Shown here piece after piece: positions 1-64,000 of a stretch of 64,000 nucleotides of DNA (position 1 is the stretch's first letter; each line of letters begins with the position of its first letter). Position numbers and translations under genes: made by a program. The stretch is from Syntrophotalea acetylenivorans (GTDB lineage: Bacteria; Desulfobacterota; Desulfuromonadia; Desulfuromonadales; Syntrophotaleaceae), in NCBI RefSeq assembly GCF_001887775.1, contig NZ_CP015519.1, positions 930,001 to 994,000 of the forward strand, read 5' to 3'. The notes beneath the pieces are model-generated. The model did not search any database. It was not told the origin of the DNA and saw nothing but the letters and a program-made list of their open reading frames with translations.

Positions 1-272
1 ATCCAGGGGCTGCGAGGCCTCTCAAGCACAACGAAAGAACCGACCGCGTCTCGCCGTCCCTGGCGACCGATCAACAGTTCGGCCATCAGAATCGGCACAC
101 CGACCAGGGCAATACAAGCCAGATAAACCAACACAAAGGCGCCACCGCCGTGCTGACCGGTAATATAGGGAAATTTCCAGATATTGCCGAGGCCGATGGC
201 GCTGCCGGCGGCAGCCAGCACGAAGCCGAAACGGCTCGCCCACAGGGCACGGGGTCGATTACTTCCATTCAT
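1..272 (-). CDS. NSS-family sodium-coupled transporter, N-terminal part
   Basis: The reading frame starts at the ATG at 272 and runs off the left edge, so only about 90 residues are visible. It opens with a short polar stretch and then the signature of the neurotransmitter:sodium symporter family: an AAAGSAIGLGNIWKFPY segment followed by a GGGAFVLVYL segment. In the family these form the broken first membrane helix, which binds sodium and substrate, and the start of the second. NSS proteins are inner-membrane carriers that import amino acids or related solutes with sodium. The substrate cannot be told from this piece. It is read on the minus strand like the genes that follow. Confidence 0.85.
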   Translation of the reverse strand, partial: MNGSNRPRALWASRFGFVLAAAGSAIGLGNIWKFPYITGQHGGGAFVLVYLACIALVGVPILMAELLIGRQGRRDAVGSFVVLERPRSPW

Positions 273-336
273 GAATCAAGTCCTTGCACGGCGGGAGCAG
301 TCCTACCTTCCCCACGGTCCATCGACGGTACAACAA

Positions 337-843
337 TTAGAAACAGATACCTTCGGCGCGTTCTTCAACCTGGGCCATGGTGATTTCCTCTAGAGGACCT
401 GGAAATAGCTCGCGGTTGACCTTCTGACCGGAATGATAACGCCAACCATCGGCCGTCTGTACAAACCGCGCAAGCTCCACGGATTGATGCTGTTCTCCGC
501 CATACTCCAGGTCGAGAAAAAACAGAACCCGTGCCTCGCCTTCAGCAGGCGCATCGTCGCATAATATCTGACAGGAATTGATACGATAACGTCCCTGCAA
601 ATCGCTGCGGGCATAACTCAGATATTCGTCCCGTACCGGAAAATGGCGTCGAAATGGTGCTTCGCAGTGGTAGCTGTCGTAAATAAAGGCAAAATCGCCT
701 GCTGCAAAAGCTTTGGCCCGGGCCGCCACCAGCTGCACCGGCGACAAATCAATCACAGCCGACGGAGCCGAAACGAGCAGGCAACACTTCTTGTATTTAA
801 GGCCACTGCCGCAGGGACAGGGCTCGTTACGTCCGGTTTTCAT
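337..843 (-). CDS. SEC-C motif / YchJ-like protein
   Basis: A 168-residue protein. It begins with a SEC-C zinc-binding motif at about residues 6-21 ([15 protein letters not shown]), the four-cysteine tail also found at the end of SecA. The remaining 140 residues have the look of an NTF2-like fold (an aromatic-rich [10 protein letters not shown] segment and later beta strands ending in DGWRYHSGQ), the arrangement of YchJ/UPF0225 proteins. Family function is not established; SEC-C is thought to bind zinc and to help contacts with other proteins. It is a monocistronic-looking gene between the NSS transporter and an ABC permease, with a dyad repeat just upstream. Confidence 0.75.
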
Positions 844-890
844 ATCACTACTGCTATTCCAAAAAAGTCACTAGCTTTTAAAAGACAATG

Positions 891-966
891 TAACCGCCGA
901 GGACGCCGAGAGCGCAGAGAAAGTCTTTTTTTGTTTTTAAAGGAATTTCTCTGCGTCCTCTGCGGT
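891..966. repeat. imperfect inverted repeat between genes
   Basis: The left arm (about 892-920) and right arm (about 948-966) are mutually complementary except for an extra nine bases in the left arm. Both are built from short units of the kind CGCAGAGGACG. They flank an A+T-rich centre with a T-run. The element lies in the gap between the SEC-C gene and the ABC permease. Its modular design resembles the inverted repeat at 22827-22918. Confidence 0.6.
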
Positions 967-972
967 AAAAAA

Positions 973-1830
973 TTATTCTTTTAAACGCGGATCGAGAGCA
1001 TCGCGAATGCCCTCACCAAGGAGATTATATCCCAGCACCGTCACCAGAATAGCCAGGCCGGGGAAGGCCGACAACCACCAGGCGCTGCCAAGGGTCTGTT
1101 TTCCGGAAATAAGCATATTCCCCCAGGAAGGAGTCGGTGGCTGCACCCCTATACCGAGAAAAGATAGTGCACTTTCGGTAAGAATGGCGCCGGCCACGCC
1201 AAGAGTGGCCGAAACCAAGAGCGGCGACAAGGCGTTGGGCAGAATATGACGAAAGATGATGCGACTATCCCGAGCGCCGGCAGCACGCACCGCCAGCACA
1301 AAGTCTCGCTCCCGCAAAGACAGGAACTCGGCCCGTACCAACCGGGCCACCCCCATCCAGCCCGTCAGACCGATGATAATCATAATGTTCCAGATGGAAG
1401 GCTCTAAAAAAGCCACCACCGCCAGGATAAGGAAGAAACTCGGGAAACAGAGCATAATATCGACGAACCGCATGATCAGGGTGTCGACCCAGCGGCCGTA
1501 ATAGCCGGCCAGAGCACCGAGGAGCACGCCGATGGCCGTGGCAATACCAACCGCTACAAATCCGACCAGCAGAGAAATACGGGCGCCGTAGAGGATACGG
1601 GCCAACACGTCACGTCCGAGATCGTCCGTCCCGAGGGGATAGAGGAGACTCGGTGCCTGCAAGCGTAGAGCGATATCGATATGCCCTGGGTCCCGTGCCA
1701 GCAACGGCGCCAACAGAGCCAGCACGGCCATGGCCAACACAATGGCCGCCCCGGCCATGGCCATACGGTTTCTGCGCAACCGGGGCCAGAAGACCTTACG
1801 CCAAAAGGATTGTTTCTCTTGTCTATTCAT
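973..1830 (-). CDS. ABC transporter permease, DppC/OppC type
   Basis: A 285-residue inner-membrane permease of the dipeptide/oligopeptide/nickel family. After a basic N-terminus (RQEKQSFWRKVFWPRLRRNR) a first helix spans about residues 24-45. A periplasmic DLGRDVLARILYGARISL segment follows, typical of DppC/OppC. The cytoplasmic EAA loop (RAAGARDSRIIFRHILPN, about 182-199) contacts the ATPases. It would pair with the DppB-type permease at 3689-4663. In between lie galE and an MshEN gene, an unusual split of a permease pair. No ATPase gene of the set is visible in the window. Confidence 0.9.
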   Translation of the reverse strand: MNRQEKQSFWRKVFWPRLRRNRMAMAGAAIVLAMAVLALLAPLLARDPGHIDIALRLQAPSLLYPLGTDDLGRDVLARILYGARISLLVGFVAVGIATAIGVLLGALAGYYGRWVDTLIMRFVDIMLCFPSFFLILAVVAFLEPSIWNIMIIIGLTGWMGVARLVRAEFLSLRERDFVLAVRAAGARDSRIIFRHILPNALSPLLVSATLGVAGAILTESALSFLGIGVQPPTPSWGNMLISGKQTLGSAWWLSAFPGLAILVTVLGYNLLGEGIRDALDPRLKE

Positions 1831-1838
1831 AGCTACAG

Positions 1839-2423
1839 TTATTTAAGGAGATCGTATTCGCTGCGGGAAATAAGTCCCTTGGCCAGCATCAATAAGAGCA
1901 GTTTGTGAAATTTATCCTGTTCGTCGATCGATGAACCTGCAGGCACTGGGGGAGTCGAAGGAGCCGGAGGTTCCAGCCTGCCGCCATAACACCGGTCAAT
2001 AGCCGCCCGGATCTCCTCCTCCGAGGCCAAAGCGGGCCTGATCTCGCAGCCAGTGAGAAAAGCCAGATCGTCCAGATTGGCCAGGTGGGTCGGATCGCAG
2101 GTCGCCACCAGTAAATAGGAGGTGCCATGGAGTACCTCGCGATCCACGGGAATGACGTGGTATTCCCGGGCCTTGTCCACCGGCACCAGGTTCAGCACCT
2201 CTCTGGGGATAGCCCGCCATTTGAGATCTACTCGCAACAAATTGAGGGAGTCGGCTAAAAACCCAAGCAACTCCTCTTCATCGAGGTAACCAAGCTTGAC
2301 CAGCGAGGCGCCGAACAGGCAGCGCCAGTGCTGCTGGTGGACCAAGGCCGATTTAAGCTGGAGTTCATTGATGAGCTCGGCTTCAACCAACATTTGGCCG
2401 AGTTTTGGCTTGTTGTCAGTCAT
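1839..2423 (-). CDS. stand-alone MshEN (GspE N-terminal) domain protein
   Basis: A 194-residue protein starting at the ATG at 2423, which has a GGGGG ribosome-binding stretch just upstream; a longer frame from 2468 is less likely. Residues about 5-140 match the N-terminal domain of type II secretion/type IV pilus ATPases (LGQMLVEAELINELQLKSAL, then GYLDEEELLGFLA and LNLVPVDKAREYHVIPV). That domain binds c-di-GMP in some members. The rest is a proline-rich linker and a short helix. There is no ATPase domain. It may act as a c-di-GMP-responsive or scaffold protein; that is inference. It sits in the operon between galE and dppC-like. Confidence 0.7.
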   Translation of the reverse strand: MTDNKPKLGQMLVEAELINELQLKSALVHQQHWRCLFGASLVKLGYLDEEELLGFLADSLNLLRVDLKWRAIPREVLNLVPVDKAREYHVIPVDREVLHGTSYLLVATCDPTHLANLDDLAFLTGCEIRPALASEEEIRAAIDRCYGGRLEPPAPSTPPVPAGSSIDEQDKFHKLLLLMLAKGLISRSEYDLLK

Positions 2424-2464
2424 ACGCGTCCCCCTTTTTTTACGGCAGGTGGTGCGCCTCAACT

Positions 2465-3484
<1,020 letters not shown>

Positions 3485-3558
3485 TCAACCACAACTCTAA
3501 AAGTATGCATACCAACCTTGATGCACTCCCAAAACTTACAGTTACAGGCTGGCCAAAC

Positions 3559-3684
3559 GATGGCTAAGCAAAAATTTTGTCCTACAAGGCTTGGTGCTTT
3601 TTCGGGGCCGAAGGCATACACTCGTATGTCGAGGTCCTGAAAAAGCACCGTAACGCCGTAGGACGGACTTTTTGCGACGCCATC
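3559..3684. repeat. 126-bp inverted repeat element (REP-like)
   Basis: A nested dyad fills most of the gap between galE and the DppB-like gene. The outer arms are GATGGC at 3559 and GCCATC at 3679. Inside are GCAAAAA/TTTTTGC, GTCCTAC/GTAGGAC and GGTGCTTTTTC/GAAAAAGCACC, with a small CATAC-ACTC-GTATG palindrome near the centre. The arms are interrupted by short unpaired stretches. The whole could fold into a long cruciform or RNA hairpin. Confidence 0.65.
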
Positions 3685-3688
3685 AAAA

Positions 3689-4663
3689 CTAACTGTGGCG
3701 GATACGGGGATCAGCCAGCGCATACCCCAGATCCGCCAGCAGATTACCGACCAGGGTCAGTACCGCTCCGATCACCAGTATCCCCATGATCAGCGGATAG
3801 TCACGCATCATAACCCCATCATAAAAAAGCTTGCCCATTCCGGGGATGGCAAAAATAGTCTCGAAAATCACGCTGCCACCAATCAATCCCGGCACCGACA
3901 GACCAAGAATAGTAATCACCGGCAACAGGGCGTTGCGCAGGGCATGCTTCCAGATCACCGCCTTCTCCGTCAGGCCCTTTGCCCGGGCGGTAAGGATATA
4001 ATCCTGGCGAATCACCTCCAGCATATTGGCCCGCATATAGCGGGAAAACCCGGCCAGGCCGCCAAAAGCAGAAACAAAAACCGGCAGCACAAGGTGATGC
4101 AACACATCCAGAATCTGCCCGGACCAACTCAAATAATCGTACCCCAGCGACTTAAGGCCGACGATGGGAAACAGGCCATAGCGCACTCCGAGAAAATCCA
4201 TCAACAACAGAGCCAACCAGAAGGAAGGCGTAGCAAAGCCGATAAACACAAAAATTGTGGTCAAGCGGTCAAAGTGGGAGTTGCGTCGAACCGCTGAAAC
4301 GATACCGATAGGTACGGCCACAAGCAGAATCAAGCCGATGGAAAGGACATTGATCAAAATGGTTATCGGCAGCCGTTCGGCGATTTTGGCTGTCACAGGG
4401 CGACGATCCTGGGAAAAAGAATCGCCAAAGTCGAAGCGCACCAGCCGGCCGAGCCACTTGCCGTACTGGACCATGAGCGGTTGATCGAGATCGTACTGGG
4501 CTCGCAAACGTTGCTGCAGTTCGACGCCTACTTCAGGATTGAGCTGGGTCTGCATGTCGGTAGGCTCGCCGGGAGCCAGATGGATCACCACAAAGGAAAT
4601 CAGGGTGATCCCCAAAAGCAGGGGAACCATCAACAGCAGGCGTTTTGAAAGATAAAGCAGCAT
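3689..4663 (-). CDS. ABC transporter permease, DppB/OppB type
   Basis: A 324-residue inner-membrane permease. The N-terminus ([20 protein letters not shown]) is the standard first helix of DppB/OppB proteins and is followed by APGEPTDMQ, a conserved periplasmic stretch. The EAA loop is [20 protein letters not shown] at about 230-250, and DYPLIMG near the end is typical of the family. It pairs with the permease at 973-1830. It follows the substrate-binding protein gene by about 50 bases, so the two should be co-transcribed. Confidence 0.92.
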
Positions 4664-4716
4664 GACAGCTCTTGGTTGCTAAATAGTTAATTTACAATAG
4701 TATTTATCGGGCCATG

Positions 4717-6360
4717 TTATCGACTATACTTATGTTCTTCGGCCGGCACATACCATTGTATGAAATTATGCATGATGCCGGCCGGCGCCGGTTCGATCCC
4801 GCGGAAACGGGCCGCAACCACTGGTAGACTCTCCGGTACATAAAGGAAAGTGTAAGGTTGTTCTTCAGCCAGTATTTCCTGAAACCGGTCATAAACCAGC
4901 TTGCGTTCATCCTGGTCATAAGTGCGCCTTCCAGCCTCCAGAAGGTGATCCACCTCGGCATTTTTAAAAGCAATAAAATTAAGTTCTCCCGGTCCCGTTT
5001 TGCTCGAATGCCAAACATTATAAACATCCGGATCAATACCGCCACTCCAACCTAGAATGGTCGCGTCAAAGTTTCCAGGGTTGATGAATTCTTTTAAAAA
5101 GGCAGCCCACTCAACGACTTGCAACTTGACCTTCACTCCCACCTCGGACAAGCGCCGCTGAATAATTTCACCGGCCTTAACCCTCTGATCGTTACCTTGA
5201 TTGGTAACAATAGTAAAAGACAGGGACTGACCATTTCTATCGAGCACGCCGTCGCCATCACTATCCTGCCAACCAGCCTCAGCCAGCAGGGTACGAGCCC
5301 GGTTCGGATCGTACCGGTAAGGTGCCACTTCGGGGTTATGCACCCAACTTCCGGGTTTATAAGGTCCACTGGCAACCTGGCCAAGACCGAGCAAGACCCC
5401 ATCGATAATCTCCTGCTTATCTATGGCAAAAGACAAAGCTTGGCGTGTCCTTTTATCCTGAAAAATCGGGCGGCGCAAATTATAGCCAAGATAGGTATAG
5501 GCAAAAGCCGGATAACGATATTTGCGAAACCGCCGACGGAAGGCCGGGGTGTCGGTCTGCATGGCGTACTGCAGGGGAGTCAGGCCCATGTAATCCAGAC
5601 CGCCGGACTGCATTTCGAGAAACATGGTGGAAGCATCGGGAATCACCCGATAGAGAACCCGGTGAATATAAGGCGGCCCTTCATAATAGTCGGGATTGGC
5701 CTCCAGCACGATCTTTTCTCCGCGCTTCCAGGCAACGAAACGATAAGGACCGGTGCCGACCGGGTGACTGGCCAAAGGGCTCTTGGTAATCTCAGTCCCT
5801 TCCAGGAGGTGCCGAGGGTGGACAGAAAAAGCCCAACTGATAAGGGCGGTAGCCAAAGGTTTATGATAACGCACGCGAAAAGTGTGTGCATCGAGAACCT
5901 GAGCCGAAGCCACCTGCCGATAACGCTCTGCATAGGCGGTGGGAGTTTTGGGGTCTATTAGCAACTGATAAGTATAAAGTACATCCTCAGCGGTAAAAGG
6001 CGCCCCATCGTGCCAACGTACCCCCTGGCGAAGATGAAAGGTAATGGTAAGGTTGTCCGGTGAAATTTCCCAACGCTCGGCCAGGTCTGCTTCAATGTTG
6101 AGGTCCTTGTCGTAGCGAACAAGACCGTTATAAACCAAGCCATTTATATCGCTTGAGGTGCCATCACTGGCCAATACCGGGAGCAGGGTAACGGCATCAG
6201 CTCCGGAGCCGATAATCAGAGTATCCCCTGCCGCAGGTGGCCCAGCCTCTGCCTGCCCGGCCAGATTTTCATCCATCCGGTCGCAACCGCAGATCAGGTA
6301 CAGACAGCACAAGCCAAGAAAGATCCAGACCAGGCCAAACCTGTCACTGATAAAAGTCAT
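4717..6360 (-). CDS. peptide/nickel-type ABC transporter substrate-binding lipoprotein
   Basis: A 547-residue family 5 extracellular solute-binding protein. A signal peptide ends in the lipobox LICGC (Cys about 25), so it is predicted to be lipid-anchored. The conserved block NLTITFHLRQGVRWHDGAPFT lies at about residues 104-123, and FAIDKQEIIDGVLLGLG further on is also typical. The substrate (peptide, nickel chelate or other) cannot be decided. Its start overlaps the stop of the preceding lipoprotein gene by four bases (ATGA), so the genes are translationally coupled. Permeases follow downstream. Confidence 0.92.
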   Translation of the reverse strand: MTFISDRFGLVWIFLGLCCLYLICGCDRMDENLAGQAEAGPPAAGDTLIIGSGADAVTLLPVLASDGTSSDINGLVYNGLVRYDKDLNIEADLAERWEISPDNLTITFHLRQGVRWHDGAPFTAEDVLYTYQLLIDPKTPTAYAERYRQVASAQVLDAHTFRVRYHKPLATALISWAFSVHPRHLLEGTEITKSPLASHPVGTGPYRFVAWKRGEKIVLEANPDYYEGPPYIHRVLYRVIPDASTMFLEMQSGGLDYMGLTPLQYAMQTDTPAFRRRFRKYRYPAFAYTYLGYNLRRPIFQDKRTRQALSFAIDKQEIIDGVLLGLGQVASGPYKPGSWVHNPEVAPYRYDPNRARTLLAEAGWQDSDGDGVLDRNGQSLSFTIVTNQGNDQRVKAGEIIQRRLSEVGVKVKLQVVEWAAFLKEFINPGNFDATILGWSGGIDPDVYNVWHSSKTGPGELNFIAFKNAEVDHLLEAGRRTYDQDERKLVYDRFQEILAEEQPYTFLYVPESLPVVAARFRGIEPAPAGIMHNFIQWYVPAEEHKYSR

Positions 6361-7175
6361 GGCAAGGCCTCCGTGACTACACCGGCCGGTGGTTGCAGGG
6401 TAAAATGGACAGCGGCAAGCTCGGGATTTAATTCAACATCGCTGTAGGCCAACGAAAAACTCGCCTCCTGCTCAGGTAGAGACACCGACACCTGCCGAGG
6501 GAACCCCTGCAGGTCGTTATCGAAACCGTCATAGGCCACTTTCAACAGCGGATTTTCGCCACGGAAATAGGTCGCCTTCAGTAGTCGGCCAGACAGATCA
6601 TACTCGAGCTGTTGGCGCCGGGTATCGGCACCATTCAACATCAATTGATAATTTTGTTCATGGCGGGTCAATACACTGTCACGATAGGCGATAAGCGGCA
6701 CGTCGTAGAGAGCCAGTCGCACCAGCTGTTCGGCCGTCAGCGCCGCGCGGGTAAAGCGGGCGATTCGCTCCGGCGTAGCAGCCCCTTGCAAAAAGCGGCC
6801 TTCCCTCGGCAGCGAAATTTTCAACTCACCATCAAGAGCAGCCAGTAGCAACAGCGGTTGCCCGAAGGGGCCGAGCACTTCGGATCGAATGTTGCCAGGT
6901 TTGGCCAGGAGCAAGACCTGCCGTGCGGAGACCGATCCCTTTGCATCTTTGGTGCGAATCCGCGCCATCCCGCGCAGGCTGTTAAAAGCCCGGGCGTTAG
7001 CTTGCAGGCGCTGCAACAACACCTGCTCATTCAACAGAGGCCGAGGAGGGACCGGGGCCGGTACGCAACTGGCCAAAAGAAAAACCATACTGGCAACCAG
7101 AAGCAAGCGATGGAGTGAAGATTGATTGAAGCGATAGTTTTTCCTGGTTGTTGGGTGCCAGAGCGAATCAATCAT
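6357..7175 (-). CDS. LolB-like / DUF4292-type outer-membrane lipoprotein
   Basis: A 272-residue protein with a signal segment LLLVASMVFLLASCVP. The cysteine at about residue 37 sits in a lipobox (LLASC), so the mature protein should be lipid-anchored. The body is a beta-rich domain with repeated amphipathic strands (SLRGMARIRTKDAKGSVSA, IRSEVLGPFGQPLLLLAA, VSVSLPEQEASFSLAYSDVE), the pattern of LolB-like lipoprotein carriers. It is made in an operon with a TPR protein upstream (eight-base overlap) and an ABC binding protein downstream. A role in envelope lipoprotein handling is inference. Confidence 0.65.
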   Translation of the reverse strand: MIDSLWHPTTRKNYRFNQSSLHRLLLVASMVFLLASCVPAPVPPRPLLNEQVLLQRLQANARAFNSLRGMARIRTKDAKGSVSARQVLLLAKPGNIRSEVLGPFGQPLLLLAALDGELKISLPREGRFLQGAATPERIARFTRAALTAEQLVRLALYDVPLIAYRDSVLTRHEQNYQLMLNGADTRRQQLEYDLSGRLLKATYFRGENPLLKVAYDGFDNDLQGFPRQVSVSLPEQEASFSLAYSDVELNPELAAVHFTLQPPAGVVTEALP

Positions 7176-8886
7176 GGGGTAATGCTTTCAGCTTTTTTTC
7201 CAAGGCCGGATTGTCAGGCTTCAGCTTAAGAGCCTTGCGGTAGGTTCGGCGAGCGCGCTCATAAAGCTTAAGAGCTTGGTACAGATCCCCAAGGTGCTCC
7301 TGCACCACCGCATCGTCCGTTAACAGGGTAGCAGCCGCTTCCAGCTCCGGCCGGGCCTCGGAAAAACGGCCGAGTTTGTAATAAACCCAGCCGAGGGTAT
7401 CGAGAATATGACCGGCATTATTAATGGCCAGGGCACGTTGTGCAAATTCAAGGGCCTCCCCTAGGTGGATACCCTGCTCGGCAAAGGAATATGCCAGATA
7501 ATTCAGAGCCTCGACATGTTGGTCATTCAATTCAATGGCCTTGCGCATGGCGATGGCTGCAGCCCCTGGCTTGCCGGCCCCCTCATAAACCAAACCAAGA
7601 TGGTAGTGCAAATCTGCACTCTGGGGGATTTTACTCAATCCCTGCTGCAACACAGCCTGTGCCGACTCAAGGTCCCCTTGCTCTTGATAAAGTGTGGAGA
7701 AAAATGAATAGATTTCAGCACGGGGAGGCAGTTTGGCCAATCGCGTTTTTAAAAGGCTAATCGCCTCTTCGAGACGCCCCATTCGGTGCAGCAGGAATGC
7801 CATGTGGCTGGTAGCGTCAGCATAGGGTTCATCATCGGCTTCAATCCCTTGGAAGGCCTGAAAGGCTTGCTGCCACTTCTGTTGCCGCTCGTAAACGGTG
7901 CCAAGATAAAACCGGAGCTGAGAAGAGTCCGGTTCAAGGGACAAGGCCTTGAGCAGGGAATCGGCAGCCTTCTCCCACTGTTCCTGCTCCATGAGAATAA
8001 GACCACGCAGCCGATAGCCCTCGGCCGCCTCGGGATGCTGGCGGATAAGCAGTTCAAGTTCTTCCAGTGCCGCCTGAAAGTCTCGGGTGGCAACCAGCAA
8101 ACGTACCACTCGCAGACGAATAGGAACATTGTCAGGTTTCTGGCTCAACGCTTCGCGCAAGACAGCCACCGCCTTCTCAGGCTCTCCCTGGCGCTGAAAC
8201 AGTGAGGCCAACTCGAGATAAGCCGATTCGAGATCGGGACGTCGTTCCAACAGGTCGCGATAAACATCTTCGGCCCGGGAAAAAAGTCCGATTTCCCGAT
8301 AAACGCGCGCCAGAGTCAGTCCGGCCAGCAACGAATCGGGGTCTCGCTTAAGCAACTGTTTCAAAACATTAACGGCCTGCTCGCTGTCTCCGCTGCGCGC
8401 ATAGGCAACACCGAGGCGCAAATAGGCCTCCTGTTGCTCAACATCAAGCTCAATAGCCTTTTGCAGGCGTTCAATAGCTTGTATATCCTGTCCCTGCTCA
8501 AAATAAAGGTTGCCGAGCAATAACTGGGGCTGAGGGTCTTCAGGTGCATAGATTGAGGCGTCTTCCGCAGCACGCACTGCTAGTTGAACCTCATTCATAG
8601 AGAGATAAAGCTCGGCTAAGAAAAGGTGTAGATAAGCCGATTGAGGATCATATTGCAGCGCCTGTTTGAGGGCCGCAACCGCGGCCGGATAATCGCCATC
8701 AACCGCAGTGAGCCGTGCCAGACTAAAGTAATAAAAGGCTTTCGCCTCTGGCTCTTCAATCCGAGAGACGTAATTGGGGGGGGCTGTATGATTCGCAGCT
8801 TCGGCACGAACAGAATGGGCCGAAGGCGCCGGACAACCGGCCAGACAGGCTATCATCAGGAGAAGAATCGCAGACTTTACAGCCAT
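7168..8886 (-). CDS. tetratricopeptide repeat lipoprotein
   Basis: A 572-residue protein. A signal peptide with the lipobox MIACLAGC (Cys about 18) is followed by about fourteen TPR units across residues 50-570. Several carry the W/L-G-Y-A-F-A-P pattern (for example AYLRLGVAYARSGDSEQAVN and ALNYLAYSFAEQGIHLGEAL). TPR arrays are protein-binding scaffolds; here the lipid anchor places it in the envelope. It is the first gene of the operon that continues into the LolB-like lipoprotein, binding protein and permeases. No promoter was assigned. Confidence 0.88.
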   Translation of the reverse strand: MAVKSAILLLMIACLAGCPAPSAHSVRAEAANHTAPPNYVSRIEEPEAKAFYYFSLARLTAVDGDYPAAVAALKQALQYDPQSAYLHLFLAELYLSMNEVQLAVRAAEDASIYAPEDPQPQLLLGNLYFEQGQDIQAIERLQKAIELDVEQQEAYLRLGVAYARSGDSEQAVNVLKQLLKRDPDSLLAGLTLARVYREIGLFSRAEDVYRDLLERRPDLESAYLELASLFQRQGEPEKAVAVLREALSQKPDNVPIRLRVVRLLVATRDFQAALEELELLIRQHPEAAEGYRLRGLILMEQEQWEKAADSLLKALSLEPDSSQLRFYLGTVYERQQKWQQAFQAFQGIEADDEPYADATSHMAFLLHRMGRLEEAISLLKTRLAKLPPRAEIYSFFSTLYQEQGDLESAQAVLQQGLSKIPQSADLHYHLGLVYEGAGKPGAAAIAMRKAIELNDQHVEALNYLAYSFAEQGIHLGEALEFAQRALAINNAGHILDTLGWVYYKLGRFSEARPELEAAATLLTDDAVVQEHLGDLYQALKLYERARRTYRKALKLKPDNPALEKKLKALPHD

Positions 8887-9287
8887 GCTGGCTCCTAGGA
8901 AGGGACAAAGAAATTATTGCCAACAAAATACAGAGAATTTCCGTAAGCGTGCAGGGGATTTATGGGCCCCGGAGCGGTTAAGATAAGTATCATATCATGC
9001 TTAAAGGGTCAATCGCCACGAGCGGTCTAAAAAAATCTTTACAGCCCATTCCAATATGATAATCTTTATGAAATTCGGTCGGTTAGAGTTTATTCGACTG
9101 GGGTGAAAACCTCTGCAAAAGCGTGGGTTGTCCAATTCTGTGAAACGGCAGGCCTGCGACTTTACACTCTTTTATTAATAAACCTTTCTAGACAACATGA
9201 TATTATGTAGCCATGATGTGAGGTTCAATTTTACCGCCTCCCCTGAAAATTCCATTTCCTGCTCGGTTGAGCCTCAAGGAGAATGCG
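8887..9287. other. non-coding gap between divergent operons
   Basis: About 400 bases lie between the minus-strand TPR operon and the plus-strand STAS gene. The right half is A+T-rich (around 9165-9215) and must carry the promoter for the STAS/kinase pair, but I could not settle on a -35/-10 pair. No reading frame, repeat or RNA was recognised. Confidence 0.5.
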
Positions 9288-9629
9288 ATGCTGACGACAA
9301 TTGAATCCCGAAACGCCATTACTCTTATCCAGATCCAGGAAGAGCGCCTTGATGCGCACAATAGTTCAGATTTGAAGGGGCAGATGCTGACCCTCTTTGA
9401 AGAGGGCAAAAACAATATGATTGTCGACCTGCAGGGAGTACGTTTTGTCGATTCTTCCGGCTTGGGAGCACTGGTCTCAGGGTTTAAAAATGCCAGCGCC
9501 CGCAATGGAAACCTGAAACTTTGCGGTCTGCAACCGCAGGTTGAATCGATGTTCGAATTGACCAGGCTCCACCGGGTATTCGAAATTTTTCCCGATTTGG
9601 CCCAAGCTTTGAACAGTTTCCAGGAATAA
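9288..9629 (+). CDS. STAS-domain anti-sigma factor antagonist
   Basis: A 113-residue single STAS domain. The start is the ATG at 9288, which has an AAGGAG site a few bases upstream; a frame from 9267 has none. The core motif is VRFVDSSGLGALVSGFKNA (about residues 51-69), and the serine pair within DSSG is the site phosphorylated by partner kinases in SpoIIAA/RsbV. By family knowledge the unphosphorylated form releases a partner from an anti-sigma kinase. The next gene encodes just such a kinase, so the two form a partner-switching module. Confidence 0.88.
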   Translation: MLTTIESRNAITLIQIQEERLDAHNSSDLKGQMLTLFEEGKNNMIVDLQGVRFVDSSGLGALVSGFKNASARNGNLKLCGLQPQVESMFELTRLHRVFEIFPDLAQALNSFQE

Positions 9630-9631
9630 AT

Positions 9632-10069
9632 GTGGTCGGTGAATCTATGAGCGAAAGCATCTTCCTCGACATCAAAGTCCCCAACGAGACAGGATATCTG
9701 CGCCTGCTGGGCAAGATAGGAGAATATCTTGCCCAGAGCCTGGAGTCCTATCCGGGAGACCGGGAAGAGCTAGCCTACCATATCAACCTGGTGCTGACCG
9801 AAGCGATGGCGAATGCCATACGGCATACCGTCGATTCAAAACCTGGTGAAACCTTACACGTTACCCTGCATGTAAAAAATCGGAAACTGACCATTAAGGT
9901 TTATGATCAGGGGCGCGGGTTCACCTTCTGTGACCTGCCGGAACCGCCTCCTTCCTGCTTAGCTGAGCACGGTCGCGGCATCTTTATCATCAAGACCCTG
10001 ATGGACCGGGTCTCCTACCGAAAATATGATAACGGCCACGTTCTGGAAATGGAGAAGATTCTCTACTGA
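9632..10069 (+). CDS. RsbW-type anti-sigma / serine kinase (HATPase_c_2)
   Basis: A 145-residue GHKL ATPase. The N box is HINLVLTEAMANAIRHTV (about residues 50-67), and DQGRGF and HGRGIFIIKTLMDRV form the G1 and G2 nucleotide lid motifs. RsbW/SpoIIAB proteins bind a sigma factor or other target and phosphorylate their STAS antagonist. The gene starts two bases after the STAS gene. The GTG at 9632 has AGGAA six bases upstream; an ATG at 9647 would give a protein five residues shorter. No sigma factor gene is adjacent, so the target is unknown. Confidence 0.85.
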   Translation: MVGESMSESIFLDIKVPNETGYLRLLGKIGEYLAQSLESYPGDREELAYHINLVLTEAMANAIRHTVDSKPGETLHVTLHVKNRKLTIKVYDQGRGFTFCDLPEPPPSCLAEHGRGIFIIKTLMDRVSYRKYDNGHVLEMEKILY

Positions 10070-10094
10070 GCCTGCTTCATGCAAGCTGGAATTA

Positions 10095-10712
10095 TCAGGA
10101 AAGCAACGCCAGCAAATCCCGGTGGCCATTGACAGCCTGTTGTCCGTCAAAGGAATTCTTATAACCCACAAAAGGCATGCCCGCCTCATCGGCTGCTTGA
10201 CAATCGAGCTCAGAATCGCCGACAAACAATAACTCGGCGGGCTCAAAACCCAGCCGTTCAGCCGCCAGGAGCAACATATCCGGGTGAGGCTTAGGCCGTT
10301 TCACATCGGCGCTGCTCACCACCGTAACGAAATAATCGTCCAAGCCGAAAAAGGTCAGCAGTTCCTTGACGCCATGTCCTCGATTGGTCGCCACGGCCAA
10401 GGAGTGACTTTCATGCAATACCTGTAAAACCTCGAGGAGGTCGGGTTCGGGAATCATCAACGGTAGAAATTGCCGATAATCGATGCCACGGGCAACAATA
10501 AGGGCCTGTTGTGATTGTTTCGGACTGAGCAAAGCTGCAAAGACCTGGGGCGTGGCTGCGGTATGACAAACATGCACCTTATCCGGTTCATCCTCGCTAA
10601 CCAGAGGAAAACCGCAGGCTTCAAATATTGTATTGTAATAAGCGAGATTAGCTTTTCGACTCTCGAACAAGACCCCGTCGCAATCGAAAACAACCCCTCT
10701 GCCTCCGGTCAT
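10095..10712 (-). CDS. HAD-superfamily phosphatase (phosphoglycolate phosphatase-like)
   Basis: A 205-residue haloacid dehalogenase family hydrolase. Motif I is FDCDGVLF (about residues 9-16), with the two catalytic aspartates. Motif II is VATNRG, motif III is VKRPKPHPDM, and motif IV is FVGDSELDCQAA. The helical cap lies between motifs I and II, as in subfamily IA enzymes such as Gph. The exact substrate is not clear. Its start overlaps the end of lgt by four bases, so it is translated together with lgt. Confidence 0.85.
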   Translation of the reverse strand: MTGGRGVVFDCDGVLFESRKANLAYYNTIFEACGFPLVSEDEPDKVHVCHTAATPQVFAALLSPKQSQQALIVARGIDYRQFLPLMIPEPDLLEVLQVLHESHSLAVATNRGHGVKELLTFFGLDDYFVTVVSSADVKRPKPHPDMLLLAAERLGFEPAELLFVGDSELDCQAADEAGMPFVGYKNSFDGQQAVNGHRDLLALLS

Positions 10713-11494
10713 TCACGCCCCCTGCCCAAAAGAACCCAGCCTAAACCGATCAAACCGATCAAGACCATAGGCAGCGACAGCAACTGCCCCATGGTAGCCG
10801 CACCCCACAAAAAACCGATATGTGCATCTGGCTCTCGAACAAACTCTACAGCGAAACGAAATACCCCGTAGAGCAGACAGAATGAAAAAAACGGCACTCC
10901 GGGGGACAGTCGACGACGATGAAATAAATAAAGAAGCGCGAAAAGAACCCCACCCTCCAGGCCAGCTTCATACAATTGGCTCGGATGACGCGGCAAAGGC
11001 CCTGCACCGGGGAAGACCATACCCCAGGGAGCATCCGTCACCCTGCCCCACAATTCACCGTTAATAAAGTTTCCGAGCCGTCCAAGCCCTAAACCGATGG
11101 TAGCGGCGGTCACCAGCACATCAGCCGTCAGCAACAAAGGCAGCTTTTTACGCAGGCAAAAAATCGAGGCAAAAACAACTACACCGCTCAGCCCACCGTG
11201 AAAACTCATTCCTCCCTGCCAAACTGCAAGAATCTGCAACGGATGCTCAAGGTAATAGGAAAGGTCATAAAATAAGACATAACCCAGTCGTCCACCGAGG
11301 ATAACGCCAAGAACACAATAAAAAAGCAGGTCGGAGACCCCGGCGTCTTCCAATGGCAAACGCCGCCAACGACACAGATGCCGAATCAGATAGTAGGCGG
11401 CAACAAAGCCGAGAAGATACATAAGCCCGTACCAACGGATAGCCAGGGGGCCTATCTGGAAAATAACCGGATCGATCTGAGGGTAAGTCAGCAT
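10709..11494 (-). CDS. lgt: prolipoprotein diacylglyceryl transferase
   Basis: A 261-residue inner-membrane enzyme that moves diacylglycerol from phosphatidylglycerol to the lipobox cysteine of prolipoproteins, the first step of lipoprotein maturation. The start chosen is the ATG at 11494 with GAAGGA upstream; the frame extends to 11518 without a ribosome site. The signature GLGLGRLGNFINGELWGR lies at about residues 132-149 and contains the invariant Arg and Asn. IRWYGLMYLLGF near the N-terminus is also standard. Several helices are evident. Two lspA genes and one lnt elsewhere in the window complete the pathway. Confidence 0.95.
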   Translation of the reverse strand: MLTYPQIDPVIFQIGPLAIRWYGLMYLLGFVAAYYLIRHLCRWRRLPLEDAGVSDLLFYCVLGVILGGRLGYVLFYDLSYYLEHPLQILAVWQGGMSFHGGLSGVVVFASIFCLRKKLPLLLTADVLVTAATIGLGLGRLGNFINGELWGRVTDAPWGMVFPGAGPLPRHPSQLYEAGLEGGVLFALLYLFHRRRLSPGVPFFSFCLLYGVFRFAVEFVREPDAHIGFLWGAATMGQLLSLPMVLIGLIGLGWVLLGRGRE

Positions 11495-11547
11495 AAATAA
11501 TCCTTCAAAGCAGTTCAAAAGTTCAGAAGTATTTTAGCGTCAACAGT

Positions 11548-12465
11548 TCAATTTGCCAGACGAACAAGCAATCCGGCCATATCTTCGGGAAGCGGTGCTT
11601 CAAACATCAGATTTTCATGGCTGACAGGGTGTTCAAAAGATAGTCTAAAGGCATGCAACATCGAGCGTTGAATCTCGTAACCGGAGATATGAGCTGGGCC
11701 ACCATAGCGTGTATCCCCCAGCAAGGGGTGCCCCGCCTCGGAGAAATGAGCGCGAATCTGATGAGAACGACCCGTTATCAGTTCCACCTCAACCAGGGTA
11801 CTTTCGGCAAACTCCTCAACCACTCGGTAACGAGTAATCGCTTCCTTGCCTCCTTTTTTTACGGACTTCATCAGGTTGGTACGATGTTGCCGGGCGAGCA
11901 GTGAACGAAACTCGCCCTCTTTTTCATTGAGGTGACCGAACACCAGGGTACGGTAACGCTTATCTACCCGTCGGTCTGCAAACATACGAGTCATGGCACG
12001 GTGGGCACGTTGATGAATGGAAAAGACCGTCACTCCGGAGGTATCACGATCGAGGCGCTGCACCATTCCCAGACTTACTTTTCCCTTGCCAGCCGCCGTG
12101 CTTTCTATAAAACGCAGGGTGGCATCGTAAAGGGTCCCCTTAAAGCGGGCATGAGTCGGTTGAAAATCTATACCAGGCGGTTTATCGATAATCAGCAGAT
12201 AATCATCCTGAAACAGAACATGCTCGGAAAGGAGGGAAAATTTATCCAGGGGGCGGCCATCGAGATAAACCTCAATAGACTGTCCAGCCCGCACCGCCTG
12301 AGAGCAACGACCGATGCGGCGCCCTGCCAAATGCACACCACCGAGGTCGATAACCTTACGAACGACTCCCCTCGAAAGGTCTTCAATTTGGCCAGCAACA
12401 TATTGATCGATACGTTGTCCTGAAGCTTGTGAATCGACGGTAAGACGGTAAATTTTGGACGCCAT
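11548..12465 (-). CDS. RluA-family pseudouridine synthase
   Basis: A 305-residue protein. An S4 RNA-binding domain occupies residues about 12-75 (QRIDQYVAGQIEDLSRGVVR). The RluA catalytic domain follows, with LLIIDKPPGI and the active-site motif VQRLDRDTSGV (about residue 135-145). Its aspartate attacks the uridine. Most relatives have His before RLDRDTSG; here it is Gln. GRSHQIRAHF is the conserved late motif. It should modify ribosomal or transfer RNA uridines; RluC versus RluD type is not resolved. It sits alone between lgt and the 6S RNA candidate. Confidence 0.9.
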   Translation of the reverse strand: MASKIYRLTVDSQASGQRIDQYVAGQIEDLSRGVVRKVIDLGGVHLAGRRIGRCSQAVRAGQSIEVYLDGRPLDKFSLLSEHVLFQDDYLLIIDKPPGIDFQPTHARFKGTLYDATLRFIESTAAGKGKVSLGMVQRLDRDTSGVTVFSIHQRAHRAMTRMFADRRVDKRYRTLVFGHLNEKEGEFRSLLARQHRTNLMKSVKKGGKEAITRYRVVEEFAESTLVEVELITGRSHQIRAHFSEAGHPLLGDTRYGGPAHISGYEIQRSMLHAFRLSFEHPVSHENLMFEAPLPEDMAGLLVRLAN

Positions 12466-12580
12466 CCGGCCAACCTCCCAATTGCTGTTAACTCTGATGC
12501 AGCGGATGATAACATACCGTCAGTAAACCTGTCTCGGCCTTATTATTTATGATATTTCAAAATCAAAAAACCATAAGAGA

Positions 12581-12608
12581 TTGACAGGAAGCGGGATCGT
12601 GTTAGTCT
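12581..12608 (+). promoter_or_regulatory. sigma70-type promoter of the 6S RNA candidate
   Basis: A perfect TTGACA at 12581-12586 is followed after 16 bases by TAGTCT, a weak -10 box. Transcription would start near 12615, just before the structured RNA. Confidence 0.45.
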
Positions 12609-12614
12609 GAAACT

Positions 12615-12896
12615 ACAAGGGCATGAGTCCCTGACCCATCTCTGGGGTGACCGGAGATGCTTCTTATAGTCGATGACCAACAGTGATGCCATAAGCCCTC
12701 GACCTGGGTCATGGTGAGCCAGCCCACCACGTAGTGGGACGCCTAAAGTGACTGTCGAGAGCAGATGTAACATAGCGGTCATGATTAATGGAGGCTCCCG
12801 GCATCCCGGAGATGCCAAAAGCAAATGGCGCTTTTGCAGCAGAATAGACCATGACGACAAAAAGGCCCCATCCGATAAGGATGGGGCCTTTTTGAG
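12615..12896 (+). ncRNA. ssrS: 6S RNA candidate
   Basis: A gene-free stretch with a promoter, a structured core and a terminator. The segments 12637-12656 and 12795-12814 pair over about 20 positions, with G-U pairs and two mismatches, closing a 178-nucleotide core, the usual size of 6S RNA. Inside, GGTGAGC and GCCTAAA occur in the same order as in the E. coli molecule. 6S RNA mimics an open promoter and sequesters housekeeping RNA polymerase in stationary phase. A second short hairpin lies just 3' of the core. Identification rests on structure and a few shared motifs, so another structured RNA remains possible. Confidence 0.6.
12866..12896 (+). terminator. rho-independent terminator of the 6S candidate
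   Basis: Perfect stem AAAAAGGCCCCATCC / GGATGGGGCCTTTTT with a short loop, ending in a T-run on the plus strand. Confidence 0.85.
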
Positions 12897-12948
12897 TAAT
12901 TTTCAAGAAATCCGGCGAACGAATCCTTGGGGCAGACTGAAACCAGGG

Positions 12949-13335
12949 TCATGAACTTAAAATGTGCTGCGGCAAGACAAAACAGGTGAATCGACCCTCG
13001 AAAACAACTCGGTCCTCGACCGTAATTCGACATTCGACTTCACGCTTCTTGCCCTGTTCGATTAAAACCTCAGCGGTAGCAACCATCACTTCGCCGCACC
13101 GAACCGGAGCCAGAAACTTTGTTTCAGCAGCACCAAGGACCACATTGGGATCATTGACCGCCAGCATGGCAGCATAATCGCCTAAGCCAAAGGCAAACCC
13201 CCCGTGGATCAGACCTTTATCATCGGCGCACATCTCCTTACAGGTTATAAGCTGGGCAACAGCCCGCCCCTGGGAAAGGTCAACGGGCGTCCCAACCCAA
13301 GTCGGCGAAATCGCTAAATGGGTATCAGGCTTCAT
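12949..13335 (-). CDS. hotdog-fold thioesterase (PaaI-like)
   Basis: A 128-residue hotdog-fold protein. The motif GLIHGGFAFGLGDYAAMLAVN (about residues 38-58) matches the PaaI/YbgC group, in which a backbone helix and an Asp or Glu activate water to cleave acyl-CoA thioesters. TKFLAPVRCGEVMVATAEV is the second strand pair. The natural acyl-CoA is unknown. It lies about 40 bases upstream of the ihfB stop and is read in the same direction, possibly as a read-through product of the rpsA-sppA-ihfB operon. Confidence 0.8.
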   Translation of the reverse strand: MKPDTHLAISPTWVGTPVDLSQGRAVAQLITCKEMCADDKGLIHGGFAFGLGDYAAMLAVNDPNVVLGAAETKFLAPVRCGEVMVATAEVLIEQGKKREVECRITVEDRVVFEGRFTCFVLPQHILSS

Positions 13336-13375
13336 TTTTATAACTTTCTACGGGGAATACAGACAGCCAAAACTT

Positions 13376-13663
13376 CTAGATATTCCCGTTATCGACCCGC
13401 TCGCGCAGCTCTTTTCCGGTCTTAAAAAAGGCTGTCTTTTTAGCAGCAATTTGCACGACTTCACCACTCTTGGGATTACGAGCTTCACGGGCATCCCGAG
13501 TACGAACGGTAAAGGAGCCGAAACCACGAATTTCTACCCGCTCTCCCTCAACCAGGGCATTGCGTATTCCTTCAAGCAAGGTATTCACCACCAGCTCGGA
13601 TTCTTTTTTCCCCAATAAATTGTTGCTATAGGACAGTTGTTCGATCAATTCACTTTTTGTCAT
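13376..13663 (-). CDS. ihfB: integration host factor beta subunit
   Basis: A 95-residue HU/IHF-family DNA-bending protein. It starts MTKSELIEQL, as IhfB proteins do, and has VEIRGFGSFTVRTRDAREAR followed by NPKSGE, the flexible arm whose proline inserts into the minor groove. FFKTGKELRERV closes the fold. IHF binds specific sites as an alpha/beta dimer and assists sigma54 promoters, recombination and replication. Its position just after rpsA and sppA recalls the rpsA-ihfB order of enterobacteria. A sigma54 promoter is present elsewhere in this window. Confidence 0.9.
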   Translation of the reverse strand: MTKSELIEQLSYSNNLLGKKESELVVNTLLEGIRNALVEGERVEIRGFGSFTVRTRDAREARNPKSGEVVQIAAKKTAFFKTGKELRERVDNGNI

Positions 13664-13672
13664 ATCACCCTC

Positions 13673-14557
13673 CTATTTCCCAGACCACAGAAACTGCAGC
13701 CCGGCATCACCATTTTGAAGGCTCTGCTTAACCAATTGCGCAGTCTCTTGAACAAAATATTCAAATATCTCTGGTTTATCAGGTGCCGGATAAACCACTT
13801 TAGGTTTTCCCTCGATACCAGCCAGATCGGCGGCCACTCGAATAGCGTCACGATAGCCACCCAATTCATCCACCAGGCCGGCTTCAAAGGCCTGTCGCCC
13901 GGTAAAAATCCGGCCATCAGCAAGCTGCCGGACCTTGTCGATTTCCATCTTCCGGGATTCGGCTACAGCCTGAACAAATTGAGAATAAACATCGTCGATT
14001 AACGATTGCAGAATTTCACGATCAGCACCGGACATAGGCCTCACGGGAGAACCGATATCCTTATGCTTTCCGCTTTTTACAACTTGACTCTTTAAGCCGA
14101 CCTTGCCCAGCAGTTCTTCAACATTGGTAAACTGCATAATGACACCGATGCTACCGGTGATCGTACCAGGGTTGGCAAGAATACGCTGAGCAGGCGCGGC
14201 AATATAATACCCACCGGAAGCGGCTACCGACCCCATTGAGACGACGACCGGTTTAACTGCAGCCGTTGCCTTGACTTCATCATAGATTTCCTGGGAGGGA
14301 CTAACACCTCCACCGGGAGAGTTGACCCGCAAGACAATAGCTTTGACCGAACTGTCTTCTTTGAAATTATCGATCTGCTCTATGATCTTTTCCGACGAAG
14401 TAATAGCACCGGTAATAGTGACATAGCCAACCTTTTCCCCCAGCACAAAATGGCTGGAGCGACCGGACATCTTGCCGACTACCACGATAAGCAGCAGAAA
14501 GAATGCAAAAATGGCCCCAAGGGTCAGCAGGGCCATCAAAAATGGTCGTTTCTTCAT
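13673..14557 (-). CDS. sppA: signal peptide peptidase SppA (short form)
   Basis: A 294-residue membrane-anchored serine peptidase of the S49 family, which degrades cleaved signal peptides. One N-terminal helix (LMALLTLGAIFAFFLLLIVV) anchors it. VLRVNSPGGGVSPSQEIY, then SMGSVAASGGYYIAAPA, holds the nucleophile serine (about residue 115), and the general-base lysine lies in the region about 52 residues later (KSGKHKDIGSP). The length matches the single-domain bacterial form. It lies 9 bases upstream of ihfB and about 70 bases after rpsA. Confidence 0.92.
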   Translation of the reverse strand: MKKRPFLMALLTLGAIFAFFLLLIVVVGKMSGRSSHFVLGEKVGYVTITGAITSSEKIIEQIDNFKEDSSVKAIVLRVNSPGGGVSPSQEIYDEVKATAAVKPVVVSMGSVAASGGYYIAAPAQRILANPGTITGSIGVIMQFTNVEELLGKVGLKSQVVKSGKHKDIGSPVRPMSGADREILQSLIDDVYSQFVQAVAESRKMEIDKVRQLADGRIFTGRQAFEAGLVDELGGYRDAIRVAADLAGIEGKPKVVYPAPDKPEIFEYFVQETAQLVKQSLQNGDAGLQFLWSGK

Positions 14558-14577
14558 TAGCTATTCCACCGAACGAA

Positions 14578-14611
14578 CGAAGCCCGGCGGTCAGAGACCG
14601 GCCGGGCTTCG
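14578..14611 (-). terminator. hairpin between rpsA and sppA
   Basis: A ten-base perfect stem (CGAAGCCCGG/CCGGGCTTCG) follows the rpsA stop on the minus strand. The T-tract is weak (interrupted by CG), so it may be an attenuator that lowers sppA-ihfB expression relative to rpsA. Confidence 0.6.
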
Positions 14612-14626
14612 AGAATTAAACCACTG

Positions 14627-16369
14627 TTATTCTTCGTCGCTGTCGCCAGCTTTGTTCAAAGCACCCTGAAGCAGGTCGCCCAGGCTGGAGGTAGCATTCT
14701 TCTGTGCCCCCATGAACTCATCAACTTCTGCTTTTTCTTTCTGACGAGCCAAGCTCTTGATCGACAGAGCGATCTTGCGCTCGTTGGTGTCGACATGCAG
14801 AACGACTGCCTCGAGAGAATCGCCGACGGTGGCGAAGTCTTTAGGCGTATCGATCTTTTCTTTGCTGATCTCGGAAACATGGATCAGGCCTTCGATGCCC
14901 TCTTCAACTTCCAGGAAGATGCCGAAGTCAGTCACCGAGGTCACCTTGCCGGTGATCAGAGTGCCGGGAGCGTAGCGGGTGGTAATGGTCTGCCAGGGAT
15001 CAGCAGCAAGCTGCTTGACGCCCAGGGAGAAACGCTCATTGTCCTGATCGATATTGAGAACTACCGCCTTGACCAGGTCACCCTTCTTGTAGATTTCAGA
15101 AGGATGCTTGATACGCTTGGTCCAGGACAGGTCGGAGATATGCACCAGACCGTCAATGCCTTCATCAACGCCAACGAAGATGCCGAAGTCGGTAATGTTC
15201 TTGACCTGGCCTTCGATGATGGTGCCGATGGGGAATTTCTCGCCGATAACTTCCCATGGATTCCGCTCGATCTGTTTCAGGCCGAGAGAAATACGACGGC
15301 TCGGTGTATCGAGAGCCAGCACGACAGTTTCGATTTCGTCACCAACGCTGAGCAGCTTGTTGGGGTGCTTGATGCGTTTGGTCCAGCTCATCTCTGAGAC
15401 ATGGATCAAGCCCTCTACCCCTTCATTCAGCTCGACGAACGCACCGTAATCGGTCAGGCTAACGACCTTACCGTTGACGCGGGCGCCAACCGGATACTTA
15501 TCGGCAACATTGAGCCACGGATCGGGAATCATCTGCTTAAGACCGAGAGAAACGCGTTCCTTCTCCTGGTCGAACTTGAGAACCTTGACATTGATCTTGT
15601 CACCGACTGCCAGTACATCGGAGGGATGCGCAACGCGGCCCCAGGACATATCGGTAATATGCAACAGACCATCGATGCCGCCCAGGTCGATAAACGCACC
15701 GTAATCGGTGAGGTTTTTGACCTGACCTTCGACTTCCTGACCTTCGGCCAGGGTGTCGAGAGTATCCTTGCGCTGACTTTCACGCTGTTCTTCGAGCAAC
15801 ACCCGACGGGACAGCACGATATTTCCGCGCCGCTTGTTGAGTTTGATTATCTTGAAATCAAAGCTTTCACCGAGGAGTTTGTCGAGATTACGGACCGGTC
15901 GCAGGTCAACCTGGGAACCGGGCAGGAACGCCGTAACGCCGATATCGACGGAGAGGCCACCCTTGATGCGATTGACGATACGTCCTTCAACCACAGCGTC
16001 CTCTTCAAGGCCATTCCAGATTTTCTGACGGTCGGCTTTTTCCTTGGACAGACCGATCAGACCGTTTTCGTTTTCGCGACGCTCGAATAAAACATCAAGC
16101 TTGTCCCCTACTTCAACGTTGACCTCGCCGCTTTCATCGGCAAGTTCGGAGAGCGGGATGATACCTTCGGACTTGTAGCCGACGTCCACCACCACCGTGT
16201 CAGGATTGATCTGGACAATCGTCCCTTCGACCACATCACCGACGTTCAGCTCTTTGATGCTGCTTTCGAAAAGTTCGCTAAAACTCTGCTCACCTTCCTC
16301 CATCTCCAGGTCATCGCCAAACAGATCCACTTCTTTGTTCTTGTTAGTTTTTTCTTTGCTTTCCACCAT
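14627..16369 (-). CDS. rpsA: 30S ribosomal protein S1
   Basis: A 580-residue protein with six S1 OB-fold repeats from about residue 45 to 550. Repeats 3-6 are the most alike (for example VKNLTDYGAFIDLGGIDGLLHI, VVSLTDYGAFVELNEGVEGL, VKNITDFGIFVGVDEGIDGL). S1 binds mRNA on the small subunit and helps initiate translation on structured or weak leaders. The start is taken at MVESKEKTNK (ATG at 16369) because the upstream extension is not S1-like. The nearest purine-rich stretch, GAGGGGG, is rather far upstream. The C-terminus is acidic (DSDEE). The ispH gene is directly upstream. Confidence 0.97.
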   Translation of the reverse strand: MVESKEKTNKNKEVDLFGDDLEMEEGEQSFSELFESSIKELNVGDVVEGTIVQINPDTVVVDVGYKSEGIIPLSELADESGEVNVEVGDKLDVLFERRENENGLIGLSKEKADRQKIWNGLEEDAVVEGRIVNRIKGGLSVDIGVTAFLPGSQVDLRPVRNLDKLLGESFDFKIIKLNKRRGNIVLSRRVLLEEQRESQRKDTLDTLAEGQEVEGQVKNLTDYGAFIDLGGIDGLLHITDMSWGRVAHPSDVLAVGDKINVKVLKFDQEKERVSLGLKQMIPDPWLNVADKYPVGARVNGKVVSLTDYGAFVELNEGVEGLIHVSEMSWTKRIKHPNKLLSVGDEIETVVLALDTPSRRISLGLKQIERNPWEVIGEKFPIGTIIEGQVKNITDFGIFVGVDEGIDGLVHISDLSWTKRIKHPSEIYKKGDLVKAVVLNIDQDNERFSLGVKQLAADPWQTITTRYAPGTLITGKVTSVTDFGIFLEVEEGIEGLIHVSEISKEKIDTPKDFATVGDSLEAVVLHVDTNERKIALSIKSLARQKEKAEVDEFMGAQKNATSSLGDLLQGALNKAGDSDEE

Positions 16370-16490
16370 TGTTAGTAACGTACCCCCTCGGAATAATCCT
16401 GTCGTCCGACGACAGCATGACTTTGAGTCACGGCGGGGACGATAGCATGAATCAAGAAAAAAGCAAACCCTTAAAAACAAACCACTTTGT

Positions 16491-17330
16491 TTAATTTTCG
16501 AATGAGCCGACCAACCTTAGCACTTCATCGATGATCCACCGGGGTGTCGATGCACCGGCTGTAACTCCGACAACCTTGACGCCGACGAACCACTCGGGCT
16601 TGATCTGCGAAGCGACTTCGACATGGTAGGTCCTGGGCTGAAGCTCCCGGCAGATCTGCGCCAATCGGGTGGTGTTCGCACTATTGAATCCCCCCAAAAT
16701 CAGCATCAAATCGACCTGCTGGGCGATTTCACGGGCTTCGTCCTGACGCACCGAAGTCGCATCACAGATCGTATTGAACACCCGAACTTCCTTGGCTTTT
16801 CGCAGGCAGACATCGGCGACCTGGTGAAAGTTTTCGAAGGATTGTGTGGTCTGGGCGACTAGACCGATCTTGGATTGACTCGGCAAACGCTGTGCTTCCT
16901 CGCTATCGGCCACCACAGCCACTTCAGCCTGATCGGCATAGGAGATGATGCCCTGCACTTCGGGATGGTCCTTCTCCCCTACCAGCACCACTGCATAGCC
17001 TTCGGCACAAAGCAATGTGACGTAATCCTGAACCTTTTTGACAAAGGGGCAAGTTGCATCGACCGGAATCAGGTTGCGGGCGTGAATGTCGGCCAGTTCA
17101 CCGGAGGTAATACCGTGAGAGCGGATAATCACCGTGCCCCTTTCGATATCTTCGACCCTTTCGACGACCCTCACCCCTTTTTCTTCCAGCCTCTCCACCA
17201 CCTGAGGCGAATGAATAATAGGGCCGAGGGAGCAGATCGGACAATTGTCCTCCGCCGCCTTGAAAGCCAGCTGGGTTGCCCTCTTGACGCCGAAGCAGAA
17301 ACCGGCACTGTCGGCCAGAATGATTTTCAT
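16491..17330 (-). CDS. ispH: 4-hydroxy-3-methylbut-2-enyl diphosphate reductase
   Basis: A 279-residue iron-sulphur enzyme, the last step of the MEP isoprenoid pathway, giving IPP and DMAPP. The N-terminal KIILADSAGFCFGVKRA carries the first cluster cysteine. The second lies in VDATCPFVKKVQ and the third in FNTICDATSVRQ. The ATG at 17330 is chosen; the frame extends further upstream into cmk but without family similarity. The start is directly after the cmk stop, so the genes are coupled. Downstream is rpsA. A fusion of IspH to S1, known in some bacteria, is not present here. Confidence 0.95.
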   Translation of the reverse strand: MKIILADSAGFCFGVKRATQLAFKAAEDNCPICSLGPIIHSPQVVERLEEKGVRVVERVEDIERGTVIIRSHGITSGELADIHARNLIPVDATCPFVKKVQDYVTLLCAEGYAVVLVGEKDHPEVQGIISYADQAEVAVVADSEEAQRLPSQSKIGLVAQTTQSFENFHQVADVCLRKAKEVRVFNTICDATSVRQDEAREIAQQVDLMLILGGFNSANTTRLAQICRELQPRTYHVEVASQIKPEWFVGVKVVGVTAGASTPRWIIDEVLRLVGSFEN

Positions 17331-17334
17331 GGCG

Positions 17335-18051
17335 CTACTCACCCTGCCCCTGCGGTTCACAATTCTGCAGGCGTCGACTATTGACGATCCGCAGCATCTC
17401 CTGCAGTACCTGTTCAATCGTCATGGAGGTCGTATCGATCGCCAAAGCGTCATCCGCCTGTACCAGCGGTGCGTGCTGGCGATTGCTATCGGCAGCGTCC
17501 CGTTCTTCGACTTCGGCAATGGTCTGCTGTAGATCTACCTGCAGTCCCTTGGCTCGCAGCTCTTCAAAACGACGCCGGCCGCGCTCTGCGGCACTGGCCA
17601 GGAGAAAGAATTTGACCTCGGCGTTGGGAAAGACCACGGTGCCGATATCGCGTCCCTCCAGAACCACGCCTCCCTTTTCTCCCATGGACTTCTGCAGCTC
17701 GCCCATGGCCTCTCGAACCGCCGAGCAGGCCGATACGCGGGAGGCCATCATACTCATCGCCGGCGTACGAATCGCCTCACTGACATCTTCACCGTTGAGC
17801 AGAACCCTCTCACCGGCTCCACTGCGAGCGAATTCGATAGTCAAACTCTGACAGAGCTCCGCCAGTGCCTGGTCGTCCTCCGGATGGACACCGGCCCGGT
17901 GTGCAGCCAAACCGACAGAACGGTACATAGCCCCCGTATCGATATTGATATAATTCAATGCGGCAGCGAGAAGCCGACTCAGGGTGCTTTTTCCTGAGCC
18001 GGACGGCCCATCTACAGCGACGATCAATTCTCGTTTCAAAAGATTCTCCAC
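17335..18051 (-). CDS. cmk: cytidylate kinase
   Basis: A 238-residue nucleoside monophosphate kinase that phosphorylates CMP and dCMP with ATP. The P-loop VDGPSGSGKSTLSRLLA lies at residues 13-29, NYINIDTGAMYRSVGLAA is the substrate site, and VLEGRDIGTVVFPNAEVKFFL is the third conserved block. RQHAPLVQADDALAIDTT marks the C-terminal end of the fold. It lies nine bases downstream of aroA and abuts ispH, so it belongs to the aromatic acid/ribosomal operon. Confidence 0.95.
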   Translation of the reverse strand: MENLLKRELIVAVDGPSGSGKSTLSRLLAAALNYINIDTGAMYRSVGLAAHRAGVHPEDDQALAELCQSLTIEFARSGAGERVLLNGEDVSEAIRTPAMSMMASRVSACSAVREAMGELQKSMGEKGGVVLEGRDIGTVVFPNAEVKFFLLASAAERGRRRFEELRAKGLQVDLQQTIAEVEERDAADSNRQHAPLVQADDALAIDTTSMTIEQVLQEMLRIVNSRRLQNCEPQGQGE

Positions 18052-18060
18052 TGTGACAAC

Positions 18061-19350
18061 TTAACCAGCCAGATGTTGCAACAACTGCCAGAAACCGGGG
18101 AAGGAGGTCTCGGTACAGCCGGTATCGCTTATGGTAATCGGCTTCGATGAACGAAGTGCGGCAACGGCCATGCTCATGGCAATGCGGTGATCACCGCAAG
18201 ACGTCACCATACCGCCGCTCAATTGATCCATGCCACAAATGCTCATACCGTCCTCGCGGGGCTCAACCTGGCCGCCAACAGCGTTAAGGGCGTCGCACAT
18301 CGCGGCAATACGGTCGGTCTCTTTAACCCGCAATTCGTGAGCATCGCGAATGACCGTCGTACCTTCGGCAAAGCAAGCCGCGACACTGACCACCGGAAAT
18401 TCATCGATGGCTCGGGGCACCAGGGCACCACCGATCTCGATACCTTGCAGATGACTGCTGCGCACCAGCAAGTCGGCCACCGGTTCTCCGGAGCGCTCTC
18501 GCGAATCGACCAGTTCGATGGAGCCCCCCATCTGGCGCAAAATATCGATAATGCCGCTGCGGGTCGGGTTGACACCGACATTGCGAATCAGCAGTTCGGA
18601 GCCGGGCGTAATCAGGGCCGCAACCATAAAGAAGGCCGCGGACGAAATATCTCCCGGGACATGAACCTCCTGACCGGTCAGATTGGGACCGCCGACGACC
18701 GTCACCCCACCATCAAAGGGCCTCACGTCGGCACCGAAGTAACTCAGCATCCGTTCGCTGTGATCGCGGGACAGATGGGGCTCTCGCACTGTGGTTTCGC
18801 CATCGGCGTAGAGTCCGGCCAGCATGAGAGCCGACTTGACCTGGGCGCTGGCAATGGGCGATTCATAGGCTGCAGCCTTCAAAGGTCCGCCTTGGATAGC
18901 CAGAGGCGCCCGTTCTCCATCACAACGCCCCCAAATACGGGCTCCCATGGTACCGAGGGGGCCAACAACCCGCTTCATGGGCCGACGACGAAGATATTGA
19001 TCGCCGCTCAAGACGCTGAAAAAGGACTGGCCGGACAGCAAACCGAGCATCAGCCGCATGGTGGTGCCGGAATTGCCGCAATCGATGACATCACCCGGTT
19101 CCTGCAAACCATGGAGGCCACGTCCCTCAATGCGCAACTGTCCGCCCCCAAGCTCCTCGATGGTAATCCCCATGGTACGAAAGGCCTGCAGGGTTGCCAA
19201 GCTGTCCTCGCCCTCAAGAAAGCCGTGCACCAGGGTCGTGCCGCTGGCCAGGGAACCGAGCATGATGGAACGATGGGAGATGGACTTATCGCCGGGAACG
19301 GTAATTTCGCCACGCAAGGAGCCGCAAGAAGCGATGGTTTGCTGTTTCAT
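18061..19350 (-). CDS. aroA: 3-phosphoshikimate 1-carboxyvinyltransferase (EPSP synthase)
   Basis: A 429-residue shikimate-pathway enzyme that transfers the enolpyruvyl group of PEP to shikimate-3-phosphate. VPGDKSISHRSIMLGSLASG near the N-terminus, DCGNSGTTMRLMLGLLSG (about residues 90-107) and LRVKETDRIAAM near residue 345 are the signature blocks. The sequence GNSGTTMRL rather than GNAGTAMRP suggests the class II, less glyphosate-sensitive group; that is inference from the motif. It is followed by cmk and preceded by tyrA. Confidence 0.96.
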   Translation of the reverse strand: MKQQTIASCGSLRGEITVPGDKSISHRSIMLGSLASGTTLVHGFLEGEDSLATLQAFRTMGITIEELGGGQLRIEGRGLHGLQEPGDVIDCGNSGTTMRLMLGLLSGQSFFSVLSGDQYLRRRPMKRVVGPLGTMGARIWGRCDGERAPLAIQGGPLKAAAYESPIASAQVKSALMLAGLYADGETTVREPHLSRDHSERMLSYFGADVRPFDGGVTVVGGPNLTGQEVHVPGDISSAAFFMVAALITPGSELLIRNVGVNPTRSGIIDILRQMGGSIELVDSRERSGEPVADLLVRSSHLQGIEIGGALVPRAIDEFPVVSVAACFAEGTTVIRDAHELRVKETDRIAAMCDALNAVGGQVEPREDGMSICGMDQLSGGMVTSCGDHRIAMSMAVAALRSSKPITISDTGCTETSFPGFWQLLQHLAG

Positions 19351-19371
19351 GAATAGAATTCCAGAGCGCTA

Positions 19372-20238
19372 TCAAAGAAGGGCGTCGCGCCGCTCTTTGG
19401 ACCGCAGAAAAAAGTTAAAAAGACTGTCGTCCTGACCGTCGGCAATGTCCTGTTTGAGCTCGGCAAGCATGGACTCGAAGCCACCGATCATATCGAGCAG
19501 GGCCTCACGATTAGTCAGGGCGATATCCCGCCACATGGAAGGATCGGAAGAAGCGATGCGGGTAAAGTCGCGGAATCCTCCGGCTGAGTACTTGAGGATA
19601 TCCTCCCCGTAGCGGTCGTCGCTGGCCACGGCGTTCACCAAAGCATAAGCTACCATATGGGGCAGATGGCTGATGGCGGCCAGAATGCGATCGTGCTTGG
19701 TCACATCCATGGTCACCACCTCGCTACCGGCCGCTTGCCACATGCGCCGCACCAGCTCCAAGGCCTTCGTATCGGTCCTTTCGGTGGGAGTCAGAATACA
19801 ACGCCGATCTTGGTAGAGACTGGCGAAGGCCGCAACAGCCCCGCTCCGTTCAGTGCCGGCAATGGGATGTCCCGGGACAAAATGGACTCCGGCCGGAACC
19901 AGCGGTTCGATTTCGGCTACGATGTGCTCCTTGACACTGCCACCGTCGGTAAGAATAGCCCCCGGCTTCATATGGGGCAGCACCCGGGCTGCCATAACAG
20001 GCAGGGTCTTCACCGGCGTAGAAAGAAAAACTACATCGGCGTCCGCCACTGCCGCCTCGGCATCCTGACTGAAACGGTCGATTACGCCGAGTTCAACAGC
20101 CTGCTGCAAATTGGCCAGTCCCCGGCCGACCCCGGTCACCACACCCACCGCACCGGCCGCCTTAAGCGCCAGAGCCAGCGAACCGCCGATAAGCCCGGTG
20201 CCGATCACGGTCATTTTCGGTATCAGTAAATCCTGCAT
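19372..20238 (-). CDS. tyrA: prephenate dehydrogenase
   Basis: A 288-residue NAD(P)-dependent enzyme of tyrosine synthesis that makes 4-hydroxyphenylpyruvate from prephenate (or tyrosine from arogenate). The dinucleotide fold is KMTVIGTGLIGGSLALALK (residues 8-26). FVPGHPIAGTERSG (about residue 137-150) and LAAISHLPHMVAYALV carry the conserved catalytic histidines. There is no chorismate mutase domain, unlike enteric TyrA, and no ACT domain. It lies between pheA and aroA in the same direction. Confidence 0.94.
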   Translation of the reverse strand: MQDLLIPKMTVIGTGLIGGSLALALKAAGAVGVVTGVGRGLANLQQAVELGVIDRFSQDAEAAVADADVVFLSTPVKTLPVMAARVLPHMKPGAILTDGGSVKEHIVAEIEPLVPAGVHFVPGHPIAGTERSGAVAAFASLYQDRRCILTPTERTDTKALELVRRMWQAAGSEVVTMDVTKHDRILAAISHLPHMVAYALVNAVASDDRYGEDILKYSAGGFRDFTRIASSDPSMWRDIALTNREALLDMIGGFESMLAELKQDIADGQDDSLFNFFLRSKERRDALL

Positions 20239-20302
20239 TTGATAAAAATATCCCTTTTAAGATGAACTCGCAGAAGCTTACGGGTGGCTAAGCAAAACCA
20301 CC

Positions 20303-21373
20303 TCAACGGGAGCGGGCATAAGAGCCGAGCACACGCAACTCCTGACAGCAGCCCCTTAATTCCTCGATGGCCTCCGCCACTTTAGCGTCCTGCACATGGC
20401 CGTCCATGTCGAGAAAAAAGACATATTCCCACGCCTTCTTTTTCATCGGCCGGCTCTCAATCTTACTCAAATTGATGCCCCGATTGCTGAAAGGCTTGAG
20501 CATGCTGTAGAGAATGCCCGGCTCATCCTTCACGCTGAACATAACCGATGTCTTATCCTGCGCGCTCGGTGCCGGGATGTTGCGGCCGATCACCAGAAAA
20601 CGGGTCAGGTTGTTGGGATTATCCTGAATTTTCTGTTTCACCGTCTTCAACCCGTACATGGTGGCTGCGACCTCGCCGGCAATGGCGGCCACGCTCTCAT
20701 CCTCCGAGGCCATCTGCGCCGCCAATGCGGTGCTGCCTACGTCGACCAGAGCCGTGTCGGGCAGATTCTCCTCCAACCACTGACGGCACTGGGCCAAGGC
20801 CTGAGGATGCGAAACGACCTTGCGCACGTCTTCCATGCGACCGGTCAAGGAAAGCAGATTGTGCTCGATTTCCAGCAATATTTCGGCGTTAATCTTCAAC
20901 TCAGAGCGAATGAACATGTCGAGGGTATGAGAAACGACCCCCTCGGTGGAATTTTCCACCGGCACGACCCCATAAGGAGCGCGGCCGCGACAGACCTCTT
21001 CGAAAACCGCCGGGATGCTTTTTTGTGCCACCAGCTGGGCGGAAAGGCCGAACTGACGAAGGGCCGCCTGATGGGTAAAGGTCGCCGGCGGGCCTAGATA
21101 TGCGATCTTCATCGGCTGTTCCAGCGCCAGGGAAGCTGAGATGATCTCGCGAAATACTCGCCGCACCCCATCGGCCGGAAAGGACCCGGTGTTGCGGGTT
21201 AAGCGCTCGAAGATGGCCTGCTCCCGGCCGGGCACATAAAATTCCTGGCTGCTGTTGACCTTGGTACGGCCTACCTCTTTGACCACCTCAGCCCGGCGGT
21301 TGAGAAGTTCCAGTATCTGGTCGTCGATCCGGTCGATCTGGTCCCGCAATTCATCGAGCTTTCCCTTTGCCAT
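20303..21373 (-). CDS. pheA: chorismate mutase / prephenate dehydratase (P-protein)
   Basis: A 356-residue bifunctional enzyme of phenylalanine synthesis. Residues 5-85 are an AroQ chorismate mutase (LRDQIDRIDDQILELLNRRA). Residues about 90-270 are the prephenate dehydratase (KIAYLGPPATFTHQAAL, VPVENSTEGVVSHTLDMF, TRFLVIGR). Residues about 280-350 are an ACT domain that binds phenylalanine for feedback control (KTSVMFSVKDEPGILYSML, ESRPMKKKAWEYVFF). It is the first gene of the pheA-tyrA-aroA-cmk-ispH-rpsA run and is divergent from the aminotransferase. Confidence 0.96.
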   Translation of the reverse strand: MAKGKLDELRDQIDRIDDQILELLNRRAEVVKEVGRTKVNSSQEFYVPGREQAIFERLTRNTGSFPADGVRRVFREIISASLALEQPMKIAYLGPPATFTHQAALRQFGLSAQLVAQKSIPAVFEEVCRGRAPYGVVPVENSTEGVVSHTLDMFIRSELKINAEILLEIEHNLLSLTGRMEDVRKVVSHPQALAQCRQWLEENLPDTALVDVGSTALAAQMASEDESVAAIAGEVAATMYGLKTVKQKIQDNPNNLTRFLVIGRNIPAPSAQDKTSVMFSVKDEPGILYSMLKPFSNRGINLSKIESRPMKKKAWEYVFFLDMDGHVQDAKVAEAIEELRGCCQELRVLGSYARSR

Positions 21374-21536
21374 AACAACCCCTTCTTAATGGTTTCAAGC
21401 TGTACAATCTAGCGAATCCCTCAACAAAAATCAACGATGTTGGCACGCCAATGATGCCTGCTTTCCCCTTGACCGGCCAGGGACCAGAAGCTAAACTGCC
21501 GCAATTCAGACCATTACAGACCTATAAGGAGCGGCC

Positions 21537-22727
21537 ATGAGCATATCCATCAAGATCGCCAACTACATCGAGCGGGCCAGCTGGATCCGCAAAATGTTTG
21601 AAGAGGGAGCGCGCCTGCGTGCCGAGCGGGGCGCTGAGAACATCTTCGATTTTACCATCGGCAACCCCTCTACCGAGCCTCCTGCAAGCCTGCAACAAGA
21701 GCTTCTCAAACTGGCTCAACAACCGGTCCCCGGCATGCACCGTTATATGAGCAACGCCGGTTACGAGGAGACCCGTCAGGCGGTGGCCGACCATATTTCC
21801 AAAAACGCATCACAACAAATCGAGGCGAACCATGTCATCATGACCTGCGGCGCCGGCGGCGGTCTCAACGTCGTGCTCAAAACGATTCTTAATCCCGGCG
21901 AAGAAGTGATTATCCTCACTCCCTACTTCGTTGAGTACATGTTCTATATCGACAATCACGGCGGCACAGCCGAAACAGTGGCGACCGATCCCGAGACCTT
22001 TCAGCTCGACGTGGCCGCCATCGAAGCCGCCATCGGTCCCAATACCCGGGCCATCATCATCAATTCCCCCAACAACCCCACCGGGGTTATCTATCCCGCC
22101 GAAACTCTGCAGGCCTTTGGCGAAATGCTGGCCCGCAGGGAGCAGGAACTGGGTCGTACCCTGTTTGTCATTTCCGACGAACCCTACGCGCGACTGGCCT
22201 ATGAAGGCCAAAGCGTGCCTTGCATTTTCAACCACATTAAAAACTCGGTAATCGTCACCTCCCACTCCAAGGACTTGGCTTTGCCCGGCGAGCGGATCGG
22301 CTATCTGGCCGCCAACCCCGCTATGGACGGGGTCGAGCAATTCATGGGAGGGGCGATCTTCTGCAACCGGGTGCTCGGCTTTGTCAATGCCCCGGCCTTG
22401 ATGCAACGCCTGGTGACCAACCTGCAGGAAGAGAGCGTCGACATCAATGCTTATCAGGAAAAACGCGACCTGCTCTATGATCACCTGACCGGACTCGGCT
22501 TTAAGATGGTCAAACCGCAGGGCGGATTCTACTTCTTTCCCGAATCACCCCTGGAAGACGATGTGGCCTTTGCTCAGCTGGCTCAAAAACACAATATCCT
22601 GGTGGTGCCGGGACGGGGCTTCGGCGCTCCCGGCTATTTCCGCATCGCCTATTGTGTTGAACGCGAGATGATTGAGCGCAGCCTGCCCGCCTGGGATAAG
22701 CTGGCAAAAGAAGCAGGCTTGCCCTGA
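21537..22727 (+). CDS. class I/II PLP-dependent aminotransferase
   Basis: A 396-residue fold-type I aminotransferase. IINSPNNPTGVIYP (about residue 172-185) is the conserved substrate-binding Asn-Pro block. ISDEPYARLAYEG holds the Asp/Tyr pair that contacts PLP, and SHSKDLALPGERIGYLA contains the Schiff-base lysine. FRIAYCVEREMIERSL is the C-terminal Arg region. Its place, divergent from pheA, suggests it transaminates aromatic or aspartate-family keto acids; that is inference. A GGAG site precedes the start, and a strong terminator follows. Confidence 0.9.
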   Translation: MSISIKIANYIERASWIRKMFEEGARLRAERGAENIFDFTIGNPSTEPPASLQQELLKLAQQPVPGMHRYMSNAGYEETRQAVADHISKNASQQIEANHVIMTCGAGGGLNVVLKTILNPGEEVIILTPYFVEYMFYIDNHGGTAETVATDPETFQLDVAAIEAAIGPNTRAIIINSPNNPTGVIYPAETLQAFGEMLARREQELGRTLFVISDEPYARLAYEGQSVPCIFNHIKNSVIVTSHSKDLALPGERIGYLAANPAMDGVEQFMGGAIFCNRVLGFVNAPALMQRLVTNLQEESVDINAYQEKRDLLYDHLTGLGFKMVKPQGGFYFFPESPLEDDVAFAQLAQKHNILVVPGRGFGAPGYFRIAYCVEREMIERSLPAWDKLAKEAGLP

Positions 22728-22750
22728 CAACAGCTGCAAAACTGAAACTA

Positions 22751-22787
22751 CAAGAAGCCCGGTGCGCATCCGCACCGGGCTTCTTGT
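22751..22787 (+). terminator. terminator of the aminotransferase gene
   Basis: A 16-base perfect stem (CAAGAAGCCCGGTGCG and its complement) around a four-base loop, followed by a T-rich stretch. Confidence 0.92.
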
Positions 22788-22826
22788 TTGCCTGGCTTTT
22801 TTGACAAGCCTTTAACCCAATTCATT

Positions 22827-22918
22827 CACCACGAAGAGCACGAAGGACACGAAGACAAACTGACCTTTTAAAACAGAACTTATAGGGCTTCTTCGTGCTC
22901 TTCGTGTCCTTCGTGGTA
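22827..22918. repeat. inverted repeat built from nine-base CACGAAG units
   Basis: The left arm (22829-22854) reads as a CCACGAAG cap then two nine-base units, AGCACGAAG and GACACGAAG. The right arm (22890-22916) is the complement of the same pieces with the two units in swapped order. The centre is A+T-rich. It occupies the gap between the aminotransferase terminator and the thioredoxin-like gene. Confidence 0.75.
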
Positions 22919-22972
22919 ACAGCTTCTGCTTCAACTTAAATCTCTTGGTTAGACAGAACATCTAACAAACCT

Positions 22973-23524
22973 CTATTGCCGCCACTTGATCGAGCACCCC
23001 ATCGACGGCCTCTGCTCCACCGGCGGATCGTCCCCAGCCACCAGCGCCGTCATTGCCGCACGCAACTCCTGCCGCGAAACTGCTCCCTCATCCTTCCAGT
23101 TGTCATCGATACGCCCATGGTAAAAAAGCCGCCCATTACCGTCAAAGAGGTAAGGATCAGGGGTACACTGAGCGCGGAACGCCCTTGCCACCTGTTGATC
23201 ATTATCCACCAGGTAGGGAAAAGAGATGCCGATCTCAGAAACCAGTTCGGTCATGCGCTGCGGAGCATCGTCCGGATAATCGGGATGAATATTGGAATTG
23301 ATCGCCACAGTATTGATACCCTGCCCGCCAAACTCTTCAGCCAGGCAAATCAGGCGGGGCCACTGGGCTTTAGCGTAGGGACAATGGTTACAGGTAAAGA
23401 CCACCAGCAGTCCTTTGTGGCCTGACAGGCTGTCGCTCGCATAGGCTCGTCCGTCCGAGTCGTTGAGCCGAAAGGCGGGCATGGGGCTGCCGAAGGGCAG
23501 ATCGACGGAATGTACCAGAGCCAT
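22973..23524 (-). CDS. thioredoxin-fold AhpC/TSA-like protein
   Basis: A 183-residue protein starting at the ATG at 23524, which has a strong AAAGGAGG site. The order of elements is that of redoxin/AhpC-TSA proteins: FGSPMPAFRLNDSDGRAYAS, then LLVVFTCNHCPYAKAQWPRL with a CxxC at about residue 50, then INSNIHPDYPDDAPQRM, and a cis-Pro region CTPDPYLFDGNGRLFYHG. Relatives are often called thioredoxin family proteins with a CPY motif. The partner is unknown. It has no signal peptide. Confidence 0.85.
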   Translation of the reverse strand: MALVHSVDLPFGSPMPAFRLNDSDGRAYASDSLSGHKGLLVVFTCNHCPYAKAQWPRLICLAEEFGGQGINTVAINSNIHPDYPDDAPQRMTELVSEIGISFPYLVDNDQQVARAFRAQCTPDPYLFDGNGRLFYHGRIDDNWKDEGAVSRQELRAAMTALVAGDDPPVEQRPSMGCSIKWRQ

Positions 23525-23604
23525 AGCAAAACCTCCTTTCGTTACAGGATGCATCTGGAGCAACTATACCAATCGACCGGCATGGTTGCTTTGCTGATCG
23601 CAAA

Positions 23605-24027
23605 TTACTTCTCGAACACCATCTTTTTACCCTGATCGTCGATGGCCACATAAGCAAACTTTGCTTCGGTGACCTTAAAGCTGGGGCAAGCCTGCTTCGA
23701 GTTCCGCAAGGGGGCCTCCACCCAGACTTCAATATCAAGAGTTACCGAGGTGTTGCCGACCCGCACCACGTTCCCGTAGCAGGTGACGATATCGCCGATC
23801 TGAACAGGCTTGATAAATTTCATCGACTCTACCGCAACGGTTACCGTACGGGTGCCGGTAATCTGTTTGGACATGATGCCGCCGGCAATATCCATCTGGG
23901 CCATAATCCACCCCCCGAAGATATCGCCGTTGACATTGGTGTCGGCCGGCATGGCCAGAGTACGGAGAATAAGTTTCCCTTCCGGCAGCGGACAGGTTGA
24001 ATTTTCATTGGCTACAGGACAATCCAT
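23605..24027 (-). CDS. acyl-CoA thioesterase (YciA-like hotdog)
   Basis: A 140-residue single hotdog domain. TLAMPADTNVNGDIFGGWIMAQMD (residues 23-46, quoted here as two adjoining blocks TLAMPADTNVNG and DIFGGWIMAQMD) is the diagnostic YciA/BACH motif with the catalytic Asp. VESMKFIKPVQIGDIVTCYG is the following strand set. Such enzymes hydrolyse acyl-CoAs of mixed length. It is read toward the thioredoxin-like gene with about 80 bases between. Confidence 0.88.
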   Translation of the reverse strand: MDCPVANENSTCPLPEGKLILRTLAMPADTNVNGDIFGGWIMAQMDIAGGIMSKQITGTRTVTVAVESMKFIKPVQIGDIVTCYGNVVRVGNTSVTLDIEVWVEAPLRNSKQACPSFKVTEAKFAYVAIDDQGKKMVFEK

Positions 24028-24306
24028 AAGATCCCAACCTTTTCATAAATACAGACATTAAAAACAACAGCAGGCACGCGGCCGCAAAATGCAACCGGGG
24101 CAGGATAACGGCAGGGTTAAATCCCTTGAGCTATTTATACACCTTTTTACCATTTCCTCCCTGTCAGGTAAACTGGTGGGAAGATTCGCTCATCAAGGCT
24201 CATCACCTTTCCCAGATCGATGGACGAATGAACCAGTTTCGCATTGACCCATTACCGTCAACCTTCTAAGATGTGTTGAATATTCTTTGAATTCGGAGAT
24301 TTAATC

Positions 24307-24486
24307 ATGAAAATTGTAATCGATAAAAAAGTCTGTAAAGGTAGCGGTCTCTGCGTAAAGGCCTGCCCCGTTGGCGCCATTACCCTGAAGAACGGCAAAG
24401 CGGTTATCGATGACGAAAAATGTGATCTCGATGGCATCTGTATTCCCGCCTGCCCTCACGATGCCATTTCACTAGAAGAAGAGTAA
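24307..24486 (+). CDS. small 4Fe-4S ferredoxin
   Basis: A 59-residue protein from the ATG at 24307 to the TAA at 24484. It has a clear first cluster motif CKGSGLCVKACPVGAI (C-x5-C-x3-CP) and a second, CDLDGICIPACPHDAI, with its cysteines spaced C-x5-C-x3-CP as well. Each lacks the standard second CxxC spacing of clostridial ferredoxins (C-x2-C-x2-C-x3-CP), so each half has three cysteines. An acidic tail (EEE) suits a soluble electron carrier. The gene is monocistronic with its own terminator. The cluster count (one or two, 3Fe or 4Fe) is not settled by the sequence. Confidence 0.85.
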   Translation: MKIVIDKKVCKGSGLCVKACPVGAITLKNGKAVIDDEKCDLDGICIPACPHDAISLEEE

Positions 24487-24537
24487 CACCACCTGGATTT
24501 TACGATCTAATTCAGTTTTTCTCACAAACCGGCTATA

Positions 24538-24573
24538 AAAAAAGGGGACGGCCAGTGGGCCGTCCCCTTTTAT
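24538..24573 (+). terminator. terminator of the ferredoxin gene
   Basis: A G+C-rich stem GGGGACGGCC / GGCCGTCCCC flanked by A-run and T-run, so it can act in both directions. Confidence 0.9.
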
Positions 24574-24630
24574 ATTGTGCTTCAGAGCTGATAGATTCAG
24601 CCACGAATCATTTTTCCCAAAACATCGCGA

Positions 24631-24885
24631 CTAACCCTTCTGTTCCGTATCAGCACCAATAGCCTCATATTCTGCAAGAGTCAGCTGGCCGTCATGGTCG
24701 GTATCTGCTTTCACAAAACAATTCATCAAGGCCTCGCAGGGGGTGGCTTCTTTGGCAGAGATAGAGCCATTCCCATCGACATCAAGTTCTTCAAAAGCGG
24801 GCAATTTGCTCCCGTCAGCCATAACAGCAGTCGAAGTTAAAGCTAAAGCACCAGCAGCCAGTAGAATAACGAAGGTCTTTTTCAT
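24631..24885 (-). CDS. exported EF-hand protein
   Basis: An 84-residue protein with a cleavable signal peptide (KKTFVILLAAGALALTSTAVMA, cut near residue 23). It has two EF-hand calcium loops: DVDGNGSISAKE (about residues 35-46) and DTDHDGQLTLAE (about 61-72). Both have the D-x-D-G spacing. A cysteine pair (PCEALMNCF) between the loops could form a disulphide. It should be a periplasmic calcium-binding protein; the partner is unknown. A GGAGAA ribosome site precedes the start. Confidence 0.88.
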   Translation of the reverse strand: MKKTFVILLAAGALALTSTAVMADGSKLPAFEELDVDGNGSISAKEATPCEALMNCFVKADTDHDGQLTLAEYEAIGADTEQKG

Positions 24886-25160
24886 GATCGTTCTCCTTTA
24901 GCAAAAGAAGTAAGCGGGACCGTCCAATTACGGTTGCTCTAGACCATATCAACCTTCATGCCAAAACATTTTTCATTTTGTTTTTCAGGCCCTTAAATGT
25001 ATGAACAGCCTGAACGGAGTATTCATCTTCCAATATCTGTCACCTGCAGGAAACACATCACGGGGAAGAAACAATCAACTCCTTAATTTTTAAGGACTAA
25101 TTGACGTTGCCAAATACAGACAGCGACAATTGACTCTTCATTCCCTATCAATAAACCAAA

Positions 25161-25406
25161 TCAGTCGGCGGATGGCGTCTTACTCTTATCCGACTTTGAC
25201 CGGGAATACTGACCGCGCTTGACCAGAATTGCTGCCAATAAGCCCACAATAAATCCACCCACAGCTGTCAGAAACAGCAAAACGATAGCAGGGATCTCTG
25301 CCGTCATCCAAAGAAATCGCGCCTGCACAGGAGCGGTATTCTGAATAACGACCAACACAACCCCTAAACTGATCAGCAGCAGAACTGCAAATTTGATCCT
25401 ATGCAT
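25161..25406 (-). CDS. LapA/DUF1049 family membrane protein
   Basis: An 81-residue protein with two membrane segments: residues about 5-24 (KFAVLLLISLGVVLVVIQNT) and about 40-64 (AIVLLFLTAVGGFIVGLLAAILV). The QNTAPVQARFLWMTAEIP stretch between them is characteristic of the lipopolysaccharide assembly protein A (LapA) domain family. A charged tail (RGQYSRSKSDKSK) follows. The role here is inferred from the family. It is a single gene with a GGAGGAGT site. Confidence 0.82.
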   Translation of the reverse strand: MHRIKFAVLLLISLGVVLVVIQNTAPVQARFLWMTAEIPAIVLLFLTAVGGFIVGLLAAILVKRGQYSRSKSDKSKTPSAD

Positions 25407-25789
25407 CTCCGTACTCCTCCCTTCACTATGATTATTTGTAGAACCTCATAAGAGTTTATCAGATTACGGTTCCTCTAAAAACCGGCACGAACTCCTGAGT
25501 ATAATTCGTTGTTGCTGCAAACGGCCCATTTCAACCCTATAATCTTTCTCAACAATACTATTCTAACATCTTGATTTGCCGTGAACTTTACCCAATACTT
25601 AAATCAGCTTCTATGTCGATTTCTGCAAGCCAAAGTACAAACATAAATAACACCGAAACTAACGGGGGAAATTCCATCCCGACTTCTATTGTCCGCCCGA
25701 ACAACCGTACAGCATTTCCCTACTTCCTCTCCGAACGTCTGACAATTAGCCGGAAAAGGCAGCACGCCGGGAGGAGGTTCCCCCACAAC
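25407..25789. other. non-coding gap at the edge of the rearranged region
   Basis: Upstream of the Mos-like fragment no convincing gene is seen. An open plus-strand frame continues from 25571 into the fragment, but its first 75 codons have no recognisable family and look like non-coding sequence. Confidence 0.4.
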
Positions 25790-26024
25790 AAAGGCCTGCT
25801 GAAATCCCATTCCCACATCAAGCCCATCCGTCTGATCCCCGCCCTGCACATCATCAAGATCGGCGGTCATGGCGTCATGGATTACGGCCGCGAGGTGGTG
25901 GTACCGCTGGTAGAAGAAATCGGTGAAGCTTCAAAAGACCACAAACTACTGATTGTAACCGGGGGTGGAGGGCGGGTGGGGTATATCCTCGATATCGGTG
26001 TTGAACTCGGTATGGCCGCTGCCC
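25790..26024 (+). pseudogene. molybdenum-storage-protein-like kinase fragment, 3' truncated
   Basis: About 78 codons match the N-terminal part of molybdenum storage protein subunits, which belong to the amino acid kinase/UMP kinase fold. The key blocks are LHIIKIGGHGVMDYGREVV (first strand and glycine-rich nucleotide loop) and DHKLLIVTGGGGRVGYILD. The homology stops at about 26020, where the end of recJ begins on the other strand; the rest of the fold (about 190 residues) is missing. No credible start is seen upstream. It is a remnant left by a rearrangement. Confidence 0.65.
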
Positions 26025-26025
26025 G

Positions 26026-27480
26026 TTACAGAACCGACTCGACGGCACGGAGGTCTTTTACTTTGAGCTGCACGGAACTTCGGCCGCGCCATTCGTTGAT
26101 ACCCGGGGTGAAGAGCAGGTCGAATTCCCCGGCCAGCTCATCAATCCGCTCTGCCATGCCGAAGGCAATACAGGCCTGACTGTAACCACCCTGAAGGGCG
26201 GTAAAACGCAGATGCTTATCCCCAAGAATCTGTACCTGTTGAGCGCGTAGCTGGCGAGCCACCAACAGCGGCTGAGGGTTACCGACACCGAAAGGGGCCA
26301 AGCGCTCTAGCTCGGCCACCGTCTGTGGTGTCAATTCTTCAAGGAGCACCTCCTGATCAAACAGATGGCGCGGTTGTAGCTGATCGTTACTCAGTTCTTT
26401 TTCCGCCACCGTCTCGAAGGTGCTGGCGAAGGCATCGATATTGTCGGCAGGGATCGATAAACCTGCGGCGAATTCATGGCCTCCATAGGCGCTCAGATGC
26501 TGCTGAGAATCGTGCAACGCTCGATAGAGGTGAAAACCGCGAATTGAGCGGGCCGACCCCTTGCCAATGCCATTTTCAACGGCTATGAGCACCGTCGGCC
26601 GGTAAAAACGTTCCACCAGACGACTGGCAACGATGCCGATGACTCCCGAGTGCCATTCGGGGTCGGCGAGGACGATACTGCGCTGCGCCGGATCATACGT
26701 CTCCGCAAGTTGCTCCAGAGCCTGTTCCAGGGTTTGCTGTTCGATCATTTGGCGCTGGCGATTACAGTCGTCGAGTTGCCGGGCACTCTCCAAGGCCTTG
26801 ACCGGGGAAGCCTCAAGGAGCAGGCCTACTCCCTGAGCAGCATCCTGCAAGCGACCGGCGGCGTTTAAGCGAGGGGCCAGTCGAAAACCGACGCTGCCGC
26901 AATTGACCTCTTTGACATCGGCGACTTCTCTTAATGCGGCGATCCCCGGCCGTTGCCCCTGATTCAGTACTGTCAGGCCGGCTTTGACCAGAATCCGGTT
27001 GAGTCCGTTTAAGGGAGCGATATCGGCGATGGTGCCGAGAGCCACCAAATCGAGGCTGCACCGCAGGTCCGGTTCGGGACGATCCTGAAACCAGCCCTTT
27101 TGCCGCAGGCGACTGCGCAGGGCCACCAACAGCATAAAAGCCACCCCGACGCCCGCCAGACCCTTGTCGGGAAAGGCACAGTCCGGCCGGTGCGGGTTGA
27201 TGACCGCCAGGGCTTCCGGAAGCTGTTCGGGAGGCTGGTGGTGATCGGTGATGATCAGGTCGAGACCGAGTTTTTTGGCCAGGCGAGCTTCCTTATGAGC
27301 CGACACCCCGCAATCGACAGACACCGCCACCTTGGCACCACTGTCCGCAGCCCGTTGCAGAGCTTCGCCGGAAAGACCATATCCATCCACCAGTCGCAAT
27401 GGAATATAGTAGTCTACAGGCGCTCCAAAAGAACGTAAATTCTCCACCAGCAAGGCGCTGGCGGTGATGCCATCCACATC
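26026..27480 (-). pseudogene. recJ: 5'-truncated recJ, single-strand exonuclease
   Basis: An open frame of 484 codons covers most of RecJ. The DHH motif (LIITDHHQPPEQLP), the DHHA1 domain (GGHEFAAGLSIPADN) and the C-terminal OB region are present to a natural stop at 26026. At the 5' end, motif I begins in the middle: codons for DVDGITAS are preceded directly by an in-frame TAA at 27481-27483, so the first 80 or so residues and part of the metal-binding DYDVDG are lost. The only start left is the GTG of that motif. RecJ is an essential-grade 5'-3' DNase of recombination and repair, so an intact copy may exist elsewhere. Confidence 0.75.
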
Positions 27481-27574
27481 TTATTATACAACCCCTTTTT
27501 TTAAAAAAATTCACTTGGTGAGGGAGATTGCCCCCAATAGATCCTACAAGTTTGTTGCAAGAGGGATCTCTGCT

Positions 27575-28189
27575 TCATGGAGTGGACGTTGGCACTTGAT
27601 TTATTAATAGCGCGGCACGAGCATCAGCAATCATTGCCCGATAGAAATCAAGGCACATTTTGCCAGCAACAACCGGATGCATTTCCCCTGCCTCGTTCCC
27701 CAGATGCCTGCTGGGTGGGTTAAATTTTTTCCCGCGATTTACAATACGAACCAAACGAACATCACTGGGAAGTACTTTGGTGTCATATGACAAGAAATGA
27801 TCCAGGGTCTCGATATCAATCACCAAGGTCCCATCTCTCACCTCAATATTTACCTTGTCGAGTTGAAATGGGCGACCAATCTTGTCTGAAATAATAACCT
27901 TAAAAGATTTATCCAAAGTCCCGGTGATTGAGTGTGTTTCAGCATTTCTGGCCTGCTTTATATATACCAGTAATGGGTCCTTGTTTATAAGCCTTTTGTA
28001 TGGCTTGTACCACTGCTGAAAACCCTTAAGTTTCTGGAGCTTCTTCCGCGTTACTTCACACGTGCGGACAATACGGTAAAGGTAATTCTGCCAAGCCTCC
28101 AAAAAGGCAGAGAACTTGGTTGTATTGGCCATTTCTTCAAGAAGTCTCTCTGCTATATCCAGGTCTGTATCTGAAGCTTTCAGGAGCAC
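27575..28189 (-). CDS. HEPN-motif protein of the E1/E2/JAMM operon
   Basis: A 204-residue protein I cannot assign to a named family. Residues about 1-95 are predicted mainly helical and end in YIKQARNAETHS. R81-N82-x3-H86 fits the R-x4-6-H motif, with a polar residue after the arginine, of HEPN ribonucleases, which are common toxins and defence effectors. Residues about 96-160 look like beta strands (KVIISDKIGRPFQLDKVNIEV as two adjoining pieces KVIISDKIG and RPFQLDKVNIEV). A GTG start at 28189 has AAGGAT six bases upstream. It is the last gene of the operon, 66 bases after the JAMM gene. RNase activity is inference. Confidence 0.7.
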   Translation of the reverse strand: MLLKASDTDLDIAERLLEEMANTTKFSAFLEAWQNYLYRIVRTCEVTRKKLQKLKGFQQWYKPYKRLINKDPLLVYIKQARNAETHSITGTLDKSFKVIISDKIGRPFQLDKVNIEVRDGTLVIDIETLDHFLSYDTKVLPSDVRLVRIVNRGKKFNPPSRHLGNEAGEMHPVVAGKMCLDFYRAMIADARAALLINQVPTSTP

Positions 28190-28255
28190 AAATCATCCTT
28201 TTCGGCCAGTATCATTTTTAAAGGTTGAACATGCCTTAGGGCACTATCAGAAGAT

Positions 28256-28747
28256 CTAAAAGACTTTAATCCCCAAAGGGAAATATTCCCATTGGGGCCA
28301 AAAGACGGTGCTCACCACTCTTTGGGTACGCCATGCCCGAGGCGACCATTTTTCACCTCCACTACTCTCACCCAAAATAATCATAACCGGACGGTCCATG
28401 TAATTCCGAGGTTCCCGTGCAATATTCCGCAAGGCACGCCTATCAATCCAACTCAAATGTGCCGTCGCGCTAGGGTGAGTGTGCCAGTCCCCCAAATAAG
28501 AGATTAGGCCATTGCTTTTTTCGTAAATTTTACCGATTTCATCACGATGAAACTTATAATCTGGTCGGTAAGTCGACCTTCGGTGTTTAGCATTGGGACC
28601 AGGCCCAACTATTTCGGTGATCACCACTTCATCATCATCGATCGAACAATAGCCAGCTAGAATCCCCCCTGTCTCCAATGGATATTTAGCATCAGCTTCC
28701 AGCGTCATCCGATCAAAAACAGACCGCTCAATCCACACACTATTCAT
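28256..28747 (-). CDS. JAMM/JAB metallo-isopeptidase
   Basis: A 163-residue JAB-domain protein. With the ATG at 28747 as start, Glu25 lies in LETGGILAGY and the zinc site is DWHTHPSATAHLSWID: His89 and His91 (HxH), Ser99 and Asp102, an exact H-x-H-x7-S-x2-D. In eukaryotes and bacteria such enzymes remove ubiquitin-like tags or process their tails. The frame also extends to a TTG at 28762, inside the E1 gene; either way the start is within two bases of, or overlaps, the E2-E1 stop. It should reverse or mature conjugates made by that enzyme. Confidence 0.92.
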   Translation of the reverse strand: MNSVWIERSVFDRMTLEADAKYPLETGGILAGYCSIDDDEVVITEIVGPGPNAKHRRSTYRPDYKFHRDEIGKIYEKSNGLISYLGDWHTHPSATAHLSWIDRRALRNIAREPRNYMDRPVMIILGESSGGEKWSPRAWRTQRVVSTVFWPQWEYFPLGIKVF

Positions 28748-28749
28748 GC

Positions 28750-30528
28750 TCAGCAAGTACAATCAGGATGTTTAACCAATTTACATGTCTGCCATTCGGG
28801 GAAAGTGCCCTTTTTATCTCTTCGCAGCGATAGGATTCCTATATCATCCACCATTGCAGGATACGCAAACTGTTCCCCTTCGCATAAAGTGGAAACAGCC
28901 ATGCGGACACCGGCAAGAGCAATTTCTTCTACGTCAAAGCCAGCAGCCGTAAAAGTCACATCGCCACAACCTGCAGATTGCACATCGTCTCCCAAGGGAT
29001 CATAAGGCGGCGGCTCAATGATGCCTTCTTCATCGTCAAGAGCATAAAGGTAGCAACAATAACACCCCTCCGAATCAGGCTTAACGCGAACAACGTTCCC
29101 GCCCCACCCTCCTGCACGAGAAGAAACCGTAACATACGGGATTTGAAAAGCCTTAGCCAAGTCGCATAGAAGATGATTTATTCCTTCTTCAGCCGTTGCA
29201 TCATAAATAAGATCAGCACCTTCAAATAGCTTTTCAAGAACCTCCATCTGATCTACACCGGATAGACTCTCTCCAAGCTTTAAACGAAAGTCGGCTCCCA
29301 CATTTGGGGGATAATGACCTGTTCCTATTTGTGTAAAAGGGAAATTTCCCCCGATAAATTCTTGGAGCGCCTTGACCTTTCCTTCCCCTGCCACGGAAAG
29401 CCCTAAAGGCCAACGGCACGTTGTGCCGGGGCTGACAAAATCACCATCTAACAGCCTCAATTCTCCGATTCCTGCACGTGCCAATGCCAGAACACTCGGA
29501 GCTCCAACACACCCAAGCCCAACAACAGCAACTGTCTTGTGCCGCAATGGGCTTAATTCTGGAATGCGTTCAAAAAGATCCTTCTCTCCTGCCGGTTCAG
29601 CTTTTACCACCCATCGTGTTGTTTGTTGTTGTCGATGAGCCCGCTTTCGTCCTTTCCCTTTGCGTTTATGCTCCAGGCACGATGCAATAAAAAGCCAACC
29701 ATCTCTAACCCCTCCGTCGGGGTCTTCTTCAGGAAAACACAAGCCATATAACCCGCAATTGGTGCGACTCAATTGCTGCCAGGTCTTAGGATACTGGCCA
29801 CGAAGATATTCCATGAGTTCAACAATGTTGCTGGCTTGGGGTGGTTCATCCAGTCTTGCCCAAAGACAATCTGCAAGCTTATACCCCTGAGCGTTAACCC
29901 ATGATTCGATGTTTCCGCTAACCTTTGCCCCTTCAATACTTTTTTTCTGGGAAGTCTGGACTTCCAGCACCCAAGCGACAAACCTGTCCTGGGTTGTTAT
30001 GCTTCTGAGTCCATCTTGCAAAGCAATCTTCATCCAACCCCATCGATCAGCGGAAGGTAGCCTCCACGCTGAGTCCATTATCACTAAGGACCCAGTAGGA
30101 TGCTCGGGAAAATAAACGCTAAATGGTTCCGCTTGGCGATCTTCAGTTGCTAAACGGGAATCTTCATGCTTTAGAATTGCCGCCTGTTCCCATTCTGGCA
30201 ACATCTCTTGAATTAGAGATAATGCCGTCATGTTAGGTTGCCAGTGCTGGGTCCCCCGTTTAAGAAGGCAAACTTCTCCAGAGAGAGGATTGTAATGACG
30301 CAGGCTGAAACCTAACCCGGGGACATAAACGGTTGGGCGAAAGTATGGATAAAGATCGGGGTATCGAATGAATCCTTCTCGCTGCTCGCCTAATATTTCC
30401 AAGCGAATAGCCATTTCAAGGATACCCTCAGAACGGGATTCTTCAATTATATTCGGTTGCATGTCGGCGGCTGCAAGGCGAGTCACCTCCTCTTGCAGCA
30501 CGCCGTCATACCGATCCCACCATGCCAT
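28750..30528 (-). CDS. E2-E1 fusion ubiquitin-like conjugation enzyme
   Basis: A 592-residue fusion like CBASS Cap2. Residues about 1-120 are a bacterial E2-like domain: RHYNPLSGEVCLLKRGTQHW has the His-Asn...Cys pattern with Cys87 as the likely catalytic residue, followed by W-x-P and a leucine-rich helix. Residues about 330-560 are a ThiF/E1 adenylation domain: VAVVGLGCVGAPSV is the nucleotide loop and LLDGDFVSPGTTCRWPLG the following strand. Cysteines at 490-492 and 521 (SAGCGD) may bind zinc or act as E1 cysteine. The ATG at 30528 overlaps the stop of the peptide gene (TAATG). Confidence 0.92.
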   Translation of the reverse strand: MAWWDRYDGVLQEEVTRLAAADMQPNIIEESRSEGILEMAIRLEILGEQREGFIRYPDLYPYFRPTVYVPGLGFSLRHYNPLSGEVCLLKRGTQHWQPNMTALSLIQEMLPEWEQAAILKHEDSRLATEDRQAEPFSVYFPEHPTGSLVIMDSAWRLPSADRWGWMKIALQDGLRSITTQDRFVAWVLEVQTSQKKSIEGAKVSGNIESWVNAQGYKLADCLWARLDEPPQASNIVELMEYLRGQYPKTWQQLSRTNCGLYGLCFPEEDPDGGVRDGWLFIASCLEHKRKGKGRKRAHRQQQTTRWVVKAEPAGEKDLFERIPELSPLRHKTVAVVGLGCVGAPSVLALARAGIGELRLLDGDFVSPGTTCRWPLGLSVAGEGKVKALQEFIGGNFPFTQIGTGHYPPNVGADFRLKLGESLSGVDQMEVLEKLFEGADLIYDATAEEGINHLLCDLAKAFQIPYVTVSSRAGGWGGNVVRVKPDSEGCYCCYLYALDDEEGIIEPPPYDPLGDDVQSAGCGDVTFTAAGFDVEEIALAGVRMAVSTLCEGEQFAYPAMVDDIGILSLRRDKKGTFPEWQTCKLVKHPDCTC

Positions 30529-30695
30529 TAACCGACTTGCCTTCCACCGCCAGGATTGGGTCGACCACCTGGGCGTTTCCCAGGATTTGAAGGGGGAGTT
30601 GCAGGAGTTGCGGGATCAGCAGGCTGTCCAGGCCCACCAGGGTTTGCAGGAGTTGCGGGGTTGGCAGGATTCCCATGGTCATTGTTCTTAGGCAT
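30528..30695 (-). CDS. 55-residue X-Pro-X repeat peptide ending in glycine
   Basis: A short gene with an ideal GGAGG site six bases before the ATG at 30695 and a stop that overlaps the E2-E1 start (TAATG), so it is very likely translated. The product has 15 Pro, 11 Gly and 7 Asn. From residue 9 to 35 proline occurs at every third position (NPA NPA TPA NPG GPG QPA DPA TPA TPP). A basic glycine-rich tail follows and ends GGGRQVG. No fold, signal peptide or known family is visible. By its position and C-terminal glycine it could be the tag or substrate of the conjugation enzymes; this is inference. Confidence 0.75.
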   Translation of the reverse strand: MPKNNDHGNPANPATPANPGGPGQPADPATPATPPSNPGKRPGGRPNPGGGRQVG

Positions 30696-30767
30696 AGATA
30701 ACCTCCGTTTGACGATACCTGTCCTCGCTCCATGCGAGAGACCATTTGTCGCCACTCATTGGAAGAC

Positions 30768-30796
30768 AAGATAGCAAAGTGGTCGCCAACCGTCAA
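30768..30796 (-). promoter_or_regulatory. promoter of the peptide-E2/E1-JAMM-HEPN operon
   Basis: Read on the minus strand: TTGACG at 30796-30791, a 17-base spacer, and TATCTT at 30773-30768. It lies about 75 bases before the start of the peptide gene, with no other gene between. Confidence 0.55.
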
Positions 30797-30944
30797 GGCA
30801 AAACACAATATTTGCCATACCGCCGACACAAACACCACCACATATTGTGCTCACCCATATATGACAATTTATTAGAACGGGTTTTCTACAACCTTAATGC
30901 TCCCCATCAACCTCGAGCAGTGAGCGCTTTGGCTGATGGGCCCG

Positions 30945-31562
30945 CTAGGTTGTTTTACGGAAATGGCAATAGAGATACATTTGCTCTACCCCACCCGGCG
31001 TAATGTGCAGTTCTTTGCGGTGGCGTACTAATTCAAACTCCCCGTCTAGAATGTCCTTTAGCTGGTCCAGACTATACCGTTGTACTGGCAGACCACTGCA
31101 CTTAGGTGGCGCTTCTGGTGCAAATGTACCGACAATCAGATGCCCTCCTGGCTTTAACGCTTGCAGAAGGTTCTTCCGATATTTCATCTGCTGGTCAAAC
31201 TTGGTCAGAAAGTGAAACACTGCACGATCATGCCATAATTCGTAATGATGTTTCGGCAAATCCACCGTGGTGATATCGCCAGTCATCCAAGTAACCGTTT
31301 CTGCTTTTTTGCCCAACCGGGTCTTAACTGTGGCCAGAGCTTTTTCTGACAAATCGAGGACTGTGATCGATTGATGCCCAGCGTCCAACAAATCGTCGAC
31401 CAATGTGGATGCACCACCACCAACATCGATGACCGGAGCATCTACTGCCAAGTCGAGTCCCCTAATCCAACTTAAGGAGATCTGCAAATGTGGTTCATAC
31501 CAACCGAGTTTCTCGGTCAACTTGTTCGAATAGACTTGTTCCCAGTGATCTTTTTGGCTCAT
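30945..31562 (-). CDS. class I SAM-dependent methyltransferase
   Basis: A 205-residue methyltransferase. DAPVIDVGGGASTLVDDLL (about residues 42-60) is motif I, which binds S-adenosylmethionine. VTVLDLSEKALATVKTRL style motif II follows, and MTGDITTVDLP is motif III. LWHDRAVFHFL (about residue 108) and LLQALKPGGHLIVGTFAPE complete the fold. The group resembles small-molecule methyltransferases such as the thiopurine/tellurite type. The ATG at 31562 is preferred over the TTG at 31580. It lies upstream of, and in the same direction as, the conjugation operon, with about 250 bases between. Confidence 0.85.
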   Translation of the reverse strand: MSQKDHWEQVYSNKLTEKLGWYEPHLQISLSWIRGLDLAVDAPVIDVGGGASTLVDDLLDAGHQSITVLDLSEKALATVKTRLGKKAETVTWMTGDITTVDLPKHHYELWHDRAVFHFLTKFDQQMKYRKNLLQALKPGGHLIVGTFAPEAPPKCSGLPVQRYSLDQLKDILDGEFELVRHRKELHITPGGVEQMYLYCHFRKTT

Positions 31563-31893
31563 TTTACACCGACCTATCAATAAGTGGATAGCCTGCCAAA
31601 ATCTGCAAACGCAGAAAACTTCTGCCTACACATGAAGCGTGCTGGTGTACTTTACCGTCGGCCGCTTGACGAGTTTGAACCGATAGATAATCGACATTTT
31701 TCCCGTCCAAACAGGTTGGTTAGAAACGAGAGGTAACGGCCGTGATTTTGATAGGCGCTGCCAGCACCGAAGAGGTACAGGCTTTTGACCTTTTCATGTA
31801 TTCCCCGCCGCAAAATTGGGTATGTGTTCCAGCCACTGACAAATCATTCCTATGCCCCTGGTTTAGCTATTCCTCTGTCATATTACCGTATGC
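31563..31893. other. non-coding gap
   Basis: About 330 bases between the methyltransferase and the SpoIIE phosphatase. No gene, RNA or strong hairpin was recognised; both flanking genes are on the minus strand. Confidence 0.5.
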
Positions 31894-32658
31894 CTAGCCG
31901 GTGAACTGGCCATGGAAGTCAACAACAATCGCCGTACAATCGTCACTTGGCGGATCCTTCGCGGTGAATTTTTTGAGAGCATCAAAAAGGTTATCTAAGA
32001 ACTCCAAATGATTGTAATCCGATTGCCGTAAAATTTGTTCCAACCGTTCCTGCCCAAAAGGCTCTCCATCTTGGTTGGTAGCCTCGGTTATGCCATCGGT
32101 GTAAAGCAGAAGACGGTCTTCTTTCTTCAGTTCAATCCCTTCCATGGTTATCTCGGGATTATCGAAAAAACCCAAAGGCGGCGAGGTTGCTGGCAAGGTG
32201 AAAAGGGTATCGCCACGACGAATCAAGGGCGCTGGATGGCCTGCATTGACGAACGCCATCTTCTGAGTCTTGGGGTTGATAATTCCGTAAAACAACGTGG
32301 CAGAAAAAAATTGATCTAAATCTTTGGAGCGCTTGGAAAAAGACAGGAGAAAATCGTTGATCTGACAGACGATGTCCCGACAGGGACAGGGGGCACTGAA
32401 CGCACGATGGATGTAACCATATAGAATGGCCATAATCAGCGAAGCATGCAAACCATGACCTGTGACATCACCAAGGAATATAACTTGGCATGCATCTGAC
32501 ATGGTAAGGAAGTCGAAATAGTCCCCTCCTACCCCCTGGGCCATCCGGTTTTTGAAACCTATGTTTGCCCACTCACAAATGGGGGAAGCTTTGGGAAACA
32601 AGATTTTCTGCACCTGAGTAGCTAAGCCAAGGTCCAGATCATTGCCGTTTTCTTCCAT
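31894..32658 (-). CDS. SpoIIE-type PP2C serine phosphatase
   Basis: A 254-residue single-domain phosphatase. Metal-binding aspartates are in GGDYFDFL (about residue 45) and FLGDVTGHGLHASLIMA (about 61-77). FVNAGHPAPLIRR is the conserved middle block, LLLYTDGITEATNQDGEPFG a third, and DDCTAIVVD the last. Related proteins (RsbU, RsbP) dephosphorylate STAS antagonists and so control partner-switching. There is no sensor domain or receiver here. A STAS/kinase pair lies at 9.3-10.1 kb, but a functional link is only speculation. An AAGGAGG site precedes the start. Confidence 0.9.
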   Translation of the reverse strand: MEENGNDLDLGLATQVQKILFPKASPICEWANIGFKNRMAQGVGGDYFDFLTMSDACQVIFLGDVTGHGLHASLIMAILYGYIHRAFSAPCPCRDIVCQINDFLLSFSKRSKDLDQFFSATLFYGIINPKTQKMAFVNAGHPAPLIRRGDTLFTLPATSPPLGFFDNPEITMEGIELKKEDRLLLYTDGITEATNQDGEPFGQERLEQILRQSDYNHLEFLDNLFDALKKFTAKDPPSDDCTAIVVDFHGQFTG

Positions 32659-33063
32659 AAGGTCGCCTCCTTAGATAGAGAGCGTTGCTTAAATTTTATC
32701 AGTAATTGCTCTCTGCTAGAAGGCCACCCCTCCTCTCTCAAAATATGGTGATTTCTTAGATCATTTTTTCAGTCTCGAATATCCTCAATTGAAGAGTGTA
32801 GCCGGCTTGAAACATATCGTGTTCAAGGTGTGGAGCGGCACGTATGTCTGATTTGCCAAATAGCCTACGTGGTAATTGGCGACGAACCCCCTCACGGATT
32901 AGCAACAGTGAACGGTCCCAACGAAGTACTTGCGACCGTGAGATGATCACTCATGCTAGCCTTAAGAATGGTGATATAATTATTGGAAGTAGCATTGGCA
33001 GAAAATGCGCATTAGCACCGACGAGCGCGGCAAAGAGGTTGCCAAACAAAAGGAGGCAACACT
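32659..33063. other. non-coding gap between divergent genes
   Basis: About 400 bases. Short frames on both strands lack ribosome sites and family similarity. Promoters for the phosphatase and the exported protein must lie here, but none could be assigned with confidence. Confidence 0.45.
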
Positions 33064-33516
33064 ATGAGGCCAGCAAAACTTATTGTTCTCCTCGCAATCA
33101 TAGGGCTTACTCTCTCCGGCTTTGGAATTCATTCCTCCGAATCTGTGGCCGAGGAAAGGGTTTCTCTGGATTATTCATCGGCGTATTCGGTAGTAGTTGC
33201 ACCTATGACCCCCGTGAAGGTGAGTTGGGCCAAGGCTTACCAGGATGGGGACGTATTTGTAGTTTCAGGTAAGGTCAAGCGAATGCATAGGGTTCATCTG
33301 CCCGGTCATCTCGACTTGGCGATCTATGCCTCCGACGGGACGCTTCTTGCCCAGGAATCTACTCACATACAAAGACTTCGTTCCAATCGTAAGGGGGTTC
33401 TTATCCTACCGTTCAGTTTTCGACTGGCAATGATTCCTCCTGAGGGAGCAAAGATTCGTCTCCAATACCATGCACCCGCTTCGGGGAATGTGGAGCTAAG
33501 TCACTCAAAATCTTAA
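33064..33516 (+). CDS. exported protein of unknown function
   Basis: A 150-residue protein with a good AAAGGAGG site and a signal peptide (RPAKLIVLLAIIGLTLSGFG, cleavage probably near residue 30 before EERVSLD). The mature part looks all-beta, with a strand-rich central region (VSWAKAYQDGDVFVVSGKV, LDLAIYASDGTLLAQ) and a C-terminal IRLQYHAPASG. I do not recognise the family. It is a single gene closed by its own terminator. Confidence 0.7.
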   Translation: MRPAKLIVLLAIIGLTLSGFGIHSSESVAEERVSLDYSSAYSVVVAPMTPVKVSWAKAYQDGDVFVVSGKVKRMHRVHLPGHLDLAIYASDGTLLAQESTHIQRLRSNRKGVLILPFSFRLAMIPPEGAKIRLQYHAPASGNVELSHSKS

Positions 33517-34064
33517 TAGTTATTTGACCAAGTGTACTTGAAATTGCTTTAAAGCTGAATCTGCCCACACCCAAAAGGTGTGGGCTTTTTATAAAGAAAA
33601 TCTTCAAGGATTCAACAACCCTCAAAATGGTGAGCGGCAAGGTTATTGTTGATGTTTGAATTGTCTTAAAGCTTTTTCTTGCAAATGTGATGGGGTTAGC
33701 GGGTAACAAAGCCTGATTTTAGAGCGGTTTAGACAGGTGAATATAGTGCTGTTTCAAGCAGTAGGCAATATGAGGCTCAAGACCTCTCACTACGACCATT
33801 TCTTTCCTTACCTCCTCATAAGTTTTCTTCCCGTTCTTGCGAGTTCCCCGTACAAAGCAGAACGCCTCCGGTCCAAGTGAGGTCCCGAGGCGTTCCGTTC
33901 CATTGATCTCTGACGTATTGGTCTGGACCCTGAAGGGATACTCCCTAGGTCGTCCAGTTTACAATCAGTTTCATGTTGTTTCTAGGTATTTTTTGGTGGG
34001 AAGCTAGTATATGCGGCGAAGTGATTCATGGTACGGATAGGCTTATGTTAAGTTAAGCAAAGCA
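33517..34064. other. gap with a terminator and a start-less open frame
   Basis: A terminator stem sits at 33563-33591. On the minus strand, 33958-33719 is open for 80 codons but has no start codon or ribosome site near its beginning. A nine-base stem GAACGCCTC/GAGGCGTTC lies near 33860-33897. Nothing further is recognised. Confidence 0.4.
33563..33591 (+). terminator. terminator of the exported-protein gene
   Basis: Stem GCCCACACC/GGTGTGGGC with a short A-rich loop and a five-base T-run. Confidence 0.9.
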
Positions 34065-34547
34065 ATGGTAAATAAATTAAATGCCCAGATCTCCTTGGAA
34101 AATTTCTCTTCAAATCTTTATCTGCAGATGAGCGCATGGGCGGAAATAAAGGGTCTCGATGGCAGTGCGGCATTTCTTCGCAAGCAGGCCAAAGAAGAAC
34201 TTGACCATATGCATCGGCTCTTCAAATATGTCTATGAAACCGGTGCATTGCCTGCCATCGGCGAGACCAAGGCCCCACCCACCGAGTTTAAGTCGATTAG
34301 TGACCTGTTTCAGCAGGTCCTGGATCACGAGAAGCTGGTCACCGGTAAAATCAACAAGCTCATGGACAGTGCCTTGAAAGAGAATGACCATTCATCCGTA
34401 GATTTCCTGCAATGGTATGTATCCGAACAACACGAAGAGGAACATACCATTCAGCAGGTTCTTGACAAGATACGTATTATCGGTGAATCCGGCAGCGGGG
34501 TATATTTTATCGATCGGGCGATCGGTGAAATGTTGCGTAAACACTGA
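34065..34547 (+). CDS. ftn: non-haem ferritin, N-terminus altered by a 5-bp duplication
   Basis: A 160-residue ferritin. Iron ligands are visible in the first helix (ISLENFSSNLYLQMSAWAEI), in the second (AKEELDHMHRLFKYV) and in EQHEEEHTIQQVL. Bacterial ferritins normally begin ML(S/N)KxM; here a would-be ATG at 34045 is followed by TTAAG twice in tandem (34048-34057). Removing one copy gives the canonical MLSKAM in frame; with both copies that start meets a TAA. The remaining start, the ATG at 34065, has no ribosome site and gives a protein five residues shorter. It should store iron as a 24-mer if expressed. Confidence 0.9.
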   Translation: MVNKLNAQISLENFSSNLYLQMSAWAEIKGLDGSAAFLRKQAKEELDHMHRLFKYVYETGALPAIGETKAPPTEFKSISDLFQQVLDHEKLVTGKINKLMDSALKENDHSSVDFLQWYVSEQHEEEHTIQQVLDKIRIIGESGSGVYFIDRAIGEMLRKH

Positions 34548-34584
34548 ACCGCAATGAGAAGTTTTTCGAAAGGCCTAGGAATAA

Positions 34585-34620
34585 GAATGGCCCACCCCAA
34601 ATATCAGGTGGGCCATTTTC
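34585..34620 (+). terminator. terminator of the ferritin gene
   Basis: Stem AATGGCCCACC / GGTGGGCCATT with a ten-base loop and a short T-run; it also faces the permease gene on the other strand. Confidence 0.85.
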
Positions 34621-34687
34621 ATGTTTTATGAGTGACTGTTCTTTTCTCTTTGCCTTGCCTGCGACCATGACGGTTTTCAACACCATA

Positions 34688-35779
34688 TTAGGCTGAGCAT
34701 GATTCTCCACATCCGCAGGTGTTTGAAGATTTCTTCGATTTTGGCAGGATATTTCTAATAATGAGTGCTAGCAGAACCACTGCCGAGGCTAGGGCAAGAA
34801 AAGACGAAGTCGCTGTATCTGTCTGCTGAATCCAGCGAGTGATATCGGTGCCAGTGAAAGCGTAAATGCGGTTCACCAGATAACCGAGCAGCAGCGAACA
34901 GATGGCGATCGACGCAAGGTAGATGGCGGTTGAGGCACGGCCGAAGTAGCGGCCAACCACGGTCAGCGTGGCGGCGTTAGTGGCCGGGCCGGCAAGAAGA
35001 AAGACTAGGGCCGCTCCGGGGGAGAGCCCTTTAAGAACCAAGGCGGCGGCGATAGGAGTAGAAGCACTGGCGCAGATATAGAGGGGGATGCCGATCACCA
35101 GCATGATCAGCAACGAGGTGAATTCACTGCTGAGGTAGCGGATGAAGAAATCGTTCGGAACCAGATAGGAGATGACCCCGGCGACGGCGATGCCGATCAG
35201 CAGCCACTTGCCGATGTCCCCCAACAGGTCGCCGAAGGCGTAGGCGAGCCCGGCACGCACCCGTTGAAGCAGAGGTGGTTTGGCGGGTTGTTTCGACTTG
35301 TCTCCACTGCAAGAACTGCTGCAGCCACAATCGCTCCCTTTAATAGCGGCCGACTTTACGCCCTCCTCTGGTAGCAGATTGATTAGTAGTCCAGTTACCG
35401 TGGCGGTTAAAAAGGCCGACACGGGTCTAACCAGAGTCATGATCGGGTCGAGCAGGGCCCAGGTAATAGCGATTGAATCAACCCCTGTTTCCGGCACCGA
35501 GACCAAAAAGGAAGCTGATGCACCCTTGCTCGCTCCCTGTTTGCGCAGACCGATGGCAGCCGGGATCACCCCGCAAGAGCAGAGAGGCAATGGGACCCCA
35601 AAGAGTGAGGCCTTGAGGACCGATCCGGTGCTGTTTTTTCCAAGATGGCGGGCCACCACCTCTTCGGGGACCAACGCCTTGAGTAGCCCGGCAGCGAAAA
35701 AGCCGAACAGGACGTAAGGGGCGGACTCGACCAAAATGTCCCAGCATTCGGCAAGAATGCCTAGAATCGTTTCGAGCAT
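34688..35779 (-). CDS. SO_0444-family permease (metal efflux type)
   Basis: A 363-residue membrane protein starting at the ATG at 35779, with AAGGAG upstream; a frame from 35872 overlaps the preceding gene. Two similar halves each carry about four helices: LFGVPLPLCSCGVIPAAIGL in the first and LYICASASTPIAAALVLKG in the second. Cysteine-rich stretches (CGCSSSCSG in the central loop, CGCGESCSA at the extreme C-terminus) suggest a soft-metal route. SO_0444-type permeases are reported as Cu/Zn efflux proteins. It is the last gene of the arsR-feoB operon, 16 bases after the DtxR-like gene. Confidence 0.85.
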   Translation of the reverse strand: MLETILGILAECWDILVESAPYVLFGFFAAGLLKALVPEEVVARHLGKNSTGSVLKASLFGVPLPLCSCGVIPAAIGLRKQGASKGASASFLVSVPETGVDSIAITWALLDPIMTLVRPVSAFLTATVTGLLINLLPEEGVKSAAIKGSDCGCSSSCSGDKSKQPAKPPLLQRVRAGLAYAFGDLLGDIGKWLLIGIAVAGVISYLVPNDFFIRYLSSEFTSLLIMLVIGIPLYICASASTPIAAALVLKGLSPGAALVFLLAGPATNAATLTVVGRYFGRASTAIYLASIAICSLLLGYLVNRIYAFTGTDITRWIQQTDTATSSFLALASAVVLLALIIRNILPKSKKSSNTCGCGESCSA

Positions 35780-35795
35780 ACATCTTTCTCCTTGG

Positions 35796-36443
35796 CTACC
35801 CTCTTTTGACGATGATCGCCGCGGCCATGTCCGCATCAACCGCATACTGGCTGTAATCGACTGAAAAGACAAAGGATGGGAAATTGGCGTTTAACTCAAT
35901 GGCGTTGCCGGGAAGCACTCCCATGACCATTAACTTCTGCAGTTTTTTAGAGTCACCGGCCTTGATGTAGGCAATCGTCCCGGCTTCCCCCGGTTTCAAG
36001 CTGGTTAGGGGTACAACGAATCTCTCTTTCGCCTCGCGGGCCTTTCGACAGCAGTCCCCTGGAGGGATCGGCTTGCCGTGGGGACAGGTTTCGGGGTGCC
36101 CCAACAATCGACAGATTTTTTCTTCGTTTCCATTTTTAACAATATGCTCTACTTGGCAGGCGGCCTCTTCCATGTCCACCTGGTCGGTTTCAATGATGTC
36201 GTAGCATAGGCGCTCCGAAAGACGGTGCCGACGAATTGCTCGCTCGGCTTCTTTCTTTCCTGCCGGGGTAAATTGGATGGTTTCCGCCGACCGTTCCACC
36301 AGCCCCTCTTGTTCCAGTTGATCGAGGGAAATCTCCAGTTTTTGACTCAACTGGTTTTCCGCTTCCATCTGTGGGCTGGAATCCTCCATCAGGCACTCCC
36401 ACAGAACCTCCAAAGCTTCTTCAATCCGCTCACTTGCTTTCAT
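35796..36443 (-). CDS. DtxR/MntR-like metal regulator with FeoA domain
   Basis: A 215-residue protein. Residues about 1-70 form a winged-helix (LEISLDQLEQEGLVERSAETIQFTPAGKKEAER). The dimer and metal region contains CYDIIETDQVDMEEAACQVEH and a cysteine-rich HPETCPHGKPIPPGDCC. Residues about 140-215 are a FeoA/SH3-like domain (LTSLKPGEAGTIAYI...LMVMGVLPGNAIEL). The fusion of regulator and FeoA domains next to feoB suggests it senses iron (or another divalent metal) and also aids FeoB. Its start overlaps the zinc-ribbon gene by 14 bases. Confidence 0.88.
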   Translation of the reverse strand: MKASERIEEALEVLWECLMEDSSPQMEAENQLSQKLEISLDQLEQEGLVERSAETIQFTPAGKKEAERAIRRHRLSERLCYDIIETDQVDMEEAACQVEHIVKNGNEEKICRLLGHPETCPHGKPIPPGDCCRKAREAKERFVVPLTSLKPGEAGTIAYIKAGDSKKLQKLMVMGVLPGNAIELNANFPSFVFSVDYSQYAVDADMAAAIIVKRG

Positions 36444-36627
36444 CGGTTTTCCTCTCGAATTTCTTCTTCAAATTTCGCAATGTTTCGACAAATTCTGGTT
36501 CCCGGGGAGATTCGTACCCGCAGTAAGGGCATTTGACTTTCTGGCAGCCGCCGAAAGATGAGCAGGCCCTGCATTCCTTTTTGGCTTCTGCTGCGGCAAA
36601 CTCCTTCCGGCAGAAGGGGCAAATCAT
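36430..36627 (-). CDS. small zinc-ribbon protein of the feo operon
   Basis: A 65-residue protein with six to seven cysteines in CPFC, CRAC, and CPYC pairs (MICPFCRKEF, KECRACSSFGGCQKVKCPYCGY) and a basic C-terminal tail. It overlaps the feoB stop by four bases (ATGA) and the regulator start by 14 bases, so its translation is tightly coupled to both. The family is unnamed as far as I can tell. It may bind zinc or an iron-sulphur cluster and modulate FeoB, by analogy with FeoC; that is inference. Confidence 0.75.
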   Translation of the reverse strand: MICPFCRKEFAAAEAKKECRACSSFGGCQKVKCPYCGYESPREPEFVETLRNLKKKFERKTDESK

Positions 36628-38618
36628 AACTGAATTCCGGTTAGATTCAGCAGAACATTCACCATGCCGCCTACTAAAAAGGCGAAAGGAAAGATAAACA
36701 GGGCGATAGCACTGGCCATTTTAAGCCCGCGCTCCTTTTTCATGATCAAGAACTGGGCGACACAGGGGACAAACAAGGTCAGGGTGATCACCGCCACGGC
36801 GAGCTGGTTTCCGGTCAGCGCCCCGGCCTGCTGCAGATCGAAAAGTCCGGCGGCACCGTAATCGCGACGAAAAAAACCGAACAGAAAAGCCACCGCCGCC
36901 TCTTTGGGCAGACCGATCCAGCTCATCACATGAGAGAGCCAGGAGACCACGACGTCGAAGGTTGCAGTAATTTTCCCCAGCCAGATCAGCACACTGGCCA
37001 GAATGAAGAGCGGCAGGATCTCGACGAAGTACCACTGCATGCGGGTGTAGGTCTTCATGAAGACCGCCCCCGGACGGGGCATACGCAGCGGCGGCACCTC
37101 CATGTAGAAGTTGGGGCGGTCGCCGGGCATCAACCGCGCGGTCAGAAAGCCGATGAAGAGAAAGATGAGCAGGATGAAGCCGCCCCAGACCGCCATGGCG
37201 GCAGGTTTTTCCGCGACCATGCCCAGAATGACCCCGAGCTGGGCGCTGCAGGGGATCGCCAGGGCCAACAGCAGGGTGGCAATGATCCGTTCCCGTTTGG
37301 TTTCCAGGGTGCGAGTAACCATGGTGGCCATGGTGTCGCAGCCGAACCCGAGGGTCATGGGGATGACCGCCCGCCCGTTGAGGCCGATCTTTTTAAAAAT
37401 CCGGTCGACCAGCAGCGCCAGCCGGGGCAGGTAACCAGTATCCTCGATGATCGAAAAAGCGATGAAAAAGGTGCCGACGATCGGCAGGATAATGGCGATA
37501 GCATAGCGGATGCCCAGGGTAACAATGCCATAGTCCATGCCGATCAGTTCTCGCAAAGGCTGCCAGGGGACGTAGGCACTGAGCAGGCCGTTAATCCAGG
37601 GGTTGACGTAGACCTCAAAGATATCCGCCTCCAGAAAATCGACGATGGTCCCAGCCCCGAACTCGCCGACAAATTTGTAGAGGCCGAAGTAAAGGACCAA
37701 AAGCAGGATGGGAACCCCGGTCAGCGGTCGCATGGTCCAACCACTAAGACGGTTGGCGAAGGATTTGCCCTTGTGCGCCGGCGGCGCAAAGGCTTTTTTG
37801 CAAATACTGACCGCACTTTGGTGAAGCATCATCGGCACCGCGTAACTGGCAGGCTCCTCCAGGTTCTCTTCCATCTCCGCCAGGGTCGCATCCAGAAAAT
37901 CGGTCGAGTTTCCTTCCAGGTTGCGCTCCTCTTCGGCAATCGCCGCATCGCCCTGGATAAGCAGCAGAGCTAAAGCCCGTTGCGACAGACCATGACCGGA
38001 CGGCAAGATCGGCGCAAGAGCATTCAATGCGCCGTCGATGACATCGCCGTAATAGATCTCCGGGGTCTCTTTCGGATGGCGGTAGGAGACGATTTCCTCC
38101 TTCAAGGTGTCGACCCCGTGCCCGGAAAGGGCCGAGATTGCCACCACCGGGATACCCAGCCTTTTCTCCAGCAATGCAGTATCGATTTGGATGCCAAGGC
38201 GCTCGGCCTCATCGATCATGTTGAGAACCAGCACCACCGGCAGGTCGGCCTCGACCAACTGCAGGGTGAGGGAGAGCATGCGCTTGAGATTCTTGGCATC
38301 GACGACATGCAGAACCACATCGGCCTTGCCGGCCCGCAGGATGTCCCGACTGACGCGTTCCTCCTCAGTGATTGGCAGCAGGGAATACATCCCCGGCGTA
38401 TCGTTGACAATGAACTCTTCGTTGCCGATCCGGCACTTGCCCCGGGAAACCTCAACCGTTGTCCCCGGGTAGTTGGAGACCACCACGTAAGAGTTGGTCA
38501 GCCGGTTAAACAGTGCGCTCTTCCCCACGTTGGGGTTCCCCACCATGACGATATTTTTGAGGCCGGTTTCCTCGCAGGGCTGGCTGCCTTGGCAACCACA
38601 ACCACTTCTCTGTTCCAT
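36624..38618 (-). CDS. feoB: ferrous iron transporter FeoB
   Basis: A 664-residue protein starting at the ATG at 38618, with GGAGG upstream. A Cys-rich leader (GCGCQGSQPCEETG) precedes the G domain: IVMVGNPNVGKSALFNRLT is G1, YPGTTVE G2, NDTPGMYSL G3, LNMIDEAE G4. The GDI-like spacer follows at about 170-270. The membrane part (about 280-660) has two Gate motifs (for example TLGFGCDTMATMVTR and ALAIPCSAQLGV). It imports Fe2+ across the inner membrane. No separate feoA is present; the FeoA-like domain is on the regulator encoded two genes downstream. Confidence 0.95.
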   Translation of the reverse strand: MEQRSGCGCQGSQPCEETGLKNIVMVGNPNVGKSALFNRLTNSYVVVSNYPGTTVEVSRGKCRIGNEEFIVNDTPGMYSLLPITEEERVSRDILRAGKADVVLHVVDAKNLKRMLSLTLQLVEADLPVVLVLNMIDEAERLGIQIDTALLEKRLGIPVVAISALSGHGVDTLKEEIVSYRHPKETPEIYYGDVIDGALNALAPILPSGHGLSQRALALLLIQGDAAIAEEERNLEGNSTDFLDATLAEMEENLEEPASYAVPMMLHQSAVSICKKAFAPPAHKGKSFANRLSGWTMRPLTGVPILLLVLYFGLYKFVGEFGAGTIVDFLEADIFEVYVNPWINGLLSAYVPWQPLRELIGMDYGIVTLGIRYAIAIILPIVGTFFIAFSIIEDTGYLPRLALLVDRIFKKIGLNGRAVIPMTLGFGCDTMATMVTRTLETKRERIIATLLLALAIPCSAQLGVILGMVAEKPAAMAVWGGFILLIFLFIGFLTARLMPGDRPNFYMEVPPLRMPRPGAVFMKTYTRMQWYFVEILPLFILASVLIWLGKITATFDVVVSWLSHVMSWIGLPKEAAVAFLFGFFRRDYGAAGLFDLQQAGALTGNQLAVAVITLTLFVPCVAQFLIMKKERGLKMASAIALFIFPFAFLVGGMVNVLLNLTGIQL

Positions 38619-38692
38619 TTCTACCTCCAGGCGAATGACGTATTCCTGTGAACGCATGCGGATATATTCATATGTGAGGGCAAAAAAAAGCC

Positions 38693-39046
38693 CTACCCTT
38701 CTTTCAGGTGGCGGATACCTTCTTCAAACAAGTTGCGGACATGCTCGTCATCCAGGGAGCAATAGACCATCTTGCCGTCCTTGCGGGATTTGACCAGTCT
38801 GGCGGCGCGCAAAATCCGCAGTTGGTGAGAGATGGCCGATTGGGTCGCCTCGACCACCGTCGCGATGTCGCAAACACACAACTCCTCCTCGGCCAAGGCA
38901 TGGAGAATGCGCACCCGGGTCGGATCGCTAAGAACCTTGAAGGTTTCCGCCAGTTCCACGATGGTCTGATCGTCATGCATTCGGGCCCTGGCCCGGGCGA
39001 CCCGCTCGTCGTCCACGTAACTGATTTGGCAAATATCTTTTGACAT
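38693..39046 (-). CDS. ArsR/SmtB-family metal-responsive repressor
   Basis: A 117-residue winged-helix repressor. The recognition region is LCVCDIATVVEATQSAISHQLRILRAARLV (given as LCVCDIATVVEATQ and SAISHQLRILRAARLV), with Cys-x-Cys in the alpha3N-like position of metal-sensing members (ELCVCD). The first gene of the feoB operon, it ends 75 bases before feoB. A 14-base dyad at 39062-39075 directly ahead of it fits an ArsR/SmtB operator, so autoregulation is likely. The metal sensed could be Zn, Cd, Pb or As. Confidence 0.9.
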   Translation of the reverse strand: MSKDICQISYVDDERVARARARMHDDQTIVELAETFKVLSDPTRVRILHALAEEELCVCDIATVVEATQSAISHQLRILRAARLVKSRKDGKMVYCSLDDEHVRNLFEEGIRHLKEG

Positions 39047-39061
39047 TGTTATCCGTTTGCG

Positions 39062-39075
39062 TGAATAATTGTTCA
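39062..39075. promoter_or_regulatory. ArsR/SmtB-type operator
   Basis: TGAATA-AT-TGTTCA, a 6-2-6 dyad with one mismatch, matches the known form of SmtB/CadC-type operators. It lies 16 bases before the repressor start and also upstream of the histidine kinase on the other strand, so it could control both. Confidence 0.65.
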
Positions 39076-39151
39076 GATGTTCTTGGCTTTCTACCTTTAT
39101 TGCCTATCTATGTCAAGAAGATTTTTGAAAATGGTTTTCATCGGAAACAAA

Positions 39152-40915
39152 ATGATCCCTGCATCGCACCACCCAAAAAGACCCTCCCTGCCCGCCTTGG
39201 GGTTTATTCTAGCCGCAATTATCCTGGCCATAATCCTCGGCGTGGTTACCTGGCGCAACCTGGACCGCGAGGAGAACCTGATGGAGAAATTCCTCCGGGA
39301 GGAAGGCCTGACTCTCATCCGCGCCTTCGAGGCAGGAGCCCGTACTTCCATGATGATGAACTTGGAAGGCAACTCCCTGGCAACCCTGGTGCGGGAGACG
39401 GCGCGAACAGATTCGGTCGCCTATGTCGCCGTTGCTGATGCATCCGGTCGACTGCTGATGGCGTCAGGCGAGAAGCTTGGCAACGACGATATTCTCCCAG
39501 TTGCACAGGTCCTTGCACAGGAGCAGGCCCGCACCCGCCGGACAAAAGATGAGTCCGGTCGAACCGTGTATGAAGTCGCCAAAGAATTCAACCCGGTTTT
39601 GTCTGAAGGGGCCGGTCGTGAGATGATGATGGGGCGTTGGGAAAGGTGGTGCGGCATAGGTTATGAGCCAGGCGAGCAGGTTGGGCGCAGAGCAGTTTTC
39701 GTGGGACTTTACACTGGCGAGTTCGAAGCGGCCCGACACGAGGACGTCCGCCAAAGCTTACTCATGGGCGGACTTCTGTTGCTTCTGGGGTCGACTGGAT
39801 TTTATTTCCTCTTCCTTTCCCAGCAAACCCGGGTGGCCAAAATCACCCTTGCCAACATGGAGCTTTACACCCGCAACGTCATTGACAGTATGCCCGCAGG
39901 GTTGATCACCCTGGACAACCAAGGTCGCATTGTCTCCCTCAACGACCAGGCCAAGGAGATATTCGTCCAACCGGGAGAAATAGCCGAGGGGAAACTTCTG
40001 GATGCACTGACTGGAACGGAGCGCTGCGAGATTGCACCGCTGATTCGGGAAGGCAGCGAATTTGTGGAGCGGTCGATTGAGTGCCGACGACCGAACGGCG
40101 AGAGTATCCCGGTCAAGGTGAGCGCCTCCCGCCTGACAGAACGGGATGGAGAGCCCCTGGGAACCGTACTGGTTGTCCGGGACCTGCGTGAGATCAAGGC
40201 CATAGAAGAGGCGCTGGAGCGCTCCCGGCGGCATGCCGCCCTTGGGCGGATGGCGGCTGGCATTGCCCATGAGATCCGCAACCCATTGGGATCCCTGCGC
40301 GGATTTGCCCAGTATTTTGCCAGACTCGGAGAAAAGGACCCCCATGCCGAAGAATACTCCGAACTGATGGTCGGCGAGGTTGATCGACTCAATCGAACCA
40401 TCTCCGCCCTGCTGCAGTTTGCTCGGCCGCGAGAGCCGGAACCGGCGGAAATTGACTTGGGAGATCTGTTGCGGCGCACCGCCCGGCTGCTGCAGGACGA
40501 CCTGGCGGCCCGGAACCTGACCTTTCAGCTCGACCCGCCCGCCGAGACGGTCAGCTTCACGGCGGATTCCGACCTGCTGACCCAGGTGCTGATCAACCTG
40601 CTGCAGAACGCCCAGGCCGCTACCGAAGCCGGAGGGGAAATCCGTCTCGGAGCAAGTGCGCAGGATGCGGAGATCCGCTTCTGGGTAGAGGACACTGGAA
40701 AAGGGATGACCCCGAAGGAACAGTCGCGCATGTTCGACCCCTTCTTCACCACGCGCAAGACCGGTACCGGACTGGGGCTGGCGATGGTCCACCAAATCGT
40801 GGAGCAGCACGGCGGCCGCGTCGAAGTGGAGAGCGCGCCGAAGAAAGGCACCCGGGTTGAAGTAATCCTTCCCCGGGAGCCGGCCCAACGCAAAGAGATT
40901 GGAAGTTCAGCGTGA
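39152..40915 (+). CDS. sensor histidine kinase, ZraS-like
   Basis: About 587 residues from the ATG at 39152 (GGAA upstream); frames from 39077 and 39131 are also open. One helix near residue 12-32 (ALGFILAAIILAIILGVV), a periplasmic sensor of about 170 residues, and a second helix (LLMGGLLLLLGSTGFYFLFL) frame the input domain. A PAS domain (VIDSMPAGLITLDNQGRIVS) precedes HisKA, whose phospho-acceptor is in MAAGIAHEIRNPLGSLRG, and the ATPase with GTGLGLAMVHQI. It should phosphorylate the sigma54 activator at 41437 in response to envelope metal stress; the ligand is inferred. Confidence 0.92.
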   Translation: MIPASHHPKRPSLPALGFILAAIILAIILGVVTWRNLDREENLMEKFLREEGLTLIRAFEAGARTSMMMNLEGNSLATLVRETARTDSVAYVAVADASGRLLMASGEKLGNDDILPVAQVLAQEQARTRRTKDESGRTVYEVAKEFNPVLSEGAGREMMMGRWERWCGIGYEPGEQVGRRAVFVGLYTGEFEAARHEDVRQSLLMGGLLLLLGSTGFYFLFLSQQTRVAKITLANMELYTRNVIDSMPAGLITLDNQGRIVSLNDQAKEIFVQPGEIAEGKLLDALTGTERCEIAPLIREGSEFVERSIECRRPNGESIPVKVSASRLTERDGEPLGTVLVVRDLREIKAIEEALERSRRHAALGRMAAGIAHEIRNPLGSLRGFAQYFARLGEKDPHAEEYSELMVGEVDRLNRTISALLQFARPREPEPAEIDLGDLLRRTARLLQDDLAARNLTFQLDPPAETVSFTADSDLLTQVLINLLQNAQAATEAGGEIRLGASAQDAEIRFWVEDTGKGMTPKEQSRMFDPFFTTRKTGTGLGLAMVHQIVEQHGGRVEVESAPKKGTRVEVILPREPAQRKEIGSSA

Positions 40916-40940
40916 ACCCTTGGAAGATGAGGACCAACGG

Positions 40941-41450
40941 ATGACAAGATTGAAAAGAATCCTGCTGATGGCCCCGGTCATTTTCTCCTGCGTCGGTTGC
41001 GATCGGATCACCAAGGCGGTCGCCCGGGAGTACCTGGCCGGCTCTTCCGGGCAGTCGTTTTGGGGGGACCTGTTTCGTTTGCAGTATGCGGAAAATCCCG
41101 GCGCCTTTCTGGGAATGGGTGCGGGCCTGCCGGAAACTGCGCGTTTCTGGGCCTTTATCATTGCGGTCGGAACGGTCCTGCTGGGCGTGCTGGTCTGGAC
41201 CCTCTCCTACCGGAGCTTGAGCCCTGTCGGTGTAGTGGCCTTGTCCCTGGTGCTGGCCGGAGGACTCAGCAACTTTTATGATCGGGTATTCAACGGCGGC
41301 ACCGTCGTCGATTTTCTGAATCTGGGTCTGGGGGGCCTGCGCACCGGCGGCTTCAATGTCGCTGACGTTGCCATCACCACTGGCGTCACCTTGCTGCTGA
41401 TAGGGGAACTCATTCGAGGCCGGAAGGAGCCGGAACATGAAAAAGAATAA
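40941..41450 (+). CDS. lspA: signal peptidase II, copy between kinase and regulator
   Basis: A 169-residue membrane protease starting at the ATG at 40941 (GAGGA upstream). Key blocks are CDRITKAVAREYL at the N-terminus, the ENPGAFLGMG loop, GGLSNFYDRVFNGGTVVDFL with the first catalytic Asp, and FNVADVAITTG with the second. LspA removes signal peptides from diacylated prolipoproteins in the inner membrane. It overlaps the regulator gene at 41437, so kinase, protease and regulator form one unit. Another lspA is at 53130-53624. A dedicated role in maturing the His-rich lipoprotein at 43013 is inference. Confidence 0.92.
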   Translation: MTRLKRILLMAPVIFSCVGCDRITKAVAREYLAGSSGQSFWGDLFRLQYAENPGAFLGMGAGLPETARFWAFIIAVGTVLLGVLVWTLSYRSLSPVGVVALSLVLAGGLSNFYDRVFNGGTVVDFLNLGLGGLRTGGFNVADVAITTGVTLLLIGELIRGRKEPEHEKE

Positions 41451-42798
41451 GGCCGTTATTCTCGTGGTCGACGACGACACCACCCACCGCACCATGCTCA
41501 AGGCCCACCTGGGCGGCGAGGGGTACGAGATCGTCGAAGCCGACGACGGTGATGTGGCCATTCATCTGGCCCGGGAGCGCGAGATCGATCTGGTCCTGCT
41601 CGATCTGAAGATGAAACGGGTGGGAGGGACGGAAGCCCTTGAGGCGATCCAGAAAGCGAAGCCGACGCTACCGATCATCATCATCACCGCCTTCTCCTCG
41701 GTAGAAAATGCCGTTGAATCGATGAAGAAAGGTGCCTACGACTACGTCACCAAACCGGTGGACGCTTCGGAGCTGGCTCTGACGGTGGAGCGGGCCCTGA
41801 GTTTCGAGCGCCTGCAGCAGGAAAATGCTGCCCTAAAGGAGCGGCTCGGCGCGAAATTTGACTTTGGCAACATCATCGGCACTAGCCGCCCTATGCGTGA
41901 CCTCTTCGAGACCCTGGCTCTGGTCGCTCCGAGCGACGCCACAGTGCTGATTACCGGCGAGTCGGGGACCGGCAAGGAACTGGTCGCCAATGCTGTCCAC
42001 CAGAACAGTCCCCGCGGGGGAGGCCCCTTCGTCAAGGTCAATTGCGCTGCCCTGCACGAGAACCTGCTGGAGAGCGAACTGTTCGGTCACGAAAAAGGGG
42101 CCTTCACCGGCGCCGCGGAACAACGCAAGGGCCGCTTCGAGCTGGCCCACAAGGGGACGCTGTTTCTTGATGAGATCGGCGATATGAGCCCCACCACCCA
42201 GGCCAAGATCCTGCGGGTGCTGCAGGAGGGGGAGTTCGAACGCCTCGGTGGCACCAAGACGATCAAGGTCGACGTGCGTCTGATCGCTGCCACCCACAAG
42301 GATCTGCATCAGATGGTTGAAGAGGGCAGCTTTCGGCAGGACCTCTTTTTTCGGCTTAGTGTCGTTCCCCTAGAAATCCCCCCGCTGCGTGAGCGGACCG
42401 ATGACATCCCGACACTGGCCGGGCATTTTCTTGAAAAGTACAGCGCCAAAAACCGCAAGGATATCCGCGGCCTCCACCCCGAAGCCCTGGATGCCCTGTT
42501 GGCTTACGCCTGGCCCGGAAACATCCGCGAACTGGAGAATACCATGGAACGAGCGGTCATCCTCTGCCTCGGCGAGCAGATCGCCCTGCGGGAGCTCCCA
42601 GTCCTCATCCGCGAGGTAGCCGGAAGCACAGAGCGCCCTTTTGCCCTGCGCCCCGGCCACACCCTCAAGGAGATGGAAAAGGACCTCATCCGTGCCACCC
42701 TCGCCCAGACCAATGGTAACCGCAGTCGCGCCGCCGAGATCCTCGGCATCTCGCGCCAGACCCTGCAGAACAAGCTCAGGGTGTACGGACTTTCCTGA
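41437..42798 (+). CDS. sigma54-dependent response regulator, ZraR/AtoC-like
   Basis: A 453-residue NtrC-family regulator. Residues 1-120 are a receiver ([11 protein letters not shown] with acidic pocket, [13 protein letters not shown] with the phosphorylated Asp, YDYVTKPV with Lys). Residues about 140-370 are an AAA+ domain: [20 protein letters not shown] is Walker A and [19 protein letters not shown] holds the GAFTGA loop that contacts sigma54. Residues about 410-450 form a Fis-type helix-turn-helix ([20 protein letters not shown]). It should activate the sigma54 promoter at 42960 just downstream of its own gene. Confidence 0.95.
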
Positions 42799-42836
42799 GT
42801 GCTGAGTTCCTGGGCCCCCGGCTGTCAAATATTTTG

Positions 42837-42850
42837 ACAACTCGGGTTGT
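42837..42850. promoter_or_regulatory. dyad upstream of the sigma54 promoter (activator site candidate)
   Basis: ACAAC-TCGG-GTTGT, five-base perfect arms. It is centred about 140 bases before the predicted transcription start, a usual distance for NtrC-type enhancer sites. Confidence 0.4.
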
Positions 42851-42921
42851 TCCCTCCCCCTTCAACTGTCCAATTCCTTTCCACCCAATCACACACAAGA
42901 AAACTTCTCTTCTTGAATAAT

Positions 42922-42937
42922 CTATTGTTTTCAATAG
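42922..42937. promoter_or_regulatory. second dyad upstream of the sigma54 promoter
   Basis: CTATTG-TTTT-CAATAG, a perfect six-base dyad about 25 bases before the -24 element. It is closer than most enhancer sites, so it might bind another factor. Confidence 0.4.
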
Positions 42938-42959
42938 GTTAAAGCGGATTGCATTAAGC

Positions 42960-42975
42960 TGGCATCCTCCTTGCC
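42960..42975 (+). promoter_or_regulatory. sigma54 (-24/-12) promoter
   Basis: TGGCAT-CCTCC-TTGCC with the invariant GG and GC exactly ten bases apart. It lies between the ZraR-like regulator gene and the small lipoprotein gene and should drive the lipoprotein, zinc-ribbon and ZraP-like genes. Confidence 0.85.
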
Positions 42976-43012
42976 CTATATCAGGGCAACACCAAAGTAA
43001 AAGGAGGATGCC

Positions 43013-43150
43013 ATGAAAACGTTTGTCACTGTTTTGCTGCTGGTCTTGCTGGCCGGCTCCGCACTTGCCCTGTCGGGCTGCGGACACTATGGGCACCGGG
43101 GTGGACATGGTCAGAGCAATTACCGTGGCTGCGGGCATTCCGGATATTAG
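43013..43150 (+). CDS. small His/Gly-rich lipoprotein
   Basis: A 45-residue precursor with an AAAGGAGG site. The signal peptide TFVTVLLLVLLAGSALALSGC ends in the lipobox LSGC (given in two parts, TFVTVLLLVLLAG and SALALSGC). The mature 20 or so residues are rich in His, Gly and Tyr with further cysteines (CGHYGHRGGHGQSNYRGCGH), so metal binding is likely. It is the first gene after the sigma54 promoter. Its maturation would need Lgt and an LspA, one of which is encoded in the adjacent sensor operon. Confidence 0.8.
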   Translation: MKTFVTVLLLVLLAGSALALSGCGHYGHRGGHGQSNYRGCGHSGY

Positions 43151-43165
43151 CAGGGGGTATTGCTG

Positions 43166-43504
43166 ATGTATTGCGGAAGCGGCTGGAGCGGCGGTTGGTT
43201 TTTGAGCGGATGGATCGTTCCGGGATTGTTCATACTGGCCCTGCTTGGCGGAGCTGCCTGGCTCCTGAAACGGCGAACCTCTTCGAGCGGACTCGCACCC
43301 AAAGCTTGCCCGCGTTGTGGAGGACTCGTGCAGGAAGTTTATTTTCGCTGCCCGCACTGCGGGGACGCTCTCAAACGAAATTGTCCCGGTTGCAGCCGGG
43401 TGGTGGACCAGGCTTGGGAGTTCTGCCCCTTCTGCAGCGAGGCTCTGAAGAACGAAACGAAACAACCGACCGCCTCAATGAGGACGAATCAACAAACCCC
43501 ATGA
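43166..43504 (+). CDS. membrane-anchored double zinc-ribbon protein
   Basis: A 112-residue protein starting at the ATG at 43166 after a GGGGG site. One membrane helix (WIVPGLFILALLGGAAWLL) precedes two zinc-ribbon-like modules: CPRCGGLVQEVYFRCPHCG and CPGCSRVVDQAWEFCPFC. The ribbons probably face the cytoplasm. The family is not named. It is 15 bases after the lipoprotein and 18 bases before the ZraP-like gene, so it belongs to the sigma54-driven operon. Confidence 0.75.
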   Translation: MYCGSGWSGGWFLSGWIVPGLFILALLGGAAWLLKRRTSSSGLAPKACPRCGGLVQEVYFRCPHCGDALKRNCPGCSRVVDQAWEFCPFCSEALKNETKQPTASMRTNQQTP

Positions 43505-43522
43505 ATCTGAAAGGAGATCATC

Positions 43523-44035
43523 ATGAAGAACAATCGTAAACGGATCGCAGTAACGGCAATTTTGGCCATGGTGGCCATAACGACCCCGGCCTTTGCCTGG
43601 ATGGGTAACTGGTCAGGAACCCGGATGGGGCGAGGAATGGGGCCGGCGACTGGTGCGCAGGCCCTGACTGCCGAGCAACAGAAAAATCTCGATGAGATCC
43701 AGGGTAAGTATCAGCCGCAACTGCAGGACCTACAGCAGAAGCTCAACGCAAAGCAGGCCGAGCTAAACGCGGCCCGTAGCGACAACGCTACAACAGTGGG
43801 CCGCCTCAACGCCCTTGAAGGCGAGTTGTACGATCTGGAACGTGCCTACTGGACCAAACTGGATCAGGCAAACTTGGAGGTAAGCCGGATCACCGGCGAC
43901 GGATACGGTCCTTGGTTTGCCTGCGACTACCAGGGTTGTGATCACGGTCATGGCAGACACGGCATGATGCGGGATGGTTACAGGATGAGAAACCGAAGCA
44001 TGAACACCGGTCGTTACGGCTCTTGTTGCAGGTAA
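43523..44035 (+). CDS. ZraP-like periplasmic metal-binding protein
   Basis: A 170-residue exported protein. A signal peptide (RIAVTAILAMVAITTPAFA) is followed by a Met/Gly-rich stretch and then a long helical region from LTAEQQKNLDEIQGKYQPQL to ELYDLERAYWTKLDQANLEV, the CpxP/Spy/ZraP pattern. The C-terminus is rich in His, Cys and Met (CDYQGCDHGHGRHGMMRDG), suiting zinc or other soft metals. ZraP is a zinc-dependent periplasmic chaperone that feeds back on ZraS; the same is inferred here from the gene context. Confidence 0.85.
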   Translation: MKNNRKRIAVTAILAMVAITTPAFAWMGNWSGTRMGRGMGPATGAQALTAEQQKNLDEIQGKYQPQLQDLQQKLNAKQAELNAARSDNATTVGRLNALEGELYDLERAYWTKLDQANLEVSRITGDGYGPWFACDYQGCDHGHGRHGMMRDGYRMRNRSMNTGRYGSCCR

Positions 44036-44082
44036 CCGTTTGTACTTCGTTATCCTATAACGCTGAAACTGGAGTTGCAGCT

Positions 44083-44486
44083 ATGTTGTAGTTATGGAAA
44101 AGACATGCCTTTGCCAGGGTCATTGGTTTCATGCTGATTGGTATGCTCCTTGTGGTTTCTTCTGGACCGGCCTTTGCCGTCGATGAGCATAAGAAAGAAG
44201 TCAGGGATAAGATTTCCTGGAACACCACCGAGTTGAAAAATCCGGCGCGGAGATCGAAATCTGTTCCCTGGCCCTTAGCTTGGCTGGCATATGAGACACC
44301 GGGTTGCTGCCCGGCATCAAGAAAGTAGGAAACAGTCTGGTATCCCTGATCGCCTACCTGTATAGAGGGTGTGCCATGGTAGCCATTGAAACACAAGAGG
44401 TTATGCTTTGGGTAGAGCGTCCGGATAACGCAGAACCCGGACGCTCCGTCGCAATGAATCACCCAGGAAAGAGAGTGACAAAATGA
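44083..44486 (+). pseudogene. disrupted small exported protein (uncertain)
   Basis: A well-placed GGAG site precedes an ATG at 44083, but the third codon is TAG. The frame then runs open to 44328 with a signal-like segment (VIGFMLIGMLLVVSSGPAFA). An overlapping frame at 44304-44486 continues with a second hydrophobic stretch (GNSLVSLIAYLY) and ends in ATGA on the next start. This looks like one gene broken by a nonsense codon and a frameshift. The ATG at 44131 could still give a 65-residue product. A hairpin with ten-base arms at 44415-44446 argues that the 3' part may be non-coding. Confidence 0.35.
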
Positions 44487-44869
44487 GTTACGTGTTCAGC
44501 AAAACAGTTGCAGTATCTTTCGAACAGGCGATCGCCAGAGTCACAGAAATACTTGGCAAGGAAGGGTTCGGCATCCTGACTGAAATCGATGTGCAGGCGA
44601 CCCTGAAGCGGAAACTTGACGTCGATTTCAGGAAATATCGTATCCTCGGCGCTTGTAATCCAGCCTTCGCCCACCGGGCACTGCAGGCCGAAGCGCACAT
44701 CGGTGCCATGCTTCCCTGCAACGTGATCGTTCAGGAATACGAGGATGGTTGTGTCGAGGTCGCGGCAGTCGATCCCATCGCCTCGATGCAGGCGATTGAC
44801 AATCCTGACTTGGCCGATATCGCGGTCCAAATAAGGGACAAACTACAGCAGGTGATCGACAATCTGTGA
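44483..44869 (+). CDS. DUF302 domain protein
   Basis: A 128-residue single DUF302 domain (FSKTVAVSFEQAIARVTEIL at the start, GFGILTEIDVQATLKRKLDV, YRILGACNPAFAHRAL, and PCNVIVQEYEDG). The function of the family is unknown; members are small alpha/beta proteins often found beside metal or redox genes, as here. No signal peptide. It overlaps the preceding uncertain frame by four bases and is followed by the SHOCT gene after 65 bases. Confidence 0.88.
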   Translation: MSYVFSKTVAVSFEQAIARVTEILGKEGFGILTEIDVQATLKRKLDVDFRKYRILGACNPAFAHRALQAEAHIGAMLPCNVIVQEYEDGCVEVAAVDPIASMQAIDNPDLADIAVQIRDKLQQVIDNL

Positions 44870-44934
44870 AAAAGTCCGATTGTGAGCCTGCCTATCTCCC
44901 GATTTACGGTCGGGGAAGTAAAGGAATCTAGTCC

Positions 44935-45189
44935 ATGATGAGATTTTGGAGCGAGAGCTGGCTGTGCGGTCCTGGCAGCTATTTTCACGGACCTTTGGGC
45001 ATGTTTGTCAACCTCGCCTTATGGATAATAATGATTTTTCTGGTCGTCTGGTTGTTTCAGGCGGTGATCAGCAAAAAAAGAACTTCAACATCATCCTCCT
45101 CGCCGCTGGAGGTTTTGAAGCATCGCTACGCTGCCGGGGAGATCGATCGCGAAGAATTCGAGCGTATGAAAAAAGAGTTACAGGGATGA
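44935..45189 (+). CDS. SHOCT-domain membrane protein
   Basis: An 84-residue protein with one membrane helix (LGMFVNLALWIIMIFLVVWLF, residues about 21-41) and a C-terminal SHOCT motif (LEVLKHRYAAGEIDREEFERM, residues about 60-80). SHOCT is a short oligomerisation element found at protein ends. The role is unknown. It closes the group of small envelope genes behind the sigma54 promoter. Confidence 0.85.
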   Translation: MMRFWSESWLCGPGSYFHGPLGMFVNLALWIIMIFLVVWLFQAVISKKRTSTSSSSPLEVLKHRYAAGEIDREEFERMKKELQG

Positions 45190-45371
45190 TCTGATTCGCT
45201 CTTCCGCCCGTAACACCTGGCAGATACTTTCTCCGTATTCTGTGAGAGGATTTTTTCTTCTGGCTTCAATAGAGATGACGATATTATGAGGAAACTGCCT
45301 CTTCCGCAGAATCTATGTTTGATCTGATCCGAGAACGAGCAACTTTACCCCATACAGAAAGGAATCACTCT

Positions 45372-46325
45372 GTGCCCCGTATTTACACTGACAACTCACT
45401 TTCCATCGGCCGCACCCCTTTGGTAAGCCTACACCGCATCGTTCCCGAAGGTGCCACCGTCCTCGGTAAGATCGAGGGGCGCAACCCGGCCTACTCGGTC
45501 AAGTGCCGCATCGGCGCCTCGATGATCTGGGACGCCGAACAGAAGGGGCTGCTCGGACCCGGCAAGGAGATCGTCGAACCGACCAGCGGCAATACCGGCA
45601 TCGCCCTGGCCTTTGTCGCTGCCGCCCGTGGCATTCCCATCACCCTGACAATGCCCGAAACCATGAGCATTGAACGGCGTAAGGTGCTCAAGGCCTTCGG
45701 TGCTAACCTCATTCTCATCCCCGGCGCAAAGGGGATGACCGGCGCGGTGGCTGCCGCCGAGGAGCTGGCCGCGTCCGATCCGAACAAGTACGTGCTGCTG
45801 CATCAATTCAAGAATCCGGCGAACCCGGCGATCCACGAACGGACCACCGGCCCCGAAATCTGGGAAGATACTGACGGCGAGATTGACGTGCTGGTCTCCG
45901 GCGTCGGCACCGGCGGCACCATCACCGGCGTTTCCCGCTATATCAAGCAGATCAAGGGGAAATCGATCCTCTCGGTAGCGGTGGAGCCCGCCGACAGCCC
46001 AGTTATCAGTCAGAAACTGGCTGGCGAGAATCTGCATCCCGGGCCGCACAAGATCCAGGGGATCGGTGCCGGCTTCATCCCCGAGACCCTCGATCTGTCG
46101 ATGGTCGATCGAGTGGAGCTGATCAGCAACGATGAGGCCATCGACTTCGCCCGGCGCCTGGCCAAGGAAGAGGGGATCCTCTCCGGCATCTCCTGCGGCG
46201 CGGCGGCGGCGGTGGCCGCCCGCCTGGCCGCGCAACCCGAGTTCCAGAACAAAAAGATCGTGGTCATCCTGCCCGACTCGGGCGAGCGCTATCTCTCAAG
46301 CGCACTGTTCCAAGGGGTCGTCTGA
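45372..46325 (+). CDS. cysK: cysteine synthase A
   Basis: A 317-residue PLP enzyme that makes cysteine from O-acetylserine and sulphide. The Schiff-base lysine is in [19 protein letters not shown] (about residue 43). [19 protein letters not shown] is the substrate loop, [13 protein letters not shown] binds the phosphate, and [11 protein letters not shown] closes the site. The GTG at 45372 is chosen because AAAGGA lies eight bases upstream and homology starts there; the frame extends to 45315. A strong terminator follows. It fits the thiol and metal-stress theme of the region. Confidence 0.95.
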
Positions 46326-46344
46326 TCCTGGCCTAGATCTGGTC

Positions 46345-46380
46345 ACAAAGAGCCGGAGGTCTTAGCCTCCGGCTCTTTGT
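46345..46380 (+). terminator. terminator of cysK
   Basis: A 15-base stem ACAAAGAGCCGGAGG/CCTCCGGCTCTTTGT with a six-base loop. Confidence 0.9.
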
Positions 46381-46510
46381 GCTTGGGGCTGAATTTCCAC
46401 GGGCATCTCTTTTAAATACGGCGTAACGGCACAGGCCGTTTGCGACCTGCGCTCCAGCCCTACCCTCAAGTCGGGCGAAAAGCATCGCCTCCGTGGCACC
46501 GAGATCATCA

Positions 46511-48064
46511 TTATCGACCGCCAGCCCCTCTGGCACGACAACCTGCCCCGTAAGGGCTGCGAGAAAGGACCAACCAGAGGATACTGATGGCCAGAAAAAG
46601 ACCGGGGAAAACATCGCCGAAACGTGTATAGAGGCTGTTCCCTGCCCCCAGGCCGGCCCGGGCCACGGTCACCGCCTTCTTGAACAGCGGTGTTTCTCCC
46701 TGCACCCTGCCGGAAGGGGTGATAAAGGCCGAGATTCCTGTATTGGTAGCCCGGGCGACCCAGATCCGGTTTTCGATGGCCCTGAAGCGGGTCATGGCCA
46801 GGTGCTGATCCGGTGCCGAGGAGCGCCCGAACCAGGCGTCATTGGTGATGTTGACCAATAGATCGCTCCCCTTTCGCACATAATTGCGGGCCAGTTCAGG
46901 GAAAATCCCCTCGAAGCACACCAGTACCCCAATCTGATGATCTTTCATGGACAAGGGGCTGACCGTGCCGGGAGAAAAATCCCCGATCCCCGCCACCAGC
47001 TTGTCGATGAAGGGGAATAGTGATTTCAGTGGCACATATTCACCGAAAGGCACGAGATGGATCTTGTCGCTGCGCCCGAGGTTCTCTCCGGACGGGGAAA
47101 GAAGAAAGGCGCTGTTCAGATATCTTTGCCGTCCATCAACCGTTTCAACGGCCGGACTGCCGAAGAGGAGATAGGCGCCCGTCTCGCGGGCGGTGTCCCG
47201 CACTTTTTCGACGAGAGGACTATTTTCCTGAAAGTAAAAGGGCGTGGCACTCTCGGGCCAGATAACAAGGTCCGCTCCTTTGGCCTGTGCTACGCCCAGG
47301 GAGAGCTCTTCGTAGATGTCGACAGTCTCGCTTCGATAGACCGGGTTCCATTTGAGGGACTGATCAATGTTGCCCTGGGCCAGAGCTACGGTAATCGTAT
47401 TCTCCCTGGCCTCCGGATTGTTTTTGAGGCACTTCTGTCCGTATCCCCAGTTCAGAAGAAAAAGAACCAGCGTGCAGACCACCGCCCTCCTGGGGAAGAA
47501 GTGCTTCTTACCGTTTTTGCAAGCCGCAGCAACGCGGGCCAGGGTGGCGTTGCAAAGAACCAGTAGAAAACTGATCCCGTAAACCCCGAAAAGATCCGCC
47601 GACTGGATGAGGACCAGATGGTTCTGTTGGGAATAACCGATGGTGGCCCAGGGGAAACCGGTGAAAAGAAACGAGCGCAGAAACTCCAGAGCCGTCCACA
47701 GCACGGGAAGAGTCAGGGGCAGGGGGTAGTCGAGTTTGTTTTTCAGTCGGCAGGCCGCCCAGGTGGCGGCGCCCCAGAAAAGAGACAGATACAGGACCAA
47801 CAGCACATAGGCGGCGAAGGAAAAGAGCGGATGCATCCGTCCATAAGTGGTCATGGCGATGTTCAGCCAGTAGAGGATCACCGCGAAGAATACCGCCCCC
47901 GCAACGAATCCGCTCCGATACGGTCGCCTTTCCATGGTTAAAAAGAGTGGCACCAGGGCGAACCAGGCGAGACTCTCCAAGTCGGCCCAGGGAAAGGCCA
48001 GCGCCAGCAGTAGCCCGGAAAGGGCTGCGCCTAGGGTTGTGCGGTCAGGCAGAAATCGGGACAT
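46511..48064 (-). CDS. lnt: apolipoprotein N-acyltransferase
   Basis: A 517-residue enzyme that adds the third acyl chain to lipoproteins. Residues about 1-200 hold six or so membrane helices (LSGLLLALAFPWADLESLAW at the start). Residues about 220-480 are a nitrilase-type domain with catalytic Glu in VIWPESATPFYF, Lys in DKIHLVPFGEYVP and Cys in GVLVCFEGIFPELA. A last helix (PGLFLAISILWLVLS) is followed by an odd Gly/Arg/Cys-rich tail (GAGCRARGAGG). It is the last gene of the thiol/lipoprotein cluster. It overlaps the ccdA remnant upstream. Confidence 0.92.
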   Translation of the reverse strand: MSRFLPDRTTLGAALSGLLLALAFPWADLESLAWFALVPLFLTMERRPYRSGFVAGAVFFAVILYWLNIAMTTYGRMHPLFSFAAYVLLVLYLSLFWGAATWAACRLKNKLDYPLPLTLPVLWTALEFLRSFLFTGFPWATIGYSQQNHLVLIQSADLFGVYGISFLLVLCNATLARVAAACKNGKKHFFPRRAVVCTLVLFLLNWGYGQKCLKNNPEARENTITVALAQGNIDQSLKWNPVYRSETVDIYEELSLGVAQAKGADLVIWPESATPFYFQENSPLVEKVRDTARETGAYLLFGSPAVETVDGRQRYLNSAFLLSPSGENLGRSDKIHLVPFGEYVPLKSLFPFIDKLVAGIGDFSPGTVSPLSMKDHQIGVLVCFEGIFPELARNYVRKGSDLLVNITNDAWFGRSSAPDQHLAMTRFRAIENRIWVARATNTGISAFITPSGRVQGETPLFKKAVTVARAGLGAGNSLYTRFGDVFPGLFLAISILWLVLSRSPYGAGCRARGAGGR

Positions 48065-48303
48065 GCTTCAAGGGTTCTTTCGAGCGGAAGTCGGCGGGTT
48101 GCCTGGATCTGGCCGGAGGTGATGCTGGCAATCGCGCCAAGCTGGATGAAATTAACGGAAAATCCAAAGATGAAGCAGAGGGTGTGGAGCAAAACAGTCA
48201 GGCGGACCTTGGCATCGGGATGCACTTCACCAAGTTGATTGATGGATAGAATCCCGGCGGTAAACGCTATCCAGTAAGTGACGTCTGATGCTTGCTGTGG
48301 CAA
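48031..48303 (-). pseudogene. ccdA remnant with in-frame deletion
   Basis: About 90 codons from a TTG at 48303 (AAAGGAT upstream, overlapping the end of the thioredoxin gene) match the N-terminal part of the intact CcdA at 51626-52375. TYWIAFTAGILS and VHPDAKVRLTVLLHTLCFIFG align with TFWIALSAGALS and AHPGVKARLTVLSHTLVFILG. About 23 residues between them, which hold the catalytic PCVLPLIPSY block, are missing, and everything after the second helix is gone. It cannot be a working electron-transfer protein. Confidence 0.7.
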
Positions 48304-48307
48304 TCGG

Positions 48308-48838
48308 TTATCCTTTGACCAACTCTTTGAAATAGGCGATCGTTTTCTGGCTGGCCCAGTCGATGGCGCCAATAACTTTTTTGTCGACTGTGCCGTCTTT
48401 GCGGATGATAAAGGACTCGGGGAACCTGTAAACGCCGTATTGTTGCTGCACTGTCCCCTTGTCATCATAAAGAACGGTGAAATCATGCGGATTGTTCTTT
48501 AAAAATACCGGCACGGTAGAGCGGCCGTCTTTTTCGGTATTGATCGCCAGCATGACAAAATCTTCACCTGCCATGATCTTGTTGAGTTTCTCCATCGAAG
48601 GCATCTCTTCCTTGCATGGCGGGCACCAGGCCGCCCAGAAATTCACCATAACAACCTTGCCGCGCAAGTCAGACAGGCTGACTCTGTTGCCTTTTGTATC
48701 TTCGAGCTGAAAGTCAGGGGCGACATCGCCGGCAACCACTGCCATCGTAACCACCGTCGTCGTTGAAGGAAGGTTGGAATAAATGTAGACTCCACCGCCT
48801 ACCAACACGAGCAAGACAATCAAGACCAAATAACGCAT
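48308..48838 (-). CDS. TlpA/ResA-like periplasmic thioredoxin
   Basis: A 176-residue protein with an N-terminal anchor (YLVLIVLLVLVGGGVYIY) and a thioredoxin fold: APDFQLEDTKGNRVSLSDL, then MVNFWAAWCPPCKEEMPSM with the CPPC active site (about residue 72-75), and a cis-Pro near YRFPESFIIRKDG. TlpA/ResA proteins reduce periplasmic disulphides, often for cytochrome c maturation, with electrons from CcdA. A ccdA remnant follows directly and a complete ccdA lies three kilobases upstream in the same direction. Confidence 0.9.
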   Translation of the reverse strand: MRYLVLIVLLVLVGGGVYIYSNLPSTTTVVTMAVVAGDVAPDFQLEDTKGNRVSLSDLRGKVVMVNFWAAWCPPCKEEMPSMEKLNKIMAGEDFVMLAINTEKDGRSTVPVFLKNNPHDFTVLYDDKGTVQQQYGVYRFPESFIIRKDGTVDKKVIGAIDWASQKTIAYFKELVKG

Positions 48839-48943
48839 AACTGACCACTTTCACTGTTGAAGGATATTTCGTCATGAAAAGTTGCGATATCTAAATCGGG
48901 TCTTTTCATGCATGATCGAAGCAGCTAACAACGGCCACGCTGC

Positions 48944-49714
48944 TTACTTCGTCACAACCGTCTGATCAATTATTTCGAGCAGTGCATTCAGCGGTTTATA
49001 ACCAGTGGCGATCTGTCCATTCGGCAGAATCAGGGCCGGGGTACTCCGGATACCAAGAGATTTTGCGACGGCCAGGTTTTGTTCGATGACCTTGCTTTCG
49101 CAGCTTGCTTCCGGGATCTCTTTCTTGGCAAAGGCGGCTTCGAGTTGCTCCATCGACTCGTTGCAGGCGATTGTTTCCGCAACTTTTTTCGAGCTCGGCT
49201 TGATCGGCATTAATTTGATCTGAAACAGCAGGTCAGAACGTTTTTCAACGGCTTCTTTCATTACCTCGTGGAGCTTGACGCAGTAGGAGCAGTGGGGATC
49301 GGTGAAGACGATGATCTTCTTTGCCGCCTCCGGGTTGCCGAGAAGTAACGCATCGTCGGTTGGAATGCGAGACAGATCAACCGGGTTGAGTTTTCGGTAG
49401 CTTTCTTCGGCCAGGTTCTTCCTGTCTTTTAACCGTATGATGTTGCCACTGACCAGGTAGGACTTGGAGTAGTCAAGATATAGCGGCATATTCTGGTTAT
49501 TTACTTTCATACCGATTTCCCAGAATCCGGGCATTTCAGCCTGTTCTACAGACAATAATTCACCTTGAAAACCGGTAAAAATCTCTTTCGCCTCGGTCTT
49601 TGTTAACGTGTGGCAGCTACGACAGTCTGCCTTTTCTGAGCTCAACTGTTTGAATGCACCTGCCGGTGAAACGAAGAGAAAAAGGCCAAACATAAAATAA
49701 ATAGTAATTCGCAT
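48944..49714 (-). CDS. DsbC-like thiol protein with a CxxCH haem motif
   Basis: A 256-residue exported protein (signal ITIYFMFGLFLFVSPAGAF). Close behind the signal is ADCRSCHTL, an exact CxxCH covalent-haem site. Residues about 40-110 match the DsbC/DsbG dimerisation domain in layout. The C-terminal thioredoxin fold has FTDPHCSYCVKLHEVM (active site CSYC, about residue 139-142) and the cis-Pro loop STPALILPNG. DsbC-type proteins isomerise or reduce disulphides in the periplasm. A haem on such a protein is unusual. It lies between VKOR-thioredoxin and the TlpA-like gene. Confidence 0.88.
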   Translation of the reverse strand: MRITIYFMFGLFLFVSPAGAFKQLSSEKADCRSCHTLTKTEAKEIFTGFQGELLSVEQAEMPGFWEIGMKVNNQNMPLYLDYSKSYLVSGNIIRLKDRKNLAEESYRKLNPVDLSRIPTDDALLLGNPEAAKKIIVFTDPHCSYCVKLHEVMKEAVEKRSDLLFQIKLMPIKPSSKKVAETIACNESMEQLEAAFAKKEIPEASCESKVIEQNLAVAKSLGIRSTPALILPNGQIATGYKPLNALLEIIDQTVVTK

Positions 49715-49786
49715 TGTACTCCTCCATATCCTGTTGAGTTGTAAAATTTGCGATAGTCGTTAGATTTCGATGGGGATAGGCGCTGG

Positions 49787-50734
49787 TCATTCTTCACAAT
49801 CCTCATCATCTGTAAAGGCCGAGCAGCCAGCGTCGGGCGTCGTTCCCACAGGGCGTCCCCAAAGATTTTCTATCGGCAGGGAGAGGCCAACATCTAAGCT
49901 GTCGATCTCTATGATGCTCGGGGAAACGATCAGGGGGACTCTGGTCGCGTCGCTTCTGGCCAGGGCCATTTTGTTGCAGAACAGGAGAAACTTCTCCCTG
50001 ACAGAGAGCTTTGCCGGATGGTCCGGTTCCTGCTCAAAAAGCCCGAGCATATCTGCAACGTTGATCATAGGACCCGGATTCCGGAGAAGCCTGGCAAGCC
50101 TGGCTTCATCCGTGGAATTTTTGGCGATGGGGTAGAAGGCCGTCTCGGTTGCGGCCTGCGGGTCGTTGAGGATTTTCCGGGCGGCCTCCTCGCAGGCCGG
50201 ACAGGTCGGGGAAAAATAGACCTTGACCGAGGCCTCGGCGGATCCGTAGATCGGCCAGGGTGAAAAGGCGACTTCCTTGACAACCGCAAGGCCGACAAAG
50301 AGGAAAAAAACCGACCAGAGAAGGCCGGTCCCGATCAGAACCTTCCGCCCCGGTAAGTCCAGACCGAACACGGCGAAGAACGCCGTCAGCCCTATCAGTA
50401 AGGCAACCACATGGCAGTTGGAGCAGGGCCAGAGGAGGGATTGGTAGATGAGAAACAGGGTGTCGAAGAGCAGGGCCAGTCCGACGGCAACCGACAGCAG
50501 CAGATGGGCACCTCGCCTTGGATACCAAAGAGTCAAAAGAAAAATCCCCAGAAATCCGGCGAAACCGTAGATGTAAAAAGAGAGGCCGAACAGCCCGTAT
50601 CCCGCATAGATTTCACATCCCCGGGTGCCACAAAACAGCTCCGCCCCGGCAGCATTCAGCAGACAATAGAACCCACCCAGGAGGCTGCAAACCAGCAACG
50701 CAACCTTCGCCTTGCTCAATTTGTCGATGTGCAT
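49787..50734 (-). CDS. VKOR-thioredoxin fusion protein
   Basis: A 315-residue inner-membrane protein starting at the ATG at 50734. The first 150 residues hold four helices of the vitamin K epoxide reductase family, with the loop cysteine pair in FCGTRGCEIY and the CxxC quinone-site pair in SLLWPCSNCHVVALL. After a fifth helix (LWSVFFLFVGLAVVKEV) a periplasmic thioredoxin-like domain carries VYFSPTCPACEEAARKIL. VKOR enzymes oxidise thiols and pass electrons to quinone, replacing DsbB. An acidic tail ends the protein. Confidence 0.88.
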   Translation of the reverse strand: MHIDKLSKAKVALLVCSLLGGFYCLLNAAGAELFCGTRGCEIYAGYGLFGLSFYIYGFAGFLGIFLLTLWYPRRGAHLLLSVAVGLALLFDTLFLIYQSLLWPCSNCHVVALLIGLTAFFAVFGLDLPGRKVLIGTGLLWSVFFLFVGLAVVKEVAFSPWPIYGSAEASVKVYFSPTCPACEEAARKILNDPQAATETAFYPIAKNSTDEARLARLLRNPGPMINVADMLGLFEQEPDHPAKLSVREKFLLFCNKMALARSDATRVPLIVSPSIIEIDSLDVGLSLPIENLWGRPVGTTPDAGCSAFTDDEDCEE

Positions 50735-50807
50735 ACCTTTTTCCTTGTTTTGTACTGTCTCGAGCAATGACGCCGGTTACTACAGGCCGTTCGAACAGGG
50801 TGGGAAC

Positions 50808-51602
50808 TCAAGGCGGCCAGGAAACCCCGGGCGGGGAGATGGGCGAGTCGGTACCCCAGTAGTTGCCCGCCATCTGCACATCGTCCGGCACCTCCTCGCC
50901 GAGCACCACGGCGTAGCGGTGGTTGCCGACGATGTTGTTCCCCTCTATGCGATACTCGCTGGGATAAGAGGTGATGAAAATCCCCTTTTCATTGTCGGTG
51001 ATGAGATTGTTGCGAATCACCGGGGCGCCAAATTGGAAACGGATAGCGGTACCGTTGTCGCGAAATGGATTGTTACGGATGAGGAACTCGGTGGAGTTGA
51101 AACGCAGCCCGAACAAGTTGTTCACGATCCGAGACGCTTCAATGACGGCTTTTGAATTGTGGCTGTGAATGGCGCTGTTGGCCTGGGTGATGCGGACAAA
51201 ACGGAAGCGGACCTCTGGGCTCTCGCGCAGGTTGATTCCGCCCCAGCTCCCGGCAGGCGCATCTGGATCCACGAAGCGGAAGGTGATAGGTTTCTCGGCG
51301 GTTCCTTCGACGATGAGAGTTCCCCGGACGATCAGTTCGCTGCCTGGAAAGTTGGGGCGTGGGGTGAAAAGATCCTTGCCTTCGGCAGGCGGCAGAAAAA
51401 ACACCTCGGTACCGGGGGCAATGACCAGTCGTGCCTCCTCCTCCAGGCCCAGGTCACCGTCGATGGAGACAGTCCCCTGCCAGCGGGTCTCGCCAGAAAC
51501 GACACCGGACAGCGGAGCGGCTCTCCCCTGGGGAGAGATGGCGCAGGAGGCCAAAAAGCTCAGCCGCAACCCCAGGAATGCTATTTTTACAGTCATTCGC
51601 AT
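50808..51602 (-). CDS. right-handed beta-helix lipoprotein (NosD-like repeats)
   Basis: A 264-residue protein with a start at 51602 (AGGAG upstream). A signal peptide ends in LSFLASC, a lipobox with Cys about 20. The body is a set of parallel beta-helix repeats with the pattern V-I-R-N-N (for example IEASRIVNNLFGLRFN, FLIRNNPFRDNGTAIRF, PVIRNNLITDNEKGIF, YRIEGNNIVGNHRYAV), typical of PbH1/NosD-like sugar- or metal-handling proteins. It ends in YWGTDSPISPPG. The substrate is not known. It should be a lipid-anchored periplasmic protein processed by LspA. Confidence 0.82.
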   Translation of the reverse strand: MRMTVKIAFLGLRLSFLASCAISPQGRAAPLSGVVSGETRWQGTVSIDGDLGLEEEARLVIAPGTEVFFLPPAEGKDLFTPRPNFPGSELIVRGTLIVEGTAEKPITFRFVDPDAPAGSWGGINLRESPEVRFRFVRITQANSAIHSHNSKAVIEASRIVNNLFGLRFNSTEFLIRNNPFRDNGTAIRFQFGAPVIRNNLITDNEKGIFITSYPSEYRIEGNNIVGNHRYAVVLGEEVPDDVQMAGNYWGTDSPISPPGVSWPP

Positions 51603-51625
51603 GTTTTCAAATCTCCTGACCTTCC

Positions 51626-52375
51626 TCAGCCGGTTGCCGGAAACCACTGGAAAAGGTAACCCGTAAGCCGGGCATAATAATCCAAGAAGAGCATCGCCCC
51701 GACCAGCATCATCATGACCCCGGTGCAGATTTCCACCAACCGGATATGTTTACGGAAGCGTTTGAAGGCGGAGAGAAAACTGTGAAAGAGCATGGCGGAG
51801 ACCAAAAAGGGGATGCCCAGCCCAGCCGAATAGACGCTCAGTAGAACCACCCCTTTTCCGGGGCTCCCGCTGGTACCAGCGGCCAGGGCCAGAATGGCGC
51901 CCAGGATCGGGCCGATACAGGGGGTCCAGCCCGCGGCAAAGGCCACCCCCACCAGGAAGGTTCCCATAACCCCCTTGGGCTTGTTGGGGATTCGGACCCG
52001 CTTTTCCCCGAGCAAGATTCCGAAATGGAACAGGCCGCTCAAATGAACACCAAACAGGAAGATGAGAAGCCCGCCGCCTATCCGCAACCACTCCAGGCCC
52101 GCACGGACGGATGACTGAAAGGCGTGGGAGGCCAGCCCGGCAATCGCGCCCAGAGTAACAAAAACGGTGGAAAAACCCAGGATGAAGACAAGTGTGTGGG
52201 ACAGAACCGTCAATCGCGCCTTGACGCCGGGGTGGGCTTCCTGAAGCTGGCCGAAGGTCAAGCCGGTAATATAGGTGACGTAGGAAGGGATCAACGGCAG
52301 CACGCAGGGGGAGGAAAACGAGAGCGCCCCTGCGGAAAGTGCGATCCAGAAGGTCAGGTCGGTGCCGGTTTCCAT
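51626..52375 (-). CDS. ccdA: cytochrome c biogenesis / thiol electron transfer protein CcdA
   Basis: A 249-residue, six-helix inner-membrane protein. The catalytic cysteine blocks are FSSPCVLPLIPSYVTYI (about residue 25-41) and AFAAGWTPCIGPILGAILAL (about 143-162). CcdA moves electrons from cytoplasmic thioredoxin to periplasmic TlpA/DsbC-type partners, several of which are encoded next door. It follows the DUF1573 gene by 11 bases. A partial, defective copy is at 48031-48303. Confidence 0.94.
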   Translation of the reverse strand: METGTDLTFWIALSAGALSFSSPCVLPLIPSYVTYITGLTFGQLQEAHPGVKARLTVLSHTLVFILGFSTVFVTLGAIAGLASHAFQSSVRAGLEWLRIGGGLLIFLFGVHLSGLFHFGILLGEKRVRIPNKPKGVMGTFLVGVAFAAGWTPCIGPILGAILALAAGTSGSPGKGVVLLSVYSAGLGIPFLVSAMLFHSFLSAFKRFRKHIRLVEICTGVMMMLVGAMLFLDYYARLTGYLFQWFPATG

Positions 52376-52386
52376 GCTTTCACTCC

Positions 52387-53082
52387 TCAGTCTGTCTGTT
52401 GCCGGCTACCGGCATAGACGGGAATTCGCAGATCGGACTTAATCGCGCCTTGGGCCGGAATGACGACATACCCGCGGAAACGGTTCTGGCCGGGCCTTGA
52501 GGTCAGTTGGATTTCCATGACTGTACTCTGCCCTGCAGGCAACCTTCCTTCAGACAGCTTCACAACCAGATCGGGAGAACTGGTCTGCACGTTCTCCAAG
52601 CGAAGATCGCCATCGGATTGGTTTTTCAGGGTCGCCTGGGAAACTGCGGTTTTTCCCGTTGTGACCGCCCCCAGGTTGATCTGGGCCGGCACCACGGAAA
52701 GCACCTCCCTAACGATCCCCTTGACATGCAGTTGCATGACCGACTGCGCCGGGTCGTTGCTATAGAGGGAAATAGTCTTGGTCACCGCACCGCGGAACCG
52801 GGTGCTGTCAAAATTCGCCTGGAGTTCGCCGCTCTCGCCCGGAGCCAGCGTCTTGGCCGACAACAGGGCAGCAGTGCAGCCACAAGAACTTTTCACTTTT
52901 TCGATCAACAGCGGTTCATCGCCCTTGTTGCTGAAACTGAAAGTGTGACCGACCTTTTCGCCCTGGGGAACCTCCCCGAAATCGAAGGTTGGTTGCTCGA
53001 CCACAATTTGGGGCGCAGCCCAAGCATGACCGGCCAGCAGGCTCGCAAACAGGATGAGACCGGCGATAAATTGACGCAACAT
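52387..53082 (-). CDS. exported DUF1573 protein
   Basis: A 231-residue exported protein. A signal peptide (RQFIAGLILFASLLAGHAWA) is followed by DUF1573: FDFGEVPQGEKVGHTFSFSN and then IEKVKSSCGCTAALLS, the SxCGCT hallmark of the family, and further immunoglobulin-like strands to the end. The conserved CGC pair may bind metal or exchange disulphides. It lies 11 bases upstream of ccdA, supporting a thiol role. Function of the family is not established. Confidence 0.88.
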   Translation of the reverse strand: MLRQFIAGLILFASLLAGHAWAAPQIVVEQPTFDFGEVPQGEKVGHTFSFSNKGDEPLLIEKVKSSCGCTAALLSAKTLAPGESGELQANFDSTRFRGAVTKTISLYSNDPAQSVMQLHVKGIVREVLSVVPAQINLGAVTTGKTAVSQATLKNQSDGDLRLENVQTSSPDLVVKLSEGRLPAGQSTVMEIQLTSRPGQNRFRGYVVIPAQGAIKSDLRIPVYAGSRQQTD

Positions 53083-53129
53083 GATCGTCTCCTTTCTTTA
53101 TGTAAATTTCATGGTTCTGGTAGTTACTG

Positions 53130-53624
53130 TCAGCCTGGAGTGCGATATGCAGTCCATAACAGGCAGAACACCCCGAGCACGATACCGCAATCTGCAATAT
53201 TGAACGCCGGCCAATGCCAGCTTCGCCAGTAAAAGTCGAGAGAGTCGACGACATAACCGCGTACGACACGATCGAAGCCGTTGCCGAGCGCACCGCCCAG
53301 AACCAGACTGTAGCCGAGCGCCTCGGCCCTAGGTCGCGGGCGGCACAGCATGAATATTAGAACGATCGACACGCCAAGGGTTATCACGATAAAAAAATAG
53401 CGCTGCCAGCCGCCCGCATCGGCGAGAAAGCTAAACGCTGCCCCGGTGTTCCAGACATGCACCAGGTTGAAAAATCCGGTCAGCGGAATGCTCTGGCCGT
53501 AGTACATCAACGTCGAAACGGCGAGCTTGGTGAGCTGATCGGCCGCCGCCACACTTATCGCCAGGGCCCACCAGCGCCAGGCAATGGCGGTAGCACTCGT
53601 GCGCGGGTTATCAACAGCCATCAT
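53130..53624 (-). CDS. lspA: signal peptidase II, copy beside the P-type ATPase
   Basis: A 164-residue membrane protease. AVAADQLTKLAVSTLMYYG at the N-terminus, VWNTGAAFSFLAD in the middle, GGALGNGFDRVVRGYVVDSL with the first catalytic Asp, and FNIADCGIVLG with the second are all present. In lead resistance operons an LspA-like protein (PbrC) accompanies the ATPase; the position 18 bases after the ATPase gene here fits that arrangement. It is clearly different in sequence from the copy at 40941-41450. Confidence 0.93.
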   Translation of the reverse strand: MMAVDNPRTSATAIAWRWWALAISVAAADQLTKLAVSTLMYYGQSIPLTGFFNLVHVWNTGAAFSFLADAGGWQRYFFIVITLGVSIVLIFMLCRPRPRAEALGYSLVLGGALGNGFDRVVRGYVVDSLDFYWRSWHWPAFNIADCGIVLGVFCLLWTAYRTPG

Positions 53625-53642
53625 GTTTCTCCGCGTTCAGGT

Positions 53643-56042
53643 TCATTTACGCAGCAGACGCAGGCCGTTGAACACCACCAGCAGGCTGGCACCCATATCG
53701 GCGAACACCGCCATCCACATGGTCGCATGGCCGGTGAAGGTCAGGGCGATAAACACCGCCTTGATCCCCAGCGCGAACGCGATGTTCTGCGTGAGGATGC
53801 CCGCAGTGGTGCGCGACAGGCGTAAAAAGGCCGGCAGCTTGCGCAGATCATCGTCCATCAGCGCCACATCGGCGGTTTCTATAGCGGTGTCGGTGCCAGC
53901 GGCGCCCATGGCGAAACCGATATCGGCGCGCGCCAGCGCCGGGGCATCGTTGATGCCGTCGCCGACCATGCCGACGGTGCCCGTCTGATCGAGCAGCGAC
54001 TCGACCGTCTCCAGCTTCTCTTCCGGCAACTGGTTGCCGCGCGCCTCGTCGATGCCGACCTGCCCGGCTATCGCCTCAGCAGTATGCGGGTTGTCGCCGG
54101 TCAGCATCAGCGTCCTGACGCCTAGCGCATGCAGCTCCGCGACCGCCTGACGACTGTTCTCCTTGACGGTGTCCGCCACCGCGAACAGCCCCAGCACCTC
54201 ACCCTGGGTCGCCAGCATTACGGCGGTCTTGCCCTGCCGCTCCAGCTTGTCGAGCCGTTTTTCCAAAGTCGATGTCGTCAGCCCCAGTTCGGCGATCAAC
54301 CGGTGATTGCCCAGGTGATATGTCTGGCTATCAATCACCCCGCACACGCCGCGACCGGGGATGGCGGCAAAGTCTGCGACATCCGGGATCAGGTCGGCTT
54401 CCAGTGCTGCGCGGGCGATGGCTTGCGAGACCGGATGGTCGGAGCGGGTCGCCAGGCCGGCAGCCAACCGTCGCACGCTCTGCTCGTCACCGACGAGCAG
54501 AGCGAAATCGGTCTGCTCGGGCTTGCCGTGGGTGATCGTACCGGTCTTGTCCAACGCCAACACGGCGAGCTTGCGGCCGCCTTCGAGATAGACACCGCCC
54601 TTGATGAGAATCCCCTTTCGCGCCGCGGCCGCCAGACCGCTGACGATGGTCACCGGGGTGGAGATAACCAGGGCACAAGGGCAGGCCACCACCAGCAGCA
54701 CCAGTGCTTTGTAGATCGCGTCGATCCATGTCGAACCGAAGGCGAGCGGCGGGATCAGGGCCGTGGCCAGAGCGACGGCGAAGACCGCCGGGGTGTAGAC
54801 CCGGGCGAACTGGTCAACAAAGCGCTGGGTGGGGGCGCGGCTGCCTTGCGCGGCCTCTACGGCATGGATGATGCGCGCCAGCGTGGTGTTCGCGGCGAGC
54901 GCCGTCACCCGATACTCGAAGGAGCCGGACTCGTTGATGGTGCCGGCAAACACCGGGTCGTTTTCACTTTTTTCCACCGGCAGACTCTCGCCGGTGATCG
55001 GCGCCTGATTGACGGTCGAACTACCCGCGACGATCTCGCCGTCCAGAGCGATCCGTTCGCCCGGCTTCACCCTGACCACCGTGTCGAGCGCGACGCTTTT
55101 CGCCGGGACCTCCTCCCAACTACCGTCCGGCTGACGCACGGTCGCCGTCTCCGGGGCAAGGTCCATCAGCCCGCGGATGGCGTTGCGCGCCCGGTCCAGC
55201 GATTTCGCTTCGATGATCTCCGCCAGCGCGAACAGGAACATGACCATCGCCGCTTCCGGCCACTGGCCGATCAGCATCGCTCCGGTCACCGCGATCGACA
55301 TCAGCGCGTTCATGTTCAGGTTGCGGTTGCGCAGCGCGATAAAGCCTTTCTTGTAGGTGGCCAGGCCGCCGCTGAAAATCGCCAGCAGCGCCAGCGCGGC
55401 AACCGCCCAATGAAAGCCGCCGTTCCACCAGTACACGATCTCGGAGGCGGTGGCCGAAACACCCGAGACGAGCATTGGCCACCAGTTGGTTTTGACCGGG
55501 TCGGCCGGCGCCGAAACATCCCCGCCCACCGCCCCGCCCTGGACCTGCGCTTCAAGGCCGAGCGACTTCAGCGCTGCCAGTATCGAGGGCAGCGCCTCGG
55601 GCGCATGTTGCAGCGTCAGGGTGCGCTGGACCAAATTGAAATCGAGTTCCACGACACCGGGCATTCCGATCAGTTTGCCGCGAATCAGACCCTCCTCGGT
55701 GGGGCAATCCATCTTGGCGATGCCCAGCACCGTGGTCTGTCCCGCCGGAGACAGGGTGTCGCGGACCGCCTGCATGCCGATGGCGGCCAGCGCCTCTACC
55801 AGCGGCTCCGGCGATGGCAGTCGGTGGGTCACCGCAAGGGTACGCTGCACCAGGTTGAATTCCAGCTCCGCCACCCCGGGCAGCCTGCCAAGCTTGTCGC
55901 GGATCAGCGCCTCCTCGGTGGGGCAGTCCATATTCTCGATCCGGTAAACCACATGGCTTTCACCCGAACCCAGAAGCTCGGGGGAGGATATTGAAGCGCT
56001 CGGGCAACCGCAGCCATCGGATGTGCATCCACTCATCGGCAA
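53643..56042 (-). CDS. P1B-type ATPase for Zn/Cd/Pb export
   Basis: A 799-residue heavy-metal pump. A Cys-rich tip (GCTSDGCGCPS) leads into two ferredoxin-like metal domains, each with the single-Cys motif MDCPTEE instead of CxxC (about residues 38 and 109). Eight helices are expected; the ion site is VVACPCALVIST. DKTGTITHGKPE is the phosphorylation site, TGESLPVEK the actuator loop, SDHPVSQA the SEHP-like block and GDGINDAPALA the hinge. It exports divalent soft metals from the cytoplasm. The G+C content is visibly higher than in the neighbours. A MerR regulator is divergent. Confidence 0.95.
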   Translation of the reverse strand: MPMSGCTSDGCGCPSASISSPELLGSGESHVVYRIENMDCPTEEALIRDKLGRLPGVAELEFNLVQRTLAVTHRLPSPEPLVEALAAIGMQAVRDTLSPAGQTTVLGIAKMDCPTEEGLIRGKLIGMPGVVELDFNLVQRTLTLQHAPEALPSILAALKSLGLEAQVQGGAVGGDVSAPADPVKTNWWPMLVSGVSATASEIVYWWNGGFHWAVAALALLAIFSGGLATYKKGFIALRNRNLNMNALMSIAVTGAMLIGQWPEAAMVMFLFALAEIIEAKSLDRARNAIRGLMDLAPETATVRQPDGSWEEVPAKSVALDTVVRVKPGERIALDGEIVAGSSTVNQAPITGESLPVEKSENDPVFAGTINESGSFEYRVTALAANTTLARIIHAVEAAQGSRAPTQRFVDQFARVYTPAVFAVALATALIPPLAFGSTWIDAIYKALVLLVVACPCALVISTPVTIVSGLAAAARKGILIKGGVYLEGGRKLAVLALDKTGTITHGKPEQTDFALLVGDEQSVRRLAAGLATRSDHPVSQAIARAALEADLIPDVADFAAIPGRGVCGVIDSQTYHLGNHRLIAELGLTTSTLEKRLDKLERQGKTAVMLATQGEVLGLFAVADTVKENSRQAVAELHALGVRTLMLTGDNPHTAEAIAGQVGIDEARGNQLPEEKLETVESLLDQTGTVGMVGDGINDAPALARADIGFAMGAAGTDTAIETADVALMDDDLRKLPAFLRLSRTTAGILTQNIAFALGIKAVFIALTFTGHATMWMAVFADMGASLLVVFNGLRLLRK

Positions 56043-56085
56043 CTCCTTTTGGGAAATATTTCTATATTTCTCTGTTCTCTTGATT

Positions 56086-56116
56086 ATTTAGCACCCTGAA
56101 GTTACTATAGAGTCAA
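56086..56116 (-). promoter_or_regulatory. MerR-type promoter/operator of the P-type ATPase
   Basis: On the minus strand TTGACT (56116-56111) and CTAAAT (56091-56086) are separated by 19 bases, the long spacer typical of MerR-controlled promoters. The spacer holds the dyad ACTCTATAGT/GTTACTATAGAGT-like core with ACCCT and AGAGT arms at 56093-56113, as in CadR/PbrR/ZntR operators. Confidence 0.85.
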
Positions 56117-56147
56117 GTCCGATAAAGTTCAAAAGGAGCTTTGCCCC

Positions 56148-56567
56148 GTGAAACCGGAAATGAAAATTGGAGAATTGGCCAGGCGAACCGCTTGCCGGGT
56201 GGAGACAATCCGCTTCTACGAAAAGAAAGGAATGTTGCCGCCACCTCCGCGCAGTACCGGCAACTACCGCCTGTACGGCAAAATGCATGTCGAGCGCCTT
56301 CTTTTTATCCGCCGCTGCCGTTCGCTCGATATGACGCTTGACGAGATCAGGCGGCTTCTGCAGATCCGCGACACGCCGCAGGACGACTGCTCCGCAGTCA
56401 GCGCATTCCTCGATGGGCATATCCGGCAGATCGGCGTACGCATCGCAGAGCTGCAGCAGTTGAGGAATCAACTTGATTCTCTACGCCAGCTCTGCAGCGG
56501 AGCTCAAACTGTTGCACAATGCGGGATTCTGCAAGAGCTCGACTCATCAGGATTTGCCTCAGACTGA
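56148..56567 (+). CDS. MerR-family metal regulator (CadR/PbrR-like)
   Basis: A 139-residue regulator from a GTG at 56148 (AAGGAGC upstream). The N-terminal helix-turn-helix is KIGELARRTACRVETIRFYE and the wing GNYRLYGKMHVERL. The long dimer helix is RQIGVRIAELQQLRNQLDSL. Metal ligands of Pb/Cd/Zn sensors match cysteines in QDDCSA, RQLCSG and AQCGIL. It lies divergent from the ATPase and would twist the 19-base-spacer promoter into an active form when metal is bound. Confidence 0.93.
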   Translation: MKPEMKIGELARRTACRVETIRFYEKKGMLPPPPRSTGNYRLYGKMHVERLLFIRRCRSLDMTLDEIRRLLQIRDTPQDDCSAVSAFLDGHIRQIGVRIAELQQLRNQLDSLRQLCSGAQTVAQCGILQELDSSGFASD

Positions 56568-56703
56568 TAGAGTGTCACGCCGTTTTTTTCCGTGATCATC
56601 CCACCGGAAGCCCATGCACCAATCCGCTACAACGCCAATGAAAATAGAATAGTCCCTTTGCCCCAGGACACGACAACGGAGCTGAACCTCATCGGACTAA
56701 GAT

Positions 56704-57308
56704 TTACCTCTTTGCGGCCACTTGTTCTGCCAGCTCCGCTTCAATCATCTGCGCAAAGCCGGTGATGTTACGCTGTTGCAGAAGCCGGCCGTTGATGAAG
56801 ATCGTCGGAGTTCCGCGCACGCCAACCTTCTGCCCTTCCTGCAGGTCCGCATTGATTACCTGCTGCAGAACCGGATCGTTAAGATCCTGATCAAACCGCG
56901 CCATATCGAGACCAAGCTATTCGGCCAGTTCATGGATTTTTTGCGGATTCAGTTTGTTGTAATTTTCAAAAAGCAAATCGTACAGTGGCCAGAATTTTCC
57001 CTGCCGCTCTGCGGCAAGCGCCGCTGTAGCTGCAGCACGGGAATTTTTGTGCATTCCCAGGGGGAAATTCTTAAACACCAGTTTGACTTTACCAGGATAG
57101 GTTTCTAAGACCTGCTTGAACAACGGAACGGCCCGGGCGCAGTAGGAACACTCAAAATCATCAAAAACGGCAATCTCTATCGGAGCTTCAGGCGCACCCA
57201 GAAAAGGCGTCCCGGCGGTCTTGAGCGACACCACCGGTTGCAGTGCCAGCAGAGTCATCTGTTAGCGCTAAGCAACAGGGTCAGTATGACGAGCAGGCTT
57301 TTCATCAT
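56704..57308 (-). pseudogene. broken dsbA-like thiol oxidoreductase
   Basis: Two frames together cover a DsbA/DsbG-type thioredoxin. A GGAGGTC site and ATG at 57308 start a signal peptide (MKSLLVILTLLLSAN) that then shifts frame. The second frame runs from 57258 with the active site DDFECSYCARAVPLFKQVLE and FKNFPLGMHKNSRAAA to a TAG at about 56917. It continues after the TAG with RFDQDLNDPVLQQVINADL and the cis-Pro loop VRGTPTIFINGRLL to 56704. One frameshift and one nonsense codon make it non-functional unless both are misread. Confidence 0.75.
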
Positions 57309-57989
57309 GACCTCCATTTTGCCGGATATAGAAAGATGTAAGAAGTTTTTATGAAAACAATGTACGTTCAACCTTCAAGCTCGTAATCGAATAAATGCTC
57401 CAGGGAAAGACCATGGCTCAGAACCTTTCCCAAGAGCGATCGGCTTCATAGGGAGTGGGGCTCATGAAGTCAGTTCCATAAGCTCAGCTTGGTGCCGTGA
57501 AAGGGGGGCTTGGTAGTCACGGCAAACTGCTTGCCGCGCTCGGCACACTCGTAAAACCCCTCTCGGACTTTGTATCTGCGAAGTTGCCAAGCTTTCTTCC
57601 CCTGGCAACGGGGACAAACGGGGCATGGGGCCAGGTAACGGATTCAAAAAACGCCCGGCAACTCCCTTCGTCCTGGAAGTGACAGCGTAACACCTCAAAA
57701 TTCATGACCTTCCCCCCCCCTCCCCACTTAATGAAAAAAGGACAACATCTGCGAACGACAGAATATGTCACAACGTTTTTTTTTGGGTTATAGGCCCGAA
57801 AACAAGTGCCCCCTGTCCAGCCAATGTCACCCAGACCGTGTGGAAGGAAGGAGCGGTCGTTCTCAGTGACTATTTCAGCTCAGTCACCTTGTAAACCCTC
57901 TGCGGCCGGGCCTCCGGCATGGGTTTCAAGTGTAAGTCCGATCAGCACCTCACCTATTGCAATTGAGCAAGCAGTGATTTTTCTCTGCC
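57309..57989. other. gap holding an IS remnant
   Basis: Apart from the transposase remnant at 57465-57705 no gene or RNA is seen. The stretch 57710-57800 contains a C-run and a T-run. Short frames lack ribosome sites. Confidence 0.4.
57465..57705 (-). pseudogene. IS1595/ISXO2-type transposase N-terminal remnant
   Basis: From the ATG at 57705 on the minus strand, FESVTWPHAPFVPVARGRKL and, after a frameshift, RGKKAWQLRRYKVREGFYEC, then KQFAVTTKPPFHGTKLSLWN match the zinc-ribbon start of IS1595-family transposases. The catalytic part is absent. One frame change and truncation mark it as dead. Confidence 0.6.
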
Positions 57990-59156
57990 TTACCCCTCGA
58001 GAGACTGCTCCAAATCCCGCCACAAATCCTCAACATCTTCGATACCCACGGACAGCCGCAACAGGCCTGCGGACAGACCAATGCTCGCCTTGACATCATC
58101 GGGCACGGCGGCGTGGGACATGGACCAGCAATGGGTGAGAATGGTTTCGACCCCCCCGAGACTCGGGGCGATGATAGGCAGGCGCACCCGTTTCAGCAGT
58201 CCGGCGACTCGGGCGGGTTCGCGCAAGATAAAGGACAGCACTGCGCCCGGCCCGGAAGATTGCGCGAAATGCCGCGCCCGGTGCGGAAAATCGGTCAGTC
58301 CCGGATAGAGAACCTGCTGGACAGCGGGGTGCTGGCTAAGCCGTTCGGCCAGCACCCCGGCACCGGCCTGGGCCGCTTCCAGGCGGATCTTGAGGGTCTT
58401 CATGCCTCGACTGAGCAGAAAAGCGTCAAAAGGTGCCAGTACGTTGCCGGCGGCATTCTGGTAATGTTTCAGGCGCCGGGCCAGATCGGCATCGGCGGTG
58501 ACCGCCAGGCCGGCCAGCAGATCGGAATGCCCGCCGAGAAATTTGGTGGCGGAATGGACCACCACGTCAACGCCCAGTTCGAGAGGGCGCAGCAAGAGCG
58601 GCGTCATGAAGGTATTGTCGAGGATGGTCAGCAGGTTGTGATGCTGGGCCAATTCCACCATGGCCCGCAAACTGGTGATGCGGAACAGGGGATTGGAGGG
58701 CGTTTCGATGAAGATGGCCCGAGTCTCGGGGCGGATCGCCGCCGCAAACTTCGCGGCATCGGTGGTGTCGACAAAATCGACGGTGATGCCCTGCCGCGGC
58801 AGGACGGTACTCAGATAACGGTAACTCCCACCGTACAGATCCGATGAAGCCAGCAGATGGTCGCCGCTGTCGAGCAGGGCCAGCGCACCGGCAATCGCGG
58901 CCATACCCGAGGCATAGGCAAAGCCGGCCGTCCCGCCTTCCAGCAGGGCGATGGCATCTTCGACCTGCTCCCGGCTGGGATTGCCGCTGCGCGCATAATC
59001 GTAAGCCCCATCCCGGCCGCCATGCTGATGGTAGGTGGAGGCCGTATAGATGGGCACCGTCGCCGCGCCGGTAAAGGAATCTCGGTCCCGGCCCTGATGC
59101 ACCAACAGGGTGGCGGGACGCAGGCCATCGGAATGGTTGCTTGAATAGTCAGTCAT
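57990..59156 (-). CDS. Cys/Met-metabolism PLP enzyme (cystathionine gamma-synthase/beta-lyase type), copy 2
   Basis: A 388-residue enzyme of the MetB/MetC/CGL family. VVHSATKFLGGHSDLLAG contains the PLP lysine (about residue 195). FAYASGMAAIAGALALLDSG is the PLP phosphate loop, SRDLYGG-like region reads SSDLYGGSYRYLST, and SLGGVETILTHCWSMSH is the late signature. MetB, MetC and gamma-lyase activity cannot be told apart by eye. It lies 47 bases after the paralogue at 59204, in the same riboswitch-controlled operon; a gamma-synthase/beta-lyase pair for methionine synthesis is the natural reading. Confidence 0.9.
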   Translation of the reverse strand: MTDYSSNHSDGLRPATLLVHQGRDRDSFTGAATVPIYTASTYHQHGGRDGAYDYARSGNPSREQVEDAIALLEGGTAGFAYASGMAAIAGALALLDSGDHLLASSDLYGGSYRYLSTVLPRQGITVDFVDTTDAAKFAAAIRPETRAIFIETPSNPLFRITSLRAMVELAQHHNLLTILDNTFMTPLLLRPLELGVDVVVHSATKFLGGHSDLLAGLAVTADADLARRLKHYQNAAGNVLAPFDAFLLSRGMKTLKIRLEAAQAGAGVLAERLSQHPAVQQVLYPGLTDFPHRARHFAQSSGPGAVLSFILREPARVAGLLKRVRLPIIAPSLGGVETILTHCWSMSHAAVPDDVKASIGLSAGLLRLSVGIEDVEDLWRDLEQSLEG

Positions 59157-59203
59157 GTAGATACCTCGCCAAGAAAAAAATCTAACGCACTCACACTCAG
59201 CAA

Positions 59204-60361
59204 TCAGCCTTCCAGCGCCTGGGCCAGGTCGGCAATAATGTCCTGAGGGTTTTCAATGCCGACCGACAACCTCAGCAGACTTTCACAGATGCCCAGCCTC
59301 AGTCTTTCAGGCTCGGGGATGTCGGCATGGGTCTGGACCGCCGGCAGGGTCATGAGGGATTCGACACCGCCCAAGCTCTCGGCAAAGCTGATCAACCGCA
59401 GTTTTTTGAGGACCTGGCGCGCGGTAGCTGGCGAATCGACCCGGAACGAGAGCATGCCACCAAAACCGCGCGTCTGCTCAAGGGACAAGGTATGGCCGGG
59501 ATGGCCGGGCAGACCGGGATAATAAATCTCCTTCACCCGAGGATGCCCGTGCAGCCAATGTGCCACTTCCAGGGCATTCCGGCAGTGCCGCTCAAGGCGC
59601 AACGACAGAGTCTTGAGAGAGCGCAGCAACAGCCAGCAATCTTGGGGAGGGAGGATGGCCCCGGTGGAGTTCTGCAAAAAATAGAGCCGTTCGCCAAGTT
59701 CAGCGGTGCGGGCAATAAGCACTCCGGCACACAGATCGTTATGGCCACCAAAGTACTTGGTGGCTGAATAGACTACCACATCGGCACTGAACTCCAGGGG
59801 ACGCTGCAACACCGGCGTCAGAAATGTGTTGTCAACGATGAACAGCAGGCCGTGGTTCTGGCAGAGTTCTCCCAAGGTTTGCAGATCGGCGACCCCCAGC
59901 AGGGGATTGCCGGGGGTTTCCACAAGCAGGGCGCGGCTCTGGGGCCGGATCGCCGCCGCCACCGCTGCCGCGTCGGTAGTATCCACATAACTAGCCATCA
60001 CGCCGAGCTTGGCGAACACCTGGCCAAGAACCCGATATGTACCGCCGTACAGATCCCGGGAAACAACCAGGTGGTCACCGGCGGAAAAATGCAGAAACAG
60101 TGTGGTCAGGGCCGCCATGCCCGAGGCAAAAACCAGGCCGCGCGCTCCGCCTTCGAGGTCGGCCAGGGTTTCTTCCAGCACCTGGCGGGTAGGGTTGCCC
60201 GAGCGAGTGTAATCAAAGCCGGTGCTCTCCCCTACTCCCGGGTGCCGAAAGGTGGTGCTGGGATAGATCGGCAGGCTGATGCCGCCGGTATGAGTATCAC
60301 GGCCGACTCCGCATTGCACCAGGCGGCTTTCCAGACTCAAATCCTGCTTGTTTTCTGTCAT
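59204..60361 (-). CDS. Cys/Met-metabolism PLP enzyme (cystathionine gamma-synthase/lyase type), copy 1
   Basis: A 385-residue paralogue of the preceding gene, starting at the ATG at 60361 with AAGGGGC upstream. VVYSATKYFGGHNDLCAG carries the PLP lysine (about residue 193). RGLVFASGMAALTTLFL and VVSRDLYGGTYRVLGQV form the cofactor site, and SLGGVESLMTLPAVQTHADI is the C-terminal signature. It is the first gene behind the SAM-I riboswitch, so it should be switched off when S-adenosylmethionine is plentiful. Confidence 0.9.
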   Translation of the reverse strand: MTENKQDLSLESRLVQCGVGRDTHTGGISLPIYPSTTFRHPGVGESTGFDYTRSGNPTRQVLEETLADLEGGARGLVFASGMAALTTLFLHFSAGDHLVVSRDLYGGTYRVLGQVFAKLGVMASYVDTTDAAAVAAAIRPQSRALLVETPGNPLLGVADLQTLGELCQNHGLLFIVDNTFLTPVLQRPLEFSADVVVYSATKYFGGHNDLCAGVLIARTAELGERLYFLQNSTGAILPPQDCWLLLRSLKTLSLRLERHCRNALEVAHWLHGHPRVKEIYYPGLPGHPGHTLSLEQTRGFGGMLSFRVDSPATARQVLKKLRLISFAESLGGVESLMTLPAVQTHADIPEPERLRLGICESLLRLSVGIENPQDIIADLAQALEG

Positions 60362-60390
60362 ATTCTGCCCCTTTTTATTGCGCCGCATAC

Positions 60391-60426
60391 AAAAAGCCCC
60401 TTCCTAAAATCACTGAGAAGGGGCTT
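60391..60426 (-). terminator. riboswitch terminator
   Basis: On the minus strand AGCCCCTTCT...AGGAAGGGGCT forms a stem followed by TTTTT, 30 bases before the first PLP-enzyme start. It is the expression platform of the SAM-I element. Confidence 0.85.
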
Positions 60427-60469
60427 CATCAAGACCAACCGTAAAAAGGAACGGTCCAGAGAAGCACCG

Positions 60470-60585
60470 TCCTCATCTTTCCCCCCAAACCCGCGGGGGC
60501 AGGAATTAGCACCTGACATTCGCACATCGCGAGCCGGTTGCTGTGGCATCATCGGGCCTGTCCCTCCGCCACTCTCCATAAAGAC
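60470..60585 (-). ncRNA. SAM-I (S-box) riboswitch aptamer
   Basis: The minus strand shows the S-box core in order: TTATGGAGAGTGGCGGAGGG, then CAGGCCCGATGATGCC, ACAGCAACC, later AGGTGCTAATTCCTGC and GAAAGATGAGG. These are the conserved joints of the four-way junction that binds S-adenosylmethionine. With the terminator at 60391-60426 it should stop transcription of the two Cys/Met genes when SAM is bound. Confidence 0.93.
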
Positions 60586-60610
60586 GCTGCTTGCTTTTAC
60601 TATTCTTAAA

Positions 60611-60640
60611 AATCTATGCTGACCAACCCAGTTGTGTCAA
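60611..60640 (-). promoter_or_regulatory. promoter of the SAM-riboswitch operon
   Basis: Minus strand TTGACA at 60640-60635, an 18-base spacer, and TAGATT at 60616-60611, about 25 bases before the start of the aptamer. Confidence 0.7.
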
Positions 60641-60775
60641 GTATTTTTATCGGGCATCCAGTTAGTTTGTTTATCGTTTTCCTTGTTTTTCCTGGCGTCA
60701 TCCCAACAAATCAGACCAAATATACTGCGAAAAAGCGCCTGTTGGGTATCATTCACCACAGGAGGGATTTTGCTT

Positions 60776-60853
60776 ATGAAAAGGTCACGTTTTACCGATA
60801 GCCAGATTGCGTTTGCGCTTCTGCAGGCTGACATGACCTCCCCCCCCAAATAG
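60776..60853 (+). pseudogene. IS3-type orfA fragment, cut after 19 codons
   Basis: A start MKRSRFTDSQIAFALLQAD resembles the beginning of the orfA at 60914 (MKKTKFTDEQIAFALKQAE) but differs at many bases, so it is another IS3-family member. It stops being similar exactly where TGACCT and a run of C begin, the left end of the following IS element. Confidence 0.65.
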
Positions 60854-60913
60854 GACGAGTCAAAACTGAAATTTTCGGGCAAAATGACCCTTTGGGAGAG
60901 GAGACGTTTTGCC

Positions 60914-61180
60914 ATGAAGAAAACAAAATTCACCGATGAACAGATCGCGTTTGCGCTCAAGCAGGCAGAGCCAGGCACCAAGGTGGCTGAAGTTTGCCGG
61001 AAGATGGGTATCTCGGAAGCCACTTTCTACAGTTGGAAGAAGAAGTACGGCGGCCTTGGTGTCAGCGAACTGCGGCGGCTGAAGCAGCTTGAAGAAGAGA
61101 ATCCGCAGCTCAAGAAGCTGGTAGCCGACCTGAGCCTCGACAAGCAGATGCTGCAGGATGTGCTGTCAAAAAAGTTCTAA
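60914..61180 (+). CDS. IS3-family transposase OrfA
   Basis: An 88-residue DNA-binding subunit with a helix-turn-helix (VAEVCRKMGISEATFYSWKK) and a leucine-zipper-like region (LRRLKQLEEENPQLKKLVA). The ATG at 60914 follows a GGAG-like site. Near its end the codons A-AAA-AAG at 61168-61174 form the classic slippery heptamer that lets ribosomes move to the -1 frame and make the OrfAB transposase. Confidence 0.92.
   Translation: MKKTKFTDEQIAFALKQAEPGTKVAEVCRKMGISEATFYSWKKKYGGLGVSELRRLKQLEEENPQLKKLVADLSLDKQMLQDVLSKKF
61168..61174 (+). promoter_or_regulatory. programmed -1 frameshift site (A6G)
   Basis: A AAA AAG in the orfA reading frame, six codons before the orfA stop. The -1 frame is open from here into orfB. 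Confidence 0.85.
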
Positions 61181-61203
61181 AACCAGCCCAAAAGAGCCGC
61201 CAG

Positions 61204-62049
61204 GTGGATAGACTTGAACTGGCCTATCGTATTGGCAAACGCAGGGCCTGTGAGGTCGTGGGCCTGCAACGCTCGGTCTACTACTCGGTCTACTACTATA
61301 AATCGGTCAAGGATGATAGGGTTCTTCAGCAGCGTATCTGTGAGATTGCCGCGACCCGGATTCGTTACGGCTATTTGCGGATCCATGTGCTTTTAAGACG
61401 TGAGGGCTGGCACGTCAACCATAAGCGCGTCCATCGAATTTATTGTGAAGAAGGCCTGAACCTGCGACACAAAAGACCGAGGCGCCGCGTGGCGGCAGCC
61501 CATCGGGTGCAGCGGCCCGAAGTCTCTAAGATCGATCAGTACTGGTCCATGGATTTTGTGGCCGACAACTTGTTTAATGGCCGCCGAATCAGGGTCTTAA
61601 CTGTCGTCGATAATTTGAGTCGTGAATGCCTCGCCATCCATGTGGATCGGGCAATTAAGGGGAAGCATATCGTTCAGGCCATGGAGAGGCTACGCCTTTT
61701 TACGGATCGCTGCCCTGAAAGGATTCAGGTCGACAACGGCTCGGAATTCATTTCCAAGGATCTGGATAAGTGGGCGTACGAAAACGGAGTCACTCTCGAC
61801 TTCTCCAGGCCGGGAAAACCGACAGATAACGCTTTGATTGAGTCGTTCAACGGAAGCTTTCGCGATGAATGCCTCAACACCAACTGGTTTCTTTCAATTG
61901 ACGATGCCAAGAAAAAGGTCGATGCTTGGCGGAGAGATTATAATGGGTTTCGCCCGCATTCATCGCTGGGAAATTTAACCCCGGCACAGTTCCGGGAACA
62001 ACACGGAAGCCCGAAATCCCTACATTTGGTCTGTCCAGGTTACGGGTGA
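61204..62049 (+). CDS. IS3-family transposase OrfB (DDE integrase)
   Basis: A 281-residue integrase-like subunit. The DDE triad is visible in QYWSMDFVADNLFNGR, RIQVDNGSEFISK and ALIESFNGSFRDECL. It is in the -1 frame of orfA and is likely made as a fusion; a GTG at 61204 is the first possible internal start. A 12-base tandem duplication (TCGGTCTACTAC twice, about 61274-61297) adds four residues (SVYY repeated) to the N-terminal part, next to a region that is otherwise conserved; its effect is unknown. Confidence 0.92.
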   Translation: MDRLELAYRIGKRRACEVVGLQRSVYYSVYYYKSVKDDRVLQQRICEIAATRIRYGYLRIHVLLRREGWHVNHKRVHRIYCEEGLNLRHKRPRRRVAAAHRVQRPEVSKIDQYWSMDFVADNLFNGRRIRVLTVVDNLSRECLAIHVDRAIKGKHIVQAMERLRLFTDRCPERIQVDNGSEFISKDLDKWAYENGVTLDFSRPGKPTDNALIESFNGSFRDECLNTNWFLSIDDAKKKVDAWRRDYNGFRPHSSLGNLTPAQFREQHGSPKSLHLVCPGYG

Positions 62050-62354
62050 GGCTCACCCTGGCGTTACCCCCAGCCTAGTTTTGAGCGAACTGTGTGGTAT
62101 TTATGTTCCCAGTTTGAGCTATCTTCGCATTATGAGTTCTTTGAAACCTATCCCCAAAAAAATTGAATGCAATTGGCGCTGCCTGCGAATTCCTTCAACT
62201 CACCCTTTATCAGATACAGAAAAGGGGTGTTTTGGCTGAGAGGTAAATTTCTTGCACCGAGCTATTACACTGTTAAAATTCAAGGGTTATGACCTAGAGA
62301 AAATAAAAAACCTGTCCCAGAGTCTCAGTGAGGTCGGTCCGCAGGAGGATATAA
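62050..62354. other. gap after the IS element
   Basis: About 300 bases of A+T-rich sequence between orfB and the second ATPase. It should contain the right IS end and the ATPase promoter; neither could be placed. No MerR-type long-spacer promoter is obvious. Confidence 0.4.
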
Positions 62355-64000
62355 ATGCCACGACGAATTGATTACAGAATCCAGGGTTTAGATTGCTCGG
62401 AAGAGGTGACGATCCTTCGGCGGGAAGTAGGGGGAAAGCCGGGAGTGATCGACTTGGAGTTCGATGTTCTCAATGCCCGGATGTCGGTGGAGTTTGACGC
62501 CGACGCGCTGTCCGCCAGTGAGATCGTTGCGGCGGTGGATGCGACGGGCATGAAGGCCACGCCTTGGGAGCGGCGCCTTGAGGGAGAAGAGGAACCGTTC
62601 TGGATCCGACACGGACGGCTTATTATGACCGCCGTGAGCGGCATGCTCCTGCTGGCAGCATTTCTCACACATTGGGTGATGCACGGCAACCTGTTGGATG
62701 CCTTTGCTGGCGGTCATGATGCCGAACACTCCTTTCCGTTGCCCGTGTATCTAATCTACCTCGGCTCGGTTGCTTGCGGCGCCTGGTACGTCATTCCCAA
62801 GGCCCTGCTGGCAGCCCGCCGCCTGCGGCCCGACATGAACTTCCTTATGGTTGTGGCTGTCGTCGGCGCAATCATCATTGGCGAGTTGTTTGAAGCGGCG
62901 ACGGTGGCTTTCCTGTTCGCCCTTTCGTTGTTGCTCGAGCATTGGAGCGTCGAGCGGGCACGCAACGCGATTGGCGCGCTTCTGGACCTGTCACCTCCCA
63001 CGGCCCGTTATCTATGCCCGGATCATGGAACTATCCACGAAAAACCTGTGGAGGACGTCCCCCTTGGCGCCATTGTCCACGTCCGCCCGGGCGAGAAGAT
63101 TCCCTTGGATGGGGAGGTAGTCAAAGGCATATCCTCGGTGAATCAGGCCCCGATTACTGGTGAATCCATGCCGGTTTCCAAGCAACTCGGAGACGAGGTT
63201 TATGCCGGGACCATCAACCAGGACGGCGCGCTGGAGTTCCGAACCACCAGGGCCGCCAACGATACGACCCTGGCGCGGATCATTCACATGGTCGAAAGCG
63301 CGCAGTCACGGCGGGCGCACAGCCAGCAGTGGGTAGATCGCTTCTCCGCCTACTACACCCCGGCCATGATGATCCTAGCCGTTTCCCTAGCAGTTCTTCT
63401 ACCTCTGCTGACGATGGCATCGTGGTCGGAAGGGGTTTATCGCGCTCTTGTCATACTAGTGATTGCCTGTCCATGCGCTCTCGTGATCTCCACACCGGTA
63501 AGTATCGTTTCGGCCCTAACGGCATCAGCCCGTAACGGTGTGCTAATAAAGGGGGGCATTTTCCTTGAGACGGCGGGCCGAATCAAAGTTCTTGCCCTGG
63601 ATAAGACGGGAACACTCACACAAGGAAAAACGCAGGTACAGCAAATAGTACCTCTCAGCGGACACAGCGAACGGGAGCTTCTGGAGCGTGCGGCGGCTCT
63701 GGAGGCAGCCAGCGAGCACCCTCTGGCTCGCGCGATCCTGCAAAAGGCTCGCGAATTGGGCGTCGAAGTTATCCCGGCCGAACATTATCAGGCCATTCGT
63801 GGCAAGGGCGGAGAAGGTAGTATCGGTGGCAGGCAGTTCTGGATCGGCAGCCACCGCATGATGCATGAAAAAGGTCAGGAAACTCCGGAAATCCATGCTA
63901 AAGCGGAGGAACTGGAGGATGCAGGACACACCGTAGTCGCCATCGGCAACGACACCCATATCTGCGGGCTGATCAGTATTGCCGACAGCCTGCGTGAGAA
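62355..64000 (+). CDS. second P1B-type heavy-metal ATPase, C-terminus beyond the window
   Basis: About 548 residues are visible from the ATG at 62355 (GGAGGAT upstream); the frame leaves the window. One HMA-like domain has LDCSEEV instead of CxxC. The membrane part has four helices before the actuator loop (NQAPITGESMPVSKQ), then VIACPCALVISTPVS, DKTGTLTQGKTQVQ as phosphorylation site, and ASEHPLARAIL. The single-Cys CxEE type motif and CPC suggest Zn/Cd/Pb/Co rather than copper. It differs from the pump at 53643, so it is not a recent duplicate. It directly follows the IS3 element. Confidence 0.93.
   Translation, partial: MPRRIDYRIQGLDCSEEVTILRREVGGKPGVIDLEFDVLNARMSVEFDADALSASEIVAAVDATGMKATPWERRLEGEEEPFWIRHGRLIMTAVSGMLLLAAFLTHWVMHGNLLDAFAGGHDAEHSFPLPVYLIYLGSVACGAWYVIPKALLAARRLRPDMNFLMVVAVVGAIIIGELFEAATVAFLFALSLLLEHWSVERARNAIGALLDLSPPTARYLCPDHGTIHEKPVEDVPLGAIVHVRPGEKIPLDGEVVKGISSVNQAPITGESMPVSKQLGDEVYAGTINQDGALEFRTTRAANDTTLARIIHMVESAQSRRAHSQQWVDRFSAYYTPAMMILAVSLAVLLPLLTMASWSEGVYRALVILVIACPCALVISTPVSIVSALTASARNGVLIKGGIFLETAGRIKVLALDKTGTLTQGKTQVQQIVPLSGHSERELLERAAALEAASEHPLARAILQKARELGVEVIPAEHYQAIRGKGGEGSIGGRQFWIGSHRMMHEKGQETPEIHAKAEELEDAGHTVVAIGNDTHICGLISIADSLRE

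Follow-up and report, generated by a model that had tools for sequence, protein, structure and literature searches.

The recJ gene of Syntrophotalea acetylenivorans is split in two by an insertion of 108,295 bp (C1:957481-1065775) that carries, within a recombinase operon at one of its ends, a complete and divergent RecJ of its own. Judging from sequence comparisons, we take this insertion to be a site-specific multi-recombinase island, of the GInt/SE/Tn554-like kind, that broke the host gene, with the carried RecJ most likely taking over its function, and we give this reading a probability of roughly 0.8. The window that we analysed is the whole stretch of 64,000 nucleotides (G000:C1:930001-994000) taken from the 3.22-Mb, one-contig genome of this bacterium (G000 in our numbering of genomes); it holds the part of the element from 27481 to 64000, which continues beyond the window to C1:1065775.

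The host recJ is cut within motif I

The recJ frame of the window (26026-27477, minus strand; TIGR00644) is the 3' part of the host gene, 483 codons that begin inside motif I, the N-terminal ca. 90 residues being absent. In a profile search it covered positions 66-546 of the 546 of TIGR00644 (63-546 when read from the junction). The junction reads GTA TAA TAA GAT GTG GAT GGC, i.e., motif I (DVDG) stands directly after in-frame stops, both of which derive from the end of the element. The initial annotation had described a recJ broken within this motif behind an in-frame TAA, and both observations hold, with two stops in place of one. The missing N-terminal part (TIGR00644 2-65) is found in the same single-contig genome at C1:1065776-1065967 (minus strand), on the same strand as the other half, colinear with it and 108 kb away. 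A search of the genome with TIGR00644 (E up to 10) recovered three places, namely these two fragments (63-546 and 2-65) and a full-length divergent RecJ. An intact recJ elsewhere in the genome, for which the initial annotation had suggested a search, is thus there only as this divergent protein, the host gene itself being present as two pieces.

On either outer side, upstream of the N-terminal piece (where a SecF-like gene can be read) and downstream of the C-terminal one, the sequence aligns with the corresponding flank of the intact recJ of relatives, and in three congeners (G001, G002 and G004) the gene runs uninterrupted across the break point. Since the halves lie on one strand, in order, and with flanks that match those of the intact relatives, we conclude that recJ was one gene split by an insertion. 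The host recJ fragments show pairwise dN/dS values of 0.05-0.11 and no visible decay, which fits a recent insertion and gives no sign of lost function.

The ends of the island and a separate deletion beside recJ

The operon-distal junction lies inside the window. The 6-bp core found there (27475..27480, GATGTG on the minus strand) is host sequence, identical in the intact recJ of G001, G002 and G004, and it is adjoined by the right terminal inverted repeat TTATTATACAACCCC (27481..27495, plus strand), identical at 12 of 15 positions to the repeat of the other end, TTATGCTACAATCCC (C1:1065761-1065775, read inwards). Read on the recJ strand, the upstream half of the gene ends in GATTACGATGT, followed by TTTATGCTACAATCCC, and on the downstream side GGGGTTGTATAATAA is followed by GATGTGGATGG; at the break point the intact relatives read GA(T/C)TA(C/T)GATGTGGACGG. 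The cores of this insertion are then GATGTT on the operon side and GATGTG on the distal side. The G+C content is 0.515 inside the element versus 0.535 (left) and 0.544 (right) outside, a weak contrast.

The initial annotation had seen here either an island edge or a multi-step rearrangement. The edge is real, as 27480/27481 is one end of the 108-kb insertion, and several steps are unnecessary to explain it; two are needed only because the breakpoint on the other side of recJ is a separate small deletion. There, the reported fragment of a Mos-like amino-acid-kinase gene is indeed present (25789..26017, plus strand) and has lost its 3' end (PF00696, E=2e-6 for the ORF that holds the remnant). 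Window 25789-26017 is 81% identical to positions 6404-6632 of the G002 locus L047, and the similarity resumes within recJ at window 26054, equivalent to L047 8868, so that about 2.2 kb are missing beside recJ. The Mos gene of G002 itself reads as two overlapping frames. No element features were seen at this ca. 2.2-kb deletion, and the breakpoint is ruled out as the other island end, being a local loss relative to G002.

The same base is broken in a second species

In G003, a 67%-complete draft genome of the same genus, recJ is broken at the same base as in G000, next to a similar element end. A separate contig of this draft codes for a carried RecJ and the last recombinase and contains a partial helicase gene, and we infer that both contigs belong to one insertion; the N-terminal piece of recJ was sought in the draft and not found. 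A relative with the same short RecJ had been put forward as evidence against a break. Here it speaks instead for a recurrent site-specific insertion, because the G003 fragment and the intact G002 gene share 96% identity (dS 0.12) and the carried RecJ on the other contig is like that of G000. Between G000 and G003 the host recJ has a dS of 1.28 versus only 0.39-0.57 for three element genes. These values, together with the closeness of the G003 fragment to the intact G002 gene, are best fitted by two apparently independent insertions of related elements at one base, the alternatives for a shared break being loss from G002 or transfer between species.

The recombinase operon

At its far end, outside the window, the element has an operon of seven genes on one strand (C1:1054552-1065696), which overlap or stand up to 30 bp apart and start 79 bp inside the element. 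The encoded proteins are, in order, 615, 814, 223, 133, 855 (RecD2-like), 595 (RecJ) and 454 aa long, and read as a recombinase-like protein, a large recombinase, a coiled coil, the 133-aa protein, a helicase, RecJ and a recombinase. Several of the family matches are weak: the 615-aa protein matches Phage_integrase with E=0.0018, below the cut-off, the helicase reaches 242.1 bits against an NCBIfam RecD2 equivalog cut-off of 500, and the 454-aa protein has a weak XerA-like match. In the large recombinase, the columns R428, H558, R561 and Y595 (numbering of the protein of the element studied here) are invariant in 9/9 aligned sequences, an alignment that leaves out G159 (see below). The last recombinase has R188, H297, R300, H337 and Y346 (PM1 numbering) invariant in 4/4 aligned sequences, two of which are 84% identical to each other. 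The catalytic R, H-x-x-R and Y columns are those invariant in the large recombinases and in the aligned last-gene recombinases. In the first protein of the operon the late H and Y are kept in 3/3 sequences, and by eye no arginine was seen at the expected first position.

Related operons that have no RecJ are found on plasmids of Methylibium petroleiphilum PM1 (629-719-212-413 aa) and Alteromonas mediterranea (579-745-192-143-731-425 aa), with recombinases 23-27% and a helicase 29% identical to those of G000 in BLAST. These two were the only matches when the large recombinase of the G000 element was used as query. With a profile of the large recombinase, 5 of the 277 class genomes gave a match (6 with a nine-row profile), and among 395 genomes of the phylum, searched by sequence and profile, only G000 itself did (1/395). 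A three-row alignment of this protein, run against the genome-contig collection, gave two weak patterns and no confirmed relative. The 615-aa protein gave little or nothing against the plasmid, viral and genome collections and, at E<=1e-10, only its own genome among the 277 of the class; the 454-aa recombinase was found in 3/277 and led to G022. The large recombinase of G022 matched little or nothing among phages.

The carried RecJ

The RecJ of the operon (C1:1055949-1057631, minus strand) is complete, with 595 aa, and lies ca. 98 kb from the recJ break in the window. It scores 354 bits (355.5 elsewhere in our analysis) with TIGR00644, against a cut-off of 396.9, has its DHH, DHHA1 and OB domains (PF01368, PF02272, PF17768) all above cut-off, and keeps intact the six motifs that we inspected, including DHDLDG and DHH. 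It is only ca. 30-31% identical to the host RecJ, and the dN/dS between the carried copies of G000 and G003 is 0.095. In a tree, both fall into one group (supports 0.996-1.0) together with two plasmid RecJs and that of G018, and 25 host RecJs stand outside it. Against viral contigs the carried RecJ gave little or nothing.

A lineage of plasmid-borne RecJs (records H4-H23; Dyella, Rhodanobacter, Xanthomonas, Piscirickettsia) is 36-39% identical to the carried one among the best 20 of 128 matches, and the plasmids in these best 20 are ca. 90-310 kb in size. We inspected two of the plasmid loci, 9 kb to each side: both have HU near the gene, one also RusA and the second RdgC, and the recombinase operon was not found within that distance. 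In G018 the native recJ locus, with a SecF-like gene as its neighbour, has a RecJ of the mobile type that is 54% identical to the carried one (L051 9269-11137, minus strand), and a search of this genome with TIGR00644 found no other, canonical RecJ. This may be a completed gene swap, but a gene replaced by some other route would leave the same picture.

Other broken genes with a carried counterpart

Including the two described above, we collected 11 loci with such operons, in G000, G003, G022, G091, G159, G175 and G225 and on plasmids of Methylibium, Alteromonas (two near-identical records counted once), Rhodovastum and Azospirillum. The target could be resolved in eight of the 11, corresponding to seven target genes, and all eight islands carry either a homologue of it (seven) or a probable enzyme of the same pathway (one). 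For the remaining operons, those of G225 (L088/L089) and of the Rhodovastum (L090) and Azospirillum (L105) plasmids, targets were sought and none identified.

In the one-contig genome G175 the gene is recQ, with 27.7 kb between its halves and a carried 625-aa RecQ that is 67% and 63% identical to them. In G022 it is efp (C16:113522-113770 and 96954-97272), and the carried EF-P is 82%, 70% and 77% identical to three matched pieces. Further copies of the broken gene were sought for recJ in G000 and for efp in G022; the latter keeps an intact EF-P paralogue, 36% identical to the carried protein, so that the broken efp may not have been critical. G091 has pfkA cut at GGGDCP/GLNA and carries a Pfk that is 49% identical. 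On the Alteromonas plasmid the last 22 residues of nrdB are cut off; the carried NrdB is 78% identical to the truncated copy and also matches the C-terminal piece (45% over 48 residues, E=1e-4). The one carried gene without homology to its target is that of the Methylibium plasmid, where the pieces of dcd (TIGR02274 1-113 and 106-179) lie 41 kb apart and a dCMP-deaminase-family protein (PF00383) adjoins the last recombinase. It is not homologous to dCTP deaminase and its best NCBIfam matches (anti-phage dCTP deaminase and ComEB) are below cut-off; a function equal to that of dcd is thus putative. The last case, G159, came up only once the idea was in place and was a fair test of it. Its broken gene codes for an M48 CAAX protease (114033-114641 and 146284-147012), and the carried 411-aa protein is 66% identical to the C-terminal and 47% to the N-terminal piece. 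The operon of G159, however, is a distant relative (profile E=5e-9), with a large recombinase that matches that of G091 at E=4e-5 in BLAST and two other genes in recombinase position without a match in the set compared.

The cores at these junctions are GGCATC/GGGATC in Methylibium, GTCCAG on both sides in G091 and GAAATA/GAAATT in Alteromonas, where no terminal repeat is evident; the junctions of G022, G175 and G159 showed little similarity when compared for 6-bp cores. The operon-side core departs from the host sequence in G000, as judged against the relatives, and in G022 and G175, as judged by coding sense, and for Methylibium and Alteromonas the native core could be the one or the other. 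We also considered that the carried gene might be immune to insertion through a changed att. The core does differ in the carried recJ and pfk, but it is identical in the carried recQ and nearly so in efp, and this idea found no support.

When the targets and cargoes of five elements were compared (E<=1e-3), a carried gene turned up in no element other than its own, so that the matrix is diagonal. As controls we took flanking ORFs, called mechanically with a minimum length of 100 aa (168 from six loci and 38 from G159), with a match threshold of E<=1e-10 (and 40% coverage for the six-locus set). Only two matched their own element and both are, or overlap, target fragments, which leaves 0/204 non-target flanking ORFs with a homologue in their own element, versus 6/7 targets. 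Nine flanking ORFs of the six-locus set matched another element, eight of them the 108-kb one, and thus common families do give matches. The difference corresponds to a Fisher p of 6e-11, which is nominal, because it was the duplicate that drew attention to the targets of G175, Alteromonas and G159 (and partly to those of G022 and G091), and because three loci are outside the resolved set. With only the targets that came from the flanks or from a target-family search (recJ, pfkA and dcd, 2/3 with a homologue), p is 1.4e-4, with the caveat that the pfk pair had already surfaced, unrecognised, in an earlier comparison.

Cargo of the 108-kb element

The element holds 94 ORFs of 100 aa or more. 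The end-most gene (27575..28189, minus strand; 204 aa) has no family match in the libraries tried, and the part nearest the end is conserved in G003. It is followed by a JAB-type isopeptidase (28256..28762, minus strand; PF14464, E=2e-13; JAB in PADLOC) and an E1-like (ThiF) protein (28750..30528, minus strand) with PF00899 at residues 326-498, PADLOC E1-E2 models within ca. 286-573 and a longer N-terminal part without a match. The conjugation operon that the initial annotation placed beyond the island edge is therefore not one of DNA conjugation; these are genes of the ubiquitin-like conjugation type. The distal cargo differs between the two species, with the JAB and E1-like pair in G000 versus CD-NTase, E1-E2 and JAB (type II CBASS genes) in G003.

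In a second defence cluster of the element (C1:1032392-1037715), CBASS genes for a CD-NTase and a SAVED-type effector adjoin one for a WYL-domain protein. There is also a second mnmA together with two genes that read as cysteine desulfurases (C1:1008906-1013176), the native mnmA being intact at C1:922872-923888. From window 36624-64000 and on to ca. C1:1051000 the cargo looks rich in genes for handling metals (P-type ATPases, RND pumps, ArsA-like and FeoB-like proteins), calls that were made by reading the sequences, with one ArsR-type regulator tested by search. By reading, window 60834-62056 looks like an IS3-type element; next to its carried operon, G003 has one with 93% identity to it (L046 5457-6671).

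A probable break-and-replace mechanism and its alternatives

We infer that insertion is the work of the operon's recombinases, that the broken gene no longer functions and that the carried protein works in its host. The recombinases would recognise a short site within the codons of a nearly invariant motif, and a circular element would insert there and leave a donor-derived 6-bp core at the operon side; the host gene would die and the carried gene would take over. A conserved site would give a wide host range, and replacement would make insertion cheap and loss expensive. The arrangement would thus let the island land in highly conserved coding sequence while making its loss costly, and the host cell probably comes to depend on it.

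The carried RecJ, standing beside a RecD2-like helicase, might instead assist the element in its own recombination or replication, in which case the match of RecJ to the broken gene would be coincidental. The identity of only ca. 30% to the host RecJ and the occurrence of the mobile type on plasmids, at the two inspected loci away from this operon, allow such a role, and the gene does sit between helicase and last recombinase in a tight operon. However, Alteromonas, G022 and G091 lack a RecJ at that place of their homologous operons, which do encode a related helicase (29-31% identity), and their elements carry NrdB, EF-P and Pfk, each matching the gene broken by that very element, as in the diagonal of the matrix. 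We hence regard an accessory role with a chance match as improbable.

Somewhat less probable still is an origin of the carried genes by capture from a host, through imprecise excision or by chance, followed by neutral retention without selection for replacement. They do lie near the operon or the distal end, and the EF-P copy is 70-82% identical to the broken host pieces, but the carried genes are complete and diverged (30-82% identity), the one of PM1 is not even homologous, the carried RecJ has a low dN/dS and the mobile RecJs form a clade of their own. As for an assembly chimaera or plain rearrangement that split recJ, the broken frame taken alone would agree with it, but a one-contig genome, colinear halves, the same junction base in a second species and defined inverted repeats make it very improbable, and a chimaera was rejected on the single contig and the recurrence in G003. 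Decay of recJ through an IS or transposon was likewise rejected, given the defined ends and colinear halves. Break-and-replace by a site-specific island is the reading that we keep.

Comparison with known elements

Multi-recombinase islands are known in outline. The closest precedent is Tn552-II, a Tn554-type transposon with tnpABC, which in the available text is described as inserting inside a gene, carrying a "target-gene-like" (tgl) gene, a homologue of the broken one for which rescue is suggested, and bringing in a short att of 7 bp (PMC12486829). The islands described here share with it the homologue of the interrupted gene, as RecJ in G000 and G003 and at five further targets. However, Tn552-II is given there as 9 kb long, with three tnp genes and a YolD-like chromosomal target plus a homologous plasmid one (PMC12486829), whereas the present islands have 16-108 kb, a different and longer operon and seven unrelated housekeeping targets.

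Like our islands, GInts are reported to have several recombinases and a small protein at one end, large cargo and imperfect flanking repeats (PMC5385486). The large recombinase of G022 is distantly related to the third gene of GInt-like operons (25-27% identity; 27% for the pCAR3 operon, E=1e-18), and that of G000 matched only the Methylibium and Alteromonas plasmids. The ginABCD order described for them, three integrases and then one small protein, differs from that found here, where a helicase (plus RecJ) is inserted. According to their authors, insertion of a GInt probably does not fully inactivate the target, being intergenic or at gene ends (PMC5385486, as far as its accessible text goes), unlike the present islands, which cut conserved motifs and carry a replacement. 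SEs, strand-biased circularizing integrative elements reported only from Gammaproteobacteria, with a median of 15.7 kb, resemble our islands in their proteins (two RHRY recombinases, one more that is recombinase-like, and a small one) and in their ends, with imperfect terminal inverted repeats and a 6-bp footprint (PMC10214605, from the sections available). G000 has just such a 6-bp core (GATGTG/GATGTT) and imperfect repeat (12/15), but its operon departs from the published order intA-tfp-intB-srap, and the accessible part of PMC10214605 mentions no replacement gene. The operon-side core also resembles the 6- or 7-bp att that is "brought in" by SEs (PMC10214605) and Tn554-type elements (PMC12486829), as these sources describe it in the text available. 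Within the literature searched, Tn552-II (PMC12486829) was the only precedent found for a target-replacing element, an absence of others that means little since subscription papers were mostly outside the search. Within the same limits, what appears to be new is the generality, i.e., related operons, seven unrelated targets and sizes from 16 to 108 kb.

What the islands may mean for their hosts

Integrative elements are mostly thought to avoid harm to their hosts by using tRNA genes, gene ends or intergenic sites. The related operons studied here cut the middle or a conserved end motif of recJ, recQ, nrdB, efp, pfkA, dcd and an M48 protease gene, and a stand-in is carried along. The pattern would extend to many targets the sole published hint that we found, the tgl gene of Tn552-II as described in the accessible text, and it provides a rule for finding such islands: a split core gene with a full-length cousin between its halves. 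It could also account for some of the puzzling cases in which a distant homologue has replaced a core gene. Break-and-replace suggests a general way to landing sites shared by a wide range of hosts and to stable maintenance. We are inclined to think, with less assurance than for the fate of recJ itself, that dispersed "gene-swapping" islands hold housekeeping genes hostage and so tie the fitness of the host to their defence and metal-resistance cargo, and that the swap can become permanent.
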